In this document: one piece after another, positions 1 to 64,000 of the stretch
Position numbering within the stretch: the first letter of the stretch is position 1
Layout of the letters: each line of letters begins with the position of its first letter
Source of the DNA: Spirochaetota bacterium
GTDB taxonomy: Bacteria; Spirochaetota; Spirochaetia; Treponematales; UBA12059
DNA length: 64,000 nucleotides
Direction: 5' to 3'
Assembly (NCBI GenBank): GCA_018262985.1
Contig: JADFDI010000001.1
Span: forward strand, 186,001-250,000
Position numbers and translations under genes: made by a program
The notes under the pieces: model-generated
Databases searched by the model: none
Seen by the model: only the letters and a program-made list of their open reading frames with translations
What the model was told of the DNA's origin: nothing

Positions 1-1334
1 AAGGGGGCGAACAATTCCTCGCGGCGCTCCGGGGGCACGCCCGGTCCGCGATCGGCCACCTCGACCACGAGCGTCCCCTCCCGCCACGCGAAGCGGAGCT
101 CGACGGGGCCCGATTCGACGTGGCGCGAGGCGTTGGAAAGGAGCTGGCGGACGGCCTGCGCGATTTTCCGGATGTCTCCCAGGACCATCGCGGGCAGGCC
201 GTCGGCGCTCGACGCGAGCTCCCGGCCGGAGCCCGCGAGGAACTCGCGACCGCAACGGGTCGATTCTTCCACGAGCTCAGCGGTCGGGAAGGGCGCGTCC
301 GCGAGCTCGGGCGGCTCGCCGTCCACCTGGGCGGCCTCCATCATGCCGTCCACGATCGACGCGAGCACGCGCGCGCGTTCCCGGAGCTCGCCCAGGCGAC
401 GCTCGAGCATGGACGGGTCCTCGGCTTCGAGCATGGAGATCAGGCCCGATATGCCGTTCAGGGGCGTGCGGAGCTCGTGGCTCGCGTTTTCGAGGAAGGC
501 GGTCCTCGCGGCGGAGGCTGATTCGGCGACGGCGCGCGCCGCCTCGGCCTGGTCGCGCGCGACTTCGAGCGCGGCCTCGCGGGCGGACAGCGTGTCAGCC
601 ATGGCCTCCAGGTCCGCGCCGAGTTCCCCGAGCTCGCGGATCCGCGTGGGCGGCGCCGGGGCCGTCGGCTCCCCCCGCGCGATGCGGCGGGCGTTCGCCG
701 TCATGGCTTCCACGGGGATGGCTATCCTTCGCGCCAGCCTGATCGAGACGAAGGCCAAGAGGAGGTAGAGCAGGGCGAGCATGCCCGTCGTGGCCAGGCC
801 AAGCCGCGCGAGATCGAGCTTGGTCGATTCGAGCGAGACCGAAACCACCACCGAGCCGAGCCGGGCGCCGGCGTAGGCTACCGGGCTCGCCCAGTCGACC
901 GAGCCTTTCAGGAGCAGCCTGAACTTGTCGGACAGGTCGGCGAGGAAGCCCGGGGCGAAACGCTCCGCGTCCCGGCGGACGAAGAGGCTGGCCGCGGCGA
1001 CGGCCTCCACCGGCTTCCCTAGATGCTCCGAGTGCGGGCAGGCGACCACGATGCCGCCCGCGTCCACTATCTTCACGTCCGTGACGTCGAGCCGCCCGAT
1101 GGCCGCGGCCGCGAGTCCCTCGAGGGAGACGTGCATCTCGAGCAGCAGGTGCTCGAGGGCCGAATCCGCCAGGGCTTCCGCGAGCGACTCCGCGTAGTCG
1201 CGCGTCTTGTCCACGGAAACGTCCACGATGAGGATGAAGTTGATGCCGACCACCAGGACGGCCGAGAGCAGGCTCGCCGCGAGGGCGACGCCGAGCGTGG
1301 CCCGCCTGATCGTTTCGCCCGCGCGGCGCCTCAC
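1..1334 (-). CDS. Sensor histidine kinase (3' end cut by window edge)
   Basis: Membrane sensor kinase of a two-component system; 444 codons are visible and the gene runs off the left edge. It starts at a GTG that overlaps the stop of the PhnD-like gene by four bases (GTGA). Order: N-terminal membrane segment (about residues 12-37), a periplasmic region of about 130 residues, a second membrane segment (about 178-200), a HAMP-like linker, a coiled stretch, then a HisKA domain with the phospho-acceptor in FLENASHELRTPLNG (His about 286). The ATPase domain reaches its DRGPGVP box before the edge. Coupling to a periplasmic phosphonate-type binding protein suggests that the bound protein, not the short periplasmic domain alone, detects the ligand; that is inference. 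Any response regulator would lie to the left, outside the window. Confidence 0.9.
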   Translation of the reverse strand, partial: MRRRAGETIRRATLGVALAASLLSAVLVVGINFILIVDVSVDKTRDYAESLAEALADSALEHLLLEMHVSLEGLAAAAIGRLDVTDVKIVDAGGIVVACPHSEHLGKPVEAVAAASLFVRRDAERFAPGFLADLSDKFRLLLKGSVDWASPVAYAGARLGSVVVSVSLESTKLDLARLGLATTGMLALLYLLLAFVSIRLARRIAIPVEAMTANARRIARGEPTAPAPPTRIRELGELGADLEAMADTLSAREAALEVARDQAEAARAVAESASAARTAFLENASHELRTPLNGISGLISMLEAEDPSMLERRLGELRERARVLASIVDGMMEAAQVDGEPPELADAPFPTAELVEESTRCGREFLAGSGRELASSADGLPAMVLGDIRKIAQAVRQLLSNASRHVESGPVELRFAWREGTLVVEVADRGPGVPPERREELFAP

Positions 1335-2254
1335 CGGGTGCTACCGATGAGCTTGCCGTAGAAGGCGCGGAACTCGTCGTAATCGGAGTCGTCGGCCGCC
1401 CTGATCCGCTCGAGCTTCAGTTCCTCGAGGAAGCTGCGTTCGACGGGGGAGTCCCCGTCGACGTCCCCGAGCGCCGCGCTGATGGCGAGCGCGAGCGCCG
1501 GATCCAGGCCCGTCCGGACGACGAAGGGAAATTGCGGGATTTCCGGAGAGCGCGCGATGACGCGGAGCCTGTCCTTGGTGGATTCGTAGAAGGACGAGCG
1601 GGCGTAGGTGTCCTCGGCGAAGACCCCGGCGTCCGCCTTGCCCTCGATGACCATGAAGGGAATGGCCTCGACTCGGGCGGTAAACTCGACGACGGCGTCC
1701 TTCATGATGTCCATGCCGGCTTCGGCGAAGGCCACCTTCATGAAGAGGTATCCCGCCACCGAGTCGGGAGCCACGCAGGCGAGTCGCTTGCCTTTCAGGT
1801 CCGCCACGGTCCGGATGGGCGAATCGACCGCCACGAGCGCGAGGCCGCGGAACGAGGGCTCTCCGCGGGCCACCACGGTCGCCTTGCGCGCGGCGTGGAG
1901 CCTCACGTAACCGGCGTTGTTGATCCACATCAGGTCGAAATCGCCCTCCAGGGCCCGGGAAACGAAGGTTTCGCGGTCGCTCGCGGAGACGAGCCGGACG
2001 GGCAGCCCCAGCCTGCCTTCGAGATAGGCGGCCAGGGGCTGGAAGATTCGGATGGTCGTCTTGGCGTCGTACACGGGAAAGATGCCGAGCCTGAGCTCGG
2101 CGCGCGGCGGCGCGCCGGCGGTGCCTTGGGCGGACGAGGGGAGCGCGGGCGAGACCAGGACGATCAGGACGACCAGGGCCACCAGGCCGGCCAGGCCGGC
2201 TCCTGCGAGGATGCCGCGCCCCGGCGGAGCCGCGCGCGAGTACTTCGCTTCCAT
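1331..2254 (-). CDS. PhnD-like periplasmic substrate-binding protein
   Basis: A 307-residue phosphate/phosphonate-type binding protein (PhnD/SsuA/TAXI-like fold). A hydrophobic N-terminal segment (about residues 13-38) is a signal peptide or anchor. The mature part opens with LRLGIFPVYDAKTTIRIFQPLA and contains DLMWINNAGYV, LKGKRLACVAPDSVAGYLF and ADAGVFAEDTYAR, all typical of the family. The ATG at 2254 is preferred; an in-frame TTG at 2290 would add 12 residues. No permease or ATPase accompanies it. Its only partner is the overlapping histidine kinase, so it is more likely a sensing accessory than a transport component. The ligand cannot be read from the sequence. Confidence 0.85.
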   Translation of the reverse strand: MEAKYSRAAPPGRGILAGAGLAGLVALVVLIVLVSPALPSSAQGTAGAPPRAELRLGIFPVYDAKTTIRIFQPLAAYLEGRLGLPVRLVSASDRETFVSRALEGDFDLMWINNAGYVRLHAARKATVVARGEPSFRGLALVAVDSPIRTVADLKGKRLACVAPDSVAGYLFMKVAFAEAGMDIMKDAVVEFTARVEAIPFMVIEGKADAGVFAEDTYARSSFYESTKDRLRVIARSPEIPQFPFVVRTGLDPALALAISAALGDVDGDSPVERSFLEELKLERIRAADDSDYDEFRAFYGKLIGSTR

Positions 2255-2367
2255 TAACTGAAATCTCGGGCAAGGCCTTCGCCCCGTCAAGGGAGCCGGC
2301 CGGCGGCGAGCCGGGGGCGCTTTCGCGCTTCCTGAAGCGCCGCCCTCCGTGCGAGAATGGACGCAGC

Positions 2368-3342
2368 ATGGACAGGGTGCCGATCGACACGGACACGGGG
2401 GCCAAGGTCGTCCTCGAGCTCATCTACCGCCTCAAGGTCTCGGACGTCATGACGCCGGGGCCCGTGGTCGCCACGGAGGACCGGACGCTCCGCGAGATCC
2501 AGGCCCTCATGCGCGACCGGCGCTTCACGGGCGTGCCCATCGTCAACGCGCGCGGGGGCCTGGCGGGCATCGTCTCGATCGGCGACATCATCGAGGCGCT
2601 CGACGGCGGGTACATAGACGAGCGCGCCGGCGAGCGCATGACCCGCCAGGTGCTCTCGCTCGAATCCGACATGCCGCTCTCCTTCGCCATCTCCTGGCTC
2701 AACCGCTACCGCTTCGGCCGCTTCCCCGTGGTCGACCGCGACGGAATCCTCGTCGGCATCATCACCTCGAAGGACATCATCCGGGCCTTGCTGCTCGAGA
2801 TGAACGGCGAGGTGGAGCGGCTCGAAAGCGAGATCCGCTCCGGGCAGGGCGACTCTGGCGAGCCGCGCGCCGACGGTACGACCGCGCTTTGCCGCACCAC
2901 GCTGCGCTGGGACTTCGAGAACGCGGGAAAGGCCAGCGCGGAGATCAAGAAGGCGCTCAAGGCGGCGGGCATCGAGCCCGCCATCGTCCGCCGCGCGGCC
3001 ATCGCCAGCTACGAGCTCGAGATGAACCAGGTCATCCACTCGTGGGGCGGCACCATCGAGTGCCGTATCATGGAAGACCGCGTGGAGATCGCGGCGCGCG
3101 ACGGCGGGCCGGGCATCGCGGACCTGGACGCGGCCTTGCTCGAGGGTTTCAGCACCGCCGACGAGTGGATACGCTCGCTCGGCTTCGGGGCGGGCATGGG
3201 CCTGCCCAACGTCCGCCGTTCGGCCGACGACTTCTTCATCGATTCCGCCCCCGGCCGCGGCACGACGGTCCAGGCGACCATACGGTACGCCCCGACGCCC
3301 GCCGGAGCCGGGGATCCGGAACGAGCCGGAGGCGACTCGTGA
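2368..3342 (+). CDS. CBS-pair / RsbW-like ATPase fusion protein
   Basis: A 324-residue cytosolic protein. Residues about 22-150 form two CBS domains (VSDVMTPGPVVATEDRTLRE; FPVVDRDGILVGIITSKDII), which usually bind adenylates. Residues about 175-310 form a small GHKL ATPase like anti-sigma-factor kinases: the N-box region YELEMNQVIHSWGG, the DGGPGI box and the glycine-rich GAGMGLPNVRR loop are all present. It heads a three-gene unit with a DRTGG-like and a PHP protein. The same set is known near [FeFe]-hydrogenase and NuoE/F-like genes in clostridia and Thermotogae, but no hydrogenase is visible here. A role in sensing adenylate state and phosphorylating a partner is inference. Confidence 0.85.
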   Translation: MDRVPIDTDTGAKVVLELIYRLKVSDVMTPGPVVATEDRTLREIQALMRDRRFTGVPIVNARGGLAGIVSIGDIIEALDGGYIDERAGERMTRQVLSLESDMPLSFAISWLNRYRFGRFPVVDRDGILVGIITSKDIIRALLLEMNGEVERLESEIRSGQGDSGEPRADGTTALCRTTLRWDFENAGKASAEIKKALKAAGIEPAIVRRAAIASYELEMNQVIHSWGGTIECRIMEDRVEIAARDGGPGIADLDAALLEGFSTADEWIRSLGFGAGMGLPNVRRSADDFFIDSAPGRGTTVQATIRYAPTPAGAGDPERAGGDS

Positions 3343-3677
3343 ACATCGGAGACATTCCCTCGGTCCTGCCCTGCGCGCTCGCCCAGGGCTCGTACGAGGA
3401 CCGGCCCCTCTCGGGCGGCTTCGCGGGCGACCTCCTGTCCGACGTCATGGGCAAGGCGAAGGCCGACGCGGTGCTGGTCACCGTCCAGGCGCACCGCAAC
3501 ACCATCGCCGTGGCGAGCCTGGCGGGGCTCGCGGCCGTGGTCGTGTGCCACGGCCGTCCCGTGCCGGAGGAGATGCTGGACGCCGCCCGCGACGAGGGCG
3601 TCGCCGTCTTCGTCACCGACCTCGATCCCTTCGAGGCCTCGGGCCGCCTCTGGGCCGCCCTGAACGGCCGGGCCTGA
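3339..3677 (+). CDS. DRTGG-domain-like small protein
   Basis: A 112-residue protein starting at a GTG that overlaps the previous stop (GTGA), so it is translationally coupled to the CBS/ATPase protein. The sequence (GGFAGDLLSDVMGKAKADAVL, VVVCHGRPVPEEMLDAA, GVAVFVTDLDPFEAS) resembles the short DRTGG proteins that accompany RsbW-like ATPase and PHP genes in hydrogenase neighbourhoods. No catalytic residues are obvious. It is probably a regulatory or ligand-binding partner of the ATPase; the function is unproven for the family. Confidence 0.7.
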   Translation: MNIGDIPSVLPCALAQGSYEDRPLSGGFAGDLLSDVMGKAKADAVLVTVQAHRNTIAVASLAGLAAVVVCHGRPVPEEMLDAARDEGVAVFVTDLDPFEASGRLWAALNGRA

Positions 3678-3692
3678 GGAGCGGAGCGCGCG

Positions 3693-4421
3693 GTGCGCGT
3701 CCTCTGCGACCTCCACAATCATTCCTGCCTCTCGCCCTGCGGCAGCCTCGAGCTTTCGCCCAGGGTCCTGGCGGAACGGGCCGCGGCCCTCGGCCTCGGC
3801 CTCGTCGCGCTCACCGACCACAACTCGGCGCTGAACTGCCCCGCCTTCGCGGAGAACGCCCGGCGCGCGGGACTCGCGGCGCTCTACGGCGCGGAGGCCA
3901 CGACGAGCGAGGAAGTCCACGTCCTCTGCCTCTTCGGCCGCGTCGAAGAGGCGCTCGGCTTCGGCCGCTTCCTCGCGGAGCATGCGCCGCCCTTCCCCCA
4001 TGACGCCCGGCTTTTCGGCGACCAGGCCGTGGTCGACGCGGACGAGAACGTGCTCGAGCTCGTCGAGGAGCGCTGGCTCGTCGCCGCCCTCGATCTGGAC
4101 TTCGGCGGGCTCTGCGCTGCCGCGGCCTCGCGGGGGGCCCTGGTCGTTCCGGCCCACGTCGACCGCTCCGCGAACGGCGCCTTCGCGCAGCTCGGCTTCC
4201 TGCCCGAGGCGTCCTACGACGCGGTCGAGGCCCTCGGTCCGCTCGACGCGGAGCGGGCGCTCGGGCGCCGGGTCATCACGGGATCCGACGCCCACCATCC
4301 GGAGCAGGTGGGCCGGAGGGCTTTCGCGCTGGACCTGGAGGAAGGCTGGATGTTCGCGGACGGCTCGGTGGACCTCGAAGCGCTCAGGAGGGCGCTCGGC
4401 CGGGCCGGGCCGGGTCGCTGA
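3693..4421 (+). CDS. PHP-domain phosphoesterase
   Basis: A 242-residue PHP (polymerase and histidinol phosphatase) family metal-dependent phosphoesterase. It carries DLHNHSCLS (His 8 and 10), LTDHNS, the acidic EATTSEEVHVL segment, VVPAHVDRS and a C-terminal GSDAHHPEQVG, giving a full set of metal ligands. The start is GTG at 3693, 15 bases after the DRTGG-like gene. Family members hydrolyse phosphate esters or nucleotides; here the co-expressed CBS/ATPase protein suggests a nucleotide-related signalling role, which is inference. Confidence 0.85.
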   Translation: MRVLCDLHNHSCLSPCGSLELSPRVLAERAAALGLGLVALTDHNSALNCPAFAENARRAGLAALYGAEATTSEEVHVLCLFGRVEEALGFGRFLAEHAPPFPHDARLFGDQAVVDADENVLELVEERWLVAALDLDFGGLCAAAASRGALVVPAHVDRSANGAFAQLGFLPEASYDAVEALGPLDAERALGRRVITGSDAHHPEQVGRRAFALDLEEGWMFADGSVDLEALRRALGRAGPGR

Positions 4422-4484
4422 GGCCGCCCCGGGCGCCGCGGAGCCGCTCCCCGCGTTCCGGAGGAGGCGCCGCGCGACCTCGGG

Positions 4485-5255
4485 CTATTTTCCCCAGGAC
4501 GCCTTCAAGGTTATCGGCCGCTCGAGGACGAGCAGGTCGAGGAGCTTGATGCTCGCCTTCGCGCTCCGACCCGTCGTTACGAAGCCGACGGTGCCCGACG
4601 CGAGCGGAGCCCCGGGCAGCTCCACCGCGAGCTCGACGGCGGCCGCGTCGACGGCGGGCAGGCTCTTCGTCCCGAGCAGGGCGCCGAGCATCTCGCGGTA
4701 TTCGGCCCTGGTCAGGTCCGACCCGTCGAGCGCGGGCGGCGAAAGCGCCTCGACGAGGTAGGGGTCGATGCCGGGGAAAAGCGCGAAGAGCTCGGCCGCG
4801 TTGCCACGGTCGATGGCGACGGACAGGGAGCCGCCCGCCGCCGTGGAGGATAGCGTCACCGCCCCGAGCGAGCGGGCGGCGAAGGTCATCAGGTCGTCGA
4901 TTTCGAAGACCCCGCTGAAGCCGCGCTCGCCGAGCGCCCTTGCCTCCACGACGCGCACGCCCTTCTCCGCGGCTCCCGCGCGCACCAGGGCCGGGTCGAC
5001 GAGGGGGAGGGCGGAGCCCTCGGGATCGCCTCGGAGCTGCGCCAGTTTCGCGGCCAGCTCGGCGGGCAGCTCGACGCGGACCGCCGCCGTCGCCGAGCGG
5101 TCGTTCTTTATGGAGACCGACATCGAGGCGGCGCAGGCGGACAGCGCGAGCGTGGCGATGGCGGCGAGCGCCGCGACGGCCGCGGGCGGGAAGGGGCGGC
5201 GGCCTTCCGGAACGCGGACGGGCGCGGGGGGGACGAAGTCGGGATCGTGCATCAT
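4485..5255 (-). CDS. Putative lipoprotein, unknown function
   Basis: A 256-residue protein with a cytoplasmic N-terminal stretch, a hydrophobic segment and a lipobox ending LALSAC, so probably an anchored lipoprotein. The ATG at 5255 is chosen because it has GGAG seven bases upstream; the reading frame stays open further back but without a good ribosome site. The mature part contains repeated short motifs such as VELPAELAAKL and VELAVELPGAPL. I recognise no family. It converges with the PHP gene and diverges from the acyl-CoA synthetase gene. Confidence 0.7.
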   Translation of the reverse strand: MMHDPDFVPPAPVRVPEGRRPFPPAAVAALAAIATLALSACAASMSVSIKNDRSATAAVRVELPAELAAKLAQLRGDPEGSALPLVDPALVRAGAAEKGVRVVEARALGERGFSGVFEIDDLMTFAARSLGAVTLSSTAAGGSLSVAIDRGNAAELFALFPGIDPYLVEALSPPALDGSDLTRAEYREMLGALLGTKSLPAVDAAAVELAVELPGAPLASGTVGFVTTGRSAKASIKLLDLLVLERPITLKASWGK

Positions 5256-5440
5256 CGGGGCTCCATGCGCCGCGCGCAGCCGGGCGGCCTTCGAGGGACT
5301 ATACCGCGGAAACAAGCGGCGAGTCCGCAGGTTATACCCGCGCCGCCGCAACCCTGCGCCGCGATCCGGCGTCGAAAGGCCGTCGGCATGCCCGACGCCC
5401 GACGCCCCGCGCCGGAAATCCCGAAAGCGGAGACACGACC

Positions 5441-7159
5441 ATGCAGCGAACCGAACCCTGGGCCTTCCTCGACGCCTGGCGCGGGAAGACCTTCGACGGC
5501 GAGTGGCCCTCGCTCGTCGAACTGTTCCGGATCAGCGTCGAGCGCTTCCCGGAGCGCCACTGCTTCACCATCTACGATCCCGCGCGGCGCTCGCTCACCT
5601 ACAGGGAGGCGTTGGCCGCGGTCGAGGCCGTCGCGCGGCGCCTGCGGGCGGACGGCGTGGCGGACGGCGACCGCGTGGCCGTCTCGGGCAAGAACGGCAT
5701 CGAGTGGGCGGTGGCCTACCTGGCCGCCCTCTTCGCCGGCGCGGTGGTCGTCCCGATCGACGCCCAGCTCTCCGACGCCGAGGTCGACAACCTCCTCAAG
5801 GCTTCCGGCGCTCGCGCCTTCTTCGTCGACGGAGACCGCGCCGCGGCCTTCCCGCCCGAGAAGTACGGCATGGCCGCCCGCTACTCGCTCACCAAGGACG
5901 GCGAACCCTACGCCCTCGGCCTCGACGGCCCCGCGCCTTCCCCCGCCCCCCGGAAGGCGGCGGCGAAGGACCTGGCCGCCATCCTCTTCACGAGCGGCAC
6001 CACGGGCGTCCCGAAGGGCGTCATGCTCAGCCACGGGAACCTGGTTTCCGACTGCCTGCTCGCGCAGGCGAACCTCACCATCTTCCCGACGGACGTCTTC
6101 TACGCGGTCCTGCCCATCCACCATTCGTACACCATGCTCGCGGTGTTCATCGAGGCCATTTCCGTCGGCGCCGAGATCGTGTTCGGCAAGCGCCTCGTGG
6201 CCAAGCAGATGCTCAAGGACTTCAAGGAAGCCGGCGTCACCATGTTCCTCGGCGCGCCCATCCTCTTCAACAAGCTGCTCGCCGGCATCATGAAGGGCAT
6301 CCGCGAGAAGGGCCCGCTCGTGCACGGCGTCCTCTCCTTCCTGATGGCCGTGTCGGGCCTGGTCAAGAAGGTGTTCAAGGTGAACCCGGGCAAGAAGCTC
6401 TTCCACGCCGTGCTCGACAAGGCGGGGCTGACCACCATCCGCATCTGCATCTCGGGCGGCGGGCCGCTCGCGCCGAGCGTCTTCCGCAAGTACAACCAGC
6501 TCGGCATCGACTTCGTGCAGGGCTACGGGCTGACCGAGACCTCCCCCATCATCACCTTGAACCCGATCGAGCGTTACAAGGAGACGAGCGTGGGCGCCCT
6601 CATCCCGCGCACCGAGATGAAGGTGCTCGAACCCGACGCGGAAGGCCGCGGCGTGCTGGCCGTCAAGGGTCCCATGGTCATGCAGGGCTACTACAACAAT
6701 CCCGGGGCCACCGCCGAGGTATTCACGCCCGACGGCTGGTTCATCACGGGCGACGTGGGCTGGATCGACGACGAGAACTACGTGTACCTGACCGGCCGCG
6801 CCAAGAACCTGATCGTCACCGAGGGCGGCAAGAACGTGTACCCCGAGGAGATCGAGAACGCCTTCCAGCTCCACGACGAGGTCGACCAGGTGCTGGTGCG
6901 CGGCTGGATCGAGGACGAGGAGACGCGCTCGGAGCGCATCGAGGCCCTGCTCTACCCGAATCCCGAGTGGTTCGCCGCGGCCGCGGCCCGGGGCGAGCTT
7001 GCGGACGACCGCGCCGCGCGCGAGAGGCGGATGAAGGAGGTGGTGGACAAGGTGAACGCGAGCCTGCTGCCCTACCAGCGAATCGACCGCGTCACCGTGC
7101 TCGCCGAGCCCCTCGAGATGACCACCACCAAGAAGATCAAGCGCCACGCCGCCAGGTAA
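5441..7159 (+). CDS. Long-chain fatty-acid--CoA ligase (AMP-binding)
   Basis: A 572-residue ANL-superfamily acyl-CoA synthetase. It activates fatty acids to acyl-AMP and then acyl-CoA. Visible motifs are the phosphate loop LFTSGTTGVPKGVMLSH, the GYGLTETSP adenine-site motif, GWFITGDVGWID, and the hinge/catalytic end ending in TTTKKIKRH, where the catalytic lysine is expected. The start is ATG at 5441; the open frame extends upstream but has no better start. Length and the PIHHSYTM segment resemble the bacterial FadD15/Faa group. It stands alone. Later in the window an acyl-ACP thioesterase could supply free fatty acids, but the genes are not linked. Confidence 0.9.
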   Translation: MQRTEPWAFLDAWRGKTFDGEWPSLVELFRISVERFPERHCFTIYDPARRSLTYREALAAVEAVARRLRADGVADGDRVAVSGKNGIEWAVAYLAALFAGAVVVPIDAQLSDAEVDNLLKASGARAFFVDGDRAAAFPPEKYGMAARYSLTKDGEPYALGLDGPAPSPAPRKAAAKDLAAILFTSGTTGVPKGVMLSHGNLVSDCLLAQANLTIFPTDVFYAVLPIHHSYTMLAVFIEAISVGAEIVFGKRLVAKQMLKDFKEAGVTMFLGAPILFNKLLAGIMKGIREKGPLVHGVLSFLMAVSGLVKKVFKVNPGKKLFHAVLDKAGLTTIRICISGGGPLAPSVFRKYNQLGIDFVQGYGLTETSPIITLNPIERYKETSVGALIPRTEMKVLEPDAEGRGVLAVKGPMVMQGYYNNPGATAEVFTPDGWFITGDVGWIDDENYVYLTGRAKNLIVTEGGKNVYPEEIENAFQLHDEVDQVLVRGWIEDEETRSERIEALLYPNPEWFAAAAARGELADDRAARERRMKEVVDKVNASLLPYQRIDRVTVLAEPLEMTTTKKIKRHAAR

Positions 7160-7367
7160 ACGAAAGGACAACGGAGAACCGGAGAAGCAGAAAACGACGC
7201 CGAGGCGCCGAGGGAGCAAGCGGAGAGGGATCGAACCCCGAATCCTCGCCCGCTCTTTCCTCGGCGTTCTCCGCGCCCCGGTGTTTTCTTTTCCTGAAGC
7301 GGATCGGCGCTTAGGCGTTGTCCGTTTCCCGGGGCCGGCTTCGTCCCCCCGGTGTCGACTTCGTGTT
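7160..7367. repeat. Intergenic imperfect inverted-repeat element
   Basis: This 208-base gap between two converging genes has no gene. It is rich in GGAGAA, CGCCGAGG and GAAAAC words that recur in inverted orientation. One clear pair is ACGCCGAGG at 7197-7205 against CCTCGGCGT at 7259-7267. It resembles in style the element at 40956-41099. It may be a dispersed intergenic repeat or serve as a two-way transcription barrier. Confidence 0.4.
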
Positions 7368-8624
7368 CTACTTCCGGCCGTAGACGGGGACGGGCTGCGT
7401 CTTGCCGCGGAAGAGCACCTCGCCGAGCTGCTGGAACCAGGCCTGGCTGTCGAGGCCGAGCTGGCGGTAGGCGCTCGCGCTCAGGATCAGGTCCTGCTTG
7501 TACTCGCGGCAGAGCGAATCGAGGCGGGCGGCGGCGTTGACCGCCTCGCCCACCGTCGCGAGGCGCCTGAGGCCGCCCGTCGCGAGCTCGCCGACGGCGG
7601 CCTGGCCGGAGTGGATGCCGATGCCGACGTGCTTGACCACCGGCAGGCTTTTCGACGCCAGGTCCTCCTGGAAATGCGGCAGCTCGTCGAGGAAGTCGAG
7701 CGCGCAGGCCACCGCCCGCTCGGCCGCGTCGCCCTCCCCGATGAGCCCGAAGACCAGGATCGCCGAATCGCCCACGAACTGGTCGACGTGCCCGCCGTGC
7801 CGCGAGGCGACCAGGTTCCACATGGAATACCAGCGTTCCAGCACCATGATCGCGGCCTCGGGGCCGGCCTTGTCGGCCAGGGGGCTGAAGTTCCAGATGT
7901 CCGCGTAGAGCACCGTCACCGGCCTGGTCTCCGCGCGCGCGGGCGAGGGCGAGGGCGCGGTCGGGGGCTCGAGCGAGTCGAGGGCGCGGTCGAGGCGGTC
8001 GCGGAGCGAGATCTCCTTGATGCGCTCGCCGAGGCTGATGAGGCCGTAGGTGACGGCGCCGAACATGAAGAAGAGGTGCTGCGGCGAGCGCGCGAAGGCC
8101 ATGAAGGCCGGCGCGAAATTGGCGAGCGCGAAGCTCTCGAGGTAGGCGGAGCCCGAGATCGCGCCCGAGCGGAGGGCCGCGGCCGACACGATGCGCAGGT
8201 CGAGGTAAAAATAGAAGAAGACGAAGGTGGTGACCGTCCCCACGGTGAGGAAGGCCTCGAGGAAGCGCTTGATCCACGAGCGCCGCGCCAGGATGGTCAG
8301 GGCCTGCAGGGCGCCGACGTAGAACGAGGTGGTCCACAGGAAGAAGTTGGCCATGTCGAGCGGCTCGCCCGAGCGCGCGAAGGCCGTCAGGGCCGTGTAG
8401 CCGGCCGGCGTGATGAACGAGAAGAGGAAGCGCGGCAGCGCCAGGTGGCCGTTCGAGGCCAGCAGGGCGGTCTGGATGCCGAGCAGGATCAGCAGGGCCG
8501 CGATGGAGATGGGCTGCAGGGTGACGATGCCCGGCGTCGTCACCAGCATCAATATGAAGAACACCACGAAGTGGCTCGAGTAGAGCAGGAACTCCTCGAG
8601 GAAGCGACGGGAGAAGAACCGCAT
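7368..8624 (-). CDS. Membrane class III adenylate/guanylate cyclase
   Basis: A 418-residue protein. The first 240 residues hold about six membrane segments; residues about 255-410 form a class III nucleotide cyclase catalytic domain with VTVLYADIWNFSPLADK (metal-binding Asp), DQFVGDSAILVFG (second metal Asp) and VGIGIHSGQAAVGEL followed by TVGEAVNAAARL. Such proteins make cAMP or cGMP in response to a membrane-sensed cue. ATG 8624 is preferred over the upstream in-frame start because GAGG lies eight bases before it. The ATP/GTP choice cannot be safely read. It has no operon partner. Confidence 0.87.
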   Translation of the reverse strand: MRFFSRRFLEEFLLYSSHFVVFFILMLVTTPGIVTLQPISIAALLILLGIQTALLASNGHLALPRFLFSFITPAGYTALTAFARSGEPLDMANFFLWTTSFYVGALQALTILARRSWIKRFLEAFLTVGTVTTFVFFYFYLDLRIVSAAALRSGAISGSAYLESFALANFAPAFMAFARSPQHLFFMFGAVTYGLISLGERIKEISLRDRLDRALDSLEPPTAPSPSPARAETRPVTVLYADIWNFSPLADKAGPEAAIMVLERWYSMWNLVASRHGGHVDQFVGDSAILVFGLIGEGDAAERAVACALDFLDELPHFQEDLASKSLPVVKHVGIGIHSGQAAVGELATGGLRRLATVGEAVNAAARLDSLCREYKQDLILSASAYRQLGLDSQAWFQQLGEVLFRGKTQPVPVYGRK

Positions 8625-8827
8625 GGAAGCCTCGTGCGCGCGTTGGTCCGGGCGGCCCGAGGGTTCGGGGAAGCTCGCCCGGTCGACCGCCCATCGCGAT
8701 GGGCCTGCCTGGAAGCGCGGCATCTTACACCCGATGCCGCCCCGGCGGCAATGCCGGAGCGGTGCCGTCCGGGCGCCGTCCGCGCGCCGGCGGGCGGTCG
8801 ATCCCGAGGGAAATAATATCCTCCGGC

Positions 8828-8855
8828 TTGACTAGCGCGGCGAGGGGTCTACAAT
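8828..8855 (+). promoter_or_regulatory. Predicted promoter for the DUF3798 lipoprotein gene
   Basis: TTGACT at 8828-8833 and TACAAT at 8850-8855 are separated by 16 bases, a good sigma-70-type match in otherwise GC-rich DNA. It would produce a leader of about 140 bases before the start at 9001. Confidence 0.6.
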
Positions 8856-8861
8856 GGTCGG

Positions 8862-9000
8862 CGAGCCGCTGGAAAAGGAGGCACGCCCCGGAACCCCTGC
8901 CGGGACGGTCGCGCCCGGGAGGCGCGGGGCTCGCCCGCTCCCGCCAGGGATCGGGTCGCCGCGGCCGTAGGAGCCGCGGCCGAGAAGTCAAGGAGGAATC
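8862..9000 (+). other. Long GC-rich 5' leader without a gene
   Basis: Between the promoter and the ATG at 9001 lies about 140 bases with several possible hairpins, such as GCCGCGGCC pairing near 8960-8980, and AAGGAGG at 8990. No riboswitch family is recognisable. The whole gap 8625-9000 otherwise holds only the two divergent promoter regions; short open frames there have no ribosome site and look like chance. Confidence 0.35.
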
Positions 9001-10227
9001 ATGAAGCGCATCCTGAAGGGACTTTCCCTCGCGCTCGTGCTGGTCGTCGCGTTCGCCGGCTGCCAGAAGCAGGCTCCCGACGCCGAAGGTCCGGCCAAGG
9101 CCGCCTACCACATCGGCGTCGTCACCGGCACGGTCAGCCAGTCCGAGGACGACCTGCGCGGCGCCGAGGAGCTGATCAAGCGCTACGGCAAGGTCGCCGA
9201 CGGCGGGATGATCCAGCACATCACCTACCCCGACAACTTCATGGACCAGCAGGAGACGGTGATCTCCCAGATCGTCGCGCTCGCCGACGATCCGCTCATG
9301 AAGGCCATCGTCATGAACCAGGCCATCCCCGGCGCCGCCGAGGCCTTCAAGCGCGTGCGCGAGAAGCGCTCCGACATCCTGCTGCTGGCCGGCGAGCCCC
9401 ACGAGGACCCGCTCGTCATCCAGGAAGCCGCCGACCTGGCCGTCAACTCCGACTTCATCAGCCGCGGCTACACCATCATCTGGGCGGCCAAGGAGCTCGG
9501 GGCCAAGACCTTCGTCCACATCTCCTTCCCGCGCCACATGTCCTACGAGACCCTCGGCCTCCGCCGCCAGATCATGGAAGCGGCCGCCGCCGACCTCGGC
9601 CTCAAGTTCGCCTTCGAGACCGCTCCCGATCCGACCTCCGACGTCGGCGTCCCCGGCGCCCAGCAGTTCATCCTCGAGAACGTGCCCCGCTGGATCGAGA
9701 AGTACGGCAAGGACACCGCGTTCTTCTGCACGAACGACGCGCACACCGAGCCCCTGCTCAAGCAGCTGCTCGCCTACGGCGGACTCTTCGTCGAAGCCGA
9801 CCTGCCCTCGCCCCTCATGGGCTACCCGGGCGCCCTCGGCATCGACCTGACCGCCGAGGCCGGCAACTTCCCGGCCATCCTCAAGAAGGTCGAGCAGGCC
9901 GTCATCGACAAGGGCGGCTCCGGCCGCTTCGGCACCTGGGCCTTCAGCTACGGCTTCACCGTCACCGCCGGCCTCGGCGAGTACGCGAAGAACGTGATCG
10001 AGGGCAAGGCCGAGAAGGGCAAGCTGTCCGACGTGTACGTCGCCTTCGGCGAGTTCACCCCCGGCGCCACCTGGAACGGCGGCTACTACATCGACGCCAA
10101 CACCGGCGTCCGCGCCAAGAACCACATCCTCGTGTTCATGGACACCTACGTCCTCGGCAAGGGCTTCCTGCCCACCACCAAGCAGGTGGTGCCGGAGAAG
10201 TACTACTCGATCAAGTTCCAGAAGTAG
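9001..10227 (+). CDS. DUF3798 substrate-binding lipoprotein of an ABC importer
   Basis: A 408-residue lipoprotein with lipobox VAFAGC, fed by a strong AAGGAGG site. The mature part has a type I periplasmic-binding-protein layout (AAYHIGVVTGTVSQSEDDL, VMNQAIPGAAEAF) and matches the DUF3798 family, which is found with RbsA-like ABC systems in spirochaetes and some fermenters. It should bind the substrate outside the membrane and pass it to the two permeases that follow. The ligand is unknown. A strong terminator and a second promoter separate it from the ATPase gene, which would allow more binding protein than transporter. Confidence 0.9.
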   Translation: MKRILKGLSLALVLVVAFAGCQKQAPDAEGPAKAAYHIGVVTGTVSQSEDDLRGAEELIKRYGKVADGGMIQHITYPDNFMDQQETVISQIVALADDPLMKAIVMNQAIPGAAEAFKRVREKRSDILLLAGEPHEDPLVIQEAADLAVNSDFISRGYTIIWAAKELGAKTFVHISFPRHMSYETLGLRRQIMEAAAADLGLKFAFETAPDPTSDVGVPGAQQFILENVPRWIEKYGKDTAFFCTNDAHTEPLLKQLLAYGGLFVEADLPSPLMGYPGALGIDLTAEAGNFPAILKKVEQAVIDKGGSGRFGTWAFSYGFTVTAGLGEYAKNVIEGKAEKGKLSDVYVAFGEFTPGATWNGGYYIDANTGVRAKNHILVFMDTYVLGKGFLPTTKQVVPEKYYSIKFQK

Positions 10228-10250
10228 GGTCGGCGCGACCCGTCTTCGAG

Positions 10251-10287
10251 GGCGGCGCTCCCCGCGCGGGGGGTGCCGCCTTTTTTT
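10251..10287 (+). terminator. Rho-independent terminator
   Basis: A 13-base-pair stem (GGCGGCGCTCCCC against GGGGGGTGCCGCC) with a four-base loop is followed by seven T. It ends the binding-protein transcript. Confidence 0.9.
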
Positions 10288-10334
10288 CGGCGAGGGCCGG
10301 AGGGGAAATCTATCGAAACAGCAAAATCTCCACT

Positions 10335-10364
10335 TTGACAGAGCGCGCGGGGCGGGTTTAGACT
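10335..10364 (+). promoter_or_regulatory. Predicted promoter for the ABC ATPase-permease operon
   Basis: TTGACA at 10335-10340 and TAGACT at 10359-10364 are 18 bases apart, just after the terminator and about 100 bases before the ATPase start. Confidence 0.6.
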
Positions 10365-10468
10365 GGCCCTCAGTCACGCGCGTTCCGGCGACGGCGCGCG
10401 CTCCCCGCCCGTCCGCCCCCGCCCGACCGGTCGGCGGCGCGACGCCGCGAAAGGGAAAGGAAACCATC

Positions 10469-12067
10469 ATGCCAGACGACACGCCGCTTCTGTCCCTCGA
10501 AGGCATCACGAAGGACTTCTACGGCACCACCGTGCTCCGCGACGTCTCGTTCGCGCTCCGGCGCGGCGAGATCCTCGGGCTCGTCGGGGAAAACGGGGCC
10601 GGCAAGACCACGCTCATGCGCATCCTCTTCGGCATGCCGGTGATCGCGGAGACCGGCGGCTTCGGGGGAACGGTCCGCATCGACGGCCGGCCGGCGTCCT
10701 TCCGCAATCCCTTCGACGCCCTGGACGCGGGCATCGGAATGGTCCACCAGGAATTCTCCCTAATCCCGGGCTTCACCACCACCGAGAACATCATGCTGAA
10801 CCGCGAGCAGTCGCGCCGCAACGTCGCGGTGGACCTCTTCGGCCCCCGCATGGCGACGCTCGACCGGCCGGCCATGACCGCCCGCGCGTCCAAGGCCATC
10901 GAGCGCCTCGGCGTCGAGCTCCATCCGGACACCCTGGTCAGCGAGATGCCGGTGGGCCACAAGCAGTTCACCGAGATCGCCCGCGAGATCGACCGCGAGA
11001 ACGTGAAGCTCCTGGTGCTCGACGAGCCGACCGCCGTGCTCGCGGAGAGCGAGGCGGAGATCCTCCTCGCCTCGCTGCGCCGGCTCGCCGCGCAGGGCAT
11101 CGGCATCATCTTCATCTCGCACCGCCTGCACGAGGTCACCGCCGTGGCCGACCGCGTGGTCGTGCTCCGCGACGGGCAGCTGGTCAAGGACACGAGCGCG
11201 AAGGGCGTGGAAGTGCGCGAGATCGCCGCCTGGATGGTCGGCCGCGAGGTCGACGCGAACGCCCGCGTGCGCTCGGACCGGAGCTTCGGGGGGCCCGCCC
11301 TCGAAGTCGAGCACCTCTGGGTCGACATGCCCGGCGAGACCGTACGCGACGTCAGCTTCTCGGTGCGGGAAGGCGAAATCTTCGGCATCGGTGGCCTGGC
11401 GGGGCAGGGGAAGCTCGGCATCCCGAACGGCATCATGGGCCTGTTCGCCGCGGGCGGCGAGGTCCGGCTCCACGGCAAGCACGTCGCGCTCGACGCGCCG
11501 CGCGCCGCCCTCGACGCGGGCATGGCCTTCGTCAGCGAGGACCGCCGCGGCGTCGGGCTCCTGCTCGACGAGAGCCTCGACTGGAACATCGCCTTCACGG
11601 CCATGCAGGTGAAGGGCGCCTACCTGAGGCGCTGGCTCGGCGGCCTGTTCAGCCTGCGCGACGAGAAGGCTATGCGCGCCCTCGCCGAGCAGTACATCGA
11701 GATGCTCGAGATCAAGTGCACCGGCCACCGCCAGAAGGCCAAGGAGCTCTCCGGCGGCAACCAGCAAAAGGTTTGCCTGGCCAAGGCCTTCGCCCTCGAG
11801 CCGAACCTCCTGTTCGTTTCGGAGCCGACGCGCGGCATCGACGTGGGCGCCAAGAAGCTGGTGCTCGACAAGCTCAGGCACTACAACCGCGACGAGGGCA
11901 CCACCATCGTCATGGTCTCGAGCGAGCTCGAGGAACTCAGGGCCATCTGCGACCGGGTGGCCATCGTGGACGAGGGGCGCATCGCGGGCATCCTGCCGCC
12001 GGAGGCTCCCCTCGCCGATTTCGGCCTGCTCATGGCGGGCGAGCGCGCCGCGGAGGCTTCGGCATGA
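10469..12067 (+). CDS. ABC importer ATPase, double-domain (RbsA/MglA type)
   Basis: A 532-residue protein with two nucleotide-binding domains. The first has a full Walker A (GENGAGKTTLM), a Walker B (LLVLDEPTAVL) and a degenerate signature (EMPVGHKQFTEIA). The second has a degenerate Walker A (GLAGQGKLGI), a normal signature (LSGGNQQKVCLAKA) and LFVSEPTRGID, where Ser replaces the usual Asp. This asymmetry is normal for the sugar/nucleoside importer class. It powers uptake through the two permeases that follow in overlapping frames. SD AAGGAAA precedes the ATG. Confidence 0.93.
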   Translation: MPDDTPLLSLEGITKDFYGTTVLRDVSFALRRGEILGLVGENGAGKTTLMRILFGMPVIAETGGFGGTVRIDGRPASFRNPFDALDAGIGMVHQEFSLIPGFTTTENIMLNREQSRRNVAVDLFGPRMATLDRPAMTARASKAIERLGVELHPDTLVSEMPVGHKQFTEIAREIDRENVKLLVLDEPTAVLAESEAEILLASLRRLAAQGIGIIFISHRLHEVTAVADRVVVLRDGQLVKDTSAKGVEVREIAAWMVGREVDANARVRSDRSFGGPALEVEHLWVDMPGETVRDVSFSVREGEIFGIGGLAGQGKLGIPNGIMGLFAAGGEVRLHGKHVALDAPRAALDAGMAFVSEDRRGVGLLLDESLDWNIAFTAMQVKGAYLRRWLGGLFSLRDEKAMRALAEQYIEMLEIKCTGHRQKAKELSGGNQQKVCLAKAFALEPNLLFVSEPTRGIDVGAKKLVLDKLRHYNRDEGTTIVMVSSELEELRAICDRVAIVDEGRIAGILPPEAPLADFGLLMAGERAAEASA

Positions 12068-13107
12068 ACAAGCTCAAGACGGCCGTGGCCGATTTCGGCT
12101 GGCCGCGCATCATCATCTTCTTCTTCGTCGTGGCGTTGTTCGTCGCGGCGCCCTTCGTGGGCGTGCGCGTCGACGGAGCGCTTTCGGACGTGCTGGCGCG
12201 CTTCGGGCAAAACGGCATCCTGGTGCTGGCCCTGGTGCCCATGGTGCAGGCGGGCGCGGGCCTCAACTTCGGCCTTCCGGTCGGCATCATCGCGGGCCTG
12301 CTCGGCGGCACGCTCTCCATGCAGTTCGGCTGGACCGGCTGGGTCGGCTTCCTCGGCGCGGTCGGCGTCTCGCTGCCCTTCGCCGTGCTCTTCGGCTGGG
12401 CCTACGGCCTCCTCCTCAACAAGGTGAAGGGCGAGGAGATGACCATCGCCATGTACGTGGGCTTCAGCATGGTCACCTTCTTCGCCATCCTGTGGCTGTT
12501 GCTGCCGTACTCGAGCCCCAACATGGTCTGGGGCTACTCGGGCTCGGGGCTCCGCACCACGATCACCCTCGACGGCTATTGGACGAAGATCCTCAACGAC
12601 TTCCTGGCCGTCCGGTTAGGGCGCTTCTTCGTCTTCCCGACCGGCCTGCTCGCGTTCTTCGGCGCCGCCACCGGCGTCATGTGGCTCTTCCTCAAGTCGA
12701 AGACGGGCACCGCCATGACGGCGGTCGGGTCGAACCCCGACTTCGCGCGGGCGGGCGGCGTCTCCTCCGACCGCATGCGCCTCGTGAGCGTGGTCGTCTC
12801 GACGGTGTTCGGAGCGGTCGGCATCCTGGTGTACCAGCAGAGCTACGGCTTCATCCAGCTCTACCAGGCCCCCCTCTACATGGCCTTCCCGGCGGTCGCC
12901 GCCATCCTGCTCGGCGGCGCCAGCGTCAACAAGGCCAGCATGGTCAACGTCCTGGTCGGCACCTTCCTGTTCCAGGCCATCCTGACGATGACCCCGAACG
13001 TCATCAACAGCGTCCTCCAGACCGACATGTCCGAGGTCATCCGCATCGTGATCTCCAACGGCATGATCATCTACGCGCTGACCCGCAAGACGAAGGTGAG
13101 CAAATGA
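12064..13107 (+). CDS. ABC importer permease 1 (RbsC/BPD_transp_2 type)
   Basis: A 347-residue membrane protein with about nine hydrophobic segments and the family features GAGLNFGLPVGIIAG and AILLGGASVNKASM. It starts at an ATG overlapping the ATPase stop (ATGA). It is one half of the channel; the second permease is its diverged partner. The GINFG/GLNFG motif near residue 60 is shared by both. Confidence 0.92.
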   Translation: MNKLKTAVADFGWPRIIIFFFVVALFVAAPFVGVRVDGALSDVLARFGQNGILVLALVPMVQAGAGLNFGLPVGIIAGLLGGTLSMQFGWTGWVGFLGAVGVSLPFAVLFGWAYGLLLNKVKGEEMTIAMYVGFSMVTFFAILWLLLPYSSPNMVWGYSGSGLRTTITLDGYWTKILNDFLAVRLGRFFVFPTGLLAFFGAATGVMWLFLKSKTGTAMTAVGSNPDFARAGGVSSDRMRLVSVVVSTVFGAVGILVYQQSYGFIQLYQAPLYMAFPAVAAILLGGASVNKASMVNVLVGTFLFQAILTMTPNVINSVLQTDMSEVIRIVISNGMIIYALTRKTKVSK

Positions 13108-14255
13108 ACACGCCCTTCAAGCTTCCGTCCGCGGCGCGCGTCCGCCGCTTCGCGGCCGACAACGTCGTCGTCCTGATCTTCCTCTTCGTCACCGCCATAG
13201 CGGTGCCCTCGAGCAAGCTGTCGGGAACCTACATCATCCAGGACCTGTTGACCCGCTACGGGCGCAACGCCTTCCTCGTGTTCTCGCTGCTCCTGCCCAT
13301 CATGGCGGGCATGGGCATCAACTTCGGCATGGTGCTCGGCGCCATGGCCGGCGAGATCGGCCTCATCTTCGCGGTGGACCAGGGCATCGCGGGCGTGCAG
13401 GGACTGCTCTACGCGGTGCTCGTCGGGGCGCCGATAGCCATCCTGCTCGGATGGATCGCGGGGCAGGTGCTCAACCGGGCGCGCGGCCGCGAGATGGTGA
13501 CCGGCTACATCCTCGGCTTCTTCATGGACGGCGTGTACCAGTTCGTCGTCCTCTACCTGATGGGCGCGATCATCCCGATCACCTCGAAGGCCATCACGCT
13601 GTCCCGCGGCTACGGCATCCGCAACACGCTCGGGCTCGACTCGGTCCGGCAGTCGCTCGACAAGCTGCTCATGCTCAAGGTCGGCCCGTTCACCTTGCCG
13701 ATGGCCACCTACCTGGTCATCGCCCTGCTCGCGATCTTCATCGTCTGGTTCCGGCGCACCAAGCTCGGCCAGGACATGCGGGCCATCGGGCAGGACCAGA
13801 CCGTCTCGCACTCGGCTGGCATCCCCGTCGAGCGCACGCGCATCGTGGCCATCGTCATCTCCACCCTGCTCGCGATGGTCGGCCAGATCATCTTCCTGCA
13901 GAACATGGGGAACATGGCCACCTACAACGCGCACCGCCAGACCGGCTTCTTCGCGGCCGCCGCCATCCTGGTCGGCGGCGCGTCGGTGGCGAAGGCGACC
14001 ATCCCGAACGTCCTCGTGGGCGTCGGCCTCCTGCACCTCATGTACATCGTGGTGCCGCCCGCGGGCGCGCGGCTTTTCGGGTCGGCCCAGATCGGCGAAT
14101 ATTTCCGCGACGCCATGAGCTACGCGGTCATCGCGCTGGCCCTGGCCCTGCACGCCTGGCGAAAGCGCGCCAACGCGGAATCCGCGCGCGCGGGCCTGCG
14201 GGGCGCCGCCTCGGGCGCGGTCGACCCGGCCAAGACGGAAGGAGGCGCGGCATGA
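13104..14255 (+). CDS. ABC importer permease 2 (RbsC/BPD_transp_2 type)
   Basis: A 383-residue membrane permease starting in an ATGA overlap with permease 1. It contains MGINFGMVLGAMAGE, LNRARGREMVTGYI, FRRTKLGQDMRAIGQD and AILVGGASVAKATIPN. A hydrophilic C-terminal tail of about 30 residues follows the last membrane helix. Two distinct permeases with one double ATPase suggest a heterodimeric channel. Confidence 0.92.
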   Translation: MNTPFKLPSAARVRRFAADNVVVLIFLFVTAIAVPSSKLSGTYIIQDLLTRYGRNAFLVFSLLLPIMAGMGINFGMVLGAMAGEIGLIFAVDQGIAGVQGLLYAVLVGAPIAILLGWIAGQVLNRARGREMVTGYILGFFMDGVYQFVVLYLMGAIIPITSKAITLSRGYGIRNTLGLDSVRQSLDKLLMLKVGPFTLPMATYLVIALLAIFIVWFRRTKLGQDMRAIGQDQTVSHSAGIPVERTRIVAIVISTLLAMVGQIIFLQNMGNMATYNAHRQTGFFAAAAILVGGASVAKATIPNVLVGVGLLHLMYIVVPPAGARLFGSAQIGEYFRDAMSYAVIALALALHAWRKRANAESARAGLRGAASGAVDPAKTEGGAA

Positions 14256-14752
14256 GCGCGAAGGAAGTCTCGGGCGCCAAGGCGCCCCTCCGCGTCGGGA
14301 CGCGCCGCGCCGCGGCCTTGGTCCTGGTGGCGGCGGCCTACCTGGGCGCGGGCGCCTGGGCCATGCTCACGGGCAAGTCGCACACCATCCTCGTGGACAA
14401 CAAGCCGGTCGCCGGCCTCGAGGCCTTCCGCCTGGTGGAGGTCGCGGTCGGCCGGCAGGAGCCTGTCGAGCTCGGGCGCGGCGAGCGCGACAAGTTCGCC
14501 GTGCAGGGCCAGCGTCATCGCGTGAAGATCGACCTCATGAACGGCACCGAGCCGGTCACGACGACCATAGTGCTGCCCTACGACGCCAAGATGGTGCTGC
14601 TCTCGCTGCCGAAGCTCGCCGCCGGCGTCGAGCCCGCCTGGGAACCCTTCGAGACCGGGCAGGACGCCCCGCCCCCGGCGGCGGACGAGCTCCCGGAGGA
14701 GCTGTTCGGAGCGGCCATCGATCCGGCGCCGCCCGAGTCCGTCGGAGACTGA
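14252..14752 (+). CDS. Small membrane-anchored protein of the DUF3798 transporter operon
   Basis: A 166-residue protein overlapping permease 2 by ATGA. One N-terminal membrane segment (about residues 23-41) is followed by an extracytoplasmic domain with HTILVDNKPVAGLEAF, HRVKIDLMNG and IVLPYDAKMVLLSLPKL. From memory it resembles the DUF6672 family that accompanies this transporter in spirochaetes; that name is unverified. Its fixed place at the end of the operon suggests an accessory or docking subunit. The end is rich in Pro, Glu and Asp. Confidence 0.7.
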   Translation: MSAKEVSGAKAPLRVGTRRAAALVLVAAAYLGAGAWAMLTGKSHTILVDNKPVAGLEAFRLVEVAVGRQEPVELGRGERDKFAVQGQRHRVKIDLMNGTEPVTTTIVLPYDAKMVLLSLPKLAAGVEPAWEPFETGQDAPPPAADELPEELFGAAIDPAPPESVGD

Positions 14753-14780
14753 GGCGTCCCGATCCGTCGCGGGACGCGCG

Positions 14781-14823
14781 GGCTGGATGCGTGTCGGACT
14801 CGACCCGCTTCCAGCCTTTTTCT
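14781..14823 (+). terminator. Rho-independent terminator
   Basis: GGCTGGA pairs with TCCAGCC around an inner GTCG/CGAC stem, followed by TTTTTCTT. It closes the ABC operon that ends at 14752. Confidence 0.75.
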
Positions 14824-14903
14824 TGCCCGCGCGCGCTATCATGGGAGGCGTGGCAAGGCTCCGGCAGCCCGCGGAGCCGGATTCGGAGTTACCGGAGGAC
14901 CGC

Positions 14904-15446
14904 ATGGCACGATCACCGAAGACAAGCGCGTTCGTCATCCTGGCCGGCTTCCTGGCGGTTCTGGCGTCCTCGCCGCTCTCCGCCCAGGCGGATCCGCCCG
15001 CCGTCCTCTCGCAGCCCATCGTCGACAAGTTCGCGAGGGACCTTCCCGCCCTGCTCGGAGAGCTCGAGGCGCTCGGGCGCGACTTCGACGCCGAGGTATT
15101 CGAAGCCCAGGACGACCCTTCCAGCTTCGGTCCCGCGCTGCTCGCCGGGGTGCTCGGAAAGGTCGGCGCCGACGCGGGGGTGCGGGAGATCCTTCGCCGC
15201 CATGGCTGGGACGACGGCTTCTGGGAGGTCTACTACGTGATCTTCTCGGGCGTGTACGTCGCCACGATGGAACAGGCCATCGCGCTTTATCCCGAGCTCG
15301 GGCCGGCCTTCGCCGCCACCCTCGATCCCTTCCGCGCCACCATCCACCGGGACGACCGGGCATTGGTGCTGCGCAACCTCGAGCGGCTCGCGGCCGCTTT
15401 CGACCGGGTCGGGGAATCCGGCGACGACGAATCCGGCGACGAGTAG
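14904..15446 (+). CDS. Secreted protein, unknown function
   Basis: A 180-residue protein with a signal peptide ending near SPLSAQA. The mature part is mostly predicted helix (IVDKFARDLPALLGELEALG; FWEVYYVIFSGVYVATMEQ) and ends in an acidic ESGDDESGDE tail. GGAGGAC before the ATG supports this start. I recognise no family; small helical periplasmic proteins of this sort are common in spirochaetes. Confidence 0.65.
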   Translation: MARSPKTSAFVILAGFLAVLASSPLSAQADPPAVLSQPIVDKFARDLPALLGELEALGRDFDAEVFEAQDDPSSFGPALLAGVLGKVGADAGVREILRRHGWDDGFWEVYYVIFSGVYVATMEQAIALYPELGPAFAATLDPFRATIHRDDRALVLRNLERLAAAFDRVGESGDDESGDE

Positions 15447-15571
15447 GGCCGCGCCGGGCGCTTCTCCGTAGTCCCGGGATCGACCCCCGCGGCGATGCCC
15501 GACGCGCGCTCCGCGCTGACGCCCGCAGTCGCCCGCGGAGGTTCCCGCGGCGCTTCCCGTTCCCGCGAGAC

Positions 15572-15600
15572 TTTACCAAGGCGCCCGAAACCCGTAGAAT
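15572..15600 (+). promoter_or_regulatory. Predicted promoter directly before the bactofilin start
   Basis: TTTACC at 15572-15577 and TAGAAT at 15595-15600 are 17 bases apart. The -10 box ends seven bases before the ATG at 15608 and there is no Shine-Dalgarno sequence, so the mRNA could be leaderless. Confidence 0.4.
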
Positions 15601-15607
15601 CGCATCC

Positions 15608-15997
15608 ATGAGCGACGTACACCTGACGCCCGTCGACGAGGACCTGCTCGACACCATCCTGCAAGGCGATGTCGAATTCACCGGCCGCATGAGCTTCGAC
15701 AAGCCCCTCATGATCAAGGGCCGCGTCTCCGGAACCATAGAATCCACGAGCGACCTCTACGTCGACGAGGTGGCCATGGTCGAGGCGAGCGTCTCCGCCA
15801 AGGTGGTCTCGGTGCGCGGCACCGTGAAGGGCGACATCTCGGCCAGCGAGCGCGTGGAGCTCTTCGCCTGCGCCGCGGTCGAAGGCGACATCGTGGCGCC
15901 AGAGATCACCATGGAAACCGGCTGCCGCTTCAACGGCAACCTCACCATGACGGGGAGCAGGAGCAAGGCGCCGTCCGCATCCTCCCCGCGGACCTGA
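15608..15997 (+). CDS. Bactofilin (polymer-forming cytoskeletal protein)
   Basis: A 129-residue protein that is essentially one bactofilin domain: a right-handed beta-helix with repeating MSFDKPLMIKGRVSGTIEST, LYVDEVAMVEASVSAKVVSV and GTVKGDISASERVELFACA rungs. Bactofilins form membrane-associated filaments that organise cell shape and, in spirochaetes, helical form. The C-terminal tail (SRSKAPSASSPRT) is disordered. The TPR gene follows 11 bases later and is probably co-transcribed. Confidence 0.88.
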   Translation: MSDVHLTPVDEDLLDTILQGDVEFTGRMSFDKPLMIKGRVSGTIESTSDLYVDEVAMVEASVSAKVVSVRGTVKGDISASERVELFACAAVEGDIVAPEITMETGCRFNGNLTMTGSRSKAPSASSPRT

Positions 15998-16008
15998 GCC
16001 CCGCCCGA

Positions 16009-16641
16009 ATGCGCCGGCTCCTCTCCGCGTTCGCCGTACTGCTTTGGCTCTCCGCCCTGTCGTCCGCGCCCTCCGCGCAGGAGAAGCCCGACGCGCTCAA
16101 GTCCTTCAACGAGGGCCGCTTCGACGAGGCGCGCGCCATCTGCCTCGCTGAAATCGAGGCGAACCCGCGCAACATCGACAGCTACGTGGTGCTCGGCTGG
16201 TCGCTCATCGCGCTCGGCCGGCACGCCGACGCCGAGCTCTACCTGACGCGCGCCTACGAGACGGTCCGACGGGACCACCGCGTGATGCAGTCGCTCGGCG
16301 AGGCGTCCTACTTCCTCGGCAAGAACGAGGCCGCGCTCTCGTGGTTTCGACTCTACGTCTCGACCGTGCCCGAAGGCGCCCGCGTCGCCCAATCCTACTA
16401 TTTCATGGGCGAGACCTATCTTCGCCTCGAGCGCTACGAACACGCCGACATAGCCTTCGCGGCGGCCCTGCACCACACGCCGGCCAACGCGCGCTGGTGG
16501 GCCCGGCTCGGCTACGCCCGCGAGCGCAAGTCGGACTGGACCTGGGCGCTCGCCGCGTACGACGAAGCCCTGAGGCTCAACCCCCGCCTGCAGGAAGCCA
16601 TCGACGGCAAGGCCCGGGTCGCCGCGCGGCTGCGCCGCTAG
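16009..16641 (+). CDS. Secreted TPR-repeat protein
   Basis: A 210-residue protein with a signal peptide (cleavage near SSAPSAQ) and four to five tetratricopeptide repeats, for example FNEGRFDEARAICLAEIEAN, YVVLGWSLIALGRHADAELY and WWARLGYARERKSDWTWALA. TPR proteins act as scaffolds for protein complexes. It follows the bactofilin gene closely, so it may act at the same envelope or shape machinery; that link is inference. Confidence 0.8.
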   Translation: MRRLLSAFAVLLWLSALSSAPSAQEKPDALKSFNEGRFDEARAICLAEIEANPRNIDSYVVLGWSLIALGRHADAELYLTRAYETVRRDHRVMQSLGEASYFLGKNEAALSWFRLYVSTVPEGARVAQSYYFMGETYLRLERYEHADIAFAAALHHTPANARWWARLGYARERKSDWTWALAAYDEALRLNPRLQEAIDGKARVAARLRR

Positions 16642-16690
16642 CGACGGCGCCGATGGCCGCCCCCGCCCCGACCGGATACCCTCCGCGCGA

Positions 16691-18148
16691 ATGAAGCACT
16701 CCGTCGCCTTCCGCACCTTCGGCTGCCGCCTCAACCAGCTCGAGACCGAGGCCATCGCCGCGGCGTTCGAGGCCGCGGGCTTCGATACCGCGCCCTTCGG
16801 CTCCGGCCCCCTGGTTACCGTCCTCAACACCTGCACCGTCACGGGCAAGGCCGAGCAGAAGGCCCGTCGCGAGATCCGCTCCGCGCTTCGCGGCAAGAGC
16901 GACGGACTCGTCCTCGTCACCGGCTGCTACGCCGAGGTGGAGGGCGAGGCCCTGGCCGCGCTCGGCGAGCGCGCCGTCGTGGTGCCCGGTTCCGCCAAGG
17001 ACCTGGTGCTGGACCTGGCCTCGCGCCTCGCCGAGGCCGCGGAACACGGGCTCGACCTCGTCGACGAAGCCCGCGCCGCCCTCGCCGCGGCCTCGGGCAT
17101 GGTCCGGGATCCCTTCGCCTTCAGGCCGGCCAGCTTCGCCTTCCACGCCCGTCCCGCCCTCAAGGTCCAGGACGGCTGCGACAACGCCTGCACCTACTGC
17201 CGCGTGCGCATCGCGCGCGGGCGGGCCGTGTCGCTCCCCGTCGCCGAAGCCCTCGCCCGCGCCCGGGCCCTCGCGGAAACCGGCGTCGCGGAAATCGTCC
17301 TGACGGGCGTAAACCTTTCCCAATATCATGATCCCGGGACGGGGGCGGACTTCGTCGCCCTCCTCGAAGCCCTCCTCGCGGGCACGGACGGCGTCGCGTA
17401 CCGGATTTCCAGCTGGGAACCCGACCGCGTCGACGGGCGCTTCGCGCGCGTTTTCTCGAACCCGCGCGTCCGCGCCCACGTCCATCTGGCCCTGCAGTCC
17501 GGCTGCGACGCCACGCTCGGCCGCATGGCCCGTCCGTACCGTACGGCCAAGGTGCGGGAAGCGCTCGCCTCGCTGCGGGCCGCCCGGCCGGGCTTCTTCC
17601 TCGGCGTCGACCTGATCCTCGGCTTCCCCGGCGAGACCGACGAGGAGTTCGCCGCGACCCTGGCGCTGCTGGACGAAATCCGCCCCGCCTGGATACACGC
17701 CTTTCCCTACAGCCCGCGCCCCGGCACGAAAGCCGCGACCATGGCCGGCAGGGTGCCAGAGCGGGTAGCCGGGGAGCGCGTCGCCCTGGTCGCGGAGCGG
17801 GCCCGCGCCTGGCGGGCCGACTACGCGCGCGGCCGCGTCGGGCTCGAAACGGAGGTCGTGCTCGAGGGGGCGGGCGAGGGCGGCGAGGAGGGCGGGGACG
17901 GGGAAAGGACCGTCGACGGCACGGGCCTGCCCGGGGGGAGCCGGGTCGGCACCTCCGACGAGTTCCTCGGCGTGATCGTCGAGGGCCTGCCTTCCGACCT
18001 GGACCGTCCCGGCGTCGCGGTCAGGGTATCGCTCGTGGAAGCGCTGCCCGGCGGCGAGGGGCTCGGCGCGCCAGACCTGCGAGGCCGTTTCGTCGCTCCG
18101 ACGCGTTCCGATCCCTTGCTTTCCGCCCCCGGCGTGCTACCTTTATAG
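16691..18148 (+). CDS. mtaB: tRNA t6A37 methylthiotransferase MtaB
   Basis: A 485-residue radical-SAM methylthiotransferase that converts t6A to ms2t6A at position 37 of tRNA. The N-terminal cluster cysteines are in FGCRLNQLE, NTCTVTGKAE and TGCYAEVEG; the radical SAM motif is CDNACTYCRV. FLGVDLILGFPGETDEEF is also typical. The TRAM-like C-terminal part carries an acidic, glycine-rich insertion (GAGEGGEEGGDGE), making the protein somewhat longer than usual. It is placed in the MtaB rather than MiaB group because of the FGCRLNQ opening. Confidence 0.9.
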   Translation: MKHSVAFRTFGCRLNQLETEAIAAAFEAAGFDTAPFGSGPLVTVLNTCTVTGKAEQKARREIRSALRGKSDGLVLVTGCYAEVEGEALAALGERAVVVPGSAKDLVLDLASRLAEAAEHGLDLVDEARAALAAASGMVRDPFAFRPASFAFHARPALKVQDGCDNACTYCRVRIARGRAVSLPVAEALARARALAETGVAEIVLTGVNLSQYHDPGTGADFVALLEALLAGTDGVAYRISSWEPDRVDGRFARVFSNPRVRAHVHLALQSGCDATLGRMARPYRTAKVREALASLRAARPGFFLGVDLILGFPGETDEEFAATLALLDEIRPAWIHAFPYSPRPGTKAATMAGRVPERVAGERVALVAERARAWRADYARGRVGLETEVVLEGAGEGGEEGGDGERTVDGTGLPGGSRVGTSDEFLGVIVEGLPSDLDRPGVAVRVSLVEALPGGEGLGAPDLRGRFVAPTRSDPLLSAPGVLPL

Positions 18149-18214
18149 TGCCGGAGCCTCCGCGCTCCGTTCCGAGGTAAACAAGTGCAATGCCAGAACG
18201 CACGGAGGTGCGCA

Positions 18215-19090
18215 ATGAAGTCATCACGGATCGCCACGCTCGCGCTCGCGTCGATCTTCCTGCTCGGGAGCTGCGACGCCATCCTCGGATTCAACCTCTT
18301 CGAGGGCATGGTCCAGGCCGGCGTGGTCGGCAACATCGAGAAAGCCGAGACCGCCGACGACTACATGGCGGAATCGGACGCCGACAATTTCATCGAGGCC
18401 CTCGAGGAAACCGACAAGGTCGAGGAGGCCGTCGCCGCGCTCGAGGAGGTCTACGACCCGGACGGCGATCCCGAGACGCCTCCGCCCGGCGATCCCGCCG
18501 AAGCGCAGGAGGCCGCCGCGGTGGCCGCCGAGATCATGATCTACACCACGCCCGCCGGGGAGGTGGTCGACAACATCATCGAGGTGATCGCGGGCGATCC
18601 CGCCGCCCTGAACGTCGACGATCCCGCCACGCTCGTCGCCGCCATCATACCGCCGGCGATATCGGGCGACCCGGTCGCCTTCGAGGAGACCATCCTGGGC
18701 TTCCTCGACGCGTGGGAGGCCTACGCGGCCCTCGGCGCCTCCATCACGGGCGGCGAGCTCGCCACCGACGAGGTGCAGGCCGGCGACCTGATCATCGCCG
18801 CCGCCATCGGCGCCGCGCTCGATGCGCTGATGGATCAATTCTATCCCTATGACGGAACCCTCGTCACCGAAGAGGATGCGCGGGCCTCGCTCGCGGCCGA
18901 CTTGATTAAGCTGTTCGACGGGGATACGTCAAACGACCCGACTTACCTCATGACCGACCCAACCCTCGTCGGAGGATTCCTGTATGCAGGCGACCCCGAC
19001 GCATTGCCGGATCCGATACCGCCCGCACCGCTTTACAACATCCTGCTCGCGGCCGGCTTCGACGTCGCCGCCCTCATGGGAGGTTCGTGA
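18215..19090 (+). CDS. Lipoprotein, first of a lipoprotein/OMP pair
   Basis: A 291-residue lipoprotein with lipobox FLLGSC and a very acidic, Ala-rich helical mature region (KAETADDYMAESDADNFIEA; DKVEEAVAALEEVYDP). ATG 18215 follows CGGAGG. Its last codon overlaps the start of the next gene, an outer-membrane protein. A second lipoprotein of the same general build (20463) precedes a second outer-membrane protein. No named family is recognised; a periplasmic partner of the barrel is plausible. Confidence 0.75.
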   Translation: MKSSRIATLALASIFLLGSCDAILGFNLFEGMVQAGVVGNIEKAETADDYMAESDADNFIEALEETDKVEEAVAALEEVYDPDGDPETPPPGDPAEAQEAAAVAAEIMIYTTPAGEVVDNIIEVIAGDPAALNVDDPATLVAAIIPPAISGDPVAFEETILGFLDAWEAYAALGASITGGELATDEVQAGDLIIAAAIGAALDALMDQFYPYDGTLVTEEDARASLAADLIKLFDGDTSNDPTYLMTDPTLVGGFLYAGDPDALPDPIPPAPLYNILLAAGFDVAALMGGS

Positions 19091-20256
19091 TGAAGCGCCT
19101 GACGCTCCTTCTCGTAGTCGCGGCGCTCGTCGCCGGCCCCCTCGCGGCGCAGGACTCCGTCCTCGCCCCGCTCGACCCCAAGACCGCGCGCAACCTGGCC
19201 TTGGGCGGCGCCTTCGTCGCCATGAGCGACGGCTACGGCAGCCTCTTCGGAAACCCGGCCGGCTTCGCCGACGCCCGCGGACACCTCTACATCCCGACCG
19301 CCTCGGCCTGGCTCTACGTCGCGCCCTCCAGCGCGAACATCGAGAAGCTCGAGCTCATCGCCTCCGGCAGCGCCACCGAATCCGAGACGGCCGCCGCGCT
19401 CGACGAACTCATAACCGGCAACGGCATCGGCGCCGGCGCCCAGACCGGCATCGCCTGGCTCGGCGGCGGGCTCGGCATCGGCCTCTCCGCCGTGGTCGAC
19501 GCCTACGCGGTCGGCAAGACCGCGCTCGGCGCCGTGCTCGACGTCGACACCTCCGTGCAGGCGGTGCTCGGCCTCGGCCTTCCCCTCGACCTGTTCGGCC
19601 TCCGCCTCCAGCTCGGCGGCGACATCCGGGCCTTCTACCGCGCGGTCGGCACCATGCCCTTCAGCGAGGTGGCCGGACTCTTCCTCGGGACCGGTTCCGG
19701 TGAGGAAACCGACGTCATGGCCACGCTGATGGCGCAGCCCGCCACCGCCGGCTACGGGGTCGCCCTCGACCTGGGCGCCAGCCTCCAGCTCGGCGCCTTC
19801 AAGGTAGGCCTCGCCGTGCGCGACATCGCGCCGCCCTTCGAAATGGTGACGTCCACCTACCAGGCCGTGATCGACTCGCTCGCGGCCGGCGGGCAGCTGC
19901 CCGAGGGCAGCGCCGGCACCTACTCGATGCTACCGAACATCATCGTCGGCGGCTCGTTCCGCCCCTGGAAGGGCGGCGTCCTCGACCCGAACCTGGTGGT
20001 CGAGCTCCAGGACCCGGTCAGCGTCATCCGCGACGAGGCTTCGGTCTGGGGCCTGCTCCACGTAGGCGCGGAGCTTCGCGCGCTCGGAATCTTCCTGGCG
20101 CGCGCCGGTCTCAACGAAGGCTGGATCAGCCTCGGCGGCGGCATCGACCTGGCCCTGGTAAGGATCGACGCCGCGGTGTTCACCGAGGAACTCGGGCGCC
20201 GGCCCGGCGACGCGCCCCGTTCGGGCATCGCCATCGACGCCACCATCCGCTTCTGA
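19090..20256 (+). CDS. Outer-membrane beta-barrel protein, first pair
   Basis: A 388-residue protein with a signal peptide ending AGPLAAQD and then alternating-hydrophobic barrel strands finishing with a terminal Phe (IAIDATIRF). The conserved segment LALGGAFVAMSDGYGSLFGN followed by PAGFAD matches the PorV/FadL-like outer-membrane family expanded in spirochaetes (UPF0164-type). ATG 19090 is chosen; a GTG at 19087 is also possible. It is translationally coupled to the preceding lipoprotein gene. Confidence 0.8.
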   Translation: MKRLTLLLVVAALVAGPLAAQDSVLAPLDPKTARNLALGGAFVAMSDGYGSLFGNPAGFADARGHLYIPTASAWLYVAPSSANIEKLELIASGSATESETAAALDELITGNGIGAGAQTGIAWLGGGLGIGLSAVVDAYAVGKTALGAVLDVDTSVQAVLGLGLPLDLFGLRLQLGGDIRAFYRAVGTMPFSEVAGLFLGTGSGEETDVMATLMAQPATAGYGVALDLGASLQLGAFKVGLAVRDIAPPFEMVTSTYQAVIDSLAAGGQLPEGSAGTYSMLPNIIVGGSFRPWKGGVLDPNLVVELQDPVSVIRDEASVWGLLHVGAELRALGIFLARAGLNEGWISLGGGIDLALVRIDAAVFTEELGRRPGDAPRSGIAIDATIRF

Positions 20257-20288
20257 GCGGGCGCCGCCCTGGCGGGCGGCCCGTTCCC

Positions 20289-20322
20289 GGGGCCCGGTCC
20301 GGCACGTTCCGGATCGGGCCCC
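20289..20322. terminator. Strong GC hairpin between the two lipoprotein/OMP pairs
   Basis: GGGGCCCGGTCCGG and CCGGATCGGGCCCC form a 14-base stem with one mismatch and a six-base loop. There is no T tract, so it may act as an mRNA end stabiliser or a weak terminator. The remaining 20323-20462 shows nothing more than a possible promoter and the SD before 20463. Confidence 0.45.
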
Positions 20323-20462
20323 GCGTCGTAAGCGGCCGGATCGGAGGAGCCGGCTTCACGCCGGATCCCGTTCGAGCCGATACTGTAGGGGCTTCCGGAG
20401 CGCGCCCGCGTTCCGGTGGCGTCCGCGGCGGGATCGATACCCGCCCGCAGGGAGGTTTCCGG

Positions 20463-21167
20463 ATGAAACGCGCGACGCGCGTCCTCGTTCCGCTCGCCAT
20501 CGTCCTCGCGCTGGCATCGTGCCAGCAGGTCTTCACCTCCTCGCTCGGGGCCTGGGCCGCGCGCGACCTCTCAATTCCCGCCGACCTCTCGGCAGCGGAC
20601 ACGCTCGATCTCGCCGGGCAAGCGGTAGAGGACGGCGACGCGGCGCTCGCGGAGGCCCTGCTGCCCGCGTTGGAGGCCAACCTCGAGGCCGCGACGCCGG
20701 GCACCGCCGCGTACGACGAGCTTTCGGCGGCGGCCGCGGAGACCGTGGTGATCGCCACGGGCATTTCCGAGGCCATCACCACCGTCATCACCCTGATTCC
20801 GTTCGAGGAAATCATGGCGGCCGGCGGCGCGGCTATCGTCATCGACCCCGATACGGTCACGGCCATCGACGCGGCCATAGCGGCGATCCAGGTCGGCGCC
20901 GACGCGACGGCCATCCTCGAGGCCCTCGTCCTCGATCCCGGGGCCGCCACGGCGGACCAGCTTGTGCTCGCGGCGATGGCGACCTTGGTCGTGGCCAACC
21001 CTGGCCTGTCGCTCGGCGCGATGCTCGAGGATCCGGCCACGGCCACGTACACGGTCGATCCCTTGACCCAGAGCCTTCTCGACGCCGCCCTGGCCCAGGC
21101 GAGCTCGTATCCGGGGGACTCGGGCCTCTACGACATGCTCGGGCCCTACCTCGGCGTCACCCCGTAA
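20463..21167 (+). CDS. Lipoprotein, second of the lipoprotein/OMP pairs
   Basis: A 234-residue lipoprotein with lipobox LALASC and an Ala-rich helical mature part (LAGQAVEDGDAALAEALLPA; LSAAAAETVVIATGISEAIT). GGGAGG precedes the ATG. It has the same size class, composition and position before a barrel gene as the lipoprotein at 18215, suggesting an old duplication of a two-gene module. Family unknown. Confidence 0.72.
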   Translation: MKRATRVLVPLAIVLALASCQQVFTSSLGAWAARDLSIPADLSAADTLDLAGQAVEDGDAALAEALLPALEANLEAATPGTAAYDELSAAAAETVVIATGISEAITTVITLIPFEEIMAAGGAAIVIDPDTVTAIDAAIAAIQVGADATAILEALVLDPGAATADQLVLAAMATLVVANPGLSLGAMLEDPATATYTVDPLTQSLLDAALAQASSYPGDSGLYDMLGPYLGVTP

Positions 21168-21178
21168 GCGGAGGCACG

Positions 21179-22360
21179 ATGAACCAGAAGCGGATCCTTC
21201 ACGCGTCGCTCGCCACCGCGGCGTTCCTGCTCGTTTTCGCCGCGCCGATCCCGATCGGCGCGGAGGAGCTCGCGCCGTTCACCCTGCCTTCGCTTCGATC
21301 GACCGCGACGGGCGGACTCCACGCGGCGCCGGCCGACGACTTCTTCGCCATCTTCGACAATCCCGCGGGTTTCGCGGGACAGGAAGGCGAACTGTCCGCC
21401 GCCCTCGTCAACCTGCGCCTGGCCGGTCCGGTATTCGACATGGCCGGCCTCGGCATCGGCTTTTTCGCGGGCGCTCCCTTCGACCTGACGGGCGCGCTTT
21501 CCAGCCTCCTCGACGAGAGCGGGCGGCTGTACGCGGTGCTCGATATCGGAGGGCCGGTGGCTTTCGGATGGGTCGGGCAGGGACTCGGCTTCGGGGTCTT
21601 CGACCGGAGCACGCTCCTCCTCAACGTCGCGGGAGTTTCCGCGGCGAGCGCCGCGCTCTCGCAGGAGTTCCTCCTCACGGGCGGCTACGCGTTCCGGATC
21701 CCGCTCGGCGGCACGCACTCCCTGGATCTCGGGCTCCAGCCCAAGGGTTTCATCCGCGGCTCGGTCGAAGTCTTCGGCTCCTTGACCGCGGTGGCCGACG
21801 CGTTGGCTGATCCCGCGGCCTTGATGGGCGGCCAACCCTTCGTCCTGTCCACCGGCATCGGTCTCGACGCGGGCTTGATCTACTCGTGGAAAGGCGCCGG
21901 ATTCGCGTTCGGCTTCGCCGCGCGCGACGCCTGGTCGCCCGCCCGCGTGGCGCTCTATTCGAGCCTGGATGCCTTCATGGCAGGCTCGGCGCCCGCGAGC
22001 TCATCCGTGGCCTTGGTGGAACCCGACCTTTCGGTCGATCTTTCCTGGGATCCGCGCTTCGCCTTCCTCGAGCGCCTGGACCTGTCGCCGCGCTTCGTCG
22101 TCGGCTACAAGGACCTGCTCGGCCTGCTCGATCCGCTCCCGCGCAACCCCGTCCTCCAGGTCGGCGCGGGCTTCGAGCTCGTGATCCTCGACATATTGAG
22201 CCTCCGGGCCGGCGTCGCCGACGCCTTGCCGAACGCGGGCTTCGCGGTGGACCTGAGCGCCTTCCGTTTCGGGCTGTCCATGTACGGCACCGAACTCGGC
22301 CTCGACCCCGGCGTCAGGCCGCTGTACAATCTCATGCTCTCGCTCGAATTCCGCTACTAA
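21179..22360 (+). CDS. Outer-membrane beta-barrel protein, second pair
   Basis: A 393-residue protein with a signal peptide (cleavage near PIGAEE) and barrel strands ending in aromatic Tyr (LMLSLEFRY). It shares with the protein at 19090 the N-terminal context STATGGLHAAPADDFFAIFDN followed by PAGFAG, so the two are paralogues. GGAGG precedes the ATG, 11 bases after the lipoprotein stop. Likely role: outer-membrane channel or transporter partnered by the lipoprotein; substrate unknown. Confidence 0.78.
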   Translation: MNQKRILHASLATAAFLLVFAAPIPIGAEELAPFTLPSLRSTATGGLHAAPADDFFAIFDNPAGFAGQEGELSAALVNLRLAGPVFDMAGLGIGFFAGAPFDLTGALSSLLDESGRLYAVLDIGGPVAFGWVGQGLGFGVFDRSTLLLNVAGVSAASAALSQEFLLTGGYAFRIPLGGTHSLDLGLQPKGFIRGSVEVFGSLTAVADALADPAALMGGQPFVLSTGIGLDAGLIYSWKGAGFAFGFAARDAWSPARVALYSSLDAFMAGSAPASSSVALVEPDLSVDLSWDPRFAFLERLDLSPRFVVGYKDLLGLLDPLPRNPVLQVGAGFELVILDILSLRAGVADALPNAGFAVDLSAFRFGLSMYGTELGLDPGVRPLYNLMLSLEFRY

Positions 22361-22411
22361 CAGGGTGCAGGAATGCCTCGAGCGTTCCTGTAGCCAGCCG
22401 GGGGTCATCGC

Positions 22412-23653
22412 ATGGAACGCGCCTTCCTCGAACGGTACGCCGACGTACTGCTGGCATCCGTCGGTCTCGAAGCCGGACAGAACCTCCTCGTCCGCGCCGA
22501 ACCCGTCCATATCGGCTTCGCCGCCATCCTCGCCGAACGCGCCTACGTACGCGGCGCGCGCTACGTCCGCTTCGACAACAACGACATCGAGAATCCGCTC
22601 CTCTACAAGGCGCGCGTCGCCCACTCGCGCGAGGAATACCTCGAGTACGTGCCCGAGGTCCGCAAGCAGGCGCTCGCGACCATGCTCGAAGAGGGCTGGG
22701 CCCTGATCGCGGTGCGCACTCCGGAGGACCCTGACTTCCTCGCGGGCCTCGACCAGGCGCGAAACGCCCGCGTGGCGCGGGCCACGGCCGAGGCCATGAA
22801 GGGGTACCAGCGCCGCATCAGCTCCAACGAGATCCCGTGGCTCGTCGCGTTCTACCCGACGGAGAAGCTGGCCGGCAAGATCATGGGCATGGCCCCGGGG
22901 CCGGCCGCTGTGGAGGCGCTCTGGAAGGTGCTCATTCCCATCCTCAGGCTCGACCGGGAGGATCCCGCCGCGTTCTGGGTCGAGCACGGTAAAGTTCTGG
23001 CGGAGCGTTCGGCCAGGCTCGACGCCCTCGGGCTCGACAGCGTGCGTTTCAAGGGACCGGGCACCGATTTCACCGTCGGCCTCGCCGAGCGCTCGGTCTG
23101 GCGCGGCGGTCCCGACCTGACCAAGGCCGGCAAGCGCTTCAGCCCGAACATCCCGACCGAGGAGGTCTTCACGAGTCCCGATTACCGCCGCGCGGAAGGG
23201 CGCGTGGCCTTCACCCGGCCCGTGCTCGTGCCCGTGGTCGGAAAGATCGTGGAGGGCGGCTGGCTGCGCTTCGAGAATGGAAGGGTGGTCGAATGGGGCG
23301 CGGAAGCGGGCAAGGACGTGCTCGACGTCTACTTCGGCATCGACGAAGGGGCGAAGAGCCTCGGCGAACTCGCGCTCGTGGATACCGGCTCGCCCATCTA
23401 CGCCGCGAACCGCGTGTTCTACAACATCCTCTTCGACGAGAACGCCGCGTGCCACGTGGCGCTCGGCTCCTCCTACTCCGCCTGCGTCCGCGACGGGGAA
23501 GGCCTTTCCGAGGACGAGCTCAAGGCGCTCGGCTTCAACGCGAGCGCGGTGCACACCGACTTCATGGTCGGCGGACCCGAGGTCGAGGTGAGCGGCCGGA
23601 CGCGCGACGGCCGCGAGGTTCCGATCATCAGCGGCGGCAGCTTCGCCATTTGA
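22412..23653 (+). CDS. Aminopeptidase, family M29
   Basis: A 413-residue metallo-aminopeptidase of the AmpS/PepS/aminopeptidase T family, which removes N-terminal residues using two metal ions. Metal ligands are in NIPTEEVFTSPDY (two Glu), SLGELALVD (Glu), FDENAACHVALG (Glu and His) and SAVHTDFMVGG (His and Asp). Length matches the family. Its stop codon lies within the predicted -35 box of the tRNA-Lys promoter. Confidence 0.92.
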   Translation: MERAFLERYADVLLASVGLEAGQNLLVRAEPVHIGFAAILAERAYVRGARYVRFDNNDIENPLLYKARVAHSREEYLEYVPEVRKQALATMLEEGWALIAVRTPEDPDFLAGLDQARNARVARATAEAMKGYQRRISSNEIPWLVAFYPTEKLAGKIMGMAPGPAAVEALWKVLIPILRLDREDPAAFWVEHGKVLAERSARLDALGLDSVRFKGPGTDFTVGLAERSVWRGGPDLTKAGKRFSPNIPTEEVFTSPDYRRAEGRVAFTRPVLVPVVGKIVEGGWLRFENGRVVEWGAEAGKDVLDVYFGIDEGAKSLGELALVDTGSPIYAANRVFYNILFDENAACHVALGSSYSACVRDGEGLSEDELKALGFNASAVHTDFMVGGPEVEVSGRTRDGREVPIISGGSFAI

Positions 23654-23679
23654 CACTCGGGCTTCCTTCCGGTTAGTCT
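23650..23679 (+). promoter_or_regulatory. Predicted promoter of tRNA-Lys
   Basis: TTGACA at 23650-23655 and TAGTCT at 23674-23679 are 18 bases apart. The -35 box overlaps the stop codon of the M29 peptidase gene. Confidence 0.65.
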
Positions 23680-23689
23680 AGGGCCGGAC

Positions 23690-23762
23690 GGGCCGCTAGC
23701 TCAGTCGGTAGAGCAACGCCCTTTTAAGGCGTGGGTACCGGGTTCGAATCCCGGGCGGCTCA
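23690..23762 (+). tRNA. tRNA-Lys (anticodon TTT)
   Basis: A 73-base cloverleaf. Acceptor GGGCCGC pairs with GCGGCTC, the D arm is GCTC/GAGC, the anticodon stem ACGCC/GGCGT holds loop CTTTTAA (anticodon TTT), and the T arm CCGGG/CCCGG holds TTCGAAT. Discriminator A; CCA is not encoded. Confidence 0.97.
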
Positions 23763-23776
23763 TGCGGAAGCATCCG

Positions 23777-23810
23777 AAAAAACCCCGCGGCGACGCGGGG
23801 TTTTCCTTTA
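23777..23810 (+). terminator. Rho-independent terminator after tRNA-Lys
   Basis: AAAACCCCGCG and CGCGGGGTTTT form an 11-base stem with a GCGA loop, followed by TTTTCCTTT. Confidence 0.9.
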
Positions 23811-23834
23811 TCCCGCAACGGGGGGAGGCCGCGC

Positions 23835-24572
23835 GTGAAAACCGATCGCGGAATCGGCGCCGGGAACGGCGGGGCGAACGCCCTCGCCCCCGCGCTTCGC
23901 GCCACCTTTCCGGTCCTGCTCGGGTACACGACCCTCGGGCTGGCCTTCGGCCTCGTCCTGGTGGACTCTGGACTGCCCTGGTGGCTCTCCCCCCTGATGG
24001 CGGCTTTCGTGTTCGCCGGCGCCGCCCAGTTCATGGGAGTCGGGCTGCTCGCCTCGGGCGCGGGGGTCGGCGAGATAGCGCTGATGACGCTCTTGCTCAA
24101 CGCGCGGCACCTCGTCTACGGGCTGTCGATGCTGGAGCGCTTCGCCGGGGCGGGCCGACTCAAGCCCTACCTGATCTTCGGCCTGACCGACGAGACCTAC
24201 GGCATTCTCTCCACCGAGGAGCCGCCCGAGGGCGTCGACCCGGTCCGCTTCCGGATCCTGGTGACGGCGCTCGACCAGGCGTACTGGTTCGCGGGCTGCA
24301 CGGTCGGAGCCCTCGCGGGGACGGCCCTGCCCGTGGAGGCGGAGGGGCTCGACTTCGCGCTCACTGCCCTCTTCGTCGTGCTGCTGGTCGAGCAGATACT
24401 CGCGAGGCGCCCGAGGGAGGTCTTCCTCGTCGGGGCGGCGGCGTCGCTCCTCGCCCTGATCCTGGCTCCGCCGCGCAACTTCCTGCTCGCGGCCATGGGC
24501 CTCGGCATCGCGGGACTGCTCGCGACGCGCTTGCCGCGCCCGCGTCGGAACGGCTCGGAGCCCCCCACGTGA
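23835..24572 (+). CDS. azlC: Branched-chain amino-acid exporter large subunit AzlC
   Basis: A 245-residue membrane protein of the AzlC/YgaZ family. It has FPVLLGYTTLGLAFGLVL, FVFAGAAQFMGVGLLASG and LLNARHLVYGLSM, all signatures of the family. With the small AzlD partner it exports branched-chain amino acids or similar solutes. It starts at GTG 23835 after GGGGGAGG and is translationally coupled to azlD. Confidence 0.92.
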   Translation: MKTDRGIGAGNGGANALAPALRATFPVLLGYTTLGLAFGLVLVDSGLPWWLSPLMAAFVFAGAAQFMGVGLLASGAGVGEIALMTLLLNARHLVYGLSMLERFAGAGRLKPYLIFGLTDETYGILSTEEPPEGVDPVRFRILVTALDQAYWFAGCTVGALAGTALPVEAEGLDFALTALFVVLLVEQILARRPREVFLVGAAASLLALILAPPRNFLLAAMGLGIAGLLATRLPRPRRNGSEPPT

Positions 24573-24889
24573 CGCGCCTCCTCGCCACGGTCGCGGTCAT
24601 GACCGCGCTCACCTTCCTCACCCGGGCGGCGCCCTTCGTCCTATTCGCGCGGCGCGAGCCGCCAACCCTCGTCGCCTGGCTCCAATCCAGGCTGCCGCCG
24701 CTCGTCATGTGCGTGCTGGTCGCGGACGCGCTCAAGCTCGTGCGCTTCGAGGCTCCCGCGTCCTGGTTGCCGACCATAGCGGGCGCGGCGGCGGCGGCGG
24801 CGCTCCACCTCGTCAAGCGGAACGCCCTGCTCTCGATCGTCGGCGCCACCGCGCTCCACATGGCGCTCCGCGCCTGGCTGGGAGCCTGA
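24569..24889 (+). CDS. azlD: Branched-chain amino-acid exporter small subunit AzlD
   Basis: A 106-residue protein with three to four membrane segments, of the normal AzlD size. It starts at a GTG overlapping the azlC stop (GTGA). The motifs TFLTRAAPFVLF and LPPLVMCVLVADALK fit the family. Confidence 0.9.
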   Translation: MTRLLATVAVMTALTFLTRAAPFVLFARREPPTLVAWLQSRLPPLVMCVLVADALKLVRFEAPASWLPTIAGAAAAAALHLVKRNALLSIVGATALHMALRAWLGA

Positions 24890-24938
24890 GGAGCCTGACC
24901 CTCCGGAACGCGGCGAGGGCGTCCGCCGTGGCAGCGCC

Positions 24939-26414
24939 CTAGTAACGGACGCTCGCGAGGGCCACCTTGAGCGCGGCCTCGACGCTTCCGTCGGCGCGGA
25001 CCAGCGGGACCGGTTCCGGCACGGGCAATCCGGCCGTGACCCTGCCCGAGGCCAGGTCCACGTCGAGCGCGGGTCCGCCGATGGCCAGGTTCCCGATGCT
25101 CCGGCCTTCCACGAGGTCGCGCGTCAGCCATAGGGCCGTCGCGGACCCCGCCAGCGAGCCGGCCAGCATGCCGGCGTAGATGACGCCCGGAGCTTCCGCG
25201 CCGAGGACGTAGGGAACGCCGAGGCCGAGCAGGCTGCCCAGTATCGAGCCGAGGTTGTAGAGCCAGGCCCGTCCCGCGGGGAAGGGCGCGTCGCCGCGCG
25301 TCACCCAGAGCGCGGCCGCGCCGTACGCCAGGCCGCCGGCCAGGGAAAGTCCCGTGTAGAAGGGCAGGTCGGCCGCGTCGACGCCGCCCGCTTCCGCGCC
25401 GAAAACCATGGCGGCCGCGGGTCCCCAGGCGCTTCCCCAGAGCATGCCGGAGACGATCATGAAGGTGCGGCCCGAATTCATGATGCTGCCTTCGGTGGCC
25501 TTGAGGGCGCCGAAGAAGGCCGAAGGCGCCGCGACCAGCGGCAGTCCGATGTAGAGGCGCGGATTCTCCGAGCCGAAGGCGTAGAGCATGGCGTCGGAGG
25601 CGACCGCCGAGTACAGGGTCAGGAAGGTCAGGAAAGCCACGCGGCCGTCCTGGAGCGCCTTGATCCGCTCGTCGACGGCTTTCTCCTGGGCCAGCAGGCG
25701 GGCCTTGAGGAAGTAGGTCGAGTCGGCGCCGACCTTGACGTTCTGGGACCAGGTCTTGAAGCCGTCGGCCGTCAGCTTGACGGCGTAGGTGCCCGATGAG
25801 GGTACGCGGACCACCACCGGCGCGCTGCCCTCGAACAGCCCGTTCACGTAGACGGCGACGCCGGGCGGGTCGGTCTCCACGCTGATGAACTCGCCTTGCT
25901 GGACCTCGATGCCGGGTATGCCGAGCAGCTTCTGCGCCGCTATCCGGACCGGCTTGCGGAGATCCTCGACCGGGCCGATGTACTCCTCGGTGACCGAGCG
26001 GTCGACCAGGCCGCTCGAGGCGTCCACCATCCGGATCGTGATGATGTAGAGCGAGCCCAGGATGCCGATCTTGCCGACCAGTATCTTGCGGGCGCCGAGC
26101 AAGGCGCCGACCCTGAGGGCGGTCGTCGGGTCGGCGGCGTCCGAGACGGAGAGCTCCTGTTCGCGGAGCAGGACCTCGAGCCCCTCGCGCTCGACCAGCT
26201 CGAAGCCCGGGGCGCCGCGGATCTCGTGGCGCACCAGATCCGCGAGGATGTCGAGCCCCGACGCGGAAATGTCCTGGGAAGAAAAGCCCAGGAAGACGGT
26301 GGTCAGGCGTTCCGCCGCTTCGCCGGATTGGGCGGCCGACGGCATAACGGAGACGAGGGCCAAGGCCAGAACGACGGGAGGGACGCGGGGAATGGCGCGG
26401 TTGAAGGTTTTCAT
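24939..26414 (-). CDS. CsgG-like / PEGA-domain membrane protein
   Basis: A 491-residue protein. After a signal peptide (about residues 1-30) residues 35-165 look like a CsgG/FlgO-type periplasmic domain (LADLVRHEIRGAPGFELVER; ALLGARKILVGKIG). Residues about 178-245 form a PEGA domain (ISVETDPPGVAVYVNGLFEG), which normally binds surface polymers or protein partners. Residues 255-450 hold about five hydrophobic segments rich in Gly and Ala. This layout is frequent in Treponema-like genomes. The exact function is unknown; an envelope-assembly or surface role is likely. Confidence 0.78.
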   Translation of the reverse strand: MKTFNRAIPRVPPVVLALALVSVMPSAAQSGEAAERLTTVFLGFSSQDISASGLDILADLVRHEIRGAPGFELVEREGLEVLLREQELSVSDAADPTTALRVGALLGARKILVGKIGILGSLYIITIRMVDASSGLVDRSVTEEYIGPVEDLRKPVRIAAQKLLGIPGIEVQQGEFISVETDPPGVAVYVNGLFEGSAPVVVRVPSSGTYAVKLTADGFKTWSQNVKVGADSTYFLKARLLAQEKAVDERIKALQDGRVAFLTFLTLYSAVASDAMLYAFGSENPRLYIGLPLVAAPSAFFGALKATEGSIMNSGRTFMIVSGMLWGSAWGPAAAMVFGAEAGGVDAADLPFYTGLSLAGGLAYGAAALWVTRGDAPFPAGRAWLYNLGSILGSLLGLGVPYVLGAEAPGVIYAGMLAGSLAGSATALWLTRDLVEGRSIGNLAIGGPALDVDLASGRVTAGLPVPEPVPLVRADGSVEAALKVALASVRY

Positions 26415-26527
26415 GGGCTCGAGGGCGGGCTCCGGGACGGGCGCCCGGGAACCGGCCTTGCCTCCGGAGGCCGCTCGATGCGTACTCGGTGCGGCTTCAA
26501 GGCCTCATGGTCAAGTATATACCGCCA

Positions 26528-26962
26528 TCAGCCGGTTCGCTTCCGGAATAGGTCGCGGGAGAGCAGCGCGCCGCCGACCGCGATGGCGATCTCGGCGGCG
26601 ACGAAGAGGACGAGGAAGCCGCCGACCAGGGCGAGGCGCCAACCTGCGGCGGGGTGGAGACCCGAGGCCAGGCCCGTCAGTTCGGCGCCGACGTTGATGC
26701 CGAGGAAGAAGGCGACGGCGGCGGCCAGGGAAGCTATGGCCAACCAGCGTCGCCGTTTCGACAGCAGGCCCGCGGCCAGGATCATGAGTCCGCCGGCAAT
26801 GGCGAGCGGGAAGAGTTCCGCGGGCATCAGGTAGTCGAACGCGAACGAGCCTCCCCCTGCCAGGCGCATCGCGGTGAACGCGACGGGGGCGGCTAGCGGC
26901 AGGGTCGCCAGCAGGGTGCCGACGAGCGCCAAGGACTTTTCAGCGGTGCTCCGGACGTTCAT
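26528..26962 (-). CDS. Small four-helix membrane protein
   Basis: A 144-residue protein with four hydrophobic segments (about residues 10-33, 46-66, 72-94 and 108-134). It ends with a basic RDLFRKRTG tail. No catalytic motif or family is recognised. It lies between two envelope-protein genes on the same strand. Confidence 0.6.
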   Translation of the reverse strand: MNVRSTAEKSLALVGTLLATLPLAAPVAFTAMRLAGGGSFAFDYLMPAELFPLAIAGGLMILAAGLLSKRRRWLAIASLAAAVAFFLGINVGAELTGLASGLHPAAGWRLALVGGFLVLFVAAEIAIAVGGALLSRDLFRKRTG

Positions 26963-27055
26963 TCATTTCTTCCCTTCCGCCCCGCGGGGCGGCTACCCGC
27001 TCGCCTGCCGACGCGAGGTTTTCGGTCGATGCGGCGCGGCGGTCGATCGGGCCGG

Positions 27056-27988
27056 TCAGCGGTCGATGGGACCGGAATCCTGTTCCGCGGCGGCGGCCTC
27101 GAGCAGGTCGCGGCCGAAGCGGACCCGGAAGCCGAGCGTCGCGTTGAAAAGCAAGGTTGAGGCCGCGGGGCTGCGCGCCGCCATGCCGTCGAGCCCGAAG
27201 GCGTAGACGGCCGCGTCGAAGCCGCCGACGAGGTCCAGCGCGGGCGTAAGGCGCATGGTCAGGGTGCCGCCGAGCGTCAGGGCGCCGAGGGTGTCGGTCA
27301 GGGAGCCCGTCGCGTCGTCGTCCCAGGTTTTCGAGAGGGTCGTGTAGGCCAGCGTGGTCAGGATGCGGTAGGGGGCGGTCTTGTCGAAGATGTCGAGCTC
27401 GAAGGCGTAGCGGTTCAGGGCGTCCTGCTCCCTGACGGACGCGGTGCGCATCAGGTCGAAGCGTTTGGATTGGATCGACAGCGTGCAGATGGCGTTGGGC
27501 ACGTACCAGCCCGCGTAGAGCCTCGAGCTCTCGAGGAGGAGGTCTCCCGCGGACACGAGCCCGGCGCCGACGGACGAGGCGGATTCGAGCCCCGCGAAGG
27601 CCAGGCCCGGCCAGCCGACTTCGACCGTCGTGTAGATGCCCGCCTTGAGCGGGGTGTCGGCTGAACCGAGCGCCCCGAGGAAGGGGCCGAGCCCGATGCT
27701 CGCGAAGCCGGATTCGTAGACCATCGCGGCCGCGACCACGTGCCTGAGCACCGGGTCGGTCTCGTAGCGCGCGTCGATGCGTATGCCCTCGGACAGGTAT
27801 TCGTCGAAACCGAGGCTGCCGCCCCACGACCAGGAATCGCCGGGGAAGGCGCCGGCCGAAGGCGCGGTCTGATCCCAGGGGAAGGCGGCGTTGCCGAAAC
27901 GGGCGCTTCCCTCGATCTCGAGGGCGGCGGCGGGAACGAGCCCCGCTGCGACGAGGGTCAGGATGACGGCTAAGGCGCGGCGGGGCAC
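27056..27988 (-). CDS. Putative outer-membrane barrel protein
   Basis: A 310-residue protein with a signal peptide (VPAAALEIEG) and alternating beta-strand patterns such as LTLGGTLTMRLTPALDLVGG and TLLFNATLGFRVRFGRD. The start is GTG 27988, preceded by AAGGAG and 11 bases after the stop of the gene at 28000-29214, so the two form an operon. No family is recognised. The C-terminus continues past the last strand with a short acidic tail. Confidence 0.72.
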   Translation of the reverse strand: MPRRALAVILTLVAAGLVPAAALEIEGSARFGNAAFPWDQTAPSAGAFPGDSWSWGGSLGFDEYLSEGIRIDARYETDPVLRHVVAAAMVYESGFASIGLGPFLGALGSADTPLKAGIYTTVEVGWPGLAFAGLESASSVGAGLVSAGDLLLESSRLYAGWYVPNAICTLSIQSKRFDLMRTASVREQDALNRYAFELDIFDKTAPYRILTTLAYTTLSKTWDDDATGSLTDTLGALTLGGTLTMRLTPALDLVGGFDAAVYAFGLDGMAARSPAASTLLFNATLGFRVRFGRDLLEAAAAEQDSGPIDR

Positions 27989-27999
27989 TGCGGACTCCT

Positions 28000-29214
28000 T
28001 CAGAACGAGGCTCTGGCTGCGATGATGGGTTCGACGAGCGAGTACCAGGGGCCGTCGAACGGGAAGACGCGGACCGGGACGCGGATGTTCCAGCCGATGC
28101 CTCCAGCGGTGAAGTCGACGTAGGGCGCGATCGAGAGCGAGACGGAATTCGGCCGCTCGAGCAGCGGATCGGCGGATTCGTAGCCCGGATCGAAGGAGAT
28201 CATGGTGCGTACGCCGCCCTGCGCGGCTCCTTCCTTCACGTCGCCGAAGCGGAGGTCGAAGGCGGCGTCGAGCATGCCGCCTTCCGTGGTCGCGCGCTGC
28301 AGGTAGGTGGCCGGATGGTAGAAGAGGGTCAGGATGACGGAACCCGCGCCGAATTTCACCCGCGGTTCGAAGAGCAGGTATAGGTTCTCGACCATGAAGG
28401 GTTCGGTGGGATCCCACATCGGCAGGCCGGCCTGCAGGTAGAACTCTCCCACGTTCCCGGTGTCGTAGTGGAAGAGCAGGCCGGTTCGGTAGACGCCGAA
28501 CGGCCCGTAGGCGCCGGAGCCGCCGACGAAGGCCTCGAGCTCCACCGGGCCGAGCGCGAGCACGCCGCGCGCGTCCACGGCCCAGATGCCGCTCGTGAGG
28601 TAGGTGAAATGGCCGTCCTGGTAGCCGTAGAGGTAGCCGGCGAAGTTGCCGTCGAGGGCGCGCACGCCCAGCCGGATCCCGGTGCCGTTGATCGAATGGA
28701 TGCCCTCGTACCAGCGCGAGCGGTCGCCGCCGATGCCGTCGGGGAAGGCGATGTAGCCTCGCATGCTCGTCGACGGATCGTTCCGCCCGAAGAGCTCCGG
28801 ATAGTCGGAGCCCGAGGCCAGCTGGTCGAGATGGCCCGCGAAATACGTGGTGGACACCGGCAGGCCGAAAAGGGAGGGAATCGTGAGCGAGACCGACCTG
28901 ACGCCTATGAAGGCCGAGTCGTTCAGGGCGTCCACGTCGGCGGGGACCAGGGGGAAGGAGAAGCTGGCCGAGCCCGCCGCGAGGGCTTTTTCGAGGTTTT
29001 CGGCGAGCAGGCTCAGGCGCAGCGTGGCCGCGAACTTCGATCCGCCCTGGAACACGATGTCGGAGGCGAAGCGCGTGCGAAGCACGAGGCTGCCCAGCGC
29101 GGGGTCCCAGGCTCCGTCCGTGGCGAGCTCGAGGACGGGCACGACGACGTTCGCGGCCCCGGCCGCGACGGGAAGCAGGGCGGCGACGAGGGCGATGGTC
29201 AGGAATCGGCGCAT
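28000..29214 (-). CDS. Putative outer-membrane protein
   Basis: A 404-residue protein with a signal peptide ending VAAGAANV and a C-terminal aromatic barrel signature (VEPIIAARASF). Middle strands such as VGEFYLQAGLPMWDP and VILTLFYHPATYLQRA are amphipathic beta. It is the first gene of a pair with the barrel at 27056. Spirochaete-type surface protein; substrate and family unknown. Confidence 0.72.
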   Translation of the reverse strand: MRRFLTIALVAALLPVAAGAANVVVPVLELATDGAWDPALGSLVLRTRFASDIVFQGGSKFAATLRLSLLAENLEKALAAGSASFSFPLVPADVDALNDSAFIGVRSVSLTIPSLFGLPVSTTYFAGHLDQLASGSDYPELFGRNDPSTSMRGYIAFPDGIGGDRSRWYEGIHSINGTGIRLGVRALDGNFAGYLYGYQDGHFTYLTSGIWAVDARGVLALGPVELEAFVGGSGAYGPFGVYRTGLLFHYDTGNVGEFYLQAGLPMWDPTEPFMVENLYLLFEPRVKFGAGSVILTLFYHPATYLQRATTEGGMLDAAFDLRFGDVKEGAAQGGVRTMISFDPGYESADPLLERPNSVSLSIAPYVDFTAGGIGWNIRVPVRVFPFDGPWYSLVEPIIAARASF

Positions 29215-29383
29215 GGTGCGGTATGCTCCTTCTCGGGTTCTCCGGCTTTCCGAATTCTATCGTATATTTCGGCCGGCGTCCGCCCCCTGTCGAGCGTATT
29301 CGACGCAAGGGAGAGCGGGCTCCAGCGGTCGCCACCGCGTCGTCCGGGGAGGGGCGAACGGCTCCCGCCCCTCTCCGGGCGGC

Positions 29384-29411
29384 TTGACGCGGCGCGCATT
29401 ACGTTTAAACT
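29384..29411 (+). promoter_or_regulatory. Possible promoter of the chemotaxis operon
   Basis: TTGACG at 29384-29389 and TAAACT at 29406-29411 are 16 bases apart, 10 bases before the cheA ATG. A weak AGGA lies at 29412-29415. The transcript would have a very short leader. A second, more distant promoter cannot be excluded. Confidence 0.4.
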
Positions 29412-29421
29412 AGGACGCAAG

Positions 29422-31893
29422 ATGAGCGACTATCTCGACCCGAACAACGAAGAACTCCTCAAGGACTTCTTCTCAGAGGCGCAGGGGCAGGTCGACCTGC
29501 TCGAGCAGAACATCCTCGTGCTCGAGAACGACCCGGGCAATCGCGACGCCGTCGACGAGATCTTCCGGGCGGCCCACACGCTGAAGGGCGGGTCTTCGAC
29601 GGTCGAGATGACGGAGCTCGCCGAATTCACCCACCTGATCGAGGACCTGCTCGACGACATCCGCGCGGACAAGGTCCGCGTGGACGGCGGACTCGTCGAC
29701 GCCCTCTTGGCCGCGATCGACATCGTCAAGGAAATGCTGGACAAGCGGATGGCCGGCTCGCGCTACGCGGGGGACGCGACGGGCGTCAAGTCGGCCCTTT
29801 CGGCCTATCGCGCGTCGGGGTCGTCGAAGGCGGCGGCCAAGGCGCGACAGGCTCCTCCCGCTCCCGCGGCCCGGACCTCGCCGCCCGCGGCCGAGCCGAA
29901 GCCCGCCGCGCCGAAGGCGGCCGCGAGGCAGGAGACGGTATCCGCCTCGGCCCTGGGCCTCAGCGAGTACGAAATCCTCGAGCTCAGGGAGTCAGCGGCC
30001 GGCAAGCGCGTCTGGCGCGTCGAGATCGATTTCGACGAGTCGAACGTCATGAACACGGTCAGCGCCATCCACGCTTTCGCGGCCATGCGCGACGCCGGCA
30101 CCGTGCTCAAGACCGAACCGGACTTCGAGAAGCTATACGAGGACACCTTCTATCCGACCGTCCGGTACTTCGTGGCCTCCGACGCGGACGGCGACGAGCT
30201 CGAGCGCCGGGCCATGATTCCCGACGTCTCGACCGCGGCCCGAATCGTCTCGGTCGCGTTCGAGGGCGTCCAGAAAGCCGAGCCCGCCCCGGCTCCGGCC
30301 GCTCCGCGGTCCCAGGGGCCGGCCGCCGCGCCCAAGCCCACTCCCGCCGCCCGCCCCGCTCAGCCGGCCCGCCCCGCGAGCCCGGAAACGGCCACCCCGT
30401 CGGGCGGCGTCGGCGAGCTCCAGGCCGAGCTTGCCAAGGCCGGGCTCCAGCGCGAGGCCGCGGACGACGAGCACGGCCACGACGCCAGGAAGCCCGGACA
30501 GCAGGGCGGTTCGATCCTGCGCGTGGACTCGCGCCGCATCGACAACCTGCTCAACCTCGTTTCCGAGGCGGTCATCAACAAGGCCACCTTCAACCAGATT
30601 TCCTCGCAGTTCGGCGAGATGCAGAACAGCCTCTCAATCGCGCAGTCCACCCACCGCGACAAGCTCAAGGAGCTCTTCGACGCGCTGCCCGAGTACCTCG
30701 AGGCCATCAGGCAGGGGCGCGCGGTCAAGGAAGTGAAGAAGGAAGTGCTGGAGCGCTTCGGCGGACTCTTCGCCGGCTTCGACGCCTTCGAGGCCGAGTA
30801 CAAGACCAACGCGGCCAAGTTCCGGGCCACCGCGCAGAACCTCGGCCGCATCACCGGCGACCTCCAGGAAGGCGTCATGCGCATCCGCATGGTGCCGATC
30901 AGCCAGATCTTCAGCCGCTTCCCGCGCCTCGTGCGCGATCTTTCCCGGACGCTCCAGAAAAAGGTCGACTTGCGCATCGAAGGCGAGGAGACCGAGCTCG
31001 ACAAGTCCGTCATCGAGGATCTGCTCGATCCGCTCATGCACGCGGTGCGCAACGCCCTCGACCACGGCGTCGAGACGCCCGACGAGCGGCTCAGGGCTGG
31101 AAAGGCCGAGGATGGCACGGTGCTCCTCAAGGCCTCGAACGAAGGCAACATGATCATCATAGAGATCGCCGACGACGGTAAAGGCATCGACGTCGAGGCG
31201 GTCAAGAAGAAGGCGGTCGAGCGCGGCATCCTGCATCCGAGCAAGGTGCTGACCGACAACGAGGCCTTCGCCCTCATCTTCGAGCCGGGCTTCTCGACCG
31301 CGAAGTCGGTCACCAACATCTCCGGCCGCGGCGTCGGCCTCGACGTCGTCAAGCGGCAGATCGAGAAGCTGAACGGATCGGTCTCCGTCTCGAGCCAGCA
31401 CGGCAAGGGCACGCGCTTCACCATCAAGCTGCCGCTCACCCTGGCCATCATCCAGGGCCTCCTGGTCCGGGTCGGCAAGGAAATCTACTCGATCCCGATC
31501 ACCAGCGTCGTGGAAAGCCACCGGATCAAGCCGTCCGAGATCCGGATGATCGACAACTACGAGGTCTTCAACGTCCGCAACGACGTGGTGTCGCTGCTCC
31601 GGCTCGACCGGCTCTTCCGCATCCGCACCGCCGAGCAGCGCGAGTACAATTTCGTGGTCATCGTCGGCACCAGCGACAAGAAGGTCGGCCTGATGGTCGA
31701 CTCGCTGATCGGCGAGGAGGACGTCGTCATCAAGCCTTTGCGCGACCAGTACACCAATTCGCCCGGAATCGCGGGCGCGTCGATCCTCGGCGACGGCTCC
31801 GTCTGCCTCATCATCGACGTCAGCCAGCTGCTCGAGCTGGGCCTGAAGCGCGAGCTCGAGGAGCGCAGGCGCCTCGAGATGACCATCCGATGA
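29422..31893 (+). CDS. cheA: Chemotaxis histidine kinase CheA (spirochaete type)
   Basis: An 823-residue kinase that phosphorylates CheY in response to receptors. The HPt domain at residues 1-110 has the phospho-acceptor in AAHTLKGGSST (His 52). A Pro/Ala-rich linker, a P2-like domain (about 175-275) and a second linker follow. The dimerisation domain is long (about 375-500, with an inserted helical stretch LFDALPEYLEAIRQGRAVKE). The ATPase domain has NALDHGVETPDERL, IADDGKGID and GRGVGLDVVK, and the CheW-like domain closes the protein. The extended dimer domain is characteristic of spirochaete CheA. ATG 29422 is used; the open frame upstream has no start of quality. Confidence 0.95.
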   Translation: MSDYLDPNNEELLKDFFSEAQGQVDLLEQNILVLENDPGNRDAVDEIFRAAHTLKGGSSTVEMTELAEFTHLIEDLLDDIRADKVRVDGGLVDALLAAIDIVKEMLDKRMAGSRYAGDATGVKSALSAYRASGSSKAAAKARQAPPAPAARTSPPAAEPKPAAPKAAARQETVSASALGLSEYEILELRESAAGKRVWRVEIDFDESNVMNTVSAIHAFAAMRDAGTVLKTEPDFEKLYEDTFYPTVRYFVASDADGDELERRAMIPDVSTAARIVSVAFEGVQKAEPAPAPAAPRSQGPAAAPKPTPAARPAQPARPASPETATPSGGVGELQAELAKAGLQREAADDEHGHDARKPGQQGGSILRVDSRRIDNLLNLVSEAVINKATFNQISSQFGEMQNSLSIAQSTHRDKLKELFDALPEYLEAIRQGRAVKEVKKEVLERFGGLFAGFDAFEAEYKTNAAKFRATAQNLGRITGDLQEGVMRIRMVPISQIFSRFPRLVRDLSRTLQKKVDLRIEGEETELDKSVIEDLLDPLMHAVRNALDHGVETPDERLRAGKAEDGTVLLKASNEGNMIIIEIADDGKGIDVEAVKKKAVERGILHPSKVLTDNEAFALIFEPGFSTAKSVTNISGRGVGLDVVKRQIEKLNGSVSVSSQHGKGTRFTIKLPLTLAIIQGLLVRVGKEIYSIPITSVVESHRIKPSEIRMIDNYEVFNVRNDVVSLLRLDRLFRIRTAEQREYNFVVIVGTSDKKVGLMVDSLIGEEDVVIKPLRDQYTNSPGIAGASILGDGSVCLIIDVSQLLELGLKRELEERRRLEMTIR

Positions 31894-33242
31894 GCGAGAG
31901 GGACCGAAGCATGAACGAAGCCGTGAACGCGGTCGCGGAACAACCGAAGGTCGAGGAAAAGAAGGACCGCGGCGAGAAGATCGACTTCAAGATGGTCACC
32001 TTCGTCCTCGCGGGCAAGGAATACGGCATCGACATCATGAACGTGAAGGAGATCGCCCACGCGGGCCGCTTCACCTACGTGCCGAACGCCGCCCCCTTCG
32101 TCCGCGGCGTCTACAACCTCCGCGGCGAGATCATCTCCATCATCGACCTCCGCACCATGTTCCACCTGCCCGCCGAGCGGAAGGACGAGGGCACGCTGGA
32201 GAACCTGTTGATACTCCAGATCCACGAGCAGGTCTTCGGCATCATCGTGGACCAGATCGACAAGGTGGTCGGCATCAACCGGTCCTCGATACAGCCGCCC
32301 CACCCGATCTTCGGCGACATCAACGTCAAGTACATACGCGGCATCGTGGAGAACCTCTCGAAGCTCTACATCATCCTCGACGTCGAGAAGATCTTCATGC
32401 CCAAGGCCAAGGAGGAGAAGGAGGACGCCTACCACCACGCCGTCCCCGCCCGCGCCGCCGCGAATCCTTCCGTGCCCACCCACGTCGCGCCGCCGGACGC
32501 CGCGGACGACGACCTCGAGCTCGGCTTCATCCGCGAGGCGCTGGCCGCCCTGCGGAATTTCGCCACGAGCGCCATCAACGAGACCTGGTTCCGGCGCCGT
32601 TTCGACGAATGGAAGGAAATGAGATCCGGCCGCGACCTCCAGCTCAAGGAAGGCGGAGAGGCGGACCTCTATCTCGAGGGCTTCTATTCGCCGTACACCG
32701 GCGAACTCTGGGGCCAGGAGTACATCGAAGCCTTCGAGGCCATCCTCCCCGCGATCGAAGGCGCTTCGATCAACGTCTGGAATCCCGGCTGCGGCAAGGG
32801 CTTCGAGACCTGGTCCGTCGCCTGCGCGCTCAAGCGCAAGTACCCGAACGGGCGGATCAAGATCTGGGCGAACGACTCCGACCTGCTCAACATCTCGATG
32901 GCGCCCAACATGGTCTTCTCGTTCGACGCGCCGCCGGAGTACTACGCCGAGTTCATGGTGCAGGGGCGCAACGGCTGGTCGTTCCGCCAGGACATCCGCG
33001 ACGCGATCTTCTTCGAGTTCCACGACGTGCTGAACACGAACTCGGTGCCGCCCTCGGACCTGATCGTCTGCCGCGACATGCTTTCGTTCCTGAACCCGCT
33101 CGACCAGAAACGGGTGGTCCTCGATTTCGCGGAAAAGCTCAAGAAGAACGGCGTCGCCGTGGTCGGCGCCAATGAACGCCTCGATCTCGAGGGCTGGGTG
33201 CCCGCGGGGACGGGAATCATTTCGGCCTATGCCAAGGCCTGA
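31890..33242 (+). CDS. CheW-CheR-like fusion coupling protein
   Basis: A 450-residue fusion. Residues about 30-170 are a CheW domain (MVTFVLAGKEYGIDIMNVKE; VRGVYNLRGEIISIIDLRTM). After a Pro/Ala linker, residues about 210-450 resemble the CheR methyltransferase (VWNPGCGKGFETWSVACALK, the SAM-binding region, and SDLIVCRDMLSF). The usual CRN of CheR is CRD here. This architecture is known from Treponema denticola (CheW-CheRlike), where it forms part of the receptor array. It overlaps cheA by ATGA. Whether the CheR part is catalytic is uncertain. Confidence 0.92.
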   Translation: MSERDRSMNEAVNAVAEQPKVEEKKDRGEKIDFKMVTFVLAGKEYGIDIMNVKEIAHAGRFTYVPNAAPFVRGVYNLRGEIISIIDLRTMFHLPAERKDEGTLENLLILQIHEQVFGIIVDQIDKVVGINRSSIQPPHPIFGDINVKYIRGIVENLSKLYIILDVEKIFMPKAKEEKEDAYHHAVPARAAANPSVPTHVAPPDAADDDLELGFIREALAALRNFATSAINETWFRRRFDEWKEMRSGRDLQLKEGGEADLYLEGFYSPYTGELWGQEYIEAFEAILPAIEGASINVWNPGCGKGFETWSVACALKRKYPNGRIKIWANDSDLLNISMAPNMVFSFDAPPEYYAEFMVQGRNGWSFRQDIRDAIFFEFHDVLNTNSVPPSDLIVCRDMLSFLNPLDQKRVVLDFAEKLKKNGVAVVGANERLDLEGWVPAGTGIISAYAKA

Positions 33243-33272
33243 AGCGGGCGTGCCGCCCGGAGGGAGAACGCC

Positions 33273-33737
33273 GTGAGAGTGGAATACATCAACCCCTTCG
33301 TGGAATCGGCCTTCAACGTGTTGAAGGAAGTGCTCCAGGGCGACATCAAGCGGGGGGAGCTCTACCTGAAGAGCACCTCGATGCCCGTCATGGGAGTGGC
33401 GGCCCTCGTCGGGCTCGCGGGCGACGTCGAGGGACGCGTCCTCTTCGACATGGAGAAGGCCTCGGCGCTCAAGATCGCGAGCGCGATGAACGGCGAGCAG
33501 CTCACCGCCATGGACGAGCTCGTGAAGGCGACCATCACCGAGCTGGCCAACATGATCACGGCGCAGGCCGTGACCAAACTCCACGAGCTCGGTTTCCGCT
33601 TCGACCTGACCCCTCCCGCCATCTTCACCGGCGACAACATGGAGGTTTCCGACCAGGACGTGGAAGCCCTCATCGTGCCCATGGAGACGCCGCAGGGAAA
33701 GATCGAGATCAACGTGGCCATCCGCGAGCGCGGCTAG
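33273..33737 (+). CDS. cheX: CheY-P phosphatase CheX
   Basis: A 154-residue CheX. It dephosphorylates CheY-P. The catalytic Glu and Asn lie in ATITELANMITAQAV, the E-x2-N pattern of the CheC/CheX/FliY family. GTG start at 33273 follows GGAGGGA. It sits between the cheW-cheR fusion and cheY, the classic spirochaete order. Confidence 0.93.
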   Translation: MRVEYINPFVESAFNVLKEVLQGDIKRGELYLKSTSMPVMGVAALVGLAGDVEGRVLFDMEKASALKIASAMNGEQLTAMDELVKATITELANMITAQAVTKLHELGFRFDLTPPAIFTGDNMEVSDQDVEALIVPMETPQGKIEINVAIRERG

Positions 33738-33751
33738 GCCGGGGGCGCGAC

Positions 33752-34189
33752 ATGAAGACGAAGGACGATTTCCCCTCCCTCAACGAACGCAAGCCCGAGG
33801 GCATGAAGCCGGACGGCACCCCGTGGCGCGTGCTCATCGTGGACGACTCGATGTTCGTGGCCAAGCAGATCACCCAGATCCTCACCTCGGAAGGGTACCA
33901 GGTGGTGCACACCGCGGCCGACGGGCTCGAGGGCTACGAGAAGTACAAGGAGCTCTATCCGAACATCGACCTCGTGACCATGGACATAACCATGCCGCGC
34001 ATGGACGGCCTCTCGGCCTTGCAGAAGATCATCGAGTTCGACAAGAACGCCAAGGTCATCATGATCTCGGCCCTCGGAAAGCAGGATCTCGTGAAGCAGG
34101 CCCTGGTGGCCGGGGCGAAGAACTATATCGTCAAGCCGCTCGACCGCAAGAAGGTGCTCGAGCGCCTGCAGAGCGTCCTCGGTAAATAG
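33752..34189 (+). CDS. cheY: Chemotaxis response regulator CheY
   Basis: A 145-residue single-domain receiver. The acidic pocket is LIVDDSM (Asp 31, 32), the phosphorylation site is in VTMDITMPRMDG (Asp 78), and switch residues are Ser 106 (ISA) and Lys 128 (IVKPLD). An N-terminal extension of about 25 residues precedes the domain. It ends the operon and would carry the signal to the flagellar switch. Confidence 0.95.
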   Translation: MKTKDDFPSLNERKPEGMKPDGTPWRVLIVDDSMFVAKQITQILTSEGYQVVHTAADGLEGYEKYKELYPNIDLVTMDITMPRMDGLSALQKIIEFDKNAKVIMISALGKQDLVKQALVAGAKNYIVKPLDRKKVLERLQSVLGK

Positions 34190-34230
34190 CGCGGTTCCGG
34201 CGATTTCGCGGCCGTCCGGGGGCGCTCCGG

Positions 34231-34260
34231 TTGACACGCGGCGCCGGACTTTGCTATAAG
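34231..34260 (+). promoter_or_regulatory. Predicted promoter of tRNA-Val
   Basis: TTGACA at 34231-34236 and TATAAG at 34255-34260 are 18 bases apart. TGC immediately before the -10 box gives it an extended -10 look. Confidence 0.8.
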
Positions 34261-34304
34261 TTCCACGCCGACGTACGGCCGCGAGGCCGACGCCGACAGG
34301 TTTC

Positions 34305-34378
34305 GGGCGGTTAGCTCAGTTGGCTAGAGCACCAGTATGACACGCTGGGGGTCGCAGGTTCGACTCCTGCACCGCCCA
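34305..34378 (+). tRNA. tRNA-Val (anticodon GAC)
   Basis: A 74-base cloverleaf. Acceptor GGGCGGT pairs with ACCGCCC, the anticodon stem CCAGT/GCTGG holds loop ATGACAC (anticodon GAC), and the T arm GCAGG/CCTGC holds TTCGACT. Discriminator A; CCA is not encoded. Confidence 0.96.
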
Positions 34379-34384
34379 ATCGAG

Positions 34385-34415
34385 GAAGGCCGCCGCCAGG
34401 CGGCCTTCTTCATTT
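34385..34415 (+). terminator. Terminator after tRNA-Val
   Basis: GAAGGCCGCC pairs with GGCGGCCTTC, followed by TTCATTT. It also lies just after the convergent radical SAM gene. Confidence 0.75.
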
Positions 34416-34446
34416 ACTGGCGGTGCAGGAGGCGAAGCGCGGGAAC

Positions 34447-36783
34447 TCAGAACGGTCGCGTCGCGACGAGGCCCCGCCCACGGAGCTTTCCAAGCTGAGG
34501 CCCGAGCGCAGGCTCCCGCTCCAGTTCGTTCCAGTCCATGCCCTCGGGACGCGCCGCGAGGTCGCGGATGACGGCGACGACCTCGTCCCCCTCGGCGCGC
34601 GCCAACGCGAGGCGCTCGAGCGCGCCGCGCCAGGTCCAGACGAGCTCGACGCGGTCCTTGGTTTTCGCCGGTCGCGCGAGCGGGAGTCCGGCGATCCAAT
34701 GCGCCCGCGCGCTTTCGGGCAAGGGCTCCGCGTCGAGGGCGGCCTCCGCGGCGCGGCCGAGGCGGTCGACGAGGTCCGGCGCGAGCGAGGGCTTCGGAAC
34801 GCGGAAATCCTCGAACCAGGCCTGGAGCGGCTCGTCGAGGGCTTCGCCCTCGAGCCAGGCGGAGAGCGCCGCGTCGAGCCCGGGTCCCCATTTTTCGAAG
34901 AGTTCCTCGCCCTCGAAGGACAGGTCATTCGCCGCGAATGCGGCGGCCGCGAATGCGGCGGCCGCGAACGCGGCGGCCGCGTTCGCGTTTTCCGGCGCGG
35001 GGGTTTCCCGCGGGCGGAGTCCGGGGCGCTTTCCCTTCTTCCACTCGGCATGCATGCGCGAATGGCGGGTGAGCACGAAGCGGTGCCAGAACGCCGAGTC
35101 GAGGAGGCCCGCGGCGAAGAGCTGGCGCACGGCTTCCATCGAGTCGACGATGTCGCGCGCGTCCTGGCCGGGGAAGCCGTAGATGAGGTAGGCGTGGACG
35201 AGGACGCCGTTCCGCCTGAAGGCGAGCAGGGCGCGCACGATGTCCTCGAACGAGACGCCCTTGCCCGTGAGCTCGAGCCCTCGCTCGGTGGCGATTTCGA
35301 TGCCGCCCGACACCGCCACGAGTCCGCGCGCCGCGAGCAGGGCCGCCGCGCCGTCGGTCCAGCCCTTGTCGTAGCGGACGTTGCCCCAGAAGTGGAAGGG
35401 CCTGTCGAGCGCGGCGTTGCGCCCGGCGAAGCGGAGGAGCTGGGGAATCGGCATGGCCTCGTCGACGAAGTGGAGCCCCGAGACGCCGCTCGCCTCGCGC
35501 GCCGCGAACGCGGCCTTCATGAGCGAATCGATATCCGCGGGAACGTAGCGCGCCACGTAGTCGAGCTCGGTGTCGCAGAAGGCGCAGCGCGCCCAGTAGC
35601 AGCCGTAGGCCAGGTGGTACTTCATCCACTTCGCGTCGGACCAGAGACGGTGCATCGGGTTGGCCGAGTCGACCGCGCCGACGTAGTCCTTCCAGGGCGC
35701 GCCGCGCCAGTCCGGGAAATTCGAGGCGACGAGGGCGCGGTCGCGCTTTTCGCGCTCCGCAAAGGATGCCGTCGGAAGGACGCTGCGCGCGGGGGACGGG
35801 ATGTTGGCGTCGTCTTCTTCGGGGAAGCCGACCGCGAGCACCAGGCCGTCCGGCCCGCGCTTCATGGTGCGGTGCAGGGCCTCGTCGCCCGCGCCGCCGA
35901 GCGAGGCGAGGATGCCCTCGAGCCCCGAGTAGCCCGAGTCGAAGACGAGCCAGTCGGCGTCGCCGAAGACCGCCGCATCGGAAAGGCCGCGGAGCTCGGT
36001 CGAGACGTAGCCCCCGCCGAAGGCGACCCGGACGCGATCCTTGAGCGCGCGGCGGGCGGAGCGGGCGCAGGCCAGGGCGCCCGCGGCGCAGCCGGGGAAG
36101 GGAATCGTGACGAGGAGGAGGAGCGTCGCGTCCGCCGGTAGTCCACGCTCGAGCGCGGCGAACTCGGCGTCCGCGATCGGCTTGTAGATCCGGTCGAGGA
36201 TCCAGCCCGTGTCGGCCGCGCGCGAGAGCGCGGCGAAGCTTCCTCCCGAGCGCCCGAGGCGCTCGGCGTAGCGTACCGTTCCCCAGTCGGAATCGACCGC
36301 GTACGCGAGGAAGTCCCCCAGGTCGTTGAGCGCCGCGGTTGCGAAGCGTGCCGCGTCCTCGACGCGGAGTTCTCCGTCGAGCGCGTCGAGGAGGGCTTCC
36401 GCGCGGGCGCCGTAGGGCAGGTCGCGCGAAGCCGCCAGGCGGTGCCCGTAGGAAGGGTCGGTCCCCGCCAGGAAGTCCGCGAGGGAGCCGACCTCGCGGA
36501 GATACGCATCGCGGTTCGAAAGGTAGCGGAACACCTGGTCGCGCGTCGCCTCGTCGCCCGGGGCTGGCTCGCCGGAAGAGAGGCGGCGTTCCGCCTCGTC
36601 GAAGGCGAGCGAAAGCCCCGCGCGCGAATGGAGCGCGCGCCACGCGGCGATGGAATGGTCGCGGGCTTCCGATTCGACTCCGAGCGCGCGGAGACGGGCG
36701 TCGAGGTAGAAGGCGGCCGGGTAGGGCGCGTTCGGCTGGACGAAGGGCGGCTGGACGACGAGGGCGCGGATGCTGCTTGCCAT
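34447..36783 (-). CDS. Radical SAM protein with B12-binding-like N-terminus
   Basis: A 778-residue protein. The N-terminal half resembles the B12-binding-type Rossmann region found in BchE-like Fe-S oxidoreductases (IRALVVQPPFVQPNAPYPAA; VRVAFGGGYVSTELRGLSDA). The radical SAM domain begins at GCYWARCAFCDTE, a C-x4-C-x2-C arrangement rather than the common C-x3-C-x2-C. HFVDEAMPIPQLLRF and VHAYLIYGFPGQDARDIVDS are typical of this group. An Ala/Phe-rich linker (residues about 602-620) is encoded by a 15-base tandem repeat. The product is unknown. It faces the tRNA-Val gene and stands alone. Confidence 0.82.
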   Translation of the reverse strand: MASSIRALVVQPPFVQPNAPYPAAFYLDARLRALGVESEARDHSIAAWRALHSRAGLSLAFDEAERRLSSGEPAPGDEATRDQVFRYLSNRDAYLREVGSLADFLAGTDPSYGHRLAASRDLPYGARAEALLDALDGELRVEDAARFATAALNDLGDFLAYAVDSDWGTVRYAERLGRSGGSFAALSRAADTGWILDRIYKPIADAEFAALERGLPADATLLLLVTIPFPGCAAGALACARSARRALKDRVRVAFGGGYVSTELRGLSDAAVFGDADWLVFDSGYSGLEGILASLGGAGDEALHRTMKRGPDGLVLAVGFPEEDDANIPSPARSVLPTASFAEREKRDRALVASNFPDWRGAPWKDYVGAVDSANPMHRLWSDAKWMKYHLAYGCYWARCAFCDTELDYVARYVPADIDSLMKAAFAAREASGVSGLHFVDEAMPIPQLLRFAGRNAALDRPFHFWGNVRYDKGWTDGAAALLAARGLVAVSGGIEIATERGLELTGKGVSFEDIVRALLAFRRNGVLVHAYLIYGFPGQDARDIVDSMEAVRQLFAAGLLDSAFWHRFVLTRHSRMHAEWKKGKRPGLRPRETPAPENANAAAAFAAAAFAAAAFAANDLSFEGEELFEKWGPGLDAALSAWLEGEALDEPLQAWFEDFRVPKPSLAPDLVDRLGRAAEAALDAEPLPESARAHWIAGLPLARPAKTKDRVELVWTWRGALERLALARAEGDEVVAVIRDLAARPEGMDWNELEREPALGPQLGKLRGRGLVATRPF
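34931..34975. repeat. 15-bp tandem repeat inside the radical SAM gene
   Basis: Three copies of a 15-base unit (GCCGCGAATGCGGCG) run end to end: two identical, the third with one change, followed by a partial fourth. The period is in frame and encodes an AAAFA-like linker, so changes in copy number would alter linker length but not the frame. Confidence 0.85.
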
Positions 36784-36908
36784 GCCGTCGAGTATACGAC
36801 GAAGCGCGAGGGCGGTGTCACGAAGCTTCGGGGCGGCGCGCGGGCGCGGCGATGCCGGACCCGGGATAGTTGCGCGGTCGTGGATCCGCAGGGCGGACCC
36901 CGCGTCGC

Positions 36909-36937
36909 TTGCGCGCCGGACGGGGCGGGGCTAGAGT
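36909..36937 (+). promoter_or_regulatory. Predicted promoter before the yjbQ-like gene
   Basis: TTGCGC at 36909-36914 and TAGAGT at 36932-36937 are 17 bases apart. The -10 box ends six bases before the ATG at 36944 and no Shine-Dalgarno sequence is present, so the mRNA may be leaderless. Confidence 0.4.
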
Positions 36938-36943
36938 GGCTCC

Positions 36944-37360
36944 ATGAAGAGCTACCATGAGGAATTGTGGTTCGAGACGAAGCGCCGGATGGAGTTCGTC
37001 GACATCACCGACCGGGTCGAGGCGGCCCTGGCGCGGAGCGGGGTGAAGGAAGGGCTTTGCCTGGTGAACGCGATGCACATCACCGCCTCGGTCTTCGTCA
37101 ACGACGCGGAATCCGGCCTGCACGCCGACTTCGCGGAGTGGCTCGAACGGCAGGCGCCCCGCGAGCCCGCGTCCGCCTATCGGCACAATGTCGGCGAGGA
37201 CAACGCCGACGCGCATCTGAAACGCCAGATCTTCGGTCGCGAGGCCGTCGTCGCGATCACGGAAGGCCGCCTGCACTTCGGTCCATGGGAGCGGGTTTTC
37301 TACGGCGAATTCGACGGGCGGAGGCGGAAGCGCGTCCTCGTCAAGATCATCGGCGAGTGA
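36944..37360 (+). CDS. yjbQ: YjbQ/UPF0047 family protein
   Basis: A 138-residue protein of the YjbQ family (secondary thiamine-phosphate synthase enzyme). It contains [20 protein letters not shown], the conserved His-containing [20 protein letters not shown] and a final RVLVKIIG strand. The fold is a small trimer and a weak thiamine-phosphate synthase activity is reported for relatives; the physiological role is uncertain. Length is normal. The AraC gene follows 15 bases later. Confidence 0.9.
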
Positions 37361-37375
37361 GATCCGGCCGCAGCC

Positions 37376-38305
37376 GTGGATTTCACGCTCGAACCCCGGA
37401 CCGCGGAGACGCGGCGCAGCTTCTCCCTCGTGCGCTTTCGCGGCGACCTGCCGGAGGGCGGCCCGTCGTTGCCTCCGGGTATCCTGGTCGTGCTCGTCCG
37501 CGGCGAGCTCGAGGCGCCCGGCGCGCGCGGGAGCGAGGTGACGGTTCCGCTGGCGGACGCCCCGGCCTTGGCCTTGGCGCTCGAGGGCGACGGACTCGGC
37601 ACAGGGTCCTCCGGAGGCGAAGGCTACGTCCTGCGCTTCGAGCCGGGCTACGCGGAAGCGCTCGGCGCTGGAAGCCTGGAACGCGCGGGGCGTCCGCGAG
37701 CGGCGGCGGCGCGCGTCGACGAGGCGGAACGCGCGCGGACCATCTGCGAAGCGCTGTTCCCGGAAGCGGAGCGCGCTGATCCCTGGCGCGAGACCGCGCT
37801 CGCCGCCCTGCTCATGGAGCTTTTCTCGCTGTCGTTCCGGACGCTCGACGCGGGGCGGACTCGCCCGCCGAAGACCCCGGCGCGATGTGCCGAGGGGCAA
37901 GGAGCGGCGGTCGATTCGGACGAAACGCCGGCCTCCGGGTCGACGCCCGCGCCTGTCCGATCGGGGGCCGGTTCAGGCGGAGGGGCCTGGCGGATCGAGG
38001 ACGCGGTGAGCTGGGCCGCGGAGCACTGCGCCGAGGCGCACTCGCTGGACTTCTACGTGACGCGCTGCGCCACGAATCCGAGCGACTTCTCGAGGCGCTT
38101 CAAGGCGCTCGCCGGCTGCCCGCTTTTCGAGTACGTCAACCGCAAGCGCGTCGAGCGCGCCTGCGTCCTCCTCAAGACCACCGGGCTCTCGATCCTCGAG
38201 GTGTCGCTCGCGGTCGGCTACAACAACCTTTCCTTCTTCAACCGTTACTTCCTGAGGCTCATGGGGCTCCAGCCGCGGGCCTGGCGCGAACGCGCGAGGA
38301 AGTGA
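37376..38305 (+). CDS. AraC-family transcriptional regulator
   Basis: A 309-residue regulator. The N-terminal half (1-170) is a poorly conserved sensing domain, followed by a low-complexity linker (about 175-205). Residues about 210-309 form the two-helix-turn-helix AraC domain: FYVTRCATNPSDFSRRFKAL and then LSILEVSLAVGYNNLSFFNR with YFLRLMGLQPRAWRERAR. The GTG start at 37376 is the first in frame. It lies upstream of the SpoA/FliM-FliG operon on the same strand, 185 bases away; whether it controls that operon or yjbQ is unknown. Confidence 0.85.
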   Translation: MDFTLEPRTAETRRSFSLVRFRGDLPEGGPSLPPGILVVLVRGELEAPGARGSEVTVPLADAPALALALEGDGLGTGSSGGEGYVLRFEPGYAEALGAGSLERAGRPRAAAARVDEAERARTICEALFPEAERADPWRETALAALLMELFSLSFRTLDAGRTRPPKTPARCAEGQGAAVDSDETPASGSTPAPVRSGAGSGGGAWRIEDAVSWAAEHCAEAHSLDFYVTRCATNPSDFSRRFKALAGCPLFEYVNRKRVERACVLLKTTGLSILEVSLAVGYNNLSFFNRYFLRLMGLQPRAWRERARK

Positions 38306-38490
38306 GCGTTCCCGCGAGGGGATACCGGCGCCCGTGCCCGCAAGACGGCATCCGGCCGGCCGGTGGCGCGGAGACGTTCGCGCCGCGCCCGTTCGCCCTC
38401 AATCGAGTGCCGTTCAGTCCCCGCATTTCCTCAAGATCGTGCAAGACCGCCCGTCCGCGCCGATCTAGGCTTTGCGGCATGGAGGAAACC

Positions 38491-38760
38491 ATGGACGGAT
38501 CGAAACGCGCGGAACGCCGGGATGACCCGGCGGCGGACCTGGTCTTGGCCACGGAGCTCGTCATGGCCCGCGGCTCCCTTTCCCCGCTGGAGATAGCCGT
38601 GGGAAGCCGTGAGGGCCGGATCGAGCTGCCCGAGGGCGAAGGCGGGCGGATGCTGCTCGAGGCGGGCGGCACGGCGATCGCCGAGGGCCGCGTCGTCAGG
38701 AAGGGCGGCCGGCATTTCTTCAAGATCACGCGGCTCTTCGAGCCGGGGGAGGTGGCATGA
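38491..38760 (+). CDS. SpoA (FliN-like) domain protein, divergent
   Basis: An 89-residue protein and first gene of the switch operon. ATG 38491 has GGAGGAAA directly upstream; an in-frame ATG at 38479 would add four residues. The sequence fits a small SpoA domain: ARGSLSPLEIAVGSREGRIE, then GRMLLEAGGTAIAEGRVVRK, then HFFKITRLFEPGE, matching the beta-strands of FliN/SctQ C-terminal domains. It diverges more from the consensus than the next gene, which it overlaps by ATGA. Two adjacent SpoA proteins would be expected to pair as a heterodimer. Confidence 0.75.
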   Translation: MDGSKRAERRDDPAADLVLATELVMARGSLSPLEIAVGSREGRIELPEGEGGRMLLEAGGTAIAEGRVVRKGGRHFFKITRLFEPGEVA

Positions 38761-39008
38761 CGCGGACGGGAACGGTGGAGGACGCGAGGCTCAGGGTCGA
38801 GGTGGTGCTCGGGGGGACGGAGCTCACGGTCGGAGAGCTCTCGGAGGTCGGCCGGGGCAGCATCATCGCGCTCGAGTCGATCGCGGGCGAGCCCGTGGAG
38901 CTCCGCGCCGGCGGGCGGACCGTGGCCCGCGGCGAGGTGGTGGTCATCGACGAGAATTTCGGCATCCGCGTCACCGAGCTCGCCATGCGGTCGGGAGCCG
39001 GATCATGA
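38757..39008 (+). CDS. fliN: Flagellar switch protein FliN-like (SpoA domain)
   Basis: An 83-residue protein made of one SpoA domain with clear FliN consensus: RLRVEVVLGGTELTVGELSE, GSIIALESIAGEPVELRAGG and ARGEVVVIDENFGIRVTEL. FliN forms the base of the cytoplasmic C-ring of the flagellar motor. The gene overlaps its neighbours on both sides by ATGA, so the three proteins are probably made together. It lacks the N-terminal extension of typical FliN. Confidence 0.9.
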   Translation: MTRTGTVEDARLRVEVVLGGTELTVGELSEVGRGSIIALESIAGEPVELRAGGRTVARGEVVVIDENFGIRVTELAMRSGAGS

Positions 39009-40948
39009 GCGACGACGGACTTGGAAGCGCCACGCCGGGGCGCGGCATACTCGGCCTGCGCGGTCCCGCCGACCGCGGGTACCGGGTCAAGCTCTACGAC
39101 TTCCGGCGGCCGGACAAATTCTCGAAAGAGCAGATCCGGACCGTCGCGAACCTCCACGAGGCGTTCGCGCGGATGGCCGGGACGGCGCTCTCCGCCCGCT
39201 TGCGCCTGCCCTGCGAAGCCCGGCTCTCGAGCGTGGACCAAATGACCTGGGAAGAGTACGCGCGCTCGATCCCGACGCCGACCCTGCTCTCGGTCGGACG
39301 CATGGCGCCGCTCAAGGGCCGCTTCACGCTCGAACTCGAGCCGGTGGCGGCCGACGCCGTCGTGGAGCGCATGTTCGGCGCTCCCGCCGAAGCGCCGACC
39401 GGCCGGACCGAGCCCGGCCTTCCGCTTGACTTCGACGCGCTCAAGGCCGCGTACGAGGACCTCAAGGCCGCGGGCGCCGCGACGCGGCTCGGCGCGGTCG
39501 GCGTGACCGACCTGGAATACGCGGCGCTCGAGGCCGTGTTCGTCGAGCTGTACGGCCGCGTGGCCGAAGCCTGGTCGGGCATCGAGAAGCTCGAGTGCGC
39601 GCTCGAACAGGTCGAGACCGACGTCCAGTTCGTCCAGATCGTCCCGCCGCACGAGATGATCGTCATCGCGACGATCGAGCTCGCCATCGGAGGGCGGAAG
39701 GGCCTCCTCAACCTGGTCTATCCTTTCCAGCTGATCGAGCCGCTCGTGCCGAAGCTCAACGCCCGCTATTGGTACGGCAATCGCGGGAAGCCCGGCGAGA
39801 CGGTCGGCGCGACCGGAGCCTGGCGGCTGCCGGCGCCCACCGAAGCGATAGCCGCCGGCGCGCGGCTTTCCGTGGCGGAGCTCCGCGCCCTCAGGAAGGG
39901 CAGCCTCGTACCGCTGCCGGGGCTCGACGACGGCGTCGCGCGGCTCCGCTCGGGCGGCGCGGAAGTGCGGACGCTCCGCGTTCCCGCGACGCGTTCCGGG
40001 CGGAGGCTCCGTTTCGAGGTGGTCGCGGACGCCGGAGCCGACGAAGCCCCGCTCGAGGACGCGGGCGGCGCCTCGGGACGCGGCGCGACCGATAGCCTCA
40101 AGAGGAGCCTCGAGGTTTTCGGCGCGAAGGTCGAAGCGTCGATCGCCTCGCTCGGGACTTCCCTGGCGGCGCTCGAAGGAAAGCAGGAAGCGCTCGCCGA
40201 CCGCATCCTCTACGGCGCCGCGGCCGGAGCGGAGGAGCTTCCTCCCAGCCGGTCCGTCGCGCGGCCCTTCTCGGAGCTCTCGGGCGCATCCGCCGAGGAC
40301 CTCGCCCTTTTCCTCTCGAACGAACGGGCGCAGGTGGCGGCCCTGGTACTGTCCTGGCTCGACCCGGCGCTTTCATCGGGGGTGCTGGCCCGATTGCCGG
40401 ACGAGGCGCAGGCCGAGGTGGTGCGCCGCGTCGGCTGCCTCGACGGGGCCTCCGCCGAGGTGCTTTCATCGACCGCGCGCGTGCTCGCCAAGAAGCTCGC
40501 CGCCATGGGCGCCGAAAATCGGGCCGCGGGCGGAGTCGGAACCATCGTCGGCATGCTCAACCTGGTGCCGCGCGCGGTGGAGAAGCGCGTCGTCGAGACT
40601 CTCGAGAAGATCGACCGCGCGCTCGCGGAGGACGTGAAGCGGAACATGTTCGTATTCGAGGACATCTCCATCCTCGAGGACGAGTCGATCGACGCCGTGC
40701 TCGGAAGGGCGGAGGAGCGCGACGTGCTGGTGGCCATGAAGGTCGTGCAGGAGCCCTTGCGCGAGCGGCTCTTCGAGCGCTTCGCGAAGGTCAGGGGGGC
40801 GGATGAGTCCGCCCGCCTCCGGGCCGAGTACCAGGCCATCGGTCGGGTGCGCCTCGCCGACGCCGACTCGGCCGGTTTCCGCGTGGTCGAGCTGATCCGC
40901 ACCCTCGAGCAGGAAGGTCGCATCTTCATCGCCCGCGACGACGATTGA
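39005..40948 (+). CDS. FliM-FliG fusion flagellar switch protein
   Basis: A single 647-residue open frame joining two motor proteins. Residues about 20-255 are FliM (YRVKLYDFRRPDKFSKEQIR; SSVDQMTWEEYARSIPTPTL; the middle domain to NARYWY). About 275-340 are a divergent SpoA domain (LSVAELRALRKGSLVPLPG). After a linker, residues about 425-647 are FliG middle plus C-terminal domains (EDLALFLSNERAQVAALVLS; GGVGTIVGMLNLVPRAVEKR; the MFVF motif in RNMFVFEDISILEDE; GRVRLADADSAGF). Missing parts: the FliM N-terminal CheY-binding peptide and the FliG N-terminal FliF-binding domain. The FliM GGPG loop reads GAPA and the FliG EHPQ motif reads ERAQ. The domains are plain; function as a second switch assembly is inference. 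Confidence 0.92.
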   Translation: MSDDGLGSATPGRGILGLRGPADRGYRVKLYDFRRPDKFSKEQIRTVANLHEAFARMAGTALSARLRLPCEARLSSVDQMTWEEYARSIPTPTLLSVGRMAPLKGRFTLELEPVAADAVVERMFGAPAEAPTGRTEPGLPLDFDALKAAYEDLKAAGAATRLGAVGVTDLEYAALEAVFVELYGRVAEAWSGIEKLECALEQVETDVQFVQIVPPHEMIVIATIELAIGGRKGLLNLVYPFQLIEPLVPKLNARYWYGNRGKPGETVGATGAWRLPAPTEAIAAGARLSVAELRALRKGSLVPLPGLDDGVARLRSGGAEVRTLRVPATRSGRRLRFEVVADAGADEAPLEDAGGASGRGATDSLKRSLEVFGAKVEASIASLGTSLAALEGKQEALADRILYGAAAGAEELPPSRSVARPFSELSGASAEDLALFLSNERAQVAALVLSWLDPALSSGVLARLPDEAQAEVVRRVGCLDGASAEVLSSTARVLAKKLAAMGAENRAAGGVGTIVGMLNLVPRAVEKRVVETLEKIDRALAEDVKRNMFVFEDISILEDESIDAVLGRAEERDVLVAMKVVQEPLRERLFERFAKVRGADESARLRAEYQAIGRVRLADADSAGFRVVELIRTLEQEGRIFIARDDD

Positions 40949-40955
40949 GTAATCG

Positions 40956-41099
40956 AACCGCGGAGGCGCGGGGACGCGGAGGGAATCGAGGGGACGGGAA
41001 CGAATCGGGATTTCCATCTTGTCGATCGTCCTAATCCGCGCCTGCTTCGCTTCATGCCGCTTTTCGGAGATGAAGCGATTCATCTGCGCCTCCGCGGTT
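40956..41099. repeat. Nested inverted-repeat intergenic element
   Basis: Outer arms AACCGCGGAGGCGC (40956-40969) and GCGCCTCCGCGGTT (41086-41099) are a perfect 14-base inverted repeat. An inner hairpin is formed by CGCTTCAT (41048-41055) and ATGAAGCG (41070-41077). The element fills the gap between the FliM-FliG stop and the tRNA-Phe promoter. It looks like a mobile or dispersed intergenic palindrome; the style recalls 7160-7367. Confidence 0.65.
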
Positions 41100-41118
41100 T
41101 TCTTCCGCCTGACGGCTC

Positions 41119-41147
41119 TTGACCAAGCTTTGCGATTCGGGTATAAA
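41119..41147 (+). promoter_or_regulatory. Predicted promoter of tRNA-Phe
   Basis: TTGACC at 41119-41124 and TATAAA at 41142-41147 are 17 bases apart, 13 bases before the mature tRNA. Confidence 0.85.
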
Positions 41148-41160
41148 CCTTCCCTGTCGC

Positions 41161-41233
41161 GCCGCTGTAGCTCAGTTGGTAGAGCAGTGGACTGAAAATC
41201 CACGTGTCGTCAGTTCAATTCTGACCGGTGGCA
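41161..41233 (+). tRNA. tRNA-Phe (anticodon GAA)
   Basis: A 73-base cloverleaf. Acceptor GCCGCTG pairs with CGGTGGC (two G-T pairs), the anticodon stem GTGGA/TCCAC holds loop CTGAAAA (anticodon GAA), and the T arm GTCAG/CTGAC holds TTCAATT. Discriminator A; CCA is not encoded. Confidence 0.97.
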
Positions 41234-41238
41234 ACGAT

Positions 41239-41272
41239 CGGGGCCGTCCTTCGGGACGGCCCCGTTTTTTTC
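41239..41272 (+). terminator. Terminator after tRNA-Phe
   Basis: CGGGGCCGTCC and GGACGGCCCCG form an 11-base perfect stem with a TTCG tetraloop, followed by eight T. Confidence 0.95.
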
Positions 41273-41422
41273 GCCCGGCGGACGGCGGGGGTCGAATCCG
41301 GCGTCGGGACCGGCCGGCGTGGGCCGGTCCGCGCGGGATCCCTCCCCGAAGCGGCGTTTCCGCGCTAGAATGTCGGCAGCGTCCCGTTGATCCGGGACGG
41401 ACGGACGACGCGAGGAGCACCC

Positions 41423-42403
41423 ATGAAAATCCTGGTCATCGGCGGAGCCGGCTACATCGGCTCGCACGTCGCGCGCGAATTCCTCGATTCAGGCGATTCG
41501 GTCACGGTCTTCGACGACCTTTCGAGCGGGATGCGCGAGAACCTCTTCCCCGAGGCGCATTTCGTCGAGGGCAGCATCATGGACTACGCGGCGCTCAAGG
41601 CCGCCCTCTCGGCCGGCTACGACGCCGCCGTGCACCTGGCCGCCTTCAAGGCCGCGGGCGAATCCATGGTCGCGCCGGGCAAGTACGCCACCAACAACAT
41701 CGCGGGCACCGTCAACATCCTGAACGCCTGCGTCGAGACCGGCTGCAAGGCCCTGGTCTTTTCGAGCTCGGCCGCCGTCTACGGCGAGCCCAAGTACCTG
41801 CCCATCGACGAGAAGCACCCGACCGAGCCGGAAAACTTCTACGGCTTCACCAAGCTCGAGATCGAGCGCATCCTCGCCTGGTACGACCGGCTCGTCGGCC
41901 TGCGCTTCGCCGCGCTCCGCTACTTCAACGCCGCGGGCTACGACGCGGCCGGCCGCGTGAAGGGCATCGAGCGGAATCCCGCCAACCTGATCCCCGTGGT
42001 CATGGAGGCGGCCGCCGGCATGCGCGGCGAACTCCAGGTGTTCGGCGACGACTACGAAACCAAGGACGGCACCGGCGTGCGCGACTACGTGCACGTCTCG
42101 GACCTGGCCAAGGCCCACGTGGCCTCGCTCAGGAAGATCGTCGAGACGGGCAGGAGCCTCACGGTCAACCTGGGCAGCGAGGAAGGGCTCTCCGTCATGG
42201 AGATCGTGGAGGCGGCGCGTCGGATCACCGGCAAGAACGTCCCTGCCAAGGTCGTGGCCCGGCGTCCCGGCGATCCAGCGAAGCTCGTGGCCTCTTCCGC
42301 CCTGGCCCGCGAGACGCTCGGCTGGAAGGCGGAGCGTTCGGGCCTCGATTCGATCGTGGCGACCACCTGGGAGCAATACCGCCGCGCCCGCGGCCTTTCC
42401 TGA
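41423..42403 (+). CDS. galE: UDP-glucose 4-epimerase
   Basis: A 326-residue short-chain dehydrogenase/epimerase that interconverts UDP-glucose and UDP-galactose. The NAD site is ILVIGGAGYIGSHV, the active-site Ser is in FSSSAAVYG and the catalytic pair is in ENFYGFTKLEIERIL. ALRYFNAAGYD and DGTGVRDYVHVSDLAKAH are GalE-specific. ATG 41423 follows GAGGAG. It would supply sugar nucleotides for envelope polymers. Confidence 0.94.
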   Translation: MKILVIGGAGYIGSHVAREFLDSGDSVTVFDDLSSGMRENLFPEAHFVEGSIMDYAALKAALSAGYDAAVHLAAFKAAGESMVAPGKYATNNIAGTVNILNACVETGCKALVFSSSAAVYGEPKYLPIDEKHPTEPENFYGFTKLEIERILAWYDRLVGLRFAALRYFNAAGYDAAGRVKGIERNPANLIPVVMEAAAGMRGELQVFGDDYETKDGTGVRDYVHVSDLAKAHVASLRKIVETGRSLTVNLGSEEGLSVMEIVEAARRITGKNVPAKVVARRPGDPAKLVASSALARETLGWKAERSGLDSIVATTWEQYRRARGLS

Positions 42404-42467
42404 TTCCGCATACCGAACCGAACGAAACCGTAACGCCGGCCCCGAGGGGCGCGGCCATGGAGGCACC

Positions 42468-43703
42468 ATGTCGAACAAGCAGGCCATATTCTCCGCGCTC
42501 GATCGTTCCGAAGCGGCCATCGTCGAGCTCGAGAAGCTCCTCGTCGCCATACCGGCCATCGCGCCGGAATCCGGCGGAAAAGGCGAGCTCCGGAAGGCCG
42601 AAGCCCTCGAGAAGTGGCTCCGCGCCAAGGGCATCGCGGCCATCGAGCGCCACGACGCTCCGGATCCGCGCGCCGAGGGCGGCGTCCGCCCGAACATCGT
42701 CGCCACCCTTCCCGGCGCCGACGACTCGAAGCGCCTCTGGATCATGGCCCACCTCGACGTGGTGCCCGAGGGCGAGCGTTCGCTCTGGGAAACCGACCCC
42801 TTCCAGGTGACGGTCAAGGACGGCAAGCTCTACGGCCGCGGCGTCGAGGACAACCACCAGGGCCTGGTCGCGGGCGCCGTGGCCGCCGCCGCGCTCGTGG
42901 AAGCGGGCGTGAAGCCCGCGCACACGGTCAAGCTCCTCTTCGTGGCCGACGAGGAGTTCGGCTCGGCCTTCGGCATCCAGTGGCTGCTCTCGAACCGCTC
43001 GCTCTTCCGCAAGGACGACCTCATCGTCATCCCCGACGGAGGCAAGCCCGACGGCTCCGAGATCGAGGTGGCCGAGAAGAACATCTGCTGGCTCAAGGTC
43101 GTCACCAAGGGCAAGCAGTGCCACGCCTCGACGCCCGACGTCGGCGCCAACGCCTTCCTCGCCAACTGCGAGCTGGCGCTCAAGCTCAACGAGCTCGAGC
43201 GCGACACCTTCACCGCGCGCGACCCGCTGTTCGACCCGGACCGCTCGACCATCACGCCGACCAAGAAGGAAGCGAACGTCCCGAACATCAACACCATTCC
43301 CGCCGAGGACGTCTTCTACGTCGACATGCGCATCCTGCCGACCTATTCCGTCGACGCGGTGCTCGAAGCCGTGGACGCGCGCATGCGCGAGGTCGAGAGG
43401 AAGTACGGGGTCAAGATGGCGCGCGAGGTCGTCCAGAGGAACGAGTCGCCGGCCACCCCCGCCGACACGCCCGTGGTTCCCCTGCTCCAGAAGGCCGTCA
43501 AGGAAGTCTACGGAGTCGACGCGCGCGCGGTCGGCATCGGCGGCGGCACGGTGGGCGCGTACCTGCGCATCGCGGGCTACGACTGCGTGGTCTGGGCGCG
43601 CCAGGACGAGACCATGCACCAGCCGAACGAGAACGCGCAGATAGCGAACATCGTCGGCGACGCCAAGGTCTTCGCGCTTCTTATGCTTCGCGAAGGCGCC
43701 TGA
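42468..43703 (+). CDS. M20-family metallopeptidase (DapE/dipeptidase-like)
   Basis: A 411-residue di-zinc amidohydrolase. Metal and catalytic residues are in MAHLDVVPEGE, LYGRGVEDNHQGLVAG, FVADEEFGSAFG and, at the C-terminus, DETMHQPNENAQI. The dimerisation lid lies between about residues 200 and 320. The family includes succinyl-diaminopimelate desuccinylase, carboxypeptidases and dipeptidases; the sequence alone does not decide. It stands alone and converges with the chemoreceptor gene. Confidence 0.9.
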   Translation: MSNKQAIFSALDRSEAAIVELEKLLVAIPAIAPESGGKGELRKAEALEKWLRAKGIAAIERHDAPDPRAEGGVRPNIVATLPGADDSKRLWIMAHLDVVPEGERSLWETDPFQVTVKDGKLYGRGVEDNHQGLVAGAVAAAALVEAGVKPAHTVKLLFVADEEFGSAFGIQWLLSNRSLFRKDDLIVIPDGGKPDGSEIEVAEKNICWLKVVTKGKQCHASTPDVGANAFLANCELALKLNELERDTFTARDPLFDPDRSTITPTKKEANVPNINTIPAEDVFYVDMRILPTYSVDAVLEAVDARMREVERKYGVKMAREVVQRNESPATPADTPVVPLLQKAVKEVYGVDARAVGIGGGTVGAYLRIAGYDCVVWARQDETMHQPNENAQIANIVGDAKVFALLMLREGA

Positions 43704-43738
43704 CGGCGCGATCGCGACCCCTCATCACCCTCGCAAAA

Positions 43739-43775
43739 GAGCCCCCGGAAGGTCCGACCTCCGGGGGCTCGCGTT
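43739..43775. terminator. Two-way terminator between convergent genes
   Basis: GAGCCCCCGGA and TCCGGGGGCTC form a long stem with an inner GGT/ACC pair. GTTT follows on the plus strand and TTTTGC follows on the minus strand, so it can end both the M20 and the chemoreceptor transcripts. Confidence 0.8.
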
Positions 43776-43797
43776 TATCGGGGCTTCGGCGGAACGC

Positions 43798-45621
43798 CTA
43801 CCTCTCGTCCCCGACGGGCACCGCGGTGGAGAAGGCGAGCATGGCTTCCTCGAGCATCTCGACGGCGCGCCTTCCGGCCACGCCCGCCTCGGCGATGCGC
43901 CGCGCCAGCACCGCGAGCTCGGCGACGTTCTTCGAGACGGTGGCGGTCTCCGCCACGGCGCTTTCGGTGGTTTCGACGGTGGCGTCCACCTCGGTGCGCA
44001 TGGAGGCCAGTCCCTCGCGCGCGGCGTCGCTCGCGGCGCGAAGTTCGAGCAGCGCCCGTTCGAGCCGGTCCGACGCGGCGGAGACGGCGGCCGAGTCGGC
44101 GCCGAGCCGTTCCATGAGGCTGCGCTTCTCGTCGAGGCGATCTCCGAGCCTGCCGGTCTCTCCCATGTAGAAGCCGAGCAGCTCCGAGAGCGAGGCCTGG
44201 CCCTGCTCCGCGCGGTCGATGGCCTCGACCATCTTGGACACGGTCCCGGAAATGCGCTCGGAGCTGCCCCGGGCGCTCTCGGCGAGCTTGCGGATCTCGT
44301 CGGCGACGACGCCGAAGCCCTTGCCGGCGGCGCCCGCGTGGGCCGCCTCGATGGCCGCGTTCATGGCCAGCAGGTTGGTGCGCTCGCTGATGTCCTGTAT
44401 GGCCGTGACGAGGTCGAGCACCGCCGAGGCGCTGGCCGAGAGCCGCGCGATCTCCTCGCGGGTCGCTGCGAGCCTCGTTTCCGCATCGGTCGTGCGGGCG
44501 CGCAAGGTCGACACGACCTGGTCCTCCTCGCGGAAGATCTCGGCCGTCCTCCGGATGCCGGCGCCGGTGGTGGAGAGGGCCTGGCGCACCGCCTCGACGG
44601 CCTCGGCCTGGGATTCCACCGAGGAATCCACCCGCCCGACCTCGTTCGCGAAGCCGTCGGCGGCGGCGGCCAGGACCTCGACGCGCTCGCCGAGCCCGGC
44701 CATGTGCTCGCGGATGCTCTCGTTGGACGACTCGACGCCGTCGAGGAAGGCGACCGTGCGGTCGGAGTCCTCGGACAGGGTGCGCGTAGAGACGGAGGTA
44801 CCGCCGGCGGCCTCGGCGACCTTTCCGAAACCGGTCTCCAGATGTTCCCGGAGCGACTCGACGTCGGAGAGGAGCAGGGCCATTTCGGCCCTGGCCTTGG
44901 TGGCGGGCATGGGCGTGGCGAAGTCGCCGACCTCGAGCCGGTGGATGGCCTCGGCGGCCGCCGAGAGGGGGCGGAGCACGAGGCGCGAGAGCGCGACGGA
45001 GAGCAGCACGTTGAGCAGGGTGAAGACGGTGGCGGCGGCCCCCTGGATCAGGCCGTTCCGGGACTGGATGGCGGCGGCCTCGGCCTCGAACTTCGCGAAG
45101 GCCGTCCGCGAGGCGTCGAGCTCCATCTCGAGGTGCGAGCGCGCGAGCCGCGCGGCGTCCCAGGCTCCGTCGGCGAAAGTGGCCGCCTCGGCGATGCCGC
45201 CCGAGTCGAGGGCGGTCAGCGAGTCCTCGACCAGGGCGCCGAACTTGTCGAAGTAGGCGTTCATGTAGTCGGGCATGCCGAGCTCGGTGGTGGAGGATAT
45301 GAAGAACGCGAGCGACACGCGGACCTCGGAGGCCTTGCCCCGGATCTGGTCGACCGAGAAGGCGCCCGTGTTCGCGGTGTTGAGCAGGCGCGAGAGCCCG
45401 GACTGCACGTCGAGCAGGGTTTTCACCCCCTCCTGCAGCCGGATCAGCTTGGGGATCTCCACTTCGGTGGCTTCGACGAGCCGCGAGCGGAGCCCGGCCG
45501 TGGTCAGGAAGAAAAGCCCCGCGATGGCGATGATCGAGGCGGCCGAGAGGGCGGAGAGCACGGCGAAGCGCGCGGAAAGGCCCGCTCCGCTCCGTCTGGT
45601 TCCCTTCGCGGTGGCGCTCAT
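43798..45621 (-). CDS. Methyl-accepting chemotaxis protein
   Basis: A 607-residue receptor. It has a membrane segment at about residues 20-42, a helical sensing domain to about 190 with no recognised ligand motif, a second membrane segment (about 196-215), a HAMP domain, and a long coiled signalling domain. The hairpin tip [20 protein letters not shown] with [16 protein letters not shown] is complete. There is no C-terminal receptor-binding pentapeptide. It overlaps the upstream phosphoesterase gene by ATGA. It would feed the CheA/CheW array. Confidence 0.93.
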
Positions 45622-46808
45622 GGCCGGATCTCCACGAACGCTTCCTTGAGCGCGGTCCCGTTCCGGTCGCGGAAGGTCAGCGCGAGTCCCGCCGCGCTCG
45701 CGTCGACGTCGAGCCATCCGAACGCGGCGACCGCGATCCACTTCGAGGCGGGCGAGCGGTGGGTCGGTTCGGGGTCGGGCTTTCCGCCCAGCGCGCCGAC
45801 CAGGGCGTAGCGGACGCCGTTCGACTCGAGCAGCTCCAGGTAGTGGTTGTGTCCGGAGATCATGAGCTCGACCCGGTGCTTCTCGAGGATGGGGCAAACC
45901 CGCGCGATGACCTCGGCCTCGTCGTACCAGGGACGGCGCGAGGCGGGGTCGACGTAGCCGGAGGCCCAGGCGAAGGCGTGCGAGAGCACGATGACCGGCC
46001 GCTCCGGCGGGATGGCGGCGAGCGTCCGCTCGAGCCATGCTTCCTGCTTCCGGTCGAACGATTCGGCTCCCCAGAGCAGGTTGAGGATGACGATGGTGGC
46101 GGGCCCCGCCTCGAAGGAGCGGTAGTAGGGAGAGCCGGATACGGGATCGGACCCGTCGGGCTTCCAGTACGCGCGCCAGCGCGGGGCGCCGTTGACGAGC
46201 GAGTCGTGGTTCCCCATGAGCCCGACGAGCGGCAGGCCGGGGGCGAGGCGCGCGAAGGTTTCCGCCTCCTCCCGCCAAGCCGGGGCGAACATGCCCATCT
46301 CCGTGTGGTCGCCGAGCACGAAAAAGGCATCCCGCGCGGGCGAGGAAGCCGCGACGCCGCGGATGACGTCCCCACGGGCAGTCGCGTCCGCGGTTTCGGC
46401 CCCGAAATGCGCATCGGAGGCGAACGAAAGCCGCGCGAGGCTGGCGCCCGGCGCGATGCCGGCGCGCTCGTCGACCAGGTTGAGGGGAGAGTCCGCGGGA
46501 CGGCCCGGTACGGGGGCGACCGAGACGCCGACGCAGGCGGCCAGGGAGACGACGAATCCGAGCGCGCCGACCAGCGCGGCGACCGCGCGCGGGAAGCGGG
46601 CGGCCCGGTCGGAAACAAGTCGCCGGGTAGCGGCGGCGACAAGGACGAAGGCGGGCGGAACCGCCGCGAGCAGGGCCAGGGCGATGAAGACCGGTCGCTG
46701 GTAACCCCAGCGGAAGAGCCCCGCGACGCCGGGCAAGGTGAAGAGCCAAGCCAGCGCCGCGGTCGACGCGGCGGCTCCGGCGAGGGCGATCGGTACGGTG
46801 CGCGGCAT
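45618..46808 (-). CDS. Membrane-anchored metallophosphoesterase
   Basis: A 396-residue protein. Three hydrophobic segments (about residues 5-30, 38-60 and 75-97) precede an extracytoplasmic calcineurin-like phosphoesterase domain with [35 protein letters not shown] and [11 protein letters not shown]. The second motif has GDHTE where GDxxD or GDxxY is usual. It is the first gene of a two-gene unit with a chemoreceptor. Substrate unknown; a role in producing or removing the receptor's ligand is conceivable. Confidence 0.87.
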
Positions 46809-46822
46809 TCGGATACCTCCGC

Positions 46823-46882
46823 GTGAAAGTCAGGTTATCCTCGCGCAGAATGCACCATGGCGCAAGCGTATAATACTTTCAC
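46823..46882. promoter_or_regulatory. Inverted repeat in the divergent promoter region
   Basis: GTGAAAGT (46823-46830) and ACTTTCAC (46875-46882) are exact inverted copies flanking 44 bases that include TATAAT at 46869-46874. It lies between the phosphoesterase/receptor operon and the thioesterase gene and may be a regulator-binding pair. Confidence 0.35.
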
Positions 46883-46949
46883 CTGTCTCGGCCCGTCGAC
46901 GCGGTAGCCGGGCCTCCGGTATCATCGGGGCCTCGAAAGGAGTCCGACG

Positions 46950-47681
46950 ATGAACCAGACCGCGCGGCCGCTCGACGTTTCCTATGCCGTCCACGGATTC
47001 GACTGCGGCTACGGCTCGGGCTTCCGGGTCCTGTCCCTGGCCAACTTCCTCCAGGAAGCGGCCGGGCTGTCCGCCTCGGAGCTCGGCATCGGCATGGAGC
47101 ACCTGCAGGCCGAGGGGCGCACCTGGATGCTGTCGCGCATCGACCTTCGCGTCGACGCGTTGCCCGAGCCGGGGCAGCGCGCCGCCGTGCGCACCTGGCC
47201 GGCGGGCACCGAGCGCCTCTTCGCCCTGCGCGACCTCGTCATGCTCGACGCGGCGGGAACGCCCCTCGTCCGCGCGGTCTACGCCTATCTCGTGGTGGAT
47301 CTCGCCGCGCGACGGCCCTTGCGTCCCGAACGCCTGCTCTCGCCGGACATGAAGGTGGACTTGCCGCACCCCGTCCCGGATTACAGGCACGCGGTGCCGG
47401 CCGCGCCGGAAACGGCGCTTTCCTTCGAGCCCGTCGTGCGGCCGGCCTGCATCGACCACAACGGGCACGCCAACAACGCCTGGCTCATCGACTGGCTGGT
47501 GGACGCGGTACCGCGCGCCGAACGCGGCTCGGGCCTCCGCGAGCTCCGCGTCGAGTTCGCCGCCGAGGCCCTCGAGGGCGAGAAGCTGGGAGCCCGCTGG
47601 GCGCGGGGCGGAGCGGGCGTCCTCTCCGAGCTGCGCCGCGGAACCGACCTGGTCGCGCGCGCCGAGACGGTCTGGGGCTGA
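46950..47681 (+). CDS. Acyl-ACP thioesterase
   Basis: A 243-residue double hot-dog protein of the bacterial/plant FatA family, which releases fatty acids from acyl-carrier protein. Hallmarks are FLQEAAGLSASELGIGMEHL and TWMLSRIDLRVDALPEPG in the first half, and the catalytic Asp/Asn/His segment IDHNGHANNAWLIDWL in the second. AAAGGAG precedes the ATG. Alone in its transcription unit. Confidence 0.9.
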   Translation: MNQTARPLDVSYAVHGFDCGYGSGFRVLSLANFLQEAAGLSASELGIGMEHLQAEGRTWMLSRIDLRVDALPEPGQRAAVRTWPAGTERLFALRDLVMLDAAGTPLVRAVYAYLVVDLAARRPLRPERLLSPDMKVDLPHPVPDYRHAVPAAPETALSFEPVVRPACIDHNGHANNAWLIDWLVDAVPRAERGSGLRELRVEFAAEALEGEKLGARWARGGAGVLSELRRGTDLVARAETVWG

Positions 47682-47720
47682 AGCGCCGCGACCGGAAGGA
47701 CTCTACCGGATGGACGCCGC

Positions 47721-48620
47721 CTAGTCCGCGAAGCGGCGCGCGTCGGCGAAAGCCTTCCTCAGGCCCGAGGCCAGCAGCGAGGCGCAGGCGTAGACGATGA
47801 TCCATCCCGCGAAGGGCGCCAGGAAGAGCCAGGGCCGGCCCCAGACCATGTTGCGGTAGTAGGCGAGGAGGCCGATCCATTCCCCCGAGGCCGAGCGGAG
47901 GAGTCGCGGATCGGTGGTCATGATCGTGCCGCCGAGGAAGATCAGCACCACGCCGAGCTTGCCCGCCAGCGAGGCGACCGAAAGCGCCTGGGCGGGAATG
48001 GTCTCGAGGAACTGCGGGAGCAGGAAGGGCAGCGCGTGCCTTCCCAGCAGCCAGGTCCGCCCGGCGCCCGAGCTCCGCGCGGCTTCCGCGAAGGGGCGCT
48101 CGAGGATCCACGCGGTGCGCGTCGCGAACGAGGCGACCAGGGCCGGCAGTTCGACCGCGGCCAGCACCGCGACCTGCGCGGCGAACAGGGCGAGGGGCGA
48201 CAGCGTGGAGTTGATGGTCAGCGGGAAGAGGGTGAACGCGGCCAGCGCGAAGCCCGGGATCGCGGCGAAGGGCGAGAAGCCCCGCCGCTCGGGCGCTTTT
48301 CGTCCGAACGCGCCGAGCAGCATGCCCGAAGCCAGGCCGACGGCGGCGCGGAGCAGGGCGGTCGCGAAAACGACGCCGAAGGTCCAGCGCGCGCCGCGGA
48401 GCATCTCCGAGAACAGATCGTAGCCGTCGGGGTCGGTGCCGAGGAGGTGGCCCGGGGTCGGGCCCTCGGGCGGGTAGCGCGGCGTCTCCATCCCGTCCAC
48501 CAGCTCGACGCGGAAAGCCTCCAGATGGTCGGCCGGGTACGGTGCCAGCGCGCCTCCGAAAATCGCGAGCGCGGCGAGCGCCGCGGCGAGCGCGAGCCCC
48601 GCGGCAAGCTTCCTATTCAT
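47721..48620 (-). CDS. ABC permease, OppC/DppC-like
   Basis: A 299-residue membrane permease. After the first membrane helix it has HLLGTDPDGYDLFSEMLRGA, the usual OppC entry motif, and then five more helices. The EAA-type loop (FAEAARSSGAGRTWLLGRHALP) that docks on the ATPase is present. It overlaps the OppB-like gene by eight bases. No binding protein or ATPase of the Opp type is adjacent, so the system is incomplete within the window. Confidence 0.85.
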   Translation of the reverse strand: MNRKLAAGLALAAALAALAIFGGALAPYPADHLEAFRVELVDGMETPRYPPEGPTPGHLLGTDPDGYDLFSEMLRGARWTFGVVFATALLRAAVGLASGMLLGAFGRKAPERRGFSPFAAIPGFALAAFTLFPLTINSTLSPLALFAAQVAVLAAVELPALVASFATRTAWILERPFAEAARSSGAGRTWLLGRHALPFLLPQFLETIPAQALSVASLAGKLGVVLIFLGGTIMTTDPRLLRSASGEWIGLLAYYRNMVWGRPWLFLAPFAGWIIVYACASLLASGLRKAFADARRFAD

Positions 48621-49551
48621 GGATCAATGCCTCCCGGGCCGCGCGGAGGGCGAGCCCGAGGACCAGGTAGACCAGCGCGCTCGAGAGTATCGAGCCGAGC
48701 AGCGCGAGCACGACCAGGTCGTACTGGTACTCGACCCTGAGGTAGTAGTTCCTCGGACCGGCGAAGGCCGCGTTGAAAAGCATGCGCGCCATGCCGGGCA
48801 GGGCGAAGAGGTGCTCGACCACGAACAGCGTCGCCTGCATGGTCGCCACCGTGGTCGGCAGCTCGGCCGCCATGCGCGGGAAGATGCCGGCGCCGATATG
48901 CCGCCTGAGCAGGGTCCGTTCGTCGAGCCCCTTCGAGCGGGCGTAGGTCACGTGGTCGGAGGACGCCGCGCGGCGCGCCTCGGACGCGGCCGCGCGGAAG
49001 GAGAGGCCGAAGGGCGCGACCGCCATGACCAGGAAGGGGAGCAGGATCCACGGCCCCGTGGTGGCCGCGACCTTCACCCTGAGTCCGAGCTTCGCGAGGC
49101 CGAGGGCCGCGGCCTGCGAGAGGATGATGAGCATGAAGTCGGGCGTGGCCAGCAGGGCGTCCGTCGCCCGGTCGGCGAGCGCGCGGCCGCGCCGCCTCGA
49201 GGCGACGCCGGCGACGGCGCCGAGCGCCATGCCGAACGCCCCCGGGACGGCGGTGTACACGAACGACACCCACAGGGCGCGCGGCCCGAGCTCGAGGAAA
49301 TTCCACTCGCTCATGTTGATGCGGTAGCGGAAGGACGAACCGTCGCCCAGTCCCTTCACGAAGCGGAGGGCCCGCGCGGCGAGCTCCCGCGGCGTCTCGC
49401 GGGAATAGGCCGGCCCCTCCTCGAAGGAGGCGAAGGCTTTGGCGCGCAGGGCCAGGAGCGGCAGCCCCGCGAGCGCCAGGGCCAGGACCGCGACTCCGCA
49501 AACCTGGGCGCAGGCCTTGAGGATACCGACGGGCAGATCCCGCGCGCGCAT
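48613..49551 (-). CDS. ABC permease, OppB/DppB-like
   Basis: A 312-residue membrane permease with the EAA loop DHVTYARSKGLDERTLLRRH and the family feature LFALPGMARMLFNAAF. GGAGGAGGGA precedes the ATG and the AAA+ gene ends 19 bases upstream, so the three genes AAA+, oppB-like and oppC-like probably form one transcript. Substrate unknown. Confidence 0.85.
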   Translation of the reverse strand: MRARDLPVGILKACAQVCGVAVLALALAGLPLLALRAKAFASFEEGPAYSRETPRELAARALRFVKGLGDGSSFRYRINMSEWNFLELGPRALWVSFVYTAVPGAFGMALGAVAGVASRRRGRALADRATDALLATPDFMLIILSQAAALGLAKLGLRVKVAATTGPWILLPFLVMAVAPFGLSFRAAASEARRAASSDHVTYARSKGLDERTLLRRHIGAGIFPRMAAELPTTVATMQATLFVVEHLFALPGMARMLFNAAFAGPRNYYLRVEYQYDLVVLALLGSILSSALVYLVLGLALRAAREALIHE

Positions 49552-49570
49552 GTTCCCTCCTCCCCCGGCG

Positions 49571-51406
49571 TCAGGCCAGGCTGTCCGGCAGGTCCCCTTC
49601 CTCGATGGTCGAGAGCAGCTCGACCCCGAGCTCGGCGAAGCCGGCCAGCCGGTCCGCCTGACGTTCGAGCGCCTTCTCGAAGAGGTTGCGCGCGAAGCGG
49701 CCGTTGCCGAAACTCCGGTCGCGGATATCCCACGCCGCGCGCAGGTAGACGCGCAGCTTTCCGAGCGCGCCTTCGGTCAGCTTCATGCCCGCCTCCGAGC
49801 AGAAGCGCAGGAAGATCGCCTCGAGCTCGTCGGGCGAAAAGTCGTCGAAGACGAAGCGGCGGCCGAAGCGGCTCGCGAGGCCGGGGTTCGCGTCGAGGAA
49901 ACGCTCCATCTCGTCGGGGTAGCCCGCGACGACGACGACCAGGCGCTCCCGCCAGTCCTCCATGCGCTTGAGGAGGGTTTCGATGGCCTCGCGCCCGAAG
50001 TCGTTGCCGCCCTCGGCCGGCGCGAGGGTATAGGCCTCGTCGATGAAAAGGACGCCGTCGAGCGCCTTGCCCACCGCCTCGTCCACCTTGCCCGCGGTCT
50101 GCCCGACGAAGCCGGCCACCAGGGAGGCGCGGTCGGTCTCGACCAGGTGCCCCCTGGCCAGGAAGCCCTGCGCCGCGAAGATCTCGCCGAGCAGTCGCGC
50201 CACCGTGGTCTTGCCGGTGCCGGGCCTGCCGGTGAATACGGAATGGAGCGAGACGCGCGGCACTTTCAGCCCGAGGTCCTCGCGCTTGCGGTGCACCCGC
50301 ATCAGGTTCGAGAGGCTTTTCACCTGCTCCTTGATCGGGTCCATGCCGGTAAGGGCCTCGAGCTTGGCTATGGCGTCCGCGAGGCGTTTCGCCGCGGCTT
50401 CGGCGTCGGTCCTGTCGCTCTGGGGTGAAGGGGCGGCGCCCGCCTCCGCGGCGCCTCCGACCGAATCCGCCCCTTCGCGAACGGTACCGCCCCCGGCCGC
50501 CGGAGCGGCGCCGCCGTGCATGACGCGGTGGTTGAGCGCCTTGAGGAAGTCCTCGTCGCCCGCCCTCAAGCCACCCGCGGTCACGAAGACGTCGGCCCAC
50601 TGCATGAAGGCTTCGGCCGCGCGCGCGAAGCGGGCGCCGCCCGCCTCCTCGTCGGCGCGCTTCAGGGCGGAGAGCCCGGCGCCCCAGGGCTTCATCCGGG
50701 CCGCCGCGACGCGAGCCTCGACCAGGCCCGCGTGGCGCATGAGCTCCTCGAGCTCGGCGCGGTCGAGCGTCGCGTCGCGGAAGAAGGCCTTCATGCCGTC
50801 GGGGCCGGGCCCCGCGTCGGGAACGAGGGGCAGGAAGCTGAGCGCGGCGAAGGCGCGGCGGCTCGGGTGCCCGAGCCCTTCGCGGTCGTAGCAGGCCGCC
50901 GCGAGACCCCAGGCGTCGGGGAGCAGCGCGTCGAAATCGGAGGCGACCGCCTCGACGAAGCGGCGCGCGGTCGCGACGAGGAGCTCGTCCGACGCGCCGT
51001 CGGCGGAGCGCGCCGGCGCTTGCGGTTCGGCGCGACGCGGCGGTCGGGGCGGGGGAGGAGCCGCTTCGGCGCCCGGCGCCTCCAGCTTCCAGGTCTGTCC
51101 CCGGCTCGACCAGGACGAGCCGACGCGGAGGGGCAGGGCGGGACCGCCGGAGTCCAGGCTGGCGCGCGACCACACGCGGAAGGGCCCGGGGGCGGGCGCG
51201 ACGAAGGCCAGGAAGCCCGAAACCGCGACGAGGGCGCCGTTGAGGCCGCCGGGGCCGCTCTCGACGCGGCCGTACGCGGCGCCCTCGACGGCGGCCCGCT
51301 CCCCGGTGGCGAGGCTTTCGAGCCGATCGAGGATCTCGCTTTCGCGGACGCCGAGTGACGAAAGTCCGTGCGTGGCCAGTGCCGCCTTCCATGCTTCGCG
51401 CTTCAT
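49571..51406 (-). CDS. CbbX/EccA-like AAA+ ATPase
   Basis: A 611-residue protein. Residues 1-340 are a variable region with a Pro-rich linker and a helical part. Residues about 345-611 are a CbxX/CfqX-type AAA+ domain: [20 protein letters not shown], Walker [15 protein letters not shown], the pore-loop region [18 protein letters not shown], Walker [12 protein letters not shown], sensor [10 protein letters not shown] and arginine finger region [12 protein letters not shown]. Relatives remodel Rubisco (CbbX) or serve secretion systems (EccA); neither partner is here. It lies upstream of two Opp-like permeases. Confidence 0.88.
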
Positions 51407-51559
51407 GGCCGCGATGGTAGCCGCGCCCGGCCGCGCGAGGCAAGGACGCGGGCCGTTTTTGGAGCGGCGCGGTTTCCACGACGCGCGGTTTCAGGGCTGG
51501 GCGAGCGAGCGGAGCGGAACACGCGCGGCGCGGAATCAGCGGCGCGGCCGTGCGCCGCC

Positions 51560-52651
51560 TCAGCGCAGGTAGCGCTCCTCCGGGAAGTCCGGGATTTCGA
51601 ACTCGCCCGCGGCGATTCGCGCGAGCACGGCTTCGAGCTCGGGGACGAGGGCTTCGCCCTCCGGCGGGTTGTCGCCGCTGAGCTTCCAGGCTCCTTCGGC
51701 TGCGCCGAGCGTCACGGAGCGGTCGCCCTCGAAGGCGTCGGCGGCCAGGAGGCGCAGGGCCTCGGCGGCCAGGGCCGCGCGGTCTCCCGTCACGGAAAGG
51801 AGAAGGTTCGGCTGGGGATTCCCGCCCAGGAAGCTCCGCGGATCGTCGATCAGGCCGACGACCCAGCGCGGATCGCCCGAGGCTGCGCGGAGCGCGGCCG
51901 CCTCGAGGACCGGTATGGCCATGAAGAAGTAGGGGGAAAGGACGATGGCCGCCGCGCCGCGGGCGTACAGGGCCTCCGCGAGCTTGCCTTCACGGTTTTC
52001 GGCGCTGCCATCCGGCAGGTAGTACGCCTCGAGCGCCACCTCGGGCCAGGCCGCCCGGGCTCCGGCGCCGAAGGCGGCTTCGAGCGACACCTCGAAGGCG
52101 TTCTCGAGCATTCCCAGGAAGCCGACGGCGGGAAGTCCGCGCTCCTTCGCGGCGAGGGCGGCCGCCCAGCCGGCGACGAAGGCGGCTTCGCCTTCCTTGA
52201 ACTTAACGTTGACGGAGTTCGGCCCGCGCAGCGCGCTTTCCACGCCGGCGAAACGCGCATCGGGGTAGGTCACGGCGGCCTCGGCCATGGCTCCGTCGAG
52301 TCGCCAGGAGAGCGAAAGGAAGCGGTCGCGTCCTTCGGCCCGCCAGACTTCGAGGCGCGAGGCGAGGCCGGACTCGTCGTACGGATCGACCACGGCCGAC
52401 GCGAGGTCGATCCTCGCGCCGGTTTCGGCGGCGAGGCGCGCCGCCTCGGCCCCGAGCGCGTCGATCGTCGTTTCTTCGTACAAGCCGTCGATCGCGAGCG
52501 CGGCCGCGAGGATCGGCTTCTTCGTGTAGACAAGATCCGCCTCCGTGCGCGCATCTCCCGCGCCGCCCGTCGTGCCGCAGGCGCCGAGCGCGAGCGCCGC
52601 CGCGAGCGCCGCCGCGACCGAACCGATCCTGTCGAGCATCATTGTCGCCAT
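51560..52651 (-). CDS. BMP-family (PnrA-like) substrate-binding lipoprotein
   Basis: A 363-residue lipoprotein with lipobox LALGAC. The fold is type I periplasmic binding, closest to the BMP/PnrA nucleoside-binding group: NSVNVKFKEGEAAFVAGWAA and AVGFLGMLENAFEVSLEAAF are the recognisable stretches. ATG 52651 is chosen for the upstream GGAGGGA. No permease of the matching class is adjacent. It may feed an ABC system elsewhere or act as a sensor. Confidence 0.75.
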   Translation of the reverse strand: MATMMLDRIGSVAAALAAALALGACGTTGGAGDARTEADLVYTKKPILAAALAIDGLYEETTIDALGAEAARLAAETGARIDLASAVVDPYDESGLASRLEVWRAEGRDRFLSLSWRLDGAMAEAAVTYPDARFAGVESALRGPNSVNVKFKEGEAAFVAGWAAALAAKERGLPAVGFLGMLENAFEVSLEAAFGAGARAAWPEVALEAYYLPDGSAENREGKLAEALYARGAAAIVLSPYFFMAIPVLEAAALRAASGDPRWVVGLIDDPRSFLGGNPQPNLLLSVTGDRAALAAEALRLLAADAFEGDRSVTLGAAEGAWKLSGDNPPEGEALVPELEAVLARIAAGEFEIPDFPEERYLR

Positions 52652-52763
52652 GCGAGTCCCTCCGCCGTCCTCGAGGATACTGCCCGGACGCCGCGCCGTC
52701 CATGCGGAGCCCGGGATGCGCGATCGGGCCCCGTGGGTTATCATCGAGTCGTTGGAGGAACCG

Positions 52764-54746
52764 ATGACGAAACCCTCGCGCGTCCGGCGTTCCGCGCCGG
52801 CGTTCGCCGCCGCGTTCGCGTGCTTCGCGCTGTTCGCTCTTCCGCCGAGCGCCGCCCAGGAAGCCGTCGACGGGTATTTCCGGCCCGTGCACCCGGGCGC
52901 GGTCCACCATGTCTCGGTCTCCCCCGACGGAAGCCTCGCGGCCTTCGCCTCGTACGACGAGGTGACGGTCTGGCGGACCGCCGACGCGCGCATCCTGGCG
53001 CGCAGGCGCTTCGACCGGAGCCTCAGCGCCCTCGGCTGGGCCGAAGACGGATCGCTCGCCGTCTTCCTTCCCCGGTCTCCCGCGTTCCTGCTCGATCCGG
53101 GCACGCTGGGCACGAGGCGCCTCGCGCGTACGGGCCAGCTCGGCGCCAGCGCCTCGATCGCGGCGGGAGGTCGCCGGGCGCTCGCCGGGTCGGACTACGA
53201 CGGAGCCAACGAGGCGGTCCTCGCCCTCGTGGACCTCGCGGGCGGCGCCCCGACCGAAGTCCGCTGCGGCGTCCCCGGACAGGCTTTCGCGCTTTCGCCC
53301 GACGGCGGGCTCGCGTTTTTCTGGACCAGGGATAAGCCCCCGGCCTTCCTCGAGGTGCCGGGCGGCTCCATTCGGTCCTTGCCCTTCGATTTCGCGGCGG
53401 CCGGCTACGCGGAGCCCCTCGCCCGCCCGGACGCGGCCGCCTGGTCGCCCGACGCCTCGGTCGTGGCCATGGAGTTCGTCTTCCGGGAAGGCAGGCAGAC
53501 GCTGTTCTTCAACGTCGATTCCGGAGCCCTGCTCGGAAGCGCGGTGAAGGAGGGCGTCGACCCGTTCTTTCTCGGGTTTTCCGGCGTCGACGCCTCCGGG
53601 TCCCCCCTCGCCGCGTTCGCCCTGGAGGGGGCGCTCCGGGTCGTGCCCGTGAGCGCGCTGTCCGACCCGGAGTTCGATCCGGCGTCGGTGCCGGGCCACG
53701 CCCTGCCGCCCGAGGGCGTGTCCAATATCGTTGCGGCCGATTTCTCGAGCGGCGTCGCGGTCTTCGGCAACAAGAAGGGCGGCGTCGCCTTCGTCCGCTC
53801 CGACGGTAGTCCCCCCCTCGTCGCGGGCGAGTGGGCGACGGACGAGCCCTTCCTCGTGTCCTCGGGGGGCGTCTGGGCCGCCGCGTACGGCGACTGGATC
53901 GCGACGGGCGCGATTCCCGAGACCGAGTCGGCGCCGACCCATCCGGCGGACATCGTCTCCGGCAGGCGGGCGCTTCCCGGCGCCGCGGCCTCCGTGGCCC
54001 TGCCCGAGGACTTCCGGCTCGATCGGCTCCGCTTCGGCGCGGGCGGGAAGGTCCTGCTCGCCTCGTCGAGCGACGAGGTCCTCGCCTTCGACGCGGCCGG
54101 CCTCGAGCCGCTCGGGCGCGCGACGGGTTTCGGCGAGCGGCCGCTCGAGATCGACGCCTCGGCGGACGGCCGCTTCATCCTGGTCACGCCCGAGGACGGG
54201 CCGACGCGGATCTACCGGAGCGCCGACGGCGCCCTCGTCGCAAAGCTGCCCTTCGAGCCGGCCTGGGTCGAGGGGAGCCGCGGCTTCTTCTCCGCTGACG
54301 GTTCCGTCGCGGTGCTCGAACCCGGTTCCTCGTCCATCGTCTTCTACGAAGCCTCGAGCGGCCGCCGCGTCGGACTGCTCGCGCTGGGCGCCGCGCTGGC
54401 TCCCGGCGCCGCGCTCGCCAGCCAGGAGCGGAACTGGGCCGCCGTCCCGCTCGCCACGGGCGAGTACGCGCTCATCGACCTCCGCGGCCGCGCGGTCCGC
54501 CGAGCGGCCTGGCCCGAATGGCCCATACTCGCCTTCTGGGAGGAGGAAGGACGGCCGACCTTCGCGGGGGTCGATCGATACCGCGACGTGCGCTCGATCG
54601 ACGCGCGGAACGGCGAGGAGCTGTATACGGTGCGCGTTTACGAAGAGGTCTTCGCCCTGCTCCCCGTCGGCGACGGCTTCCGCGCCTTCATCGTCGACGG
54701 GAAGGGGCGGGCGGTGTTGCCGTCCGCGGGCGGCGGGAAGGACTGA
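52764..54746 (+). CDS. Secreted beta-propeller-like protein
   Basis: A 660-residue protein with a signal peptide ending PPSAAQE and repeated blade-like segments (HHVSVSPDGSLAAFASYDEV; PLEIDASADGRFILVTPEDG; IYRSADGALVAKLPF). This suggests a WD40/YVTN-type propeller of seven or more blades. TTGGAGGAACCG precedes the ATG. It diverges from the BMP lipoprotein gene. Such proteins usually serve as protein-binding scaffolds at the envelope; the partner is unknown. Immediately after its stop lies a permease remnant. Confidence 0.75.
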   Translation: MTKPSRVRRSAPAFAAAFACFALFALPPSAAQEAVDGYFRPVHPGAVHHVSVSPDGSLAAFASYDEVTVWRTADARILARRRFDRSLSALGWAEDGSLAVFLPRSPAFLLDPGTLGTRRLARTGQLGASASIAAGGRRALAGSDYDGANEAVLALVDLAGGAPTEVRCGVPGQAFALSPDGGLAFFWTRDKPPAFLEVPGGSIRSLPFDFAAAGYAEPLARPDAAAWSPDASVVAMEFVFREGRQTLFFNVDSGALLGSAVKEGVDPFFLGFSGVDASGSPLAAFALEGALRVVPVSALSDPEFDPASVPGHALPPEGVSNIVAADFSSGVAVFGNKKGGVAFVRSDGSPPLVAGEWATDEPFLVSSGGVWAAAYGDWIATGAIPETESAPTHPADIVSGRRALPGAAASVALPEDFRLDRLRFGAGGKVLLASSSDEVLAFDAAGLEPLGRATGFGERPLEIDASADGRFILVTPEDGPTRIYRSADGALVAKLPFEPAWVEGSRGFFSADGSVAVLEPGSSSIVFYEASSGRRVGLLALGAALAPGAALASQERNWAAVPLATGEYALIDLRGRAVRRAAWPEWPILAFWEEEGRPTFAGVDRYRDVRSIDARNGEELYTVRVYEEVFALLPVGDGFRAFIVDGKGRAVLPSAGGGKD

Positions 54747-54761
54747 GGGGCCTTCGGCGGC

Positions 54762-54986
54762 ATGCAGATCTTCGAGGAGCCCTTCGTGCTGACCGGCGGC
54801 TACGAGAACATGGGAGGCGAGGGGAACTCGGGGCTCACGGCCGCGTTCTACCTGATGTTCACCGCGTTCAAGGCCGGCCGGCTCGGCAAGGCCAGCGCCA
54901 TCGCCTGGATCATCTTCGTCGTCATCCTGCTCCTCAACAAGGTCAACCGGATGGCGACCGACCGCCTGCCCGGCGGAGGGGACTGA
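54762..54986 (+). pseudogene. 3' remnant of a sugar ABC permease gene
   Basis: A 74-codon open frame that is the C-terminal end of a MalF/UgpA-like permease. It matches the intact gene at 59408-60316 from its MQIFEEP segment to the end, about three quarters identical by eye (QIFEEPFVLTGGYENMGG against QIFEEPYILTGGYDNMGG). Similarity begins at the preceding GG codons, about ten bases after the stop of the propeller gene. There is no upstream permease sequence and no Shine-Dalgarno. It is the relic of a second permease copy cut by recombination. Confidence 0.85.
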
Positions 54987-55010
54987 AAGCCCGCGGCTTC
55001 CGCGACGGCT

Positions 55011-56186
55011 TCAGTCCAGGGCAGCCGGGTCCACGCCCCGCCACACGGATTCCTCGCTCTCGTCGGCATGCCGACCGTAGAGGACGTGGCGGGGGCCGCC
55101 CACGCGGCCGAAGAGCTCGTCGAGCACGAGGAGCGCCGCCCCGGTCGAGACCTCGTCGACCTCGGCGGGAAGCGGGCGGAGCAGGGGGAGCCCTTCGATC
55201 CAGCCGATTGACTCGCAGACCTCGAGGAGTTCGGCGAAGCGCGTCTTGAGGTCGCCGCCGATGCCGATCCAGCGGGGATCGAGGAGCTGCGAGGCGGGGA
55301 TGAGGTTGCGGAGGAGCTCGCCCGTCGTGGCGCGGAACGCGGCGGGGTCGTCCCTGCTCCTCCCGAAGACGGCCTCGTCGACGCCGAAGAGGATGCGGTT
55401 GGGCGGCGACCAGAGGGCGGAGCGGAACTCGCCGGCCTTGTGGCGCCAGCCGCGGTGGAGGCGACCGCCCACGACGAGGCCGTAGCCCACGGAAAGCTCG
55501 GTGGGCAGGCCGAGGGGGCCGTTCTCGAGGAAGCGCCCGAGGACGAGGAGCTCGTCCTCGCCCGAGTCCTCGTGGTCCAGGCTCGACCAGGCGCCGCAGT
55601 TGGCGTCGTTCTCCCAGAGCACGGGAAGCGTTTCCTCCCAGGGGTGCGGGCAGGCCGCGTCGAGCAGGTTGAACTCGCGCGAGTCGATGATGACGCCGCG
55701 GTCGGAGTCGATCCAGCCGGGGACGCCGAAGCCGAGCCCGAGGAGGGGCAGCGGCGCGGGAAGGCTCGCTGCGGTCTCGCGGGCGATGAGCAGGGCCCGC
55801 GAGAGGTAGGCCTTCCAGTCGTCCGTGAAGGGCGGGACGTGGCGCTCGGAGGCGGCGAGCGGGCGGCCCTGGACGTCGAGGACGGCCACCCTGACGCGGT
55901 CGCGCCAGAGGGTCAGGCCCCAGACCATGCCGAAATCGGGTTTGACGCGGAGGGAGCGCCTCGGGCGCCCGCCCTGGGTTCCCCGCGGGGCCGCGTCCTC
56001 GGGAGCCTGGAATTCCTCGACGAGTCCGAGGCCGATGAGGAGCCCGACGAGCCGCGAGATGCTCGACTCGTCGATGGCGAAGCGCTCGACGAGCTCGCGA
56101 CGGCTCACCCCCGGTTCCTTCCAGACGGCCCTCGCGAGGACGGCCAGGTTGTTGCGGCGCTGGGCGGCGGCGTTACTCGTCTGCAC
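55011..56186 (-). CDS. ROK-family transcriptional regulator
   Basis: A 391-residue NagC/XylR-like repressor. The N-terminal winged helix-turn-helix (SRRELVERFAIDESSISRLV) is followed by a ROK sugar-binding/kinase-like domain (LLGLGFGVPGWIDSDRGVII; VLWENDANCGAWSS; HKAGEFRSALW). The usual ROK zinc-cysteine motif is not evident. The GTG start overlaps the end of the GH16 gene by 14 bases. It most likely controls this beta-glucan locus in response to an imported sugar. Confidence 0.87.
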   Translation of the reverse strand: MQTSNAAAQRRNNLAVLARAVWKEPGVSRRELVERFAIDESSISRLVGLLIGLGLVEEFQAPEDAAPRGTQGGRPRRSLRVKPDFGMVWGLTLWRDRVRVAVLDVQGRPLAASERHVPPFTDDWKAYLSRALLIARETAASLPAPLPLLGLGFGVPGWIDSDRGVIIDSREFNLLDAACPHPWEETLPVLWENDANCGAWSSLDHEDSGEDELLVLGRFLENGPLGLPTELSVGYGLVVGGRLHRGWRHKAGEFRSALWSPPNRILFGVDEAVFGRSRDDPAAFRATTGELLRNLIPASQLLDPRWIGIGGDLKTRFAELLEVCESIGWIEGLPLLRPLPAEVDEVSTGAALLVLDELFGRVGGPRHVLYGRHADESEESVWRGVDPAALD

Positions 56187-56994
56187 GGTAGACCCTCACC
56201 CAGTCGACGTACATGCGCCAGGGCAGCGAGGCGTTGTCGACGCCCTCCCGGCCGCCCCAGTCGCCGCCCACCGCCAGGTTGAGGATGAGGAAGAAGGGAC
56301 GGTCGAAGGGCCACTCCTCCCAGCCCTTCCCGGTGTTGGCGAAGGAATGGACCTCGCGGCCGTCGACCAGGAAGGCGATGCGCTCCGCGTCCCACTCAAC
56401 GGCGTAGACGTGGAACGCCGCCTGGGCGTCCGGGATGGAGGCGGTCGCGGATTTTTGGGTTCCGATCTTATGGTTGAAGGCGGCGGTGTGCGCCGTGATA
56501 TGGACGACGCCGGGCTCGTAGCCGACGTGTTCCATGACGTCGATCTCGCCGCCGTTCGGCCACGGGCCGTACGACTCGGTCCGGGGGAGCATCCAGACCG
56601 CGGGCCAGCTGCCGACGCCGACGGGCAGCTTGACCCTGGCCTCGAACCTGCCGTAGGTCCAGGCTTCGCGCGACTCGAGCTTGGCGCTCGTGTAGGGCCA
56701 GCCGGCCTTCTTCTGCTTGCGCGCTTCGATGACGAGGACTCCGTCCTCGATCCGGGCGTTCTCCGGGGCGAGGTCGTACCACTGCATCTCGTTGTTGCCG
56801 TAGCCGCCGCCCCCGACGACGAAGCGCCACTTTTCCCGGTCGACCGCGGCGCCGTCGAACTCGTCGCTCCAGGCGAGCTTCCGGCCGGGAAGTTCCTGGG
56901 CGCCCGCCGCGAGGACGGCGAGGCCGAGCGCCGCGGCGACGATGAGGCGCCCCCGGCCGGGAAGGGCGGACGCGGGTTTCGGCGTAGCGCGCAT
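56173..56994 (-). CDS. Secreted GH16 beta-glucanase (laminarinase-like)
   Basis: A 273-residue glycoside hydrolase family 16 enzyme with a signal peptide (cleavage near LAAGAQE). The active site is NGGEIDVMEHVG, where the two Glu are nucleophile and acid/base; the extra Met between Asp and the second Glu is the laminarinase-type bulge. YGNNEMQWY and WPAVWMLPRTESYG are conserved with beta-1,3-glucanases. ATG 56994 is used because GGAGGT lies six bases upstream. It should cut beta-1,3(1,4)-glucan outside the inner membrane. Confidence 0.9.
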   Translation of the reverse strand: MRATPKPASALPGRGRLIVAAALGLAVLAAGAQELPGRKLAWSDEFDGAAVDREKWRFVVGGGGYGNNEMQWYDLAPENARIEDGVLVIEARKQKKAGWPYTSAKLESREAWTYGRFEARVKLPVGVGSWPAVWMLPRTESYGPWPNGGEIDVMEHVGYEPGVVHITAHTAAFNHKIGTQKSATASIPDAQAAFHVYAVEWDAERIAFLVDGREVHSFANTGKGWEEWPFDRPFFLILNLAVGGDWGGREGVDNASLPWRMYVDWVRVYRADE

Positions 56995-57048
56995 GGCATG
57001 ACCTCCGGTAGAGTATGGCACCGTACTATCGTGTTTTCCGTCGGCAGT

Positions 57049-57059
57049 CAAGTTACTTG
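57049..57059. promoter_or_regulatory. Short palindrome in the GH16/SBP divergent region
   Basis: CAAGT-T-ACTTG lies between the divergent GH16 and binding-protein genes. The minus-strand sequence TTGACT (57045-57050) overlaps it, so it could sit on the GH16 promoter. Confidence 0.35.
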
Positions 57060-57079
57060 CGGAATGAAAGAAATACCGC

Positions 57080-57108
57080 TTGACAGAATCCCGAAGCTCG
57101 CTGACTAT
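57080..57108 (+). promoter_or_regulatory. Possible promoter of the sugar ABC operon
   Basis: TTGACA at 57080-57085 is a perfect -35 box. At 17 bases the -10 would be GACTAT (57103-57108); TATGCT at 57106-57111 is a better match but gives a 20-base spacer. Confidence 0.4.
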
Positions 57109-57116
57109 GCTGATAA

Positions 57117-57131
57117 CTTGCATAGTGCAAG
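57117..57131. promoter_or_regulatory. Palindromic operator before the sugar ABC operon
   Basis: CTTGCA-TAG-TGCAAG is a perfect inverted repeat just downstream of the promoter and 22 bases before the binding-protein start, a position suited to repression. The ROK protein at 55011-56186 is the obvious candidate to bind it. Confidence 0.5.
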
Positions 57132-57152
57132 AAACGTCTTCCGGAGGTATAT

Positions 57153-58397
57153 ATGAAGCGCTCGGGTTCTATCCTGGTGCTGGCGCTTTTCGCCGTCACC
57201 CTGCTCTCCGCACAGGCTTTCGATCCCGCCAAGAAGTACGAGGTGACCTTCGGCGGCTACGGCGACCTCGAGAAGGCGTACGCCGAGGTCTTCAAGTCCG
57301 CCGATTTCAAGGCCAAGTACCCGAACATCACCGTGAAGTTCCAGACCGCCGACTTCGGCGGCCACCACACCCGCCTGACCACGGTCCTCGCCGCGGGCGA
57401 GCAGACCAACGACATCGAGGCCCTCGAGGTCGGCTTCATCGCCCAGTTCGTCGAGGCCGGCGGCCTCACCGACCTGAACGCCGCGCCCTTCAAGGCCGGA
57501 TCCTTCACCAAGGACATCGTCAAGTTCGCCGTGGCCAACGCGACCACCGGCTCGGGCTCCCTGATCGCCATGCCGGTGGATATCGCCCCCGCGGTCCTCT
57601 TCTACCGCGACGACCTGGCCAAGAAGGCCGGCGTCAACATGGACGCCCTCAAGAACTGGGACGAGTACATCGCCGCGCTCAAGAAGCTCTCGGTCGGCGG
57701 CGTCTACGGCATCGAGCACCCCTCCGCGGTCCAGGCCATCCCGCTCAACGGCGGCAAGGGCGGCTGGTTCACGGGCGGCAAGCCCCTCGAGCCCAAGGCC
57801 AAGTTCGTCGACGCGCTCAAGCTGGTCGAGAAGGTGAAGGCCGCGAAGGTGGACGGCGACCTCGGCGCCTGGTCCGGCCCCTGGTCCCAGGCCTACCTCG
57901 ACGGCAAGGTCGCCACCGCGGTCAACGGCGCCTGGTTCGGCGGCACGCTCCGCACCTGGCTTTCGCCCGAGAGCGGCAAGTGGCGCGTGGCCTACCTGCC
58001 CGGCAAGATCATGGCCAGCCTCGGCGGCACCTACCTCTCCATCCCCCAGACGGTCCCCGGCCCCCGCAAGGCCGCTGCCTGGGAAGTCATCAAGTACCTG
58101 AGCACCAGCCCGAACGCCCAGCTCATCACCTTCCGCGCCATCGACGCCTTCCCGGCCCTCACCACGGTCTACAAGGACCCGGTGATGGACGAGCCGGTCG
58201 CCTACTACGGCGGGCAGAAGGTCCGCAAGATCTTCGCCGACGTCGCGCTCAACATCCCCGAGAACAAGGTGTCCGAGTACGACAACCTCATCCTCGGCAT
58301 CTGGAACGGCGCCGTCACCTCCGTGGTGAACGGCAAGGCGACCCCCGAGGCCGCGTACGCCGACGCCCTCAAGAAGATCCTCGCCACGATCGAGTAA
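57153..58397 (+). CDS. Sugar-binding protein of a CUT1-type ABC importer
   Basis: A 414-residue binding protein with a signal peptide ending LLSAQAF. The type II (SBP_bac_1) pattern is clear: YPNITVKFQTADFGGHHTRL, PAVLFYRDDLAKKAGVNMDA, WDEYIAALKKL and TAVNGAWFGG. GGAGG precedes the ATG. It is the first gene of the importer operon and is expected to bind oligosaccharides, probably beta-glucan fragments judging by the GH16 and GH3 neighbours. Confidence 0.92.
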   Translation: MKRSGSILVLALFAVTLLSAQAFDPAKKYEVTFGGYGDLEKAYAEVFKSADFKAKYPNITVKFQTADFGGHHTRLTTVLAAGEQTNDIEALEVGFIAQFVEAGGLTDLNAAPFKAGSFTKDIVKFAVANATTGSGSLIAMPVDIAPAVLFYRDDLAKKAGVNMDALKNWDEYIAALKKLSVGGVYGIEHPSAVQAIPLNGGKGGWFTGGKPLEPKAKFVDALKLVEKVKAAKVDGDLGAWSGPWSQAYLDGKVATAVNGAWFGGTLRTWLSPESGKWRVAYLPGKIMASLGGTYLSIPQTVPGPRKAAAWEVIKYLSTSPNAQLITFRAIDAFPALTTVYKDPVMDEPVAYYGGQKVRKIFADVALNIPENKVSEYDNLILGIWNGAVTSVVNGKATPEAAYADALKKILATIE

Positions 58398-58508
58398 GCG
58401 GAGCGCCATCCCCGCGGCGCGGACTCCCCCCGGGAGCGCCGCGCCGCGAGCGCCGCGCCGCCGCCGCCCGGACCCGTCCGCGCGGCGGCGGACCATCCCC
58501 GTCCGCGG

Positions 58509-58556
58509 TTCCACGAATCGGTGACTCCACGATTCGGCGATTCCACGATTCCACGG
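58509..58556. repeat. 16-bp tandem repeat, three units
   Basis: Three 16-base units run head to tail: TTCCACGAATCGGTGA, CTCCACGATTCGGCGA and TTCCACGATTCCACGG. They lie between the binding-protein gene and the first permease gene. The rest of this 180-base gap is GC-rich with no gene. Confidence 0.75.
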
Positions 58557-58577
58557 CTCCGGCCCAGGGAGATCGAC

Positions 58578-59396
58578 ATGACCAAGCGAGCCCTGCCCAC
58601 CCACTTCGTCCTGGCCCTCATCGGCCTGGTCTTCGCCCTGCCGTTCTGGATGGTCTTCGTGCTGGCTTCCTGGCGGGGCGGCGAGGTGCTCGCCTTCCCG
58701 CCCCACCTCTGGTTCGGCGACGGGCTCCGGGAGAACTGGGAGCAGCTGCTCGAGCGCATCCCCTTCGCCCGCAACTATTTCAACAGCTTCGGCATCGCCA
58801 CGCTCTCGACGCTCTTCAACCTCTTCTTCTGCACGATGGCCGGCTACGCGTTCGCGAAGTACCGCTTCAAGGGACGCGACTTCCTCTACGGCTTCGTCAT
58901 CGCCACCATGGCGGTGCCGGGCTTCCTCAACCTGATTCCGTTCTACAAGATGATGGTCAAGTTCGGCTGGATCAACACCTGGCTGCCCCTGGTCGTGCCC
59001 GGCATGGCGGGGGCCTTCGGCATCTTCCTCATGACCCAGTTCCTGACCAATTCGGTGCCCGACGAGCTCCTGGACGCGGCCCGCATCGACGGCCTCACGG
59101 AGTTCGGCATCCTGACCCGGATCATCTTCCCCCTGGCCAAGCCGGGACTCGCCGTCCTCGGCGTCGTCACCTTCGTAGGGTCCTGGAACAACTTCACGGG
59201 ACCCCTCATCCTCCTGCCCAAGGTGGAGTCGACGACCCTGCCCGTGGCGCTCTCCGCGCTCAACAGCCGCGTCGACAACAACCTGGGCGCCCTCATGCTG
59301 GGCAACGCCCTGACCCTCCTGCCCCTCATCGTCGCGTTCGTCTTCTTCTCGAAGCGGATCATCGCCGGGCTCACCGCCGGCGCGGTCAAGCAATAA
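58578..59396 (+). CDS. Sugar ABC permease, MalG/UgpE type
   Basis: A 272-residue membrane permease with six hydrophobic segments and the EAA loop LLDAARIDGLTEFGILTRII before the fifth. GGGAGAT precedes the ATG at 58578. It comes before its MalF-type partner, the reverse of the more common order. The ATPase is not in the window; importers of this class often share one ATPase encoded elsewhere. Confidence 0.92.
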   Translation: MTKRALPTHFVLALIGLVFALPFWMVFVLASWRGGEVLAFPPHLWFGDGLRENWEQLLERIPFARNYFNSFGIATLSTLFNLFFCTMAGYAFAKYRFKGRDFLYGFVIATMAVPGFLNLIPFYKMMVKFGWINTWLPLVVPGMAGAFGIFLMTQFLTNSVPDELLDAARIDGLTEFGILTRIIFPLAKPGLAVLGVVTFVGSWNNFTGPLILLPKVESTTLPVALSALNSRVDNNLGALMLGNALTLLPLIVAFVFFSKRIIAGLTAGAVKQ

Positions 59397-59407
59397 GGAG
59401 GGCTCAA

Positions 59408-60316
59408 GTGGCCAGCCCCGCCGCCCGCAGGCAGAAAATAGCGCCGTACGTCTTCATAGCCCCGTTCTTCGTCCTCTTCGTCGTGTTCGGCCTCTACCCG
59501 ATCGGCTACTCGATCTGGTCCTCCTTCTTCTCGATGAAGCTGATCGGGAACGCCGCGCCGGAATTCGTGGGCTTCAAGAACTACGTGAACGTCCTCACGG
59601 TGGATCCCTTCTTCTACACGGCCCTGCTCAACACGGTCATCCTCCTCTTCACGGGCTCGCTCCTCCAGCACTTCATCGCGCTGCCGCTGGCCATCCTGAT
59701 CAACGGCCGCTTCGTGCGCGGCCGCGAGATCTTCAAGACGGCCTACTTCCTGCCCTACATCACGAGCACGGTCTCGGTGGTGGTGATCTTCGGCACCCTC
59801 TTCGACACCAACTACGGCCTCGTGAACTGGGCGATCGGCCTCTTCTCGGACGGCGAGAAGATCCGCTGGCTGCAGGAAGCGCCCGGCATCAAGGCCGTGC
59901 TCTCGGTCATCCTCAACTGGAAATTCGTCGGCTTCAACATGGTGGTCTACCTGGCGGGCCTCCAGGCCATCCCGACCGAGCTCTACGAGGCGGCGGAGGT
60001 GGACGGCGCGGGCAAGCTGCGCCAGCACCTTTCCATCACGCTGCCGCTGCTGCTGCCCGTCATCTTCTTCGCCGTGTCGCTTTCGATCATCGGGGGCATG
60101 CAAATCTTCGAGGAGCCCTACATCCTCACCGGCGGCTACGACAACATGGGCGGGGACCAGAACTCCGGCCTCACGGTCGCCTACTACCTCATGTTCACGG
60201 CCTTCAAGGCCTACCGGCTCGGCAAGGGCAGCGCCATCGCCTGGATCCTCTTCCTGGTCATCCTGGCGCTCAACGCGGTGAACCGCCGCGTGACCCGACA
60301 TCTCGAGAACCGCTGA
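59408..60316 (+). CDS. Sugar ABC permease, MalF/UgpA type
   Basis: A 302-residue membrane permease. GTG 59408 follows AAGGAGGG. It has six membrane segments and an EAA-like loop ELYEAAEVDGAGKLRQHLSI. Its last 70 residues are the same segment that survives as the remnant at 54762. Together with the MalG-type protein it forms the import channel. Confidence 0.92.
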   Translation: MASPAARRQKIAPYVFIAPFFVLFVVFGLYPIGYSIWSSFFSMKLIGNAAPEFVGFKNYVNVLTVDPFFYTALLNTVILLFTGSLLQHFIALPLAILINGRFVRGREIFKTAYFLPYITSTVSVVVIFGTLFDTNYGLVNWAIGLFSDGEKIRWLQEAPGIKAVLSVILNWKFVGFNMVVYLAGLQAIPTELYEAAEVDGAGKLRQHLSITLPLLLPVIFFAVSLSIIGGMQIFEEPYILTGGYDNMGGDQNSGLTVAYYLMFTAFKAYRLGKGSAIAWILFLVILALNAVNRRVTRHLENR

Positions 60317-60335
60317 AAAGGGAAAGAGGCACATC

Positions 60336-63300
60336 ATGCGCGACATCGAGAGCGGCCCGCCCGGGGCCGCGGGAGACTTCGTCGAGGAAGGGGGGCGGAC
60401 CTGGTACCGCATCGCCGGCTACGACCGCATGCGGCCTTTCCTCATGGCCCTGGCCTCGGATTCCGACCTGTGGGCCTACGTCTCCAGCGCCGGATCCCTG
60501 GCGGCCGGCCGCCGCGACGCGGAAGGCTCCTTCTTCCCCTACGAGACGGCGGACCGCATCCACGCCCGCTGGGAATCCTGCGGGCCCCGCACCTGGATCC
60601 TCGTCGAGAAGGACGGGACGACCCGCCTCTGGGAGCCCTTCGCCCTCCGGCCGGGCGCCGCGCCGCAGAAGCGCGAACTGTGGAAGGATCCGCTTTCCAC
60701 GCGCGTCCGCTTCTCCGAGGAGGACGCGGAGTCGGGCCTCGTCTTCAGCTACGAGTGGGCTTCCGCGGACTCCCTCGGGCTCGTGCGGAGCGCGCGGCTC
60801 CGGGCCGCCCGCGGCCCGGTCCGCGTCCGCGTCCTCGACGGCTTCGTGGGGCTCCGGCCCGCGGGCGTCGACAACGCCACCTGGAACTCGCTCTCCTACC
60901 TCGCCGACGCCTACACCTGGAACGAGGCGGTCGCGGGCGGCAGGCTCGGCATCCACGCGCTCTACGCGAAAATCTGGGACCGCGCGGAGCCGAAGGAGAA
61001 TTTCGAGGCTAACCTCGCCTGGTCCGCCGGGCCGCGTTTCGCGGACGGCGCGGAGCTTCCCTCCACGGGGCTCCTTTCCACGAGGCAGCTCGAGGACTTC
61101 TGCGCGGGCCGCGCGCCGGTCGCGGAGACCCTGGCCCGCGGCCTGAGGGGCGCCTGCCTCCGCGCCTTCGAGGCGGAACTCGGCGCGGAGAGCCTCGAGT
61201 GGCGCCTCGCGCTCGACGGACCCCGCTCCCAGGCGCGCGTCGCCGAGCTCGCCGCCTCGCTCGGGCGCGGCGGTCCCTCCGACGCGGAGATCGAGGCGGC
61301 CCTCGCCGCCAACGACGCGGGCGTCCGAGCCCTCGTGGCGCGCGCGGACGGGCTGCAAGGCTCCGGCGACCCGATGGCCGCGGCCCACCACGCGGCCAAC
61401 GTCCTCTTCAACATCATGCGGGGCGGCGTCTTCGTGGACGGGACCGCCTGGGACAAGGAAGACCTCCTCGCCTTCGCGGAGTCCCGGAACCGCCCGCTCG
61501 CGACGCGCCTCGCCGGGGCGCTGTCCGACCTGCCCGCGCGCTCAGGCCGCGCGGCCGTGACGGAGGCCCTGCGCGACGCCGATCCCGGCCTCCGCCGCCT
61601 GGCGCGCGAGTACCTCCCCCTGACCTGGAGCCGCCGCCACGGCGACCCGAGCCGGCCCTGGAACCGCTTCTCGGTCCGCGTCCGCGACCCGGGCGGGCGG
61701 CGCGTCGTCGACTACCAAGGGAACTGGCGCGACATCTTCCAGAACTGGGAGGCCCTCCTGGCCTCCCAGCCCGAGTACGCCGAGTCCTTCGTCGCCACCT
61801 TCCTCTCCGCCATGACGCCGGACGGGCACAACCCGTACCGCCTCGGGCGCTTCGGCGTGGACTGGGAAGTCGTGGACGAGGAAGATCCCTGGAGCTACAT
61901 CGGCTATTGGAGCGACCACCAGGTGGTCTACCTGCTCAAGCTCCTCGAGGCGGCGGAAGCCCGCGAGCCCGGCTTCGCGGCGGAGCTGTGGGAACAGCGC
62001 GCCTTCACCTTCGCGGACGTGCCCTACCGGATACGGTCCTACGCCGAGCTTCTCGAGCGGCCGAAGGCGGGCATCCGCTTCGACGCGGCCGCGCACCGCC
62101 GCGCCCTGGCGCGCGCGGAAGCGCTCGGCGCCGACGGGCGCCTGGTGCCCGGTCCCGACGGGCAGCCCCTGCTCGCGAGCCTCGCGGAAAAGCTGGTCGC
62201 CATCCTCCTGGCCAAGGCGGGCAACCTGGTTCCGGGCGGCGGCCTCTGGCTCAACACCCAGCGGCCCGAGTGGAACGACGCGAACAACGCCCTGGTCGGC
62301 TGGGGGCTTTCGCTCGTGAGCCTGGCCGAGCTCAGGCGCCTCCTCGTGTTCCTCCGCGACCTTCCCTGCCTCGACGCGGCCCTCAGCCTTCCGGCCGAGA
62401 GCGCGGCCGCGCTGTCGGCCTTCGTCGGGATCATGGCGAAGACCCCTCCCGCGGCGGTCGACGATCCCCGCGCCCGCAAGGCCTGGATGGATGCCGTCGG
62501 CCCCGTCATGGACGCATGGCGGGGCGCCCGGTACGCGCTCGCGGACCGCGCCGCGCTTCTCGCGGAGGCGGGCGAAAGCGTTCCGGAGCCGGACCGGGCG
62601 CTCGCGCCGGAAGGCCTGCTCCGCGATTTCGTCGAAGGGCTCAGCGCCCTCGTGGAAGCTACCCTCCGGGCGAACCGCCGGAGCGACGGCCTCTGGCACA
62701 GCTACAACCTGATGCGGCCGGGCGGCGGCGTCGTCGAGGTGGACCGCCTCTTCCTCATGCTCGAGGGCCAGGTGGCCATCCTCGGGAGCGGCCTCCTTTC
62801 GCCGGAGGAGTCCGCGTCGCTGCTCCGCGCCCTCGCCTCGAGCGAGCTGTACGTCGGGGACCGGCGCAGCTACATCCTCTATCCGGACCGCGTCCTGCCG
62901 GGCTTCCTGGAGCGGAACGTCCTGGACGCCGAAGCCCTGGCCCTGCCGCTCGTGAAGCGCCTCCTCGCCGGGGGCGGCGGGGGCGTGCTCGAGCGCCAGG
63001 CGGACGGCTTGGTACGCTTCGCCCCGGCCATGGCCAACCGGCACGACGTCGAGCGGGCCCTGGCCGCCGAGTCCGAGTCGGACCGCGCGGCCCTGGCCGG
63101 GCACTACGAGCGCCTGCTCCGCCACCGCGAATTCACCGGCCGATCGGGAACCATGTTCGGCTTCGAGGGCCTCGGGTCCATCTACTGGCACATGGTGGCC
63201 AAGCTCCTCCTGGCCGCCCAGGAGGCCTGCTTCGCGGCGCAGGCCGCCGCTTCGCCGGTCCTGCCCGAGCTCATCGAGAGCTACCGGGCCATCCAGGCGG

Positions 63301-63698
63301 GTCTCGGCTACCGCAAGACCGCCGCGGAGTACGGCGCCTTTCCCGCCGATCCCTACTCGCACACGCCTTCGGGCGGGGGCGCCCAGCAGCCGGGCATGAC
63401 CGGCCAGGTCAAGGAAGAAATCATCGCGCGCTGGGGCGAGCTCGGCCTGCGCTGGCGCCGGGGTCGCCTGGTCCTGGATCCCCTGCTCCTCGACCGCCGC
63501 GAGCTCGGGCGGGAAGGGGGCCTGGAGTTCACCTACCGCGGCATCCCTTTCCGCTACGTCGCGTCGGAACGGCCGTGGCTCCGGATACTCGGACCGGCGG
63601 GCTGGGAGGAATGCCCGGGCGCGGAAATTCCCTTCGCGTGCGCGCGCGCCGTGGAAGCAGGCATCGCGGCGACGAACGTCGCGGGATCCGCCCCGTGA
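60336..63698 (+). CDS. Large glycosidase/phosphorylase-like enzyme (GH94/149/161-like)
   Basis: A 1120-residue cytosolic protein without a signal peptide. The segments YQGNWRDIFQNWEALLA (about residue 458), WSYIGYWSDHQVVYLLKLLE, WLNTQRPEWNDANNALVGWG (about 637) and LWHSYNLMRPGG resemble the (alpha/alpha)6-barrel phosphorylases of disaccharides and beta-1,3-glucans. Length of 1100 residues or more fits GH149/GH161 better than GH94, but I recognise this only from memory. By context it should phosphorolyse or hydrolyse imported beta-glucan oligosaccharides. WND may hold the catalytic Asp. It overlaps the GH3 gene by GTGA. Confidence 0.65.
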   Translation: MRDIESGPPGAAGDFVEEGGRTWYRIAGYDRMRPFLMALASDSDLWAYVSSAGSLAAGRRDAEGSFFPYETADRIHARWESCGPRTWILVEKDGTTRLWEPFALRPGAAPQKRELWKDPLSTRVRFSEEDAESGLVFSYEWASADSLGLVRSARLRAARGPVRVRVLDGFVGLRPAGVDNATWNSLSYLADAYTWNEAVAGGRLGIHALYAKIWDRAEPKENFEANLAWSAGPRFADGAELPSTGLLSTRQLEDFCAGRAPVAETLARGLRGACLRAFEAELGAESLEWRLALDGPRSQARVAELAASLGRGGPSDAEIEAALAANDAGVRALVARADGLQGSGDPMAAAHHAANVLFNIMRGGVFVDGTAWDKEDLLAFAESRNRPLATRLAGALSDLPARSGRAAVTEALRDADPGLRRLAREYLPLTWSRRHGDPSRPWNRFSVRVRDPGGRRVVDYQGNWRDIFQNWEALLASQPEYAESFVATFLSAMTPDGHNPYRLGRFGVDWEVVDEEDPWSYIGYWSDHQVVYLLKLLEAAEAREPGFAAELWEQRAFTFADVPYRIRSYAELLERPKAGIRFDAAAHRRALARAEALGADGRLVPGPDGQPLLASLAEKLVAILLAKAGNLVPGGGLWLNTQRPEWNDANNALVGWGLSLVSLAELRRLLVFLRDLPCLDAALSLPAESAAALSAFVGIMAKTPPAAVDDPRARKAWMDAVGPVMDAWRGARYALADRAALLAEAGESVPEPDRALAPEGLLRDFVEGLSALVEATLRANRRSDGLWHSYNLMRPGGGVVEVDRLFLMLEGQVAILGSGLLSPEESASLLRALASSELYVGDRRSYILYPDRVLPGFLERNVLDAEALALPLVKRLLAGGGGGVLERQADGLVRFAPAMANRHDVERALAAESESDRAALAGHYERLLRHREFTGRSGTMFGFEGLGSIYWHMVAKLLLAAQEACFAAQAAASPVLPELIESYRAIQAGLGYRKTAAEYGAFPADPYSHTPSGGGAQQPGMTGQVKEEIIARWGELGLRWRRGRLVLDPLLLDRRELGREGGLEFTYRGIPFRYVASERPWLRILGPAGWEECPGAEIPFACARAVEAGIAATNVAGSAP

Positions 63699-64000
63699 AC
63701 GCCTCGGACCTCGCGGCGCGCTCCCTTGCCGACGCGCGCGCGCTCCGGCGCGGGACGCTCCGCGCCGCCGGCCTCCTCGCCGCATCCCTGCTTCTCGTGA
63801 CGGGCGCCGCCTGCTCCTCCGCGGCGCGCCGCTCCGGCGAGGGGGCCGAAGCGGCGGCCGAGGCGGCGCTCCCGCTTCCCCTCGCCACCGGCGCCATTCC
63901 CCCGGACGCCATCTGCCGGGATCCCGCCGCGAGGGCCGAGGCACGGGCGCGCGACCTCCTTGCCCGCATGACGCTCGAGGAGAAGGTCGGCCAGATGACC
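63695..64000 (+). CDS. GH3 beta-glucosidase, N-terminal part (cut by window edge)
   Basis: The first 102 codons of a glycoside hydrolase family 3 enzyme. It begins at a GTG overlapping the previous stop. Residues about 22-40 are a hydrophobic signal with a lipobox-like end (LVTGAAC), so it is probably an envelope lipoprotein. The start of the GH3 domain, ARDLLARMTLEEKVGQMT, is unmistakable and breaks off at the right edge. It would release glucose from short beta-glucan fragments. Confidence 0.88.
   Translation, partial: MNASDLAARSLADARALRRGTLRAAGLLAASLLLVTGAACSSAARRSGEGAEAAAEAALPLPLATGAIPPDAICRDPAARAEARARDLLARMTLEEKVGQMT

Follow-up and report, generated by a model that had tools for sequence, protein, structure and literature searches.

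In the SusC-SusD systems of Bacteroidota, an outer-membrane barrel is combined with a helical lipoprotein, and the two genes lie side by side. SusC is a TonB-dependent barrel of 22 strands. LptE provides a precedent for a lipoprotein that acts as the assembly factor of a barrel, and the barrel protein PorV binds secreted proteins. To our knowledge, FadL has no dedicated lipoprotein. BamG, a barrel of the FadL family, has a groove that accommodates the lipidated tail of the lipoprotein BamH (PMC12611786). The spirochaete Treponema pallidum encodes the FadL-like UPF0164 proteins TP0548, TP0856, TP0858, TP0859, and TP0865. Three of them contain the NPA motif and two an NAA variant, and in three the C-terminal domain is helical and includes a TPR motif (PMC8407342). 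The source of fatty acids of T. pallidum has been described as a long-standing question (PMC8407342).

Here, we analyzed a window of 64,000 nucleotides from the genome of a Spirochaetota bacterium and describe a spirochaete gene pair, a helical lipoprotein followed by a FadL-type barrel, that is old and usually kept. The window contains two diverged copies of this pair in tandem. Our literature searches found no description of this lipoprotein and FadL-type barrel gene pair. If they are real units, the pairs would bear on the question of how hydrophobic nutrients pass through the unusual outer membrane of spirochaetes.

Organization of the locus

Four genes are arranged head to tail on the forward strand at positions 18215-22360 of the window, in the order lipoA, barrel1, lipoB, and barrel2. 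The acidic lipoproteins of modules 1 and 2 are encoded by lipoA (18215..19090, 291 aa) and lipoB (20463..21167, 234 aa), which were assigned from their open reading frames and lipoboxes. The putative outer-membrane barrels of the FadL/PorV type are encoded by barrel1 (19090..20256, 388 aa) and barrel2 (21179..22360, 393 aa). The last base of the lipoA stop codon is also the first base of barrel1. A G+C-rich hairpin with a 15-bp stem and without a T run is located between the modules (20288..20323, forward strand). The folding of the 96-nt stretch containing it has a z of -2.61. The hairpin is present in two close relatives, in one of which the pairs are altered. The initial annotation had reported the same four-gene array and had called the lipoproteins acidic and alanine-rich. 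Its coordinates were confirmed, the computed pI is 4.05 for both lipoproteins, and alanine makes up 18% of the mature part of lipoA and 24% of that of lipoB.

Fold and family of the barrel proteins

The predicted structure of a barrel1 relative from locus L074 indicates that the barrel1 family has a FadL-type fold. PorV (Z 22.5 and 23.1) and FadL (Z up to 22.6) tie as its closest solved structures. The entries of Escherichia coli FadL and of its Pseudomonas aeruginosa homolog were matched with Z of 20.7-22.6 over 271-291 residues, at rmsd 3.8-5.9. In Foldseek searches, TodX was the best match (E 1.2e-8), and FadL reached 1.5e-7. The model also resembles chains from three Bacteroidota BAM structures (Z 19.1-19.6), which we infer to be their FadL-like subunit. 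DSSP divides the barrel part of the model into 16 strand segments, some of which are apparently split; the FadL fold has 14 strands.

Judged by their profiles, barrel1 and barrel2 are full-length paralogs. BLASTP aligned them weakly, over 61 aa at 41%, and profile comparison matched them at 99.9% (E 2e-37) across 366 columns. barrel2 is a putative FadL-type barrel by this full-length match to the barrel1 family only. Both proteins carry the sequence NPAGFA, beginning at N55 in barrel1 and N61 in barrel2, which the initial annotation had used as a shared landmark. The landmark is present in both barrels; however, it contains the general hatch motif NPA of the FadL family, so that NPAGFA alone is no proof of a special kinship between the two. 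The hatch motif of barrel1 is N55-P56-A57 (19252..19260, forward strand), with N and P invariant and A above 90% in 28 aligned members. That of barrel2 is N61-P62-A63 (21359..21367, forward strand), with P and A invariant and N above 90% in 24 aligned members. With signal cleavage sites chosen by hand, NPA is located at mature residue 35 in barrel1 and 33 in barrel2, which is the hatch position of the FadL family.

None of the four proteins had an above-cut-off match in Pfam or NCBIfam. Against the NCBIfam model PorV_fam (NF033709, cut-off 90 bits), barrel1 scored 18.5 and barrel2 14.9 bits, and 22 of the 28 barrel1-family members matched it with E values no higher than 1e-3 (lowest 9.7e-11). 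TraF_2, DUF5723, and PorP_SprF were matched weakly by some family members. PorV was also the sole match of barrel1 when solved structures were searched by sequence (E 0.44). Toluene_X (PF03349) had no match in the genome of the window, with the control positive in 3 of 14 genomes, and SprA (TIGR04189) had none either there or in the control genomes.

Lipoproteins and their conserved tails

The predicted lipoprotein signal peptides end in the lipoboxes LGSC in lipoA and LASC in lipoB, each with the cysteine at position 20. This cysteine is invariant in the 21 aligned members of the lipoA family and the 20 of the lipoB family. In lipoA, the cysteine predicted to be lipidated and the conserved tail of 15 residues, C-x(6)-N-x-F, occupy positions 18272..18319 of the forward strand. 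The 15 residues following the cysteine rank second in conservation among 230 segments (permutation p 0.0024), as calculated from 19 of the 21 aligned members after the exclusion of two near-copies of the window sequence. The tail of lipoB, CQQxFTxSLxxWxxR (20520..20567 with Cys20, forward strand), is the most conserved of 196 segments of 15 residues in the 20 aligned members (permutation p 5e-5). Of 31 diverged lipoproteins, which are not mutually independent, 17 have the pattern N-x-[FYL] among their first 12 residues, versus 1007 of 8197 other segments of the same proteins. Aspartate follows at position +2 in 15 of the 21 lipoA members. In E. coli, aspartate at +2 causes retention at the inner membrane, a rule that may not hold in spirochaetes. 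If it retains lipoA there, module 1 would bridge both membranes.

lipoA is probably all-helical, since the mature part of its relative from locus L074 was predicted as such with a pLDDT of 92.1 and a pTM of 0.88. The model alone had no significant match among solved structures. The best Foldseek E of 0.7 and the best VIA Z of 6.5, over 69 residues, are values that helical proteins reach by chance, and the fold therefore cannot be called new. A distant kinship to TPR proteins or SusD would still be compatible with a model that has no significant PDB match. For lipoA and lipoB, searches of solved structures by sequence gave only chance-like matches. TPR motifs were matched neither in lipoA and lipoB nor, at E 0.01, in the 20 lipoB-family members; weak TPR matches, all below the cut-offs, were found in five of eight distant upstream lipoproteins scanned.

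The module duplication noted in the initial annotation is evident in the barrels, and the signs of it in the lipoproteins are suggestive. BLASTP found no match between lipoA and lipoB. Their full profiles match at 95.5%, mostly because of the signal peptide, which lowers the claim of homology; the profiles of the mature parts match at 11.8% (E 0.0025). With the signal peptides removed, the cores score 23.4, compared with a maximum of 12.4 over 30 column shuffles, which is suggestive of common ancestry. Matches of 41-90% between lipoA or lipoB and three groups of distant lipoproteins include the signal peptides and are uncontrolled. The lipoprotein body diverges past the reach of profiles.

Conservation of the gene pairs

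In 58 related genomes, 26 of 39 barrel1 genes directly follow lipoA, and 29 of 37 barrel2 genes directly follow lipoB. Partners are swapped in none of the 39 and none of the 37, so the conserved pairing noticed in the window holds: each lipoprotein family is confined to the position before its own barrel family. The barrel rows kept exclude cross matches to the other barrel, fragments, and weak rows; also removed before the count were one match of E 9e-4 (G011:C1), two weak rows (G000:C18 and G004:C32), and two contig-end fragments (G002:C212 and G010:C154). After each of the retained lipoA (30) and lipoB (30) rows, either the matching barrel follows or the contig ends. The lipoproteins are thus not seen without a barrel in these genomes, while barrels can stand alone, which points to a one-way dependence. 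Gaps between the two genes range from -11 to 46 bases, with outliers of 216 and 587 that result from mis-picked barrel starts. A weaker co-occurrence also links each lipoprotein to the barrel of the other module (Fisher p 0.008 and 5e-4, phylogeny ignored, in genome sets delimited by our own thresholds of 100 bits for barrel1 and 150 bits for barrel2). In 12 Rectinema-type loci, one lipoA precedes two tandem barrels.

Across the phylum, barrels were matched in 82 genomes, of which 44 were inspected. The first 36 loci comprise 27 with a lipoprotein directly upstream, six without, and three that could not be judged; a further eight loci divide into four and four. Altogether, 31 of 41 judgeable distant barrels are paired and 10 are not, which speaks against barrels usually lacking the lipoprotein. 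One locus, L117, was counted as paired through a lipoA profile match and has an ambiguous start codon and signal peptide. The lipoA profile retrieved only seven sequences over 296 genomes of the phylum, and the phylum-wide pairing therefore rests on gene order and hand-judged lipoboxes. By an automatic rule, a lipoprotein precedes 24 of 34 distant barrels versus 8 of 276 open reading frames flanking the near loci, and is thus about 24 times commoner there. The barrel tree contains two old clades, both mostly paired with a lipoprotein, and correction of the pairing count for the second barrel of L088 and for L094 and L096 gave the same result. Genes further upstream are conserved too, encoding bactofilin-like, TPR, and methylthiotransferase-like proteins. 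At three loci (L127, L129, and L131), the pair is retained behind different upstream genes.

Proposed function and alternative explanations

The lipoprotein and the barrel probably work together. We hypothesize, with a probability of about 0.5, that each module consists of a FadL-type channel and a dedicated helical lipoprotein that docks through its conserved post-cysteine tail. The barrel would allow a hydrophobic compound to enter or cross the outer membrane. The lipid anchor would keep the lipoprotein next to the barrel, the conserved 15-residue tail would dock on it, and the acidic helical body would receive, gate, or pass on the cargo. An old duplication would have given rise to two units, the partners of which were never interchanged. 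Gene order, family-specific pairing, the old age of both barrel lines, the FadL fold of the barrel1 family, the position of the NPA hatch, the helical nature of lipoA, and the conserved tails are results of the computations above. We infer that the two proteins touch, as well as the tail's role, the membrane face, and the hydrophobic nature of the cargo. It is possible, although somewhat doubtful, that the modules represent an uptake machine of the spirochaetes' own, in which a FadL-type channel and a helical lipoprotein, for whose fold no close solved relative was found and which is hooked by its conserved lipidated tail, were duplicated early and their parts remained unexchanged.

The initial annotation had suggested a two-component system in which each lipoprotein serves its own barrel. 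The pairing is conserved; however, service to the own barrel found no support. A read-through AlphaFold chain of lipoprotein and barrel reached a pTM of 0.59, without a defined placement of the two parts and with no contact predicted; by our own estimate, this is about the value for two well-folded parts that lack a defined placement. In a mirror-tree test, distance correlations of lipoA were 0.36 with its own and 0.37 with the other barrel, and those of lipoB 0.26 and 0.27, so that own and other barrel were not separated. The control gene of this test was present in 15 of 17 loci, and an aminopeptidase control, present in two loci only, was dropped. The loci with one lipoA and two barrels, the lone barrels, the weaker co-occurrence of each lipoprotein with the other barrel, and, should the E. 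coli rule apply, the aspartate at +2 of most lipoA members also speak against the proposed unit.

Alternatively, the barrel could be a carrier or platform that brings the lipoprotein to the cell surface or keeps it there, similarly to BamG and BamH, and the helical body could act there in binding, as a lid, or as a scaffold. PorV and the Bacteroidota BAM chains among the closest solved folds are consistent with such a role, as is the binding of secreted proteins by PorV. The binding of a lipoprotein by the FadL-family barrel BamG also fits it (PMC12611786). The one-way dependence of the lipoproteins and the conservation of the tail, while the body diverges, also agree with it. We nevertheless consider a carrier unlikely, because the position of NPA is that of canonical FadL and leaves no BamG-like N-tail extension, the read-through model predicts no contact, and barrels without any lipoprotein persist, which indicates that the barrels have another task. 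The conserved upstream neighbors, the distance correlations, which are no better for the own barrel, and the missing predicted contact would all fit two proteins that do not cooperate and are neighbors by shared inheritance of one conserved stretch. This is improbable, since the pair is retained behind other genes, the pairing is family-specific, and lipoproteins are enriched before distant barrels. An LptE-like assembly factor, which would help the barrel to fold or stay plugged and have no role in transport, would suit the tight gene order, the leading position of the lipoprotein gene, and the one-way dependence, but is improbable given that no contact is predicted and that related barrels without a lipoprotein exist, so that the fold is achievable by the barrel alone.

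Comparison with known systems

The modeled barrel1 relative shares the fold of the channels FadL, TodX, and TbuX (E. coli FadL, PDB 1T16 and 2R88; Z 19.9-22.6), although the identity is only 8-14%. N33-P34 of FadL, numbered according to the PDB titles, occupy the same position as NPA at mature residues 33-35 here, so that the barrels have no N-terminal extension over FadL. PorV is the top structural match, tied with FadL, yet barrel1 of the window is far below the PorV_fam cut-off. BamG sits on BamA and passes a long N-terminal tail through its lateral opening, whereas the barrels described here lack the extension; the end of BamH at BamG adopts a carbohydrate-binding fold, in contrast to the helical lipoA; and the locus numbers of bamG and bamH are far apart (Fjoh_1412 and Fjoh_0823), whereas the genes here are adjacent (PMC12611786).

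The UPF0164 proteins are spirochaete FadL-like barrels as well, but belong to another sequence family. Neither barrel matched UPF0164 (PF03687) in Pfam up to E 10, and the barrel2 profile found nothing in a T. pallidum-like genome (G032) with five UPF0164 genes. In a different genome, the barrel1 profile had a weak match to a single UPF0164 protein (E 3e-4). The genome of the window contains both kinds of barrel, with its only UPF0164 match elsewhere (C11:391584). The lipoprotein profiles had no match at UPF0164 loci. The idea that the helical C-terminal domain of T. pallidum-type barrels is a fused lipoprotein has no support at the sequence level, as no profile match was found.

Should the pairs prove to be true units, FadL-type proteins across much of the phylum would have an unrecognized component in the form of a dedicated lipoprotein, and the binding of protein partners by FadL-family barrels, as in BamG, would extend to another phylum. 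SusC-SusD resembles the modules in the side-by-side genes for a barrel and a helical lipoprotein, and differs in the type of the SusC barrel. If the modules do serve uptake, they would be two-protein devices for hydrophobic nutrients, as SusCD is for glycans.

Organization and composition of the two modules

The window contains four forward-strand genes arranged head to tail. The lipoA ORF (18215–19090) overlaps barrel1 (19090–20256) by one base, and 206 bases separate barrel1 from lipoB (20463–21167), which ends 11 bases before the last gene, barrel2 (21179–22360); all four lie where the initial annotation placed them. None is named above a cut-off by Pfam or NCBIfam. The mature lipoproteins are strongly acidic, with a computed pI of 4.05 (55 acidic versus 4 basic residues in lipoA, 29 versus 1 in lipoB), and contain 18% and 24% alanine, respectively. 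Their description as acidic and alanine-rich holds for both families, the window's proteins included: all 21 aligned lipoA members are acidic (pI 4.1, 11–21% alanine), as are all 20 aligned lipoB members (pI 4.1–4.5, 13–26% alanine).

Between the modules lies a G+C-rich hairpin of 15 bp that lacks a T run (20288–20323, folding z −2.61); it may terminate module 1. It is present in the two closest relatives, with changed pairs in one of them, and the string GAGCCGATACTGTA stands downstream of it in the window and both relatives (3/3). A sigma-70 consensus scan found zero sites upstream of lipoA or lipoB. The region upstream of the modules (15608–18148) encodes a secreted TPR protein and genes that we take to be bactofilin-like and methylthiotransferase-like; parts of this block also precede barrels in distant genomes.

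The barrel1 and barrel2 profiles, built from 28 and 24 members, match end to end (99.9%, E 2e-37), which identifies the barrels as paralogues and bears out their proposed duplication. The NPAGFA sequence put forward as a common landmark is present in both barrels, but because the FadL hatch motif NPA forms part of it, the sequence denotes the FadL family in general. Counted along the mature chains, NPA falls at residue 35 of barrel1 and residue 33 of barrel2; PDB titles place N33 and P34 in FadL.

Conservation of the lipoprotein-barrel pair

The lipoprotein and the FadL-type barrel form an ancient pair, kept in most spirochaete loci read and present twice in the window. The pairing noticed initially is thus confirmed, and is wider than the window sequence alone could reveal. 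A profile search of genome contigs yielded 39 loci, almost all of them in metagenome-assembled spirochaetes; a single locus belongs to a named species, Rectinema subterraneum. Two loci start within barrel1 (L072, L091); in 35 of the 37 judgeable ones lipoA is directly upstream of barrel1. The remaining two (L094, L096), which have no upstream lipoprotein, are extra copies in genomes that also carry a paired barrel. All 17 loci with barrel2 have lipoB upstream of it. Twelve Rectinema-type loci (L075, L078–L084, L086–L089) contain lipoA, barrel1 and then a second barrel1-type gene; neither lipoB nor barrel2 occurs within the stretch examined, so that module 2 is missing as a whole. One lipoprotein may serve two barrels in these operons.

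Across 58 related genomes, lipoA directly precedes 26 of 39 barrel1 rows and lipoB 29 of 37 barrel2 rows, and the swapped orders are absent (lipoB-barrel1 0/39, lipoA-barrel2 0/37). By genome, lipoA and barrel1 occur together in 27, singly in 2 and 4, and in 25 not at all (Fisher 7e-10); the corresponding numbers for lipoB and barrel2 are 27, 3, 0 and 28 (2e-13), and the crossed combinations give 0.008 and 5e-4, all values ignoring phylogeny. The 13 barrel1 rows without lipoA comprise six second barrels of Rectinema-type operons, one more lone copy (G047), two rows at contig ends (G017, G012) and absences in G039, G004, G008 and G009. Among the eight barrel2 rows without lipoB are a contig end (G017), three rows in G045, where none was seen, and G043, where the DNA does contain a lipoprotein; the last three are from G024, G027 and G054, and the DNA upstream of barrel2 in G024 and G027 holds zero lipoproteins. 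All four lipoA rows without a following barrel1 are at contig edges, and for the sole lipoB row counted without barrel2 (G043) the DNA does show a barrel following it. Therefore, among the rows retained, no lipoprotein is seen without a barrel, whereas barrels may lack the lipoprotein.

In 296 genomes of the phylum, the barrel1 profile matches 82 and the lipoA profile seven, since the lipoproteins diverge fast. We therefore inspected the sequence preceding the barrel in 44 of these 82 genomes, three of which were not judgeable. A lipoprotein gene ends directly upstream of the barrel in 31 of 41 genomes, many beyond the reach of the profiles (27/33 among the first 36 genomes read, 4/8 among the later eight). 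In the other ten genomes the upstream gene is methylthiotransferase-like (six), TPR-like (three) or acyltransferase-like (one). The TPR-like genes (L125, L133, L135; backed by Pfam in L133) adjoin or are fused to a bactofilin-like stretch. An automatic rule finds an upstream lipoprotein in 24 of 34 loci of the first distant set versus 8 of 276 ORFs flanking the 39 loci, and recovers 44 of 52 known lipoA and lipoB. Weak TPR matches occur in five of eight distant upstream lipoproteins scanned.

A tree of 117 barrels splits into 71 barrel1-like and 46 barrel2-like rows, and distant single-pair loci fall on each side. Paired barrels are the majority on both sides and unpaired ones are scattered. 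The fewest changes number ten however the second barrels in Rectinema-type operons are scored (paired, unpaired or omitted); quick search, midpoint rooting and long branches limit how far this history can be read. On this tree both barrel lines are old, and lipoprotein pairing has probably existed in each since early on.

Predicted structure and likely kinship of the lipoproteins

The lipoA protein of a relative (L074), modelled alone, is confidently predicted as all-helical, with about 12 helices (pLDDT 92.1, pTM 0.88). Comparison of this model with solved structures gave nothing significant (Foldseek E 0.7 and VIA Z 6.5 over 69 residues at best). The 15 residues following the lipobox cysteine rank first of 196 windows in conservation along mature lipoB (p 5e-5 by permutation, 20 members) and second of 230 along lipoA (p 0.0024, 19 members after omission of two near-copies of the window's protein). 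Since a tether that merely reaches the membrane is not expected to be conserved, we infer that this stretch is a docking tail. Of the 31 diverged lipoproteins that precede distant barrels, 17 have the pattern N-x-[FYL] in their first 12 residues, versus 12.3% of other windows in the same proteins. A predicted lipoprotein of 446 aa elsewhere in the window's genome (L167:923-2398) has an N-terminal CSSVFTASLSG resembling the lipoB tail; the barrel profiles have zero matches in the 5-kb stretch around it.

The lipoA and lipoB profiles match at 95.5% with signal peptides and 11.8% (E 0.0025) without them, and the cores alone score 23.4, whereas 30 column shuffles do not exceed 12.4; homology is likely on these scores, though short of proven. 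Residue +2 is Asp in 15, Glu in three and Ser in three of 21 lipoA members (18275–18277 in the window), and Gln in 14 of 20 lipoB members (20523–20525). In E. coli, Asp at +2 retains lipoproteins in the inner membrane.

Proposed function of the pair

A natural stretch of L074 with lipoA and barrel1 in one frame was folded as a single chain, with the stop read as Gly. Both parts fold well, and the pTM of 0.59 equals the value of about 0.6 that we estimate for a 242-residue and a 361-residue part, each predicted well, in unfixed placement; therefore no docking is predicted. The approach is weak for contacts, being a monomer model with few paired rows (four of 58 alignment rows span both genes) and a barrel signal peptide mid-chain, so this result does not refute contact between lipoA and barrel1. 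Distance-matrix correlations over 15 loci, with a control gene removed, are 0.36 for lipoA-barrel1 and 0.37 for lipoA-barrel2, and 0.27 and 0.26 for lipoB with barrel1 and barrel2. With own and other barrel correlating equally, neither analysis favors the initial proposal that each lipoprotein serves its own barrel.

The lipoprotein and barrel likely have a joint function. We hypothesize, at roughly even odds (about 0.5), that the barrel is a FadL-type channel to which the lipoprotein would dock as a helper. A less likely reading is that the barrel instead is a carrier or platform for the lipoprotein. The change in the phylum tally from 27/33 to 31/41 left the odds of both readings as they were.

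Comparison with known systems

The FadL-like proteins of T. pallidum belong to UPF0164, a family other than that of barrel1 and barrel2. A T. pallidum-like genome has five UPF0164 genes and zero barrel2-profile matches; in another genome, a single UPF0164 protein is matched by the barrel1 profile (E 3e-4). The lipoprotein profiles have zero matches at UPF0164 loci, and the single UPF0164 gene of the window's genome has no upstream lipoprotein. In three T. pallidum FadL-like proteins a helical domain bears a TPR motif (PMC8407342). The closest worked precedent is BamG-BamH. BamG is a FadL-family barrel whose groove holds a surface lipoprotein, BamH, by its lipidated tail (PMC12611786); unlike the window barrels, it has an extended N tail.

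Follow-up and report, generated by a model that had tools for sequence, protein, structure and literature searches.

FliG, FliM and FliN are usually regarded as three separate, nearly invariant proteins. In the 64,000-nucleotide stretch of a Spirochaetota genome analyzed here (the window), one open reading frame leads from FliM into the middle and C-terminal domains of FliG, directly behind two genes for small SpoA proteins. We asked whether this frame encodes a genuine protein, how widely such a protein occurs, and what a chain assembled from these rotor parts might do in a cell that also has an ordinary motor.

FliM and FliG domains are joined in one conserved frame

The three genes lie on the + strand and share 4-nt ATGA overlaps (ORF1 with ORF2, and ORF2 with ORF3), indicating translational coupling, as an earlier note on this DNA had read from the sequence. 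SpoA1 (ORF1, 38491..38760, 89 aa) is a divergent small SpoA protein of the FliM/FliN C-terminal type, and SpoA2 (ORF2, 38757..39008, 83 aa) is a strongly conserved FliN-like SpoA protein. The fusion itself (ORF3, 39005..40948, 647 aa), which we identified by Pfam domains, orthologues and Foldseek, matched Pfam FliM (E=1.2e-45), FliG_M (E=1.5e-17) and FliG_C (E=9.6e-19) in a single frame. From the N-terminus, it consists of a FliM middle domain (residues ~26-258, 39080..39778; Pfam FliM match over residues 31 to ~255, and structure model), a degenerate SpoA-like region (residues ~262-337, 39788..40015; sub-threshold PF01052 match with E=0.13, model and Foldseek), a helical linker from FliM to FliG (residues ~357-407, 40073..40225; helices predicted at 357-389 and 394-403 with low confidence), FliG_M (residues 431-503, 40295..40513) and FliG_C (residues 531-642, 40595..40930), all on the + strand. 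Both FliG domains thus fall within residues 425-647, where the earlier note had placed them, and its divergent SpoA domain corresponds to the degenerate region. The absence of the FliF-binding domain was likewise borne out: FliG_N had no match at its own position, the only Pfam match (E=0.17) lying over FliG_M.

Given that the source data are draft and MAG-type, the frame could in principle stem from a faulty assembly, a frameshift error or a pseudogene in decay. Conservation refutes this explanation, to which we give next to no credence. The whole protein was found in two congeners at 79-82% identity and in other genera at 40-48%, with no internal stops, contradicting a frameshift or assembly join at the junction, and the same architecture with intact frames recurs in about 30 genomes. 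Blocks conserved among the fusion orthologues span FliM, the SpoA region, the linker and FliG. The dN/dS of the fusion ORF was 0.23-0.29, and the values for the individual domains and for the linker (0.16-0.25) were all below 1. By these measures, orthologue conservation, conserved blocks and dN/dS below 1, the fusion is an old protein under selection.

The AlphaFold2 model of the fusion (pLDDT 73.5) was mostly above 85 for FliM_M and FliG_C and poor for the linker, with low-confidence beta structure in the SpoA-like region. In Foldseek searches the model aligned over 324 columns, which include the SpoA region, with FliM from C-ring structures of Salmonella, and also matched the FliG middle and C-terminal domains of solved C-rings; the best PDB match to the FliG part was 1LKV. 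The PDB holds FliM:FliG complexes and one FliF-FliG chain, and we found no FliM-FliG fusion there, no NCBIfam model for one and no natural example in the open-access literature, in agreement with the earlier note, which knew of none. We regard the fusion as C-ring parts combined in a way, and set in a cassette, for which we found no description.

The two small proteins differ in how readily they are recognized. SpoA2 contains a complete SpoA domain (PF01052, E=2.6e-21) and scored 77.6 bits against TIGR02480 (NCBIfam), slightly below the cut-off of 84.05. SpoA1 alone was marginal against the SpoA Pfam model (E=0.0068), and PF01052 was matched by 20/23 of its relatives (best E 6e-10). A SpoA1 profile gave 96.7% against the SpoA2 profile (hhalign) and, in a PDB profile search, matched the SpoA proteins SpaO and FliN. 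The fold model of SpoA1, built from only three sequences, was poor (pLDDT 51.5).

The fusion recurs across Spirochaetota

Complete or near-complete orthologues were found in about 30 Spirochaetota genomes, which represent some 12 families and extend beyond a single class, and SpoA1 and SpoA2 accompany every one of them; these counts are samples of Spirochaetota, most carriers being MAG-like draft genomes, and other phyla were partly sampled. SpoA1 and SpoA2 lie directly 5´ of the fusion in 26/26 complete or near-complete carriers, mostly with ATGA-type overlaps. Outside the window's own family, the fusion occurs in further families of the same order (G025, and G157, where the gene is cut by a contig end), in many families from different orders within the class (G679, G794, G731, G724, G703, G716, G736, G759 and G783, as well as G722, G729, G776 with two copies, G788, G702, G826 and G830) and outside the class (G463 and G404). 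The protein of G463 (record JAKSBL010000019, Spirochaetes bacterium MAG.183) is 24% identical, and its locus has the same three genes, followed by an AraC gene. In G776 the cassette occurs twice, on contigs C176 and C209 (L188, L191), in versions that differ from each other and are both accompanied by an AraC gene of their own. The distribution is patchy, with no fusion in close relatives that are more than 95% complete (G008, G009, G010, G015 and G016). All full-length matches among those listed in a scan of named genomes were to spirochaetes, and no plasmid record covered 80% of the fusion.

In a FliM tree the fusions need three changes, and a single clade was not rejected (p-AU 0.074). In a quick FliG tree the FliG parts of the fusions stood apart from standard FliGs save for two rows, which are themselves fusion fragments at contig ends. 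The constant gene order argues for a single origin, of which trees of such short, fast-evolving domains are no proof. The least diverged fusion is that of L167 (G794), whose FliM part groups among standard FliMs in the tree; it may be close to the condition in which the fusion arose.

An AraC-type gene and an operator-like site belong to the cassette

The three genes read as an operon in the earlier note do form one on the + strand; what that reading overlooked is a fourth conserved member and an operator-like site. A gene for an AraC-type transcriptional regulator (37376..38305, +, 309 aa; Pfam HTH_18, E=8.6e-19) is a constant neighbor of the cassette: an AraC-type gene was present on the same strand in 24/26 carrier loci (the two without it are on contigs of only 3.4-3.9 kb), and it lies either ~1.4 kb 5´ of the fusion or directly 3´ of it. 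No known domain was matched by the N-terminal part of the window's AraC protein. Across the 26 carrier loci, no neighbor apart from AraC was common beyond close relatives, and none was flagellar. In the window, a chemotaxis operon (29500-34189, +; cheA, a cheW-cheR fusion, cheX and cheY) ends ~3 kb 5´ of the AraC gene, a proximity that none of the other examined loci showed. A tRNA-Phe gene (41161-41233, +) lies directly downstream of the cassette, and the window also contains tRNA-Val and tRNA-Lys genes.

Upstream of the cassette operon we detected a conserved operator-like site, CAAGATaGTGcAAGACC, which in the window reads CAAGATCGTGCAAGACC (38432..38448, +, ~55 nt 5´ of SpoA1). Its conserved AT[AC]GTG core occurred in 16/22 upstream regions, compared with a mean of 1.7 (maximum 7) after shuffling, and in 2 on the opposite strand, and is thus almost confined to the operon strand. 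The core is found in tandem, ~32 bp apart, at several loci, and the window has a weaker copy of the site ~32 nt farther upstream. In the window genome and in G001, G002, G004, G011 and G020 (record JAHIWG010000027), the sole perfect copy of the site was the cassette's own; none was present in four non-carrier genomes scanned. We infer that AraC is a dedicated local regulator of the cassette, which may act through the putative operator.

Rotor-defining features are lost from the fusion

We compared the fusion with the features by which FliM and FliG are recognized. Against the FliM equivalog TIGR01397 it scored 155.5 bits, under the cut-off of 219.6, and against the FliG equivalog TIGR00207 it scored 166.6 (cut-off 226.7), aligning from position 100 of 338. 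Of FliM it has the middle domain (PF02154) and lacks the CheY peptide, a recognizable C-terminal SpoA domain and an equivalog-level score; of FliG it has FliG_M and FliG_C and lacks FliG_N and the torque residues. Judged by these profiles and motifs, the fusion fails the defining features of FliM and of FliG alike.

Rotor-stator interaction depends primarily on FliG residues R281, D288 and D289 and secondarily on K264 and R297, as determined in species other than the carriers (PMC6079164). With annotated E. coli K-12 FliG as the reference for mapping, the window fusion has D/A/E at R281/D288/D289 and keeps K264 and R297. Only 1/24 fusions with a FliG_C retains R281, compared with 8/8 standard FliGs, including the window genome's own copy on contig C21, and acids at both 288 and 289 likewise occur in 1/24 fusions, whereas the eight standard FliGs compared are acidic at 288/289. 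Across the 24 fusions, K264 and R297 (or K) are for the most part still present, and the FliG_C of the fusion is therefore not simply decayed. The earlier note had proposed that the fusion tethers the torque-generating domain to the switch; this is doubtful because the primary torque charges are lost from the fusion family, while standard FliG keeps them.

The CheY-binding FliM peptide LSQDEID (LSQxEIDxLL) was present in nearly all standard FliMs retrieved. It was absent from the window fusion and its relatives but for one remnant in 26, that of L167, MTDRLTKEDVDGLL. With the peptide gone, the alternative switch that the earlier note had also considered is unlikely to be a chemotactic one. Contact between FliM and FliG is known to involve two motifs, the GGxG loop in FliM and EHPQ in FliG. 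Both are retained in many fusion families and are eroded in that of the window, where they read FGAP and ERAQ.

Two loci show larger changes in the FliG part. L179 / L195 (G703) is a natural variant of the fusion that ends after FliG_M, with FliG_C gone, which suggests that FliG_C is dispensable in some lineages. In the most distant fusion (L050:7300-7791), FliG_C is barely recognizable, with a faint similarity (E=3e-5) to the MgtE N-domain, whose helical-repeat fold is related.

Carriers have one ordinary motor

Separate full-length fliG, fliM and fliN (the last as fliN/Y) are present elsewhere in the window genome, all on contig C21, and the cassette is therefore an add-on beside a standard motor, one of the options the earlier note had raised. 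An additional FliG-like gene on contig C20 (L002:868-2154) encodes a 428 aa FliG-type protein that is much extended at its N-terminus and has divergent residues; it may be the FliG1-type accessory protein of spirochaetes. A contig search of the window genome gave no match to a FliF gene. The contig ends just before standard fliG with codons that read ...EHPEDVAQLIRTWLREE-stop, which we take to be the FliF C-terminus; its position directly before fliG indicates that the fliF of this genome is cut by the contig end.

The carriers sampled likewise have a standard FliM and FliG, and those other than the window genome each had exactly one FliF/YscJ-type gene (18/18; PF01514, which covers YscJ and FliF). 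This single gene per carrier rules out, for practical purposes, a second complete motor and likewise an injectisome with its own SctJ. The wording of the earlier note had left room for an alternative switch, so that the cassette might supply the C-ring of another motor, flagellar or T3SS-like, with its genes elsewhere in the genome. We consider this very improbable: the search revealed no such motor, and the window genome's own FliF gene lies cut at the contig end beside fliG.

A proposed accessory C-ring module

The composition of the cassette, its linkage of AraC, operator-like site and SpoA genes, and its coexistence with one ordinary motor are evident from the genomes compared. As predicted from its domains, the fusion retains what builds the ring (FliM_M, FliG_M, the FliG_C fold and the SpoA partners) and is without an anchor to the MS-ring (FliG_N), a handle for CheY-P and the stator-pushing charges. 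The explanation that we favor, tentatively, is that the cassette encodes an inducible, torque-poor accessory C-ring module that would mix with or cap the normal rotor. The AraC protein would turn the operon on, SpoA1 and SpoA2 would pair with the SpoA region of the fusion, and the fusion would supply FliM and FliG at a fixed 1:1 ratio. It might then insert into or cap the existing C-ring via FliM_M-FliM_M, FliG_M-FliM_M and SpoA contacts, creating torque-poor, CheY-deaf ring positions whose effect would be less torque, a bias in direction or a held rotor; the outcome would be a brake or gear built from rotor parts. With somewhat more reserve, we suggest that the AraC-induced fusion and SpoA pair may act as dummy subunits that mix into a working C-ring and throttle or lock the motor. 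If true, this would be motor control by exchange of paralogous subunits, not by a bound brake protein.

The constant cassette, the single FliF, the lost torque and CheY features, purifying selection and the FliM and FliG folds are consistent with the accessory module, for which Borrelia FliG1, an accessory FliG of a spirochaete, offers a precedent (PMC7225975). Against it, GGxG and EHPQ are eroded in the window's own family, where docking on standard subunits may be lost; no conserved neighbor is flagellar, despite the che operon 3 kb upstream in the window; a scaffold unrelated to the motor might be built from these parts as well; and the importance of the torque residues derives from other species (PMC6079164). 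Such a scaffold would stand alone in the cytoplasm as a sorting platform, forming its own ring or pods in the manner of SctQ/SpaO and staging a cargo or enzyme outside the rotor. It would fit a fusion without FliG_N or CheY peptide, the eroded FliM-FliG interface motifs, the match of the SpoA1 profile to SpaO of the injectisome and the existence of a natural relative (L179) without FliG_C altogether. However, FliG_M and FliG_C are under purifying selection, one FliF/SctJ per genome means no injectisome, and the cassette has no export or effector gene; to our knowledge, no sorting platform needs FliG. We regard the scaffold as unlikely.

An assembly sensor seems less likely again. Here the switch-like proteins would bind and hold the AraC protein, much as anti-activators act on ExsA-type regulators, and the state of the C-ring would control a gene set. 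The AraC linkage is indeed as constant as the SpoA partners, and the operator-like site lies directly 5´ of the operon, but the only perfect site in six carriers is the cassette's own, with no wider regulon visible, local autoregulation is the simpler account of the linkage, and the N-terminal part of the AraC protein has no match among known domains. Closest to the idea in the earlier note is an alternative torque-generating rotor ring on the same MS-ring, with FliM and FliG at 1:1. FliM, FliG_MC and the SpoA partners do amount to most C-ring parts, and the K264 and R297 equivalents are kept; with FliG_N missing, R281, D288 and D289 lost across the family and no CheY peptide, we nevertheless find this reading improbable. 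Among these readings the accessory module, in which the fusion would work much as C-ring parts do, remains our best guess.

Comparison with known systems

A natural FliM-FliG fusion has thus been selected across a phylum, in a fixed and apparently regulated cassette, while stripped of rotor-defining features. Either rotors are tunable by swapping in an inert paralogue, or components of the C-ring have been put to some other use. The covalent link between FliM and FliG also offers a ready 1:1 fusion for studying C-ring geometry. The motor brakes and clutches YcgR, EpsE and MotL tune torque at FliG/FliM and are PilZ or glycosyltransferase proteins. The torque tuning proposed for the cassette would be alike, but those proteins are not copies of rotor parts.

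With the standard C-ring of FliG, FliM and FliN (Salmonella 8UMD/8UMX; PMC11087270), the cassette shares the FliM middle, SpoA, FliG_M and FliG_C domains. It differs in that the fusion is one chain, without FliG_N, CheY peptide or torque charges, and in that the cassette adds two SpoA mini-proteins and an AraC gene and coexists with the standard set. Salmonella FliF-FliG fusions (for example PDB 8z4d, and fusion mutants) likewise place two rotor proteins in one chain, but these are laboratory or mutant fusions of other partners, the MS-ring with FliG, and we found none joining FliM to FliG. In engineered FliM::FliN (4YXB) and in SpoA proteins of the SpaO/FliY type, SpoA domains are fused or split, and the FliG part is absent. 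The diversified C-ring of Campylobacter jejuni has FliY and FliN, extra SpoA-type components beside FliM (PMC6946799). It is not known to have a FliM-FliG fusion or an AraC cassette. Borrelia FliG1 is an asymmetrically located accessory FliG, dispensable for flagellar assembly and described as central for torque (PMC7225975). It resembles the fusion as an accessory FliG-type protein beside the essential FliG of a single motor, but it is FliG alone, whereas the fusion carries FliM and is without FliG_N and the torque residues.
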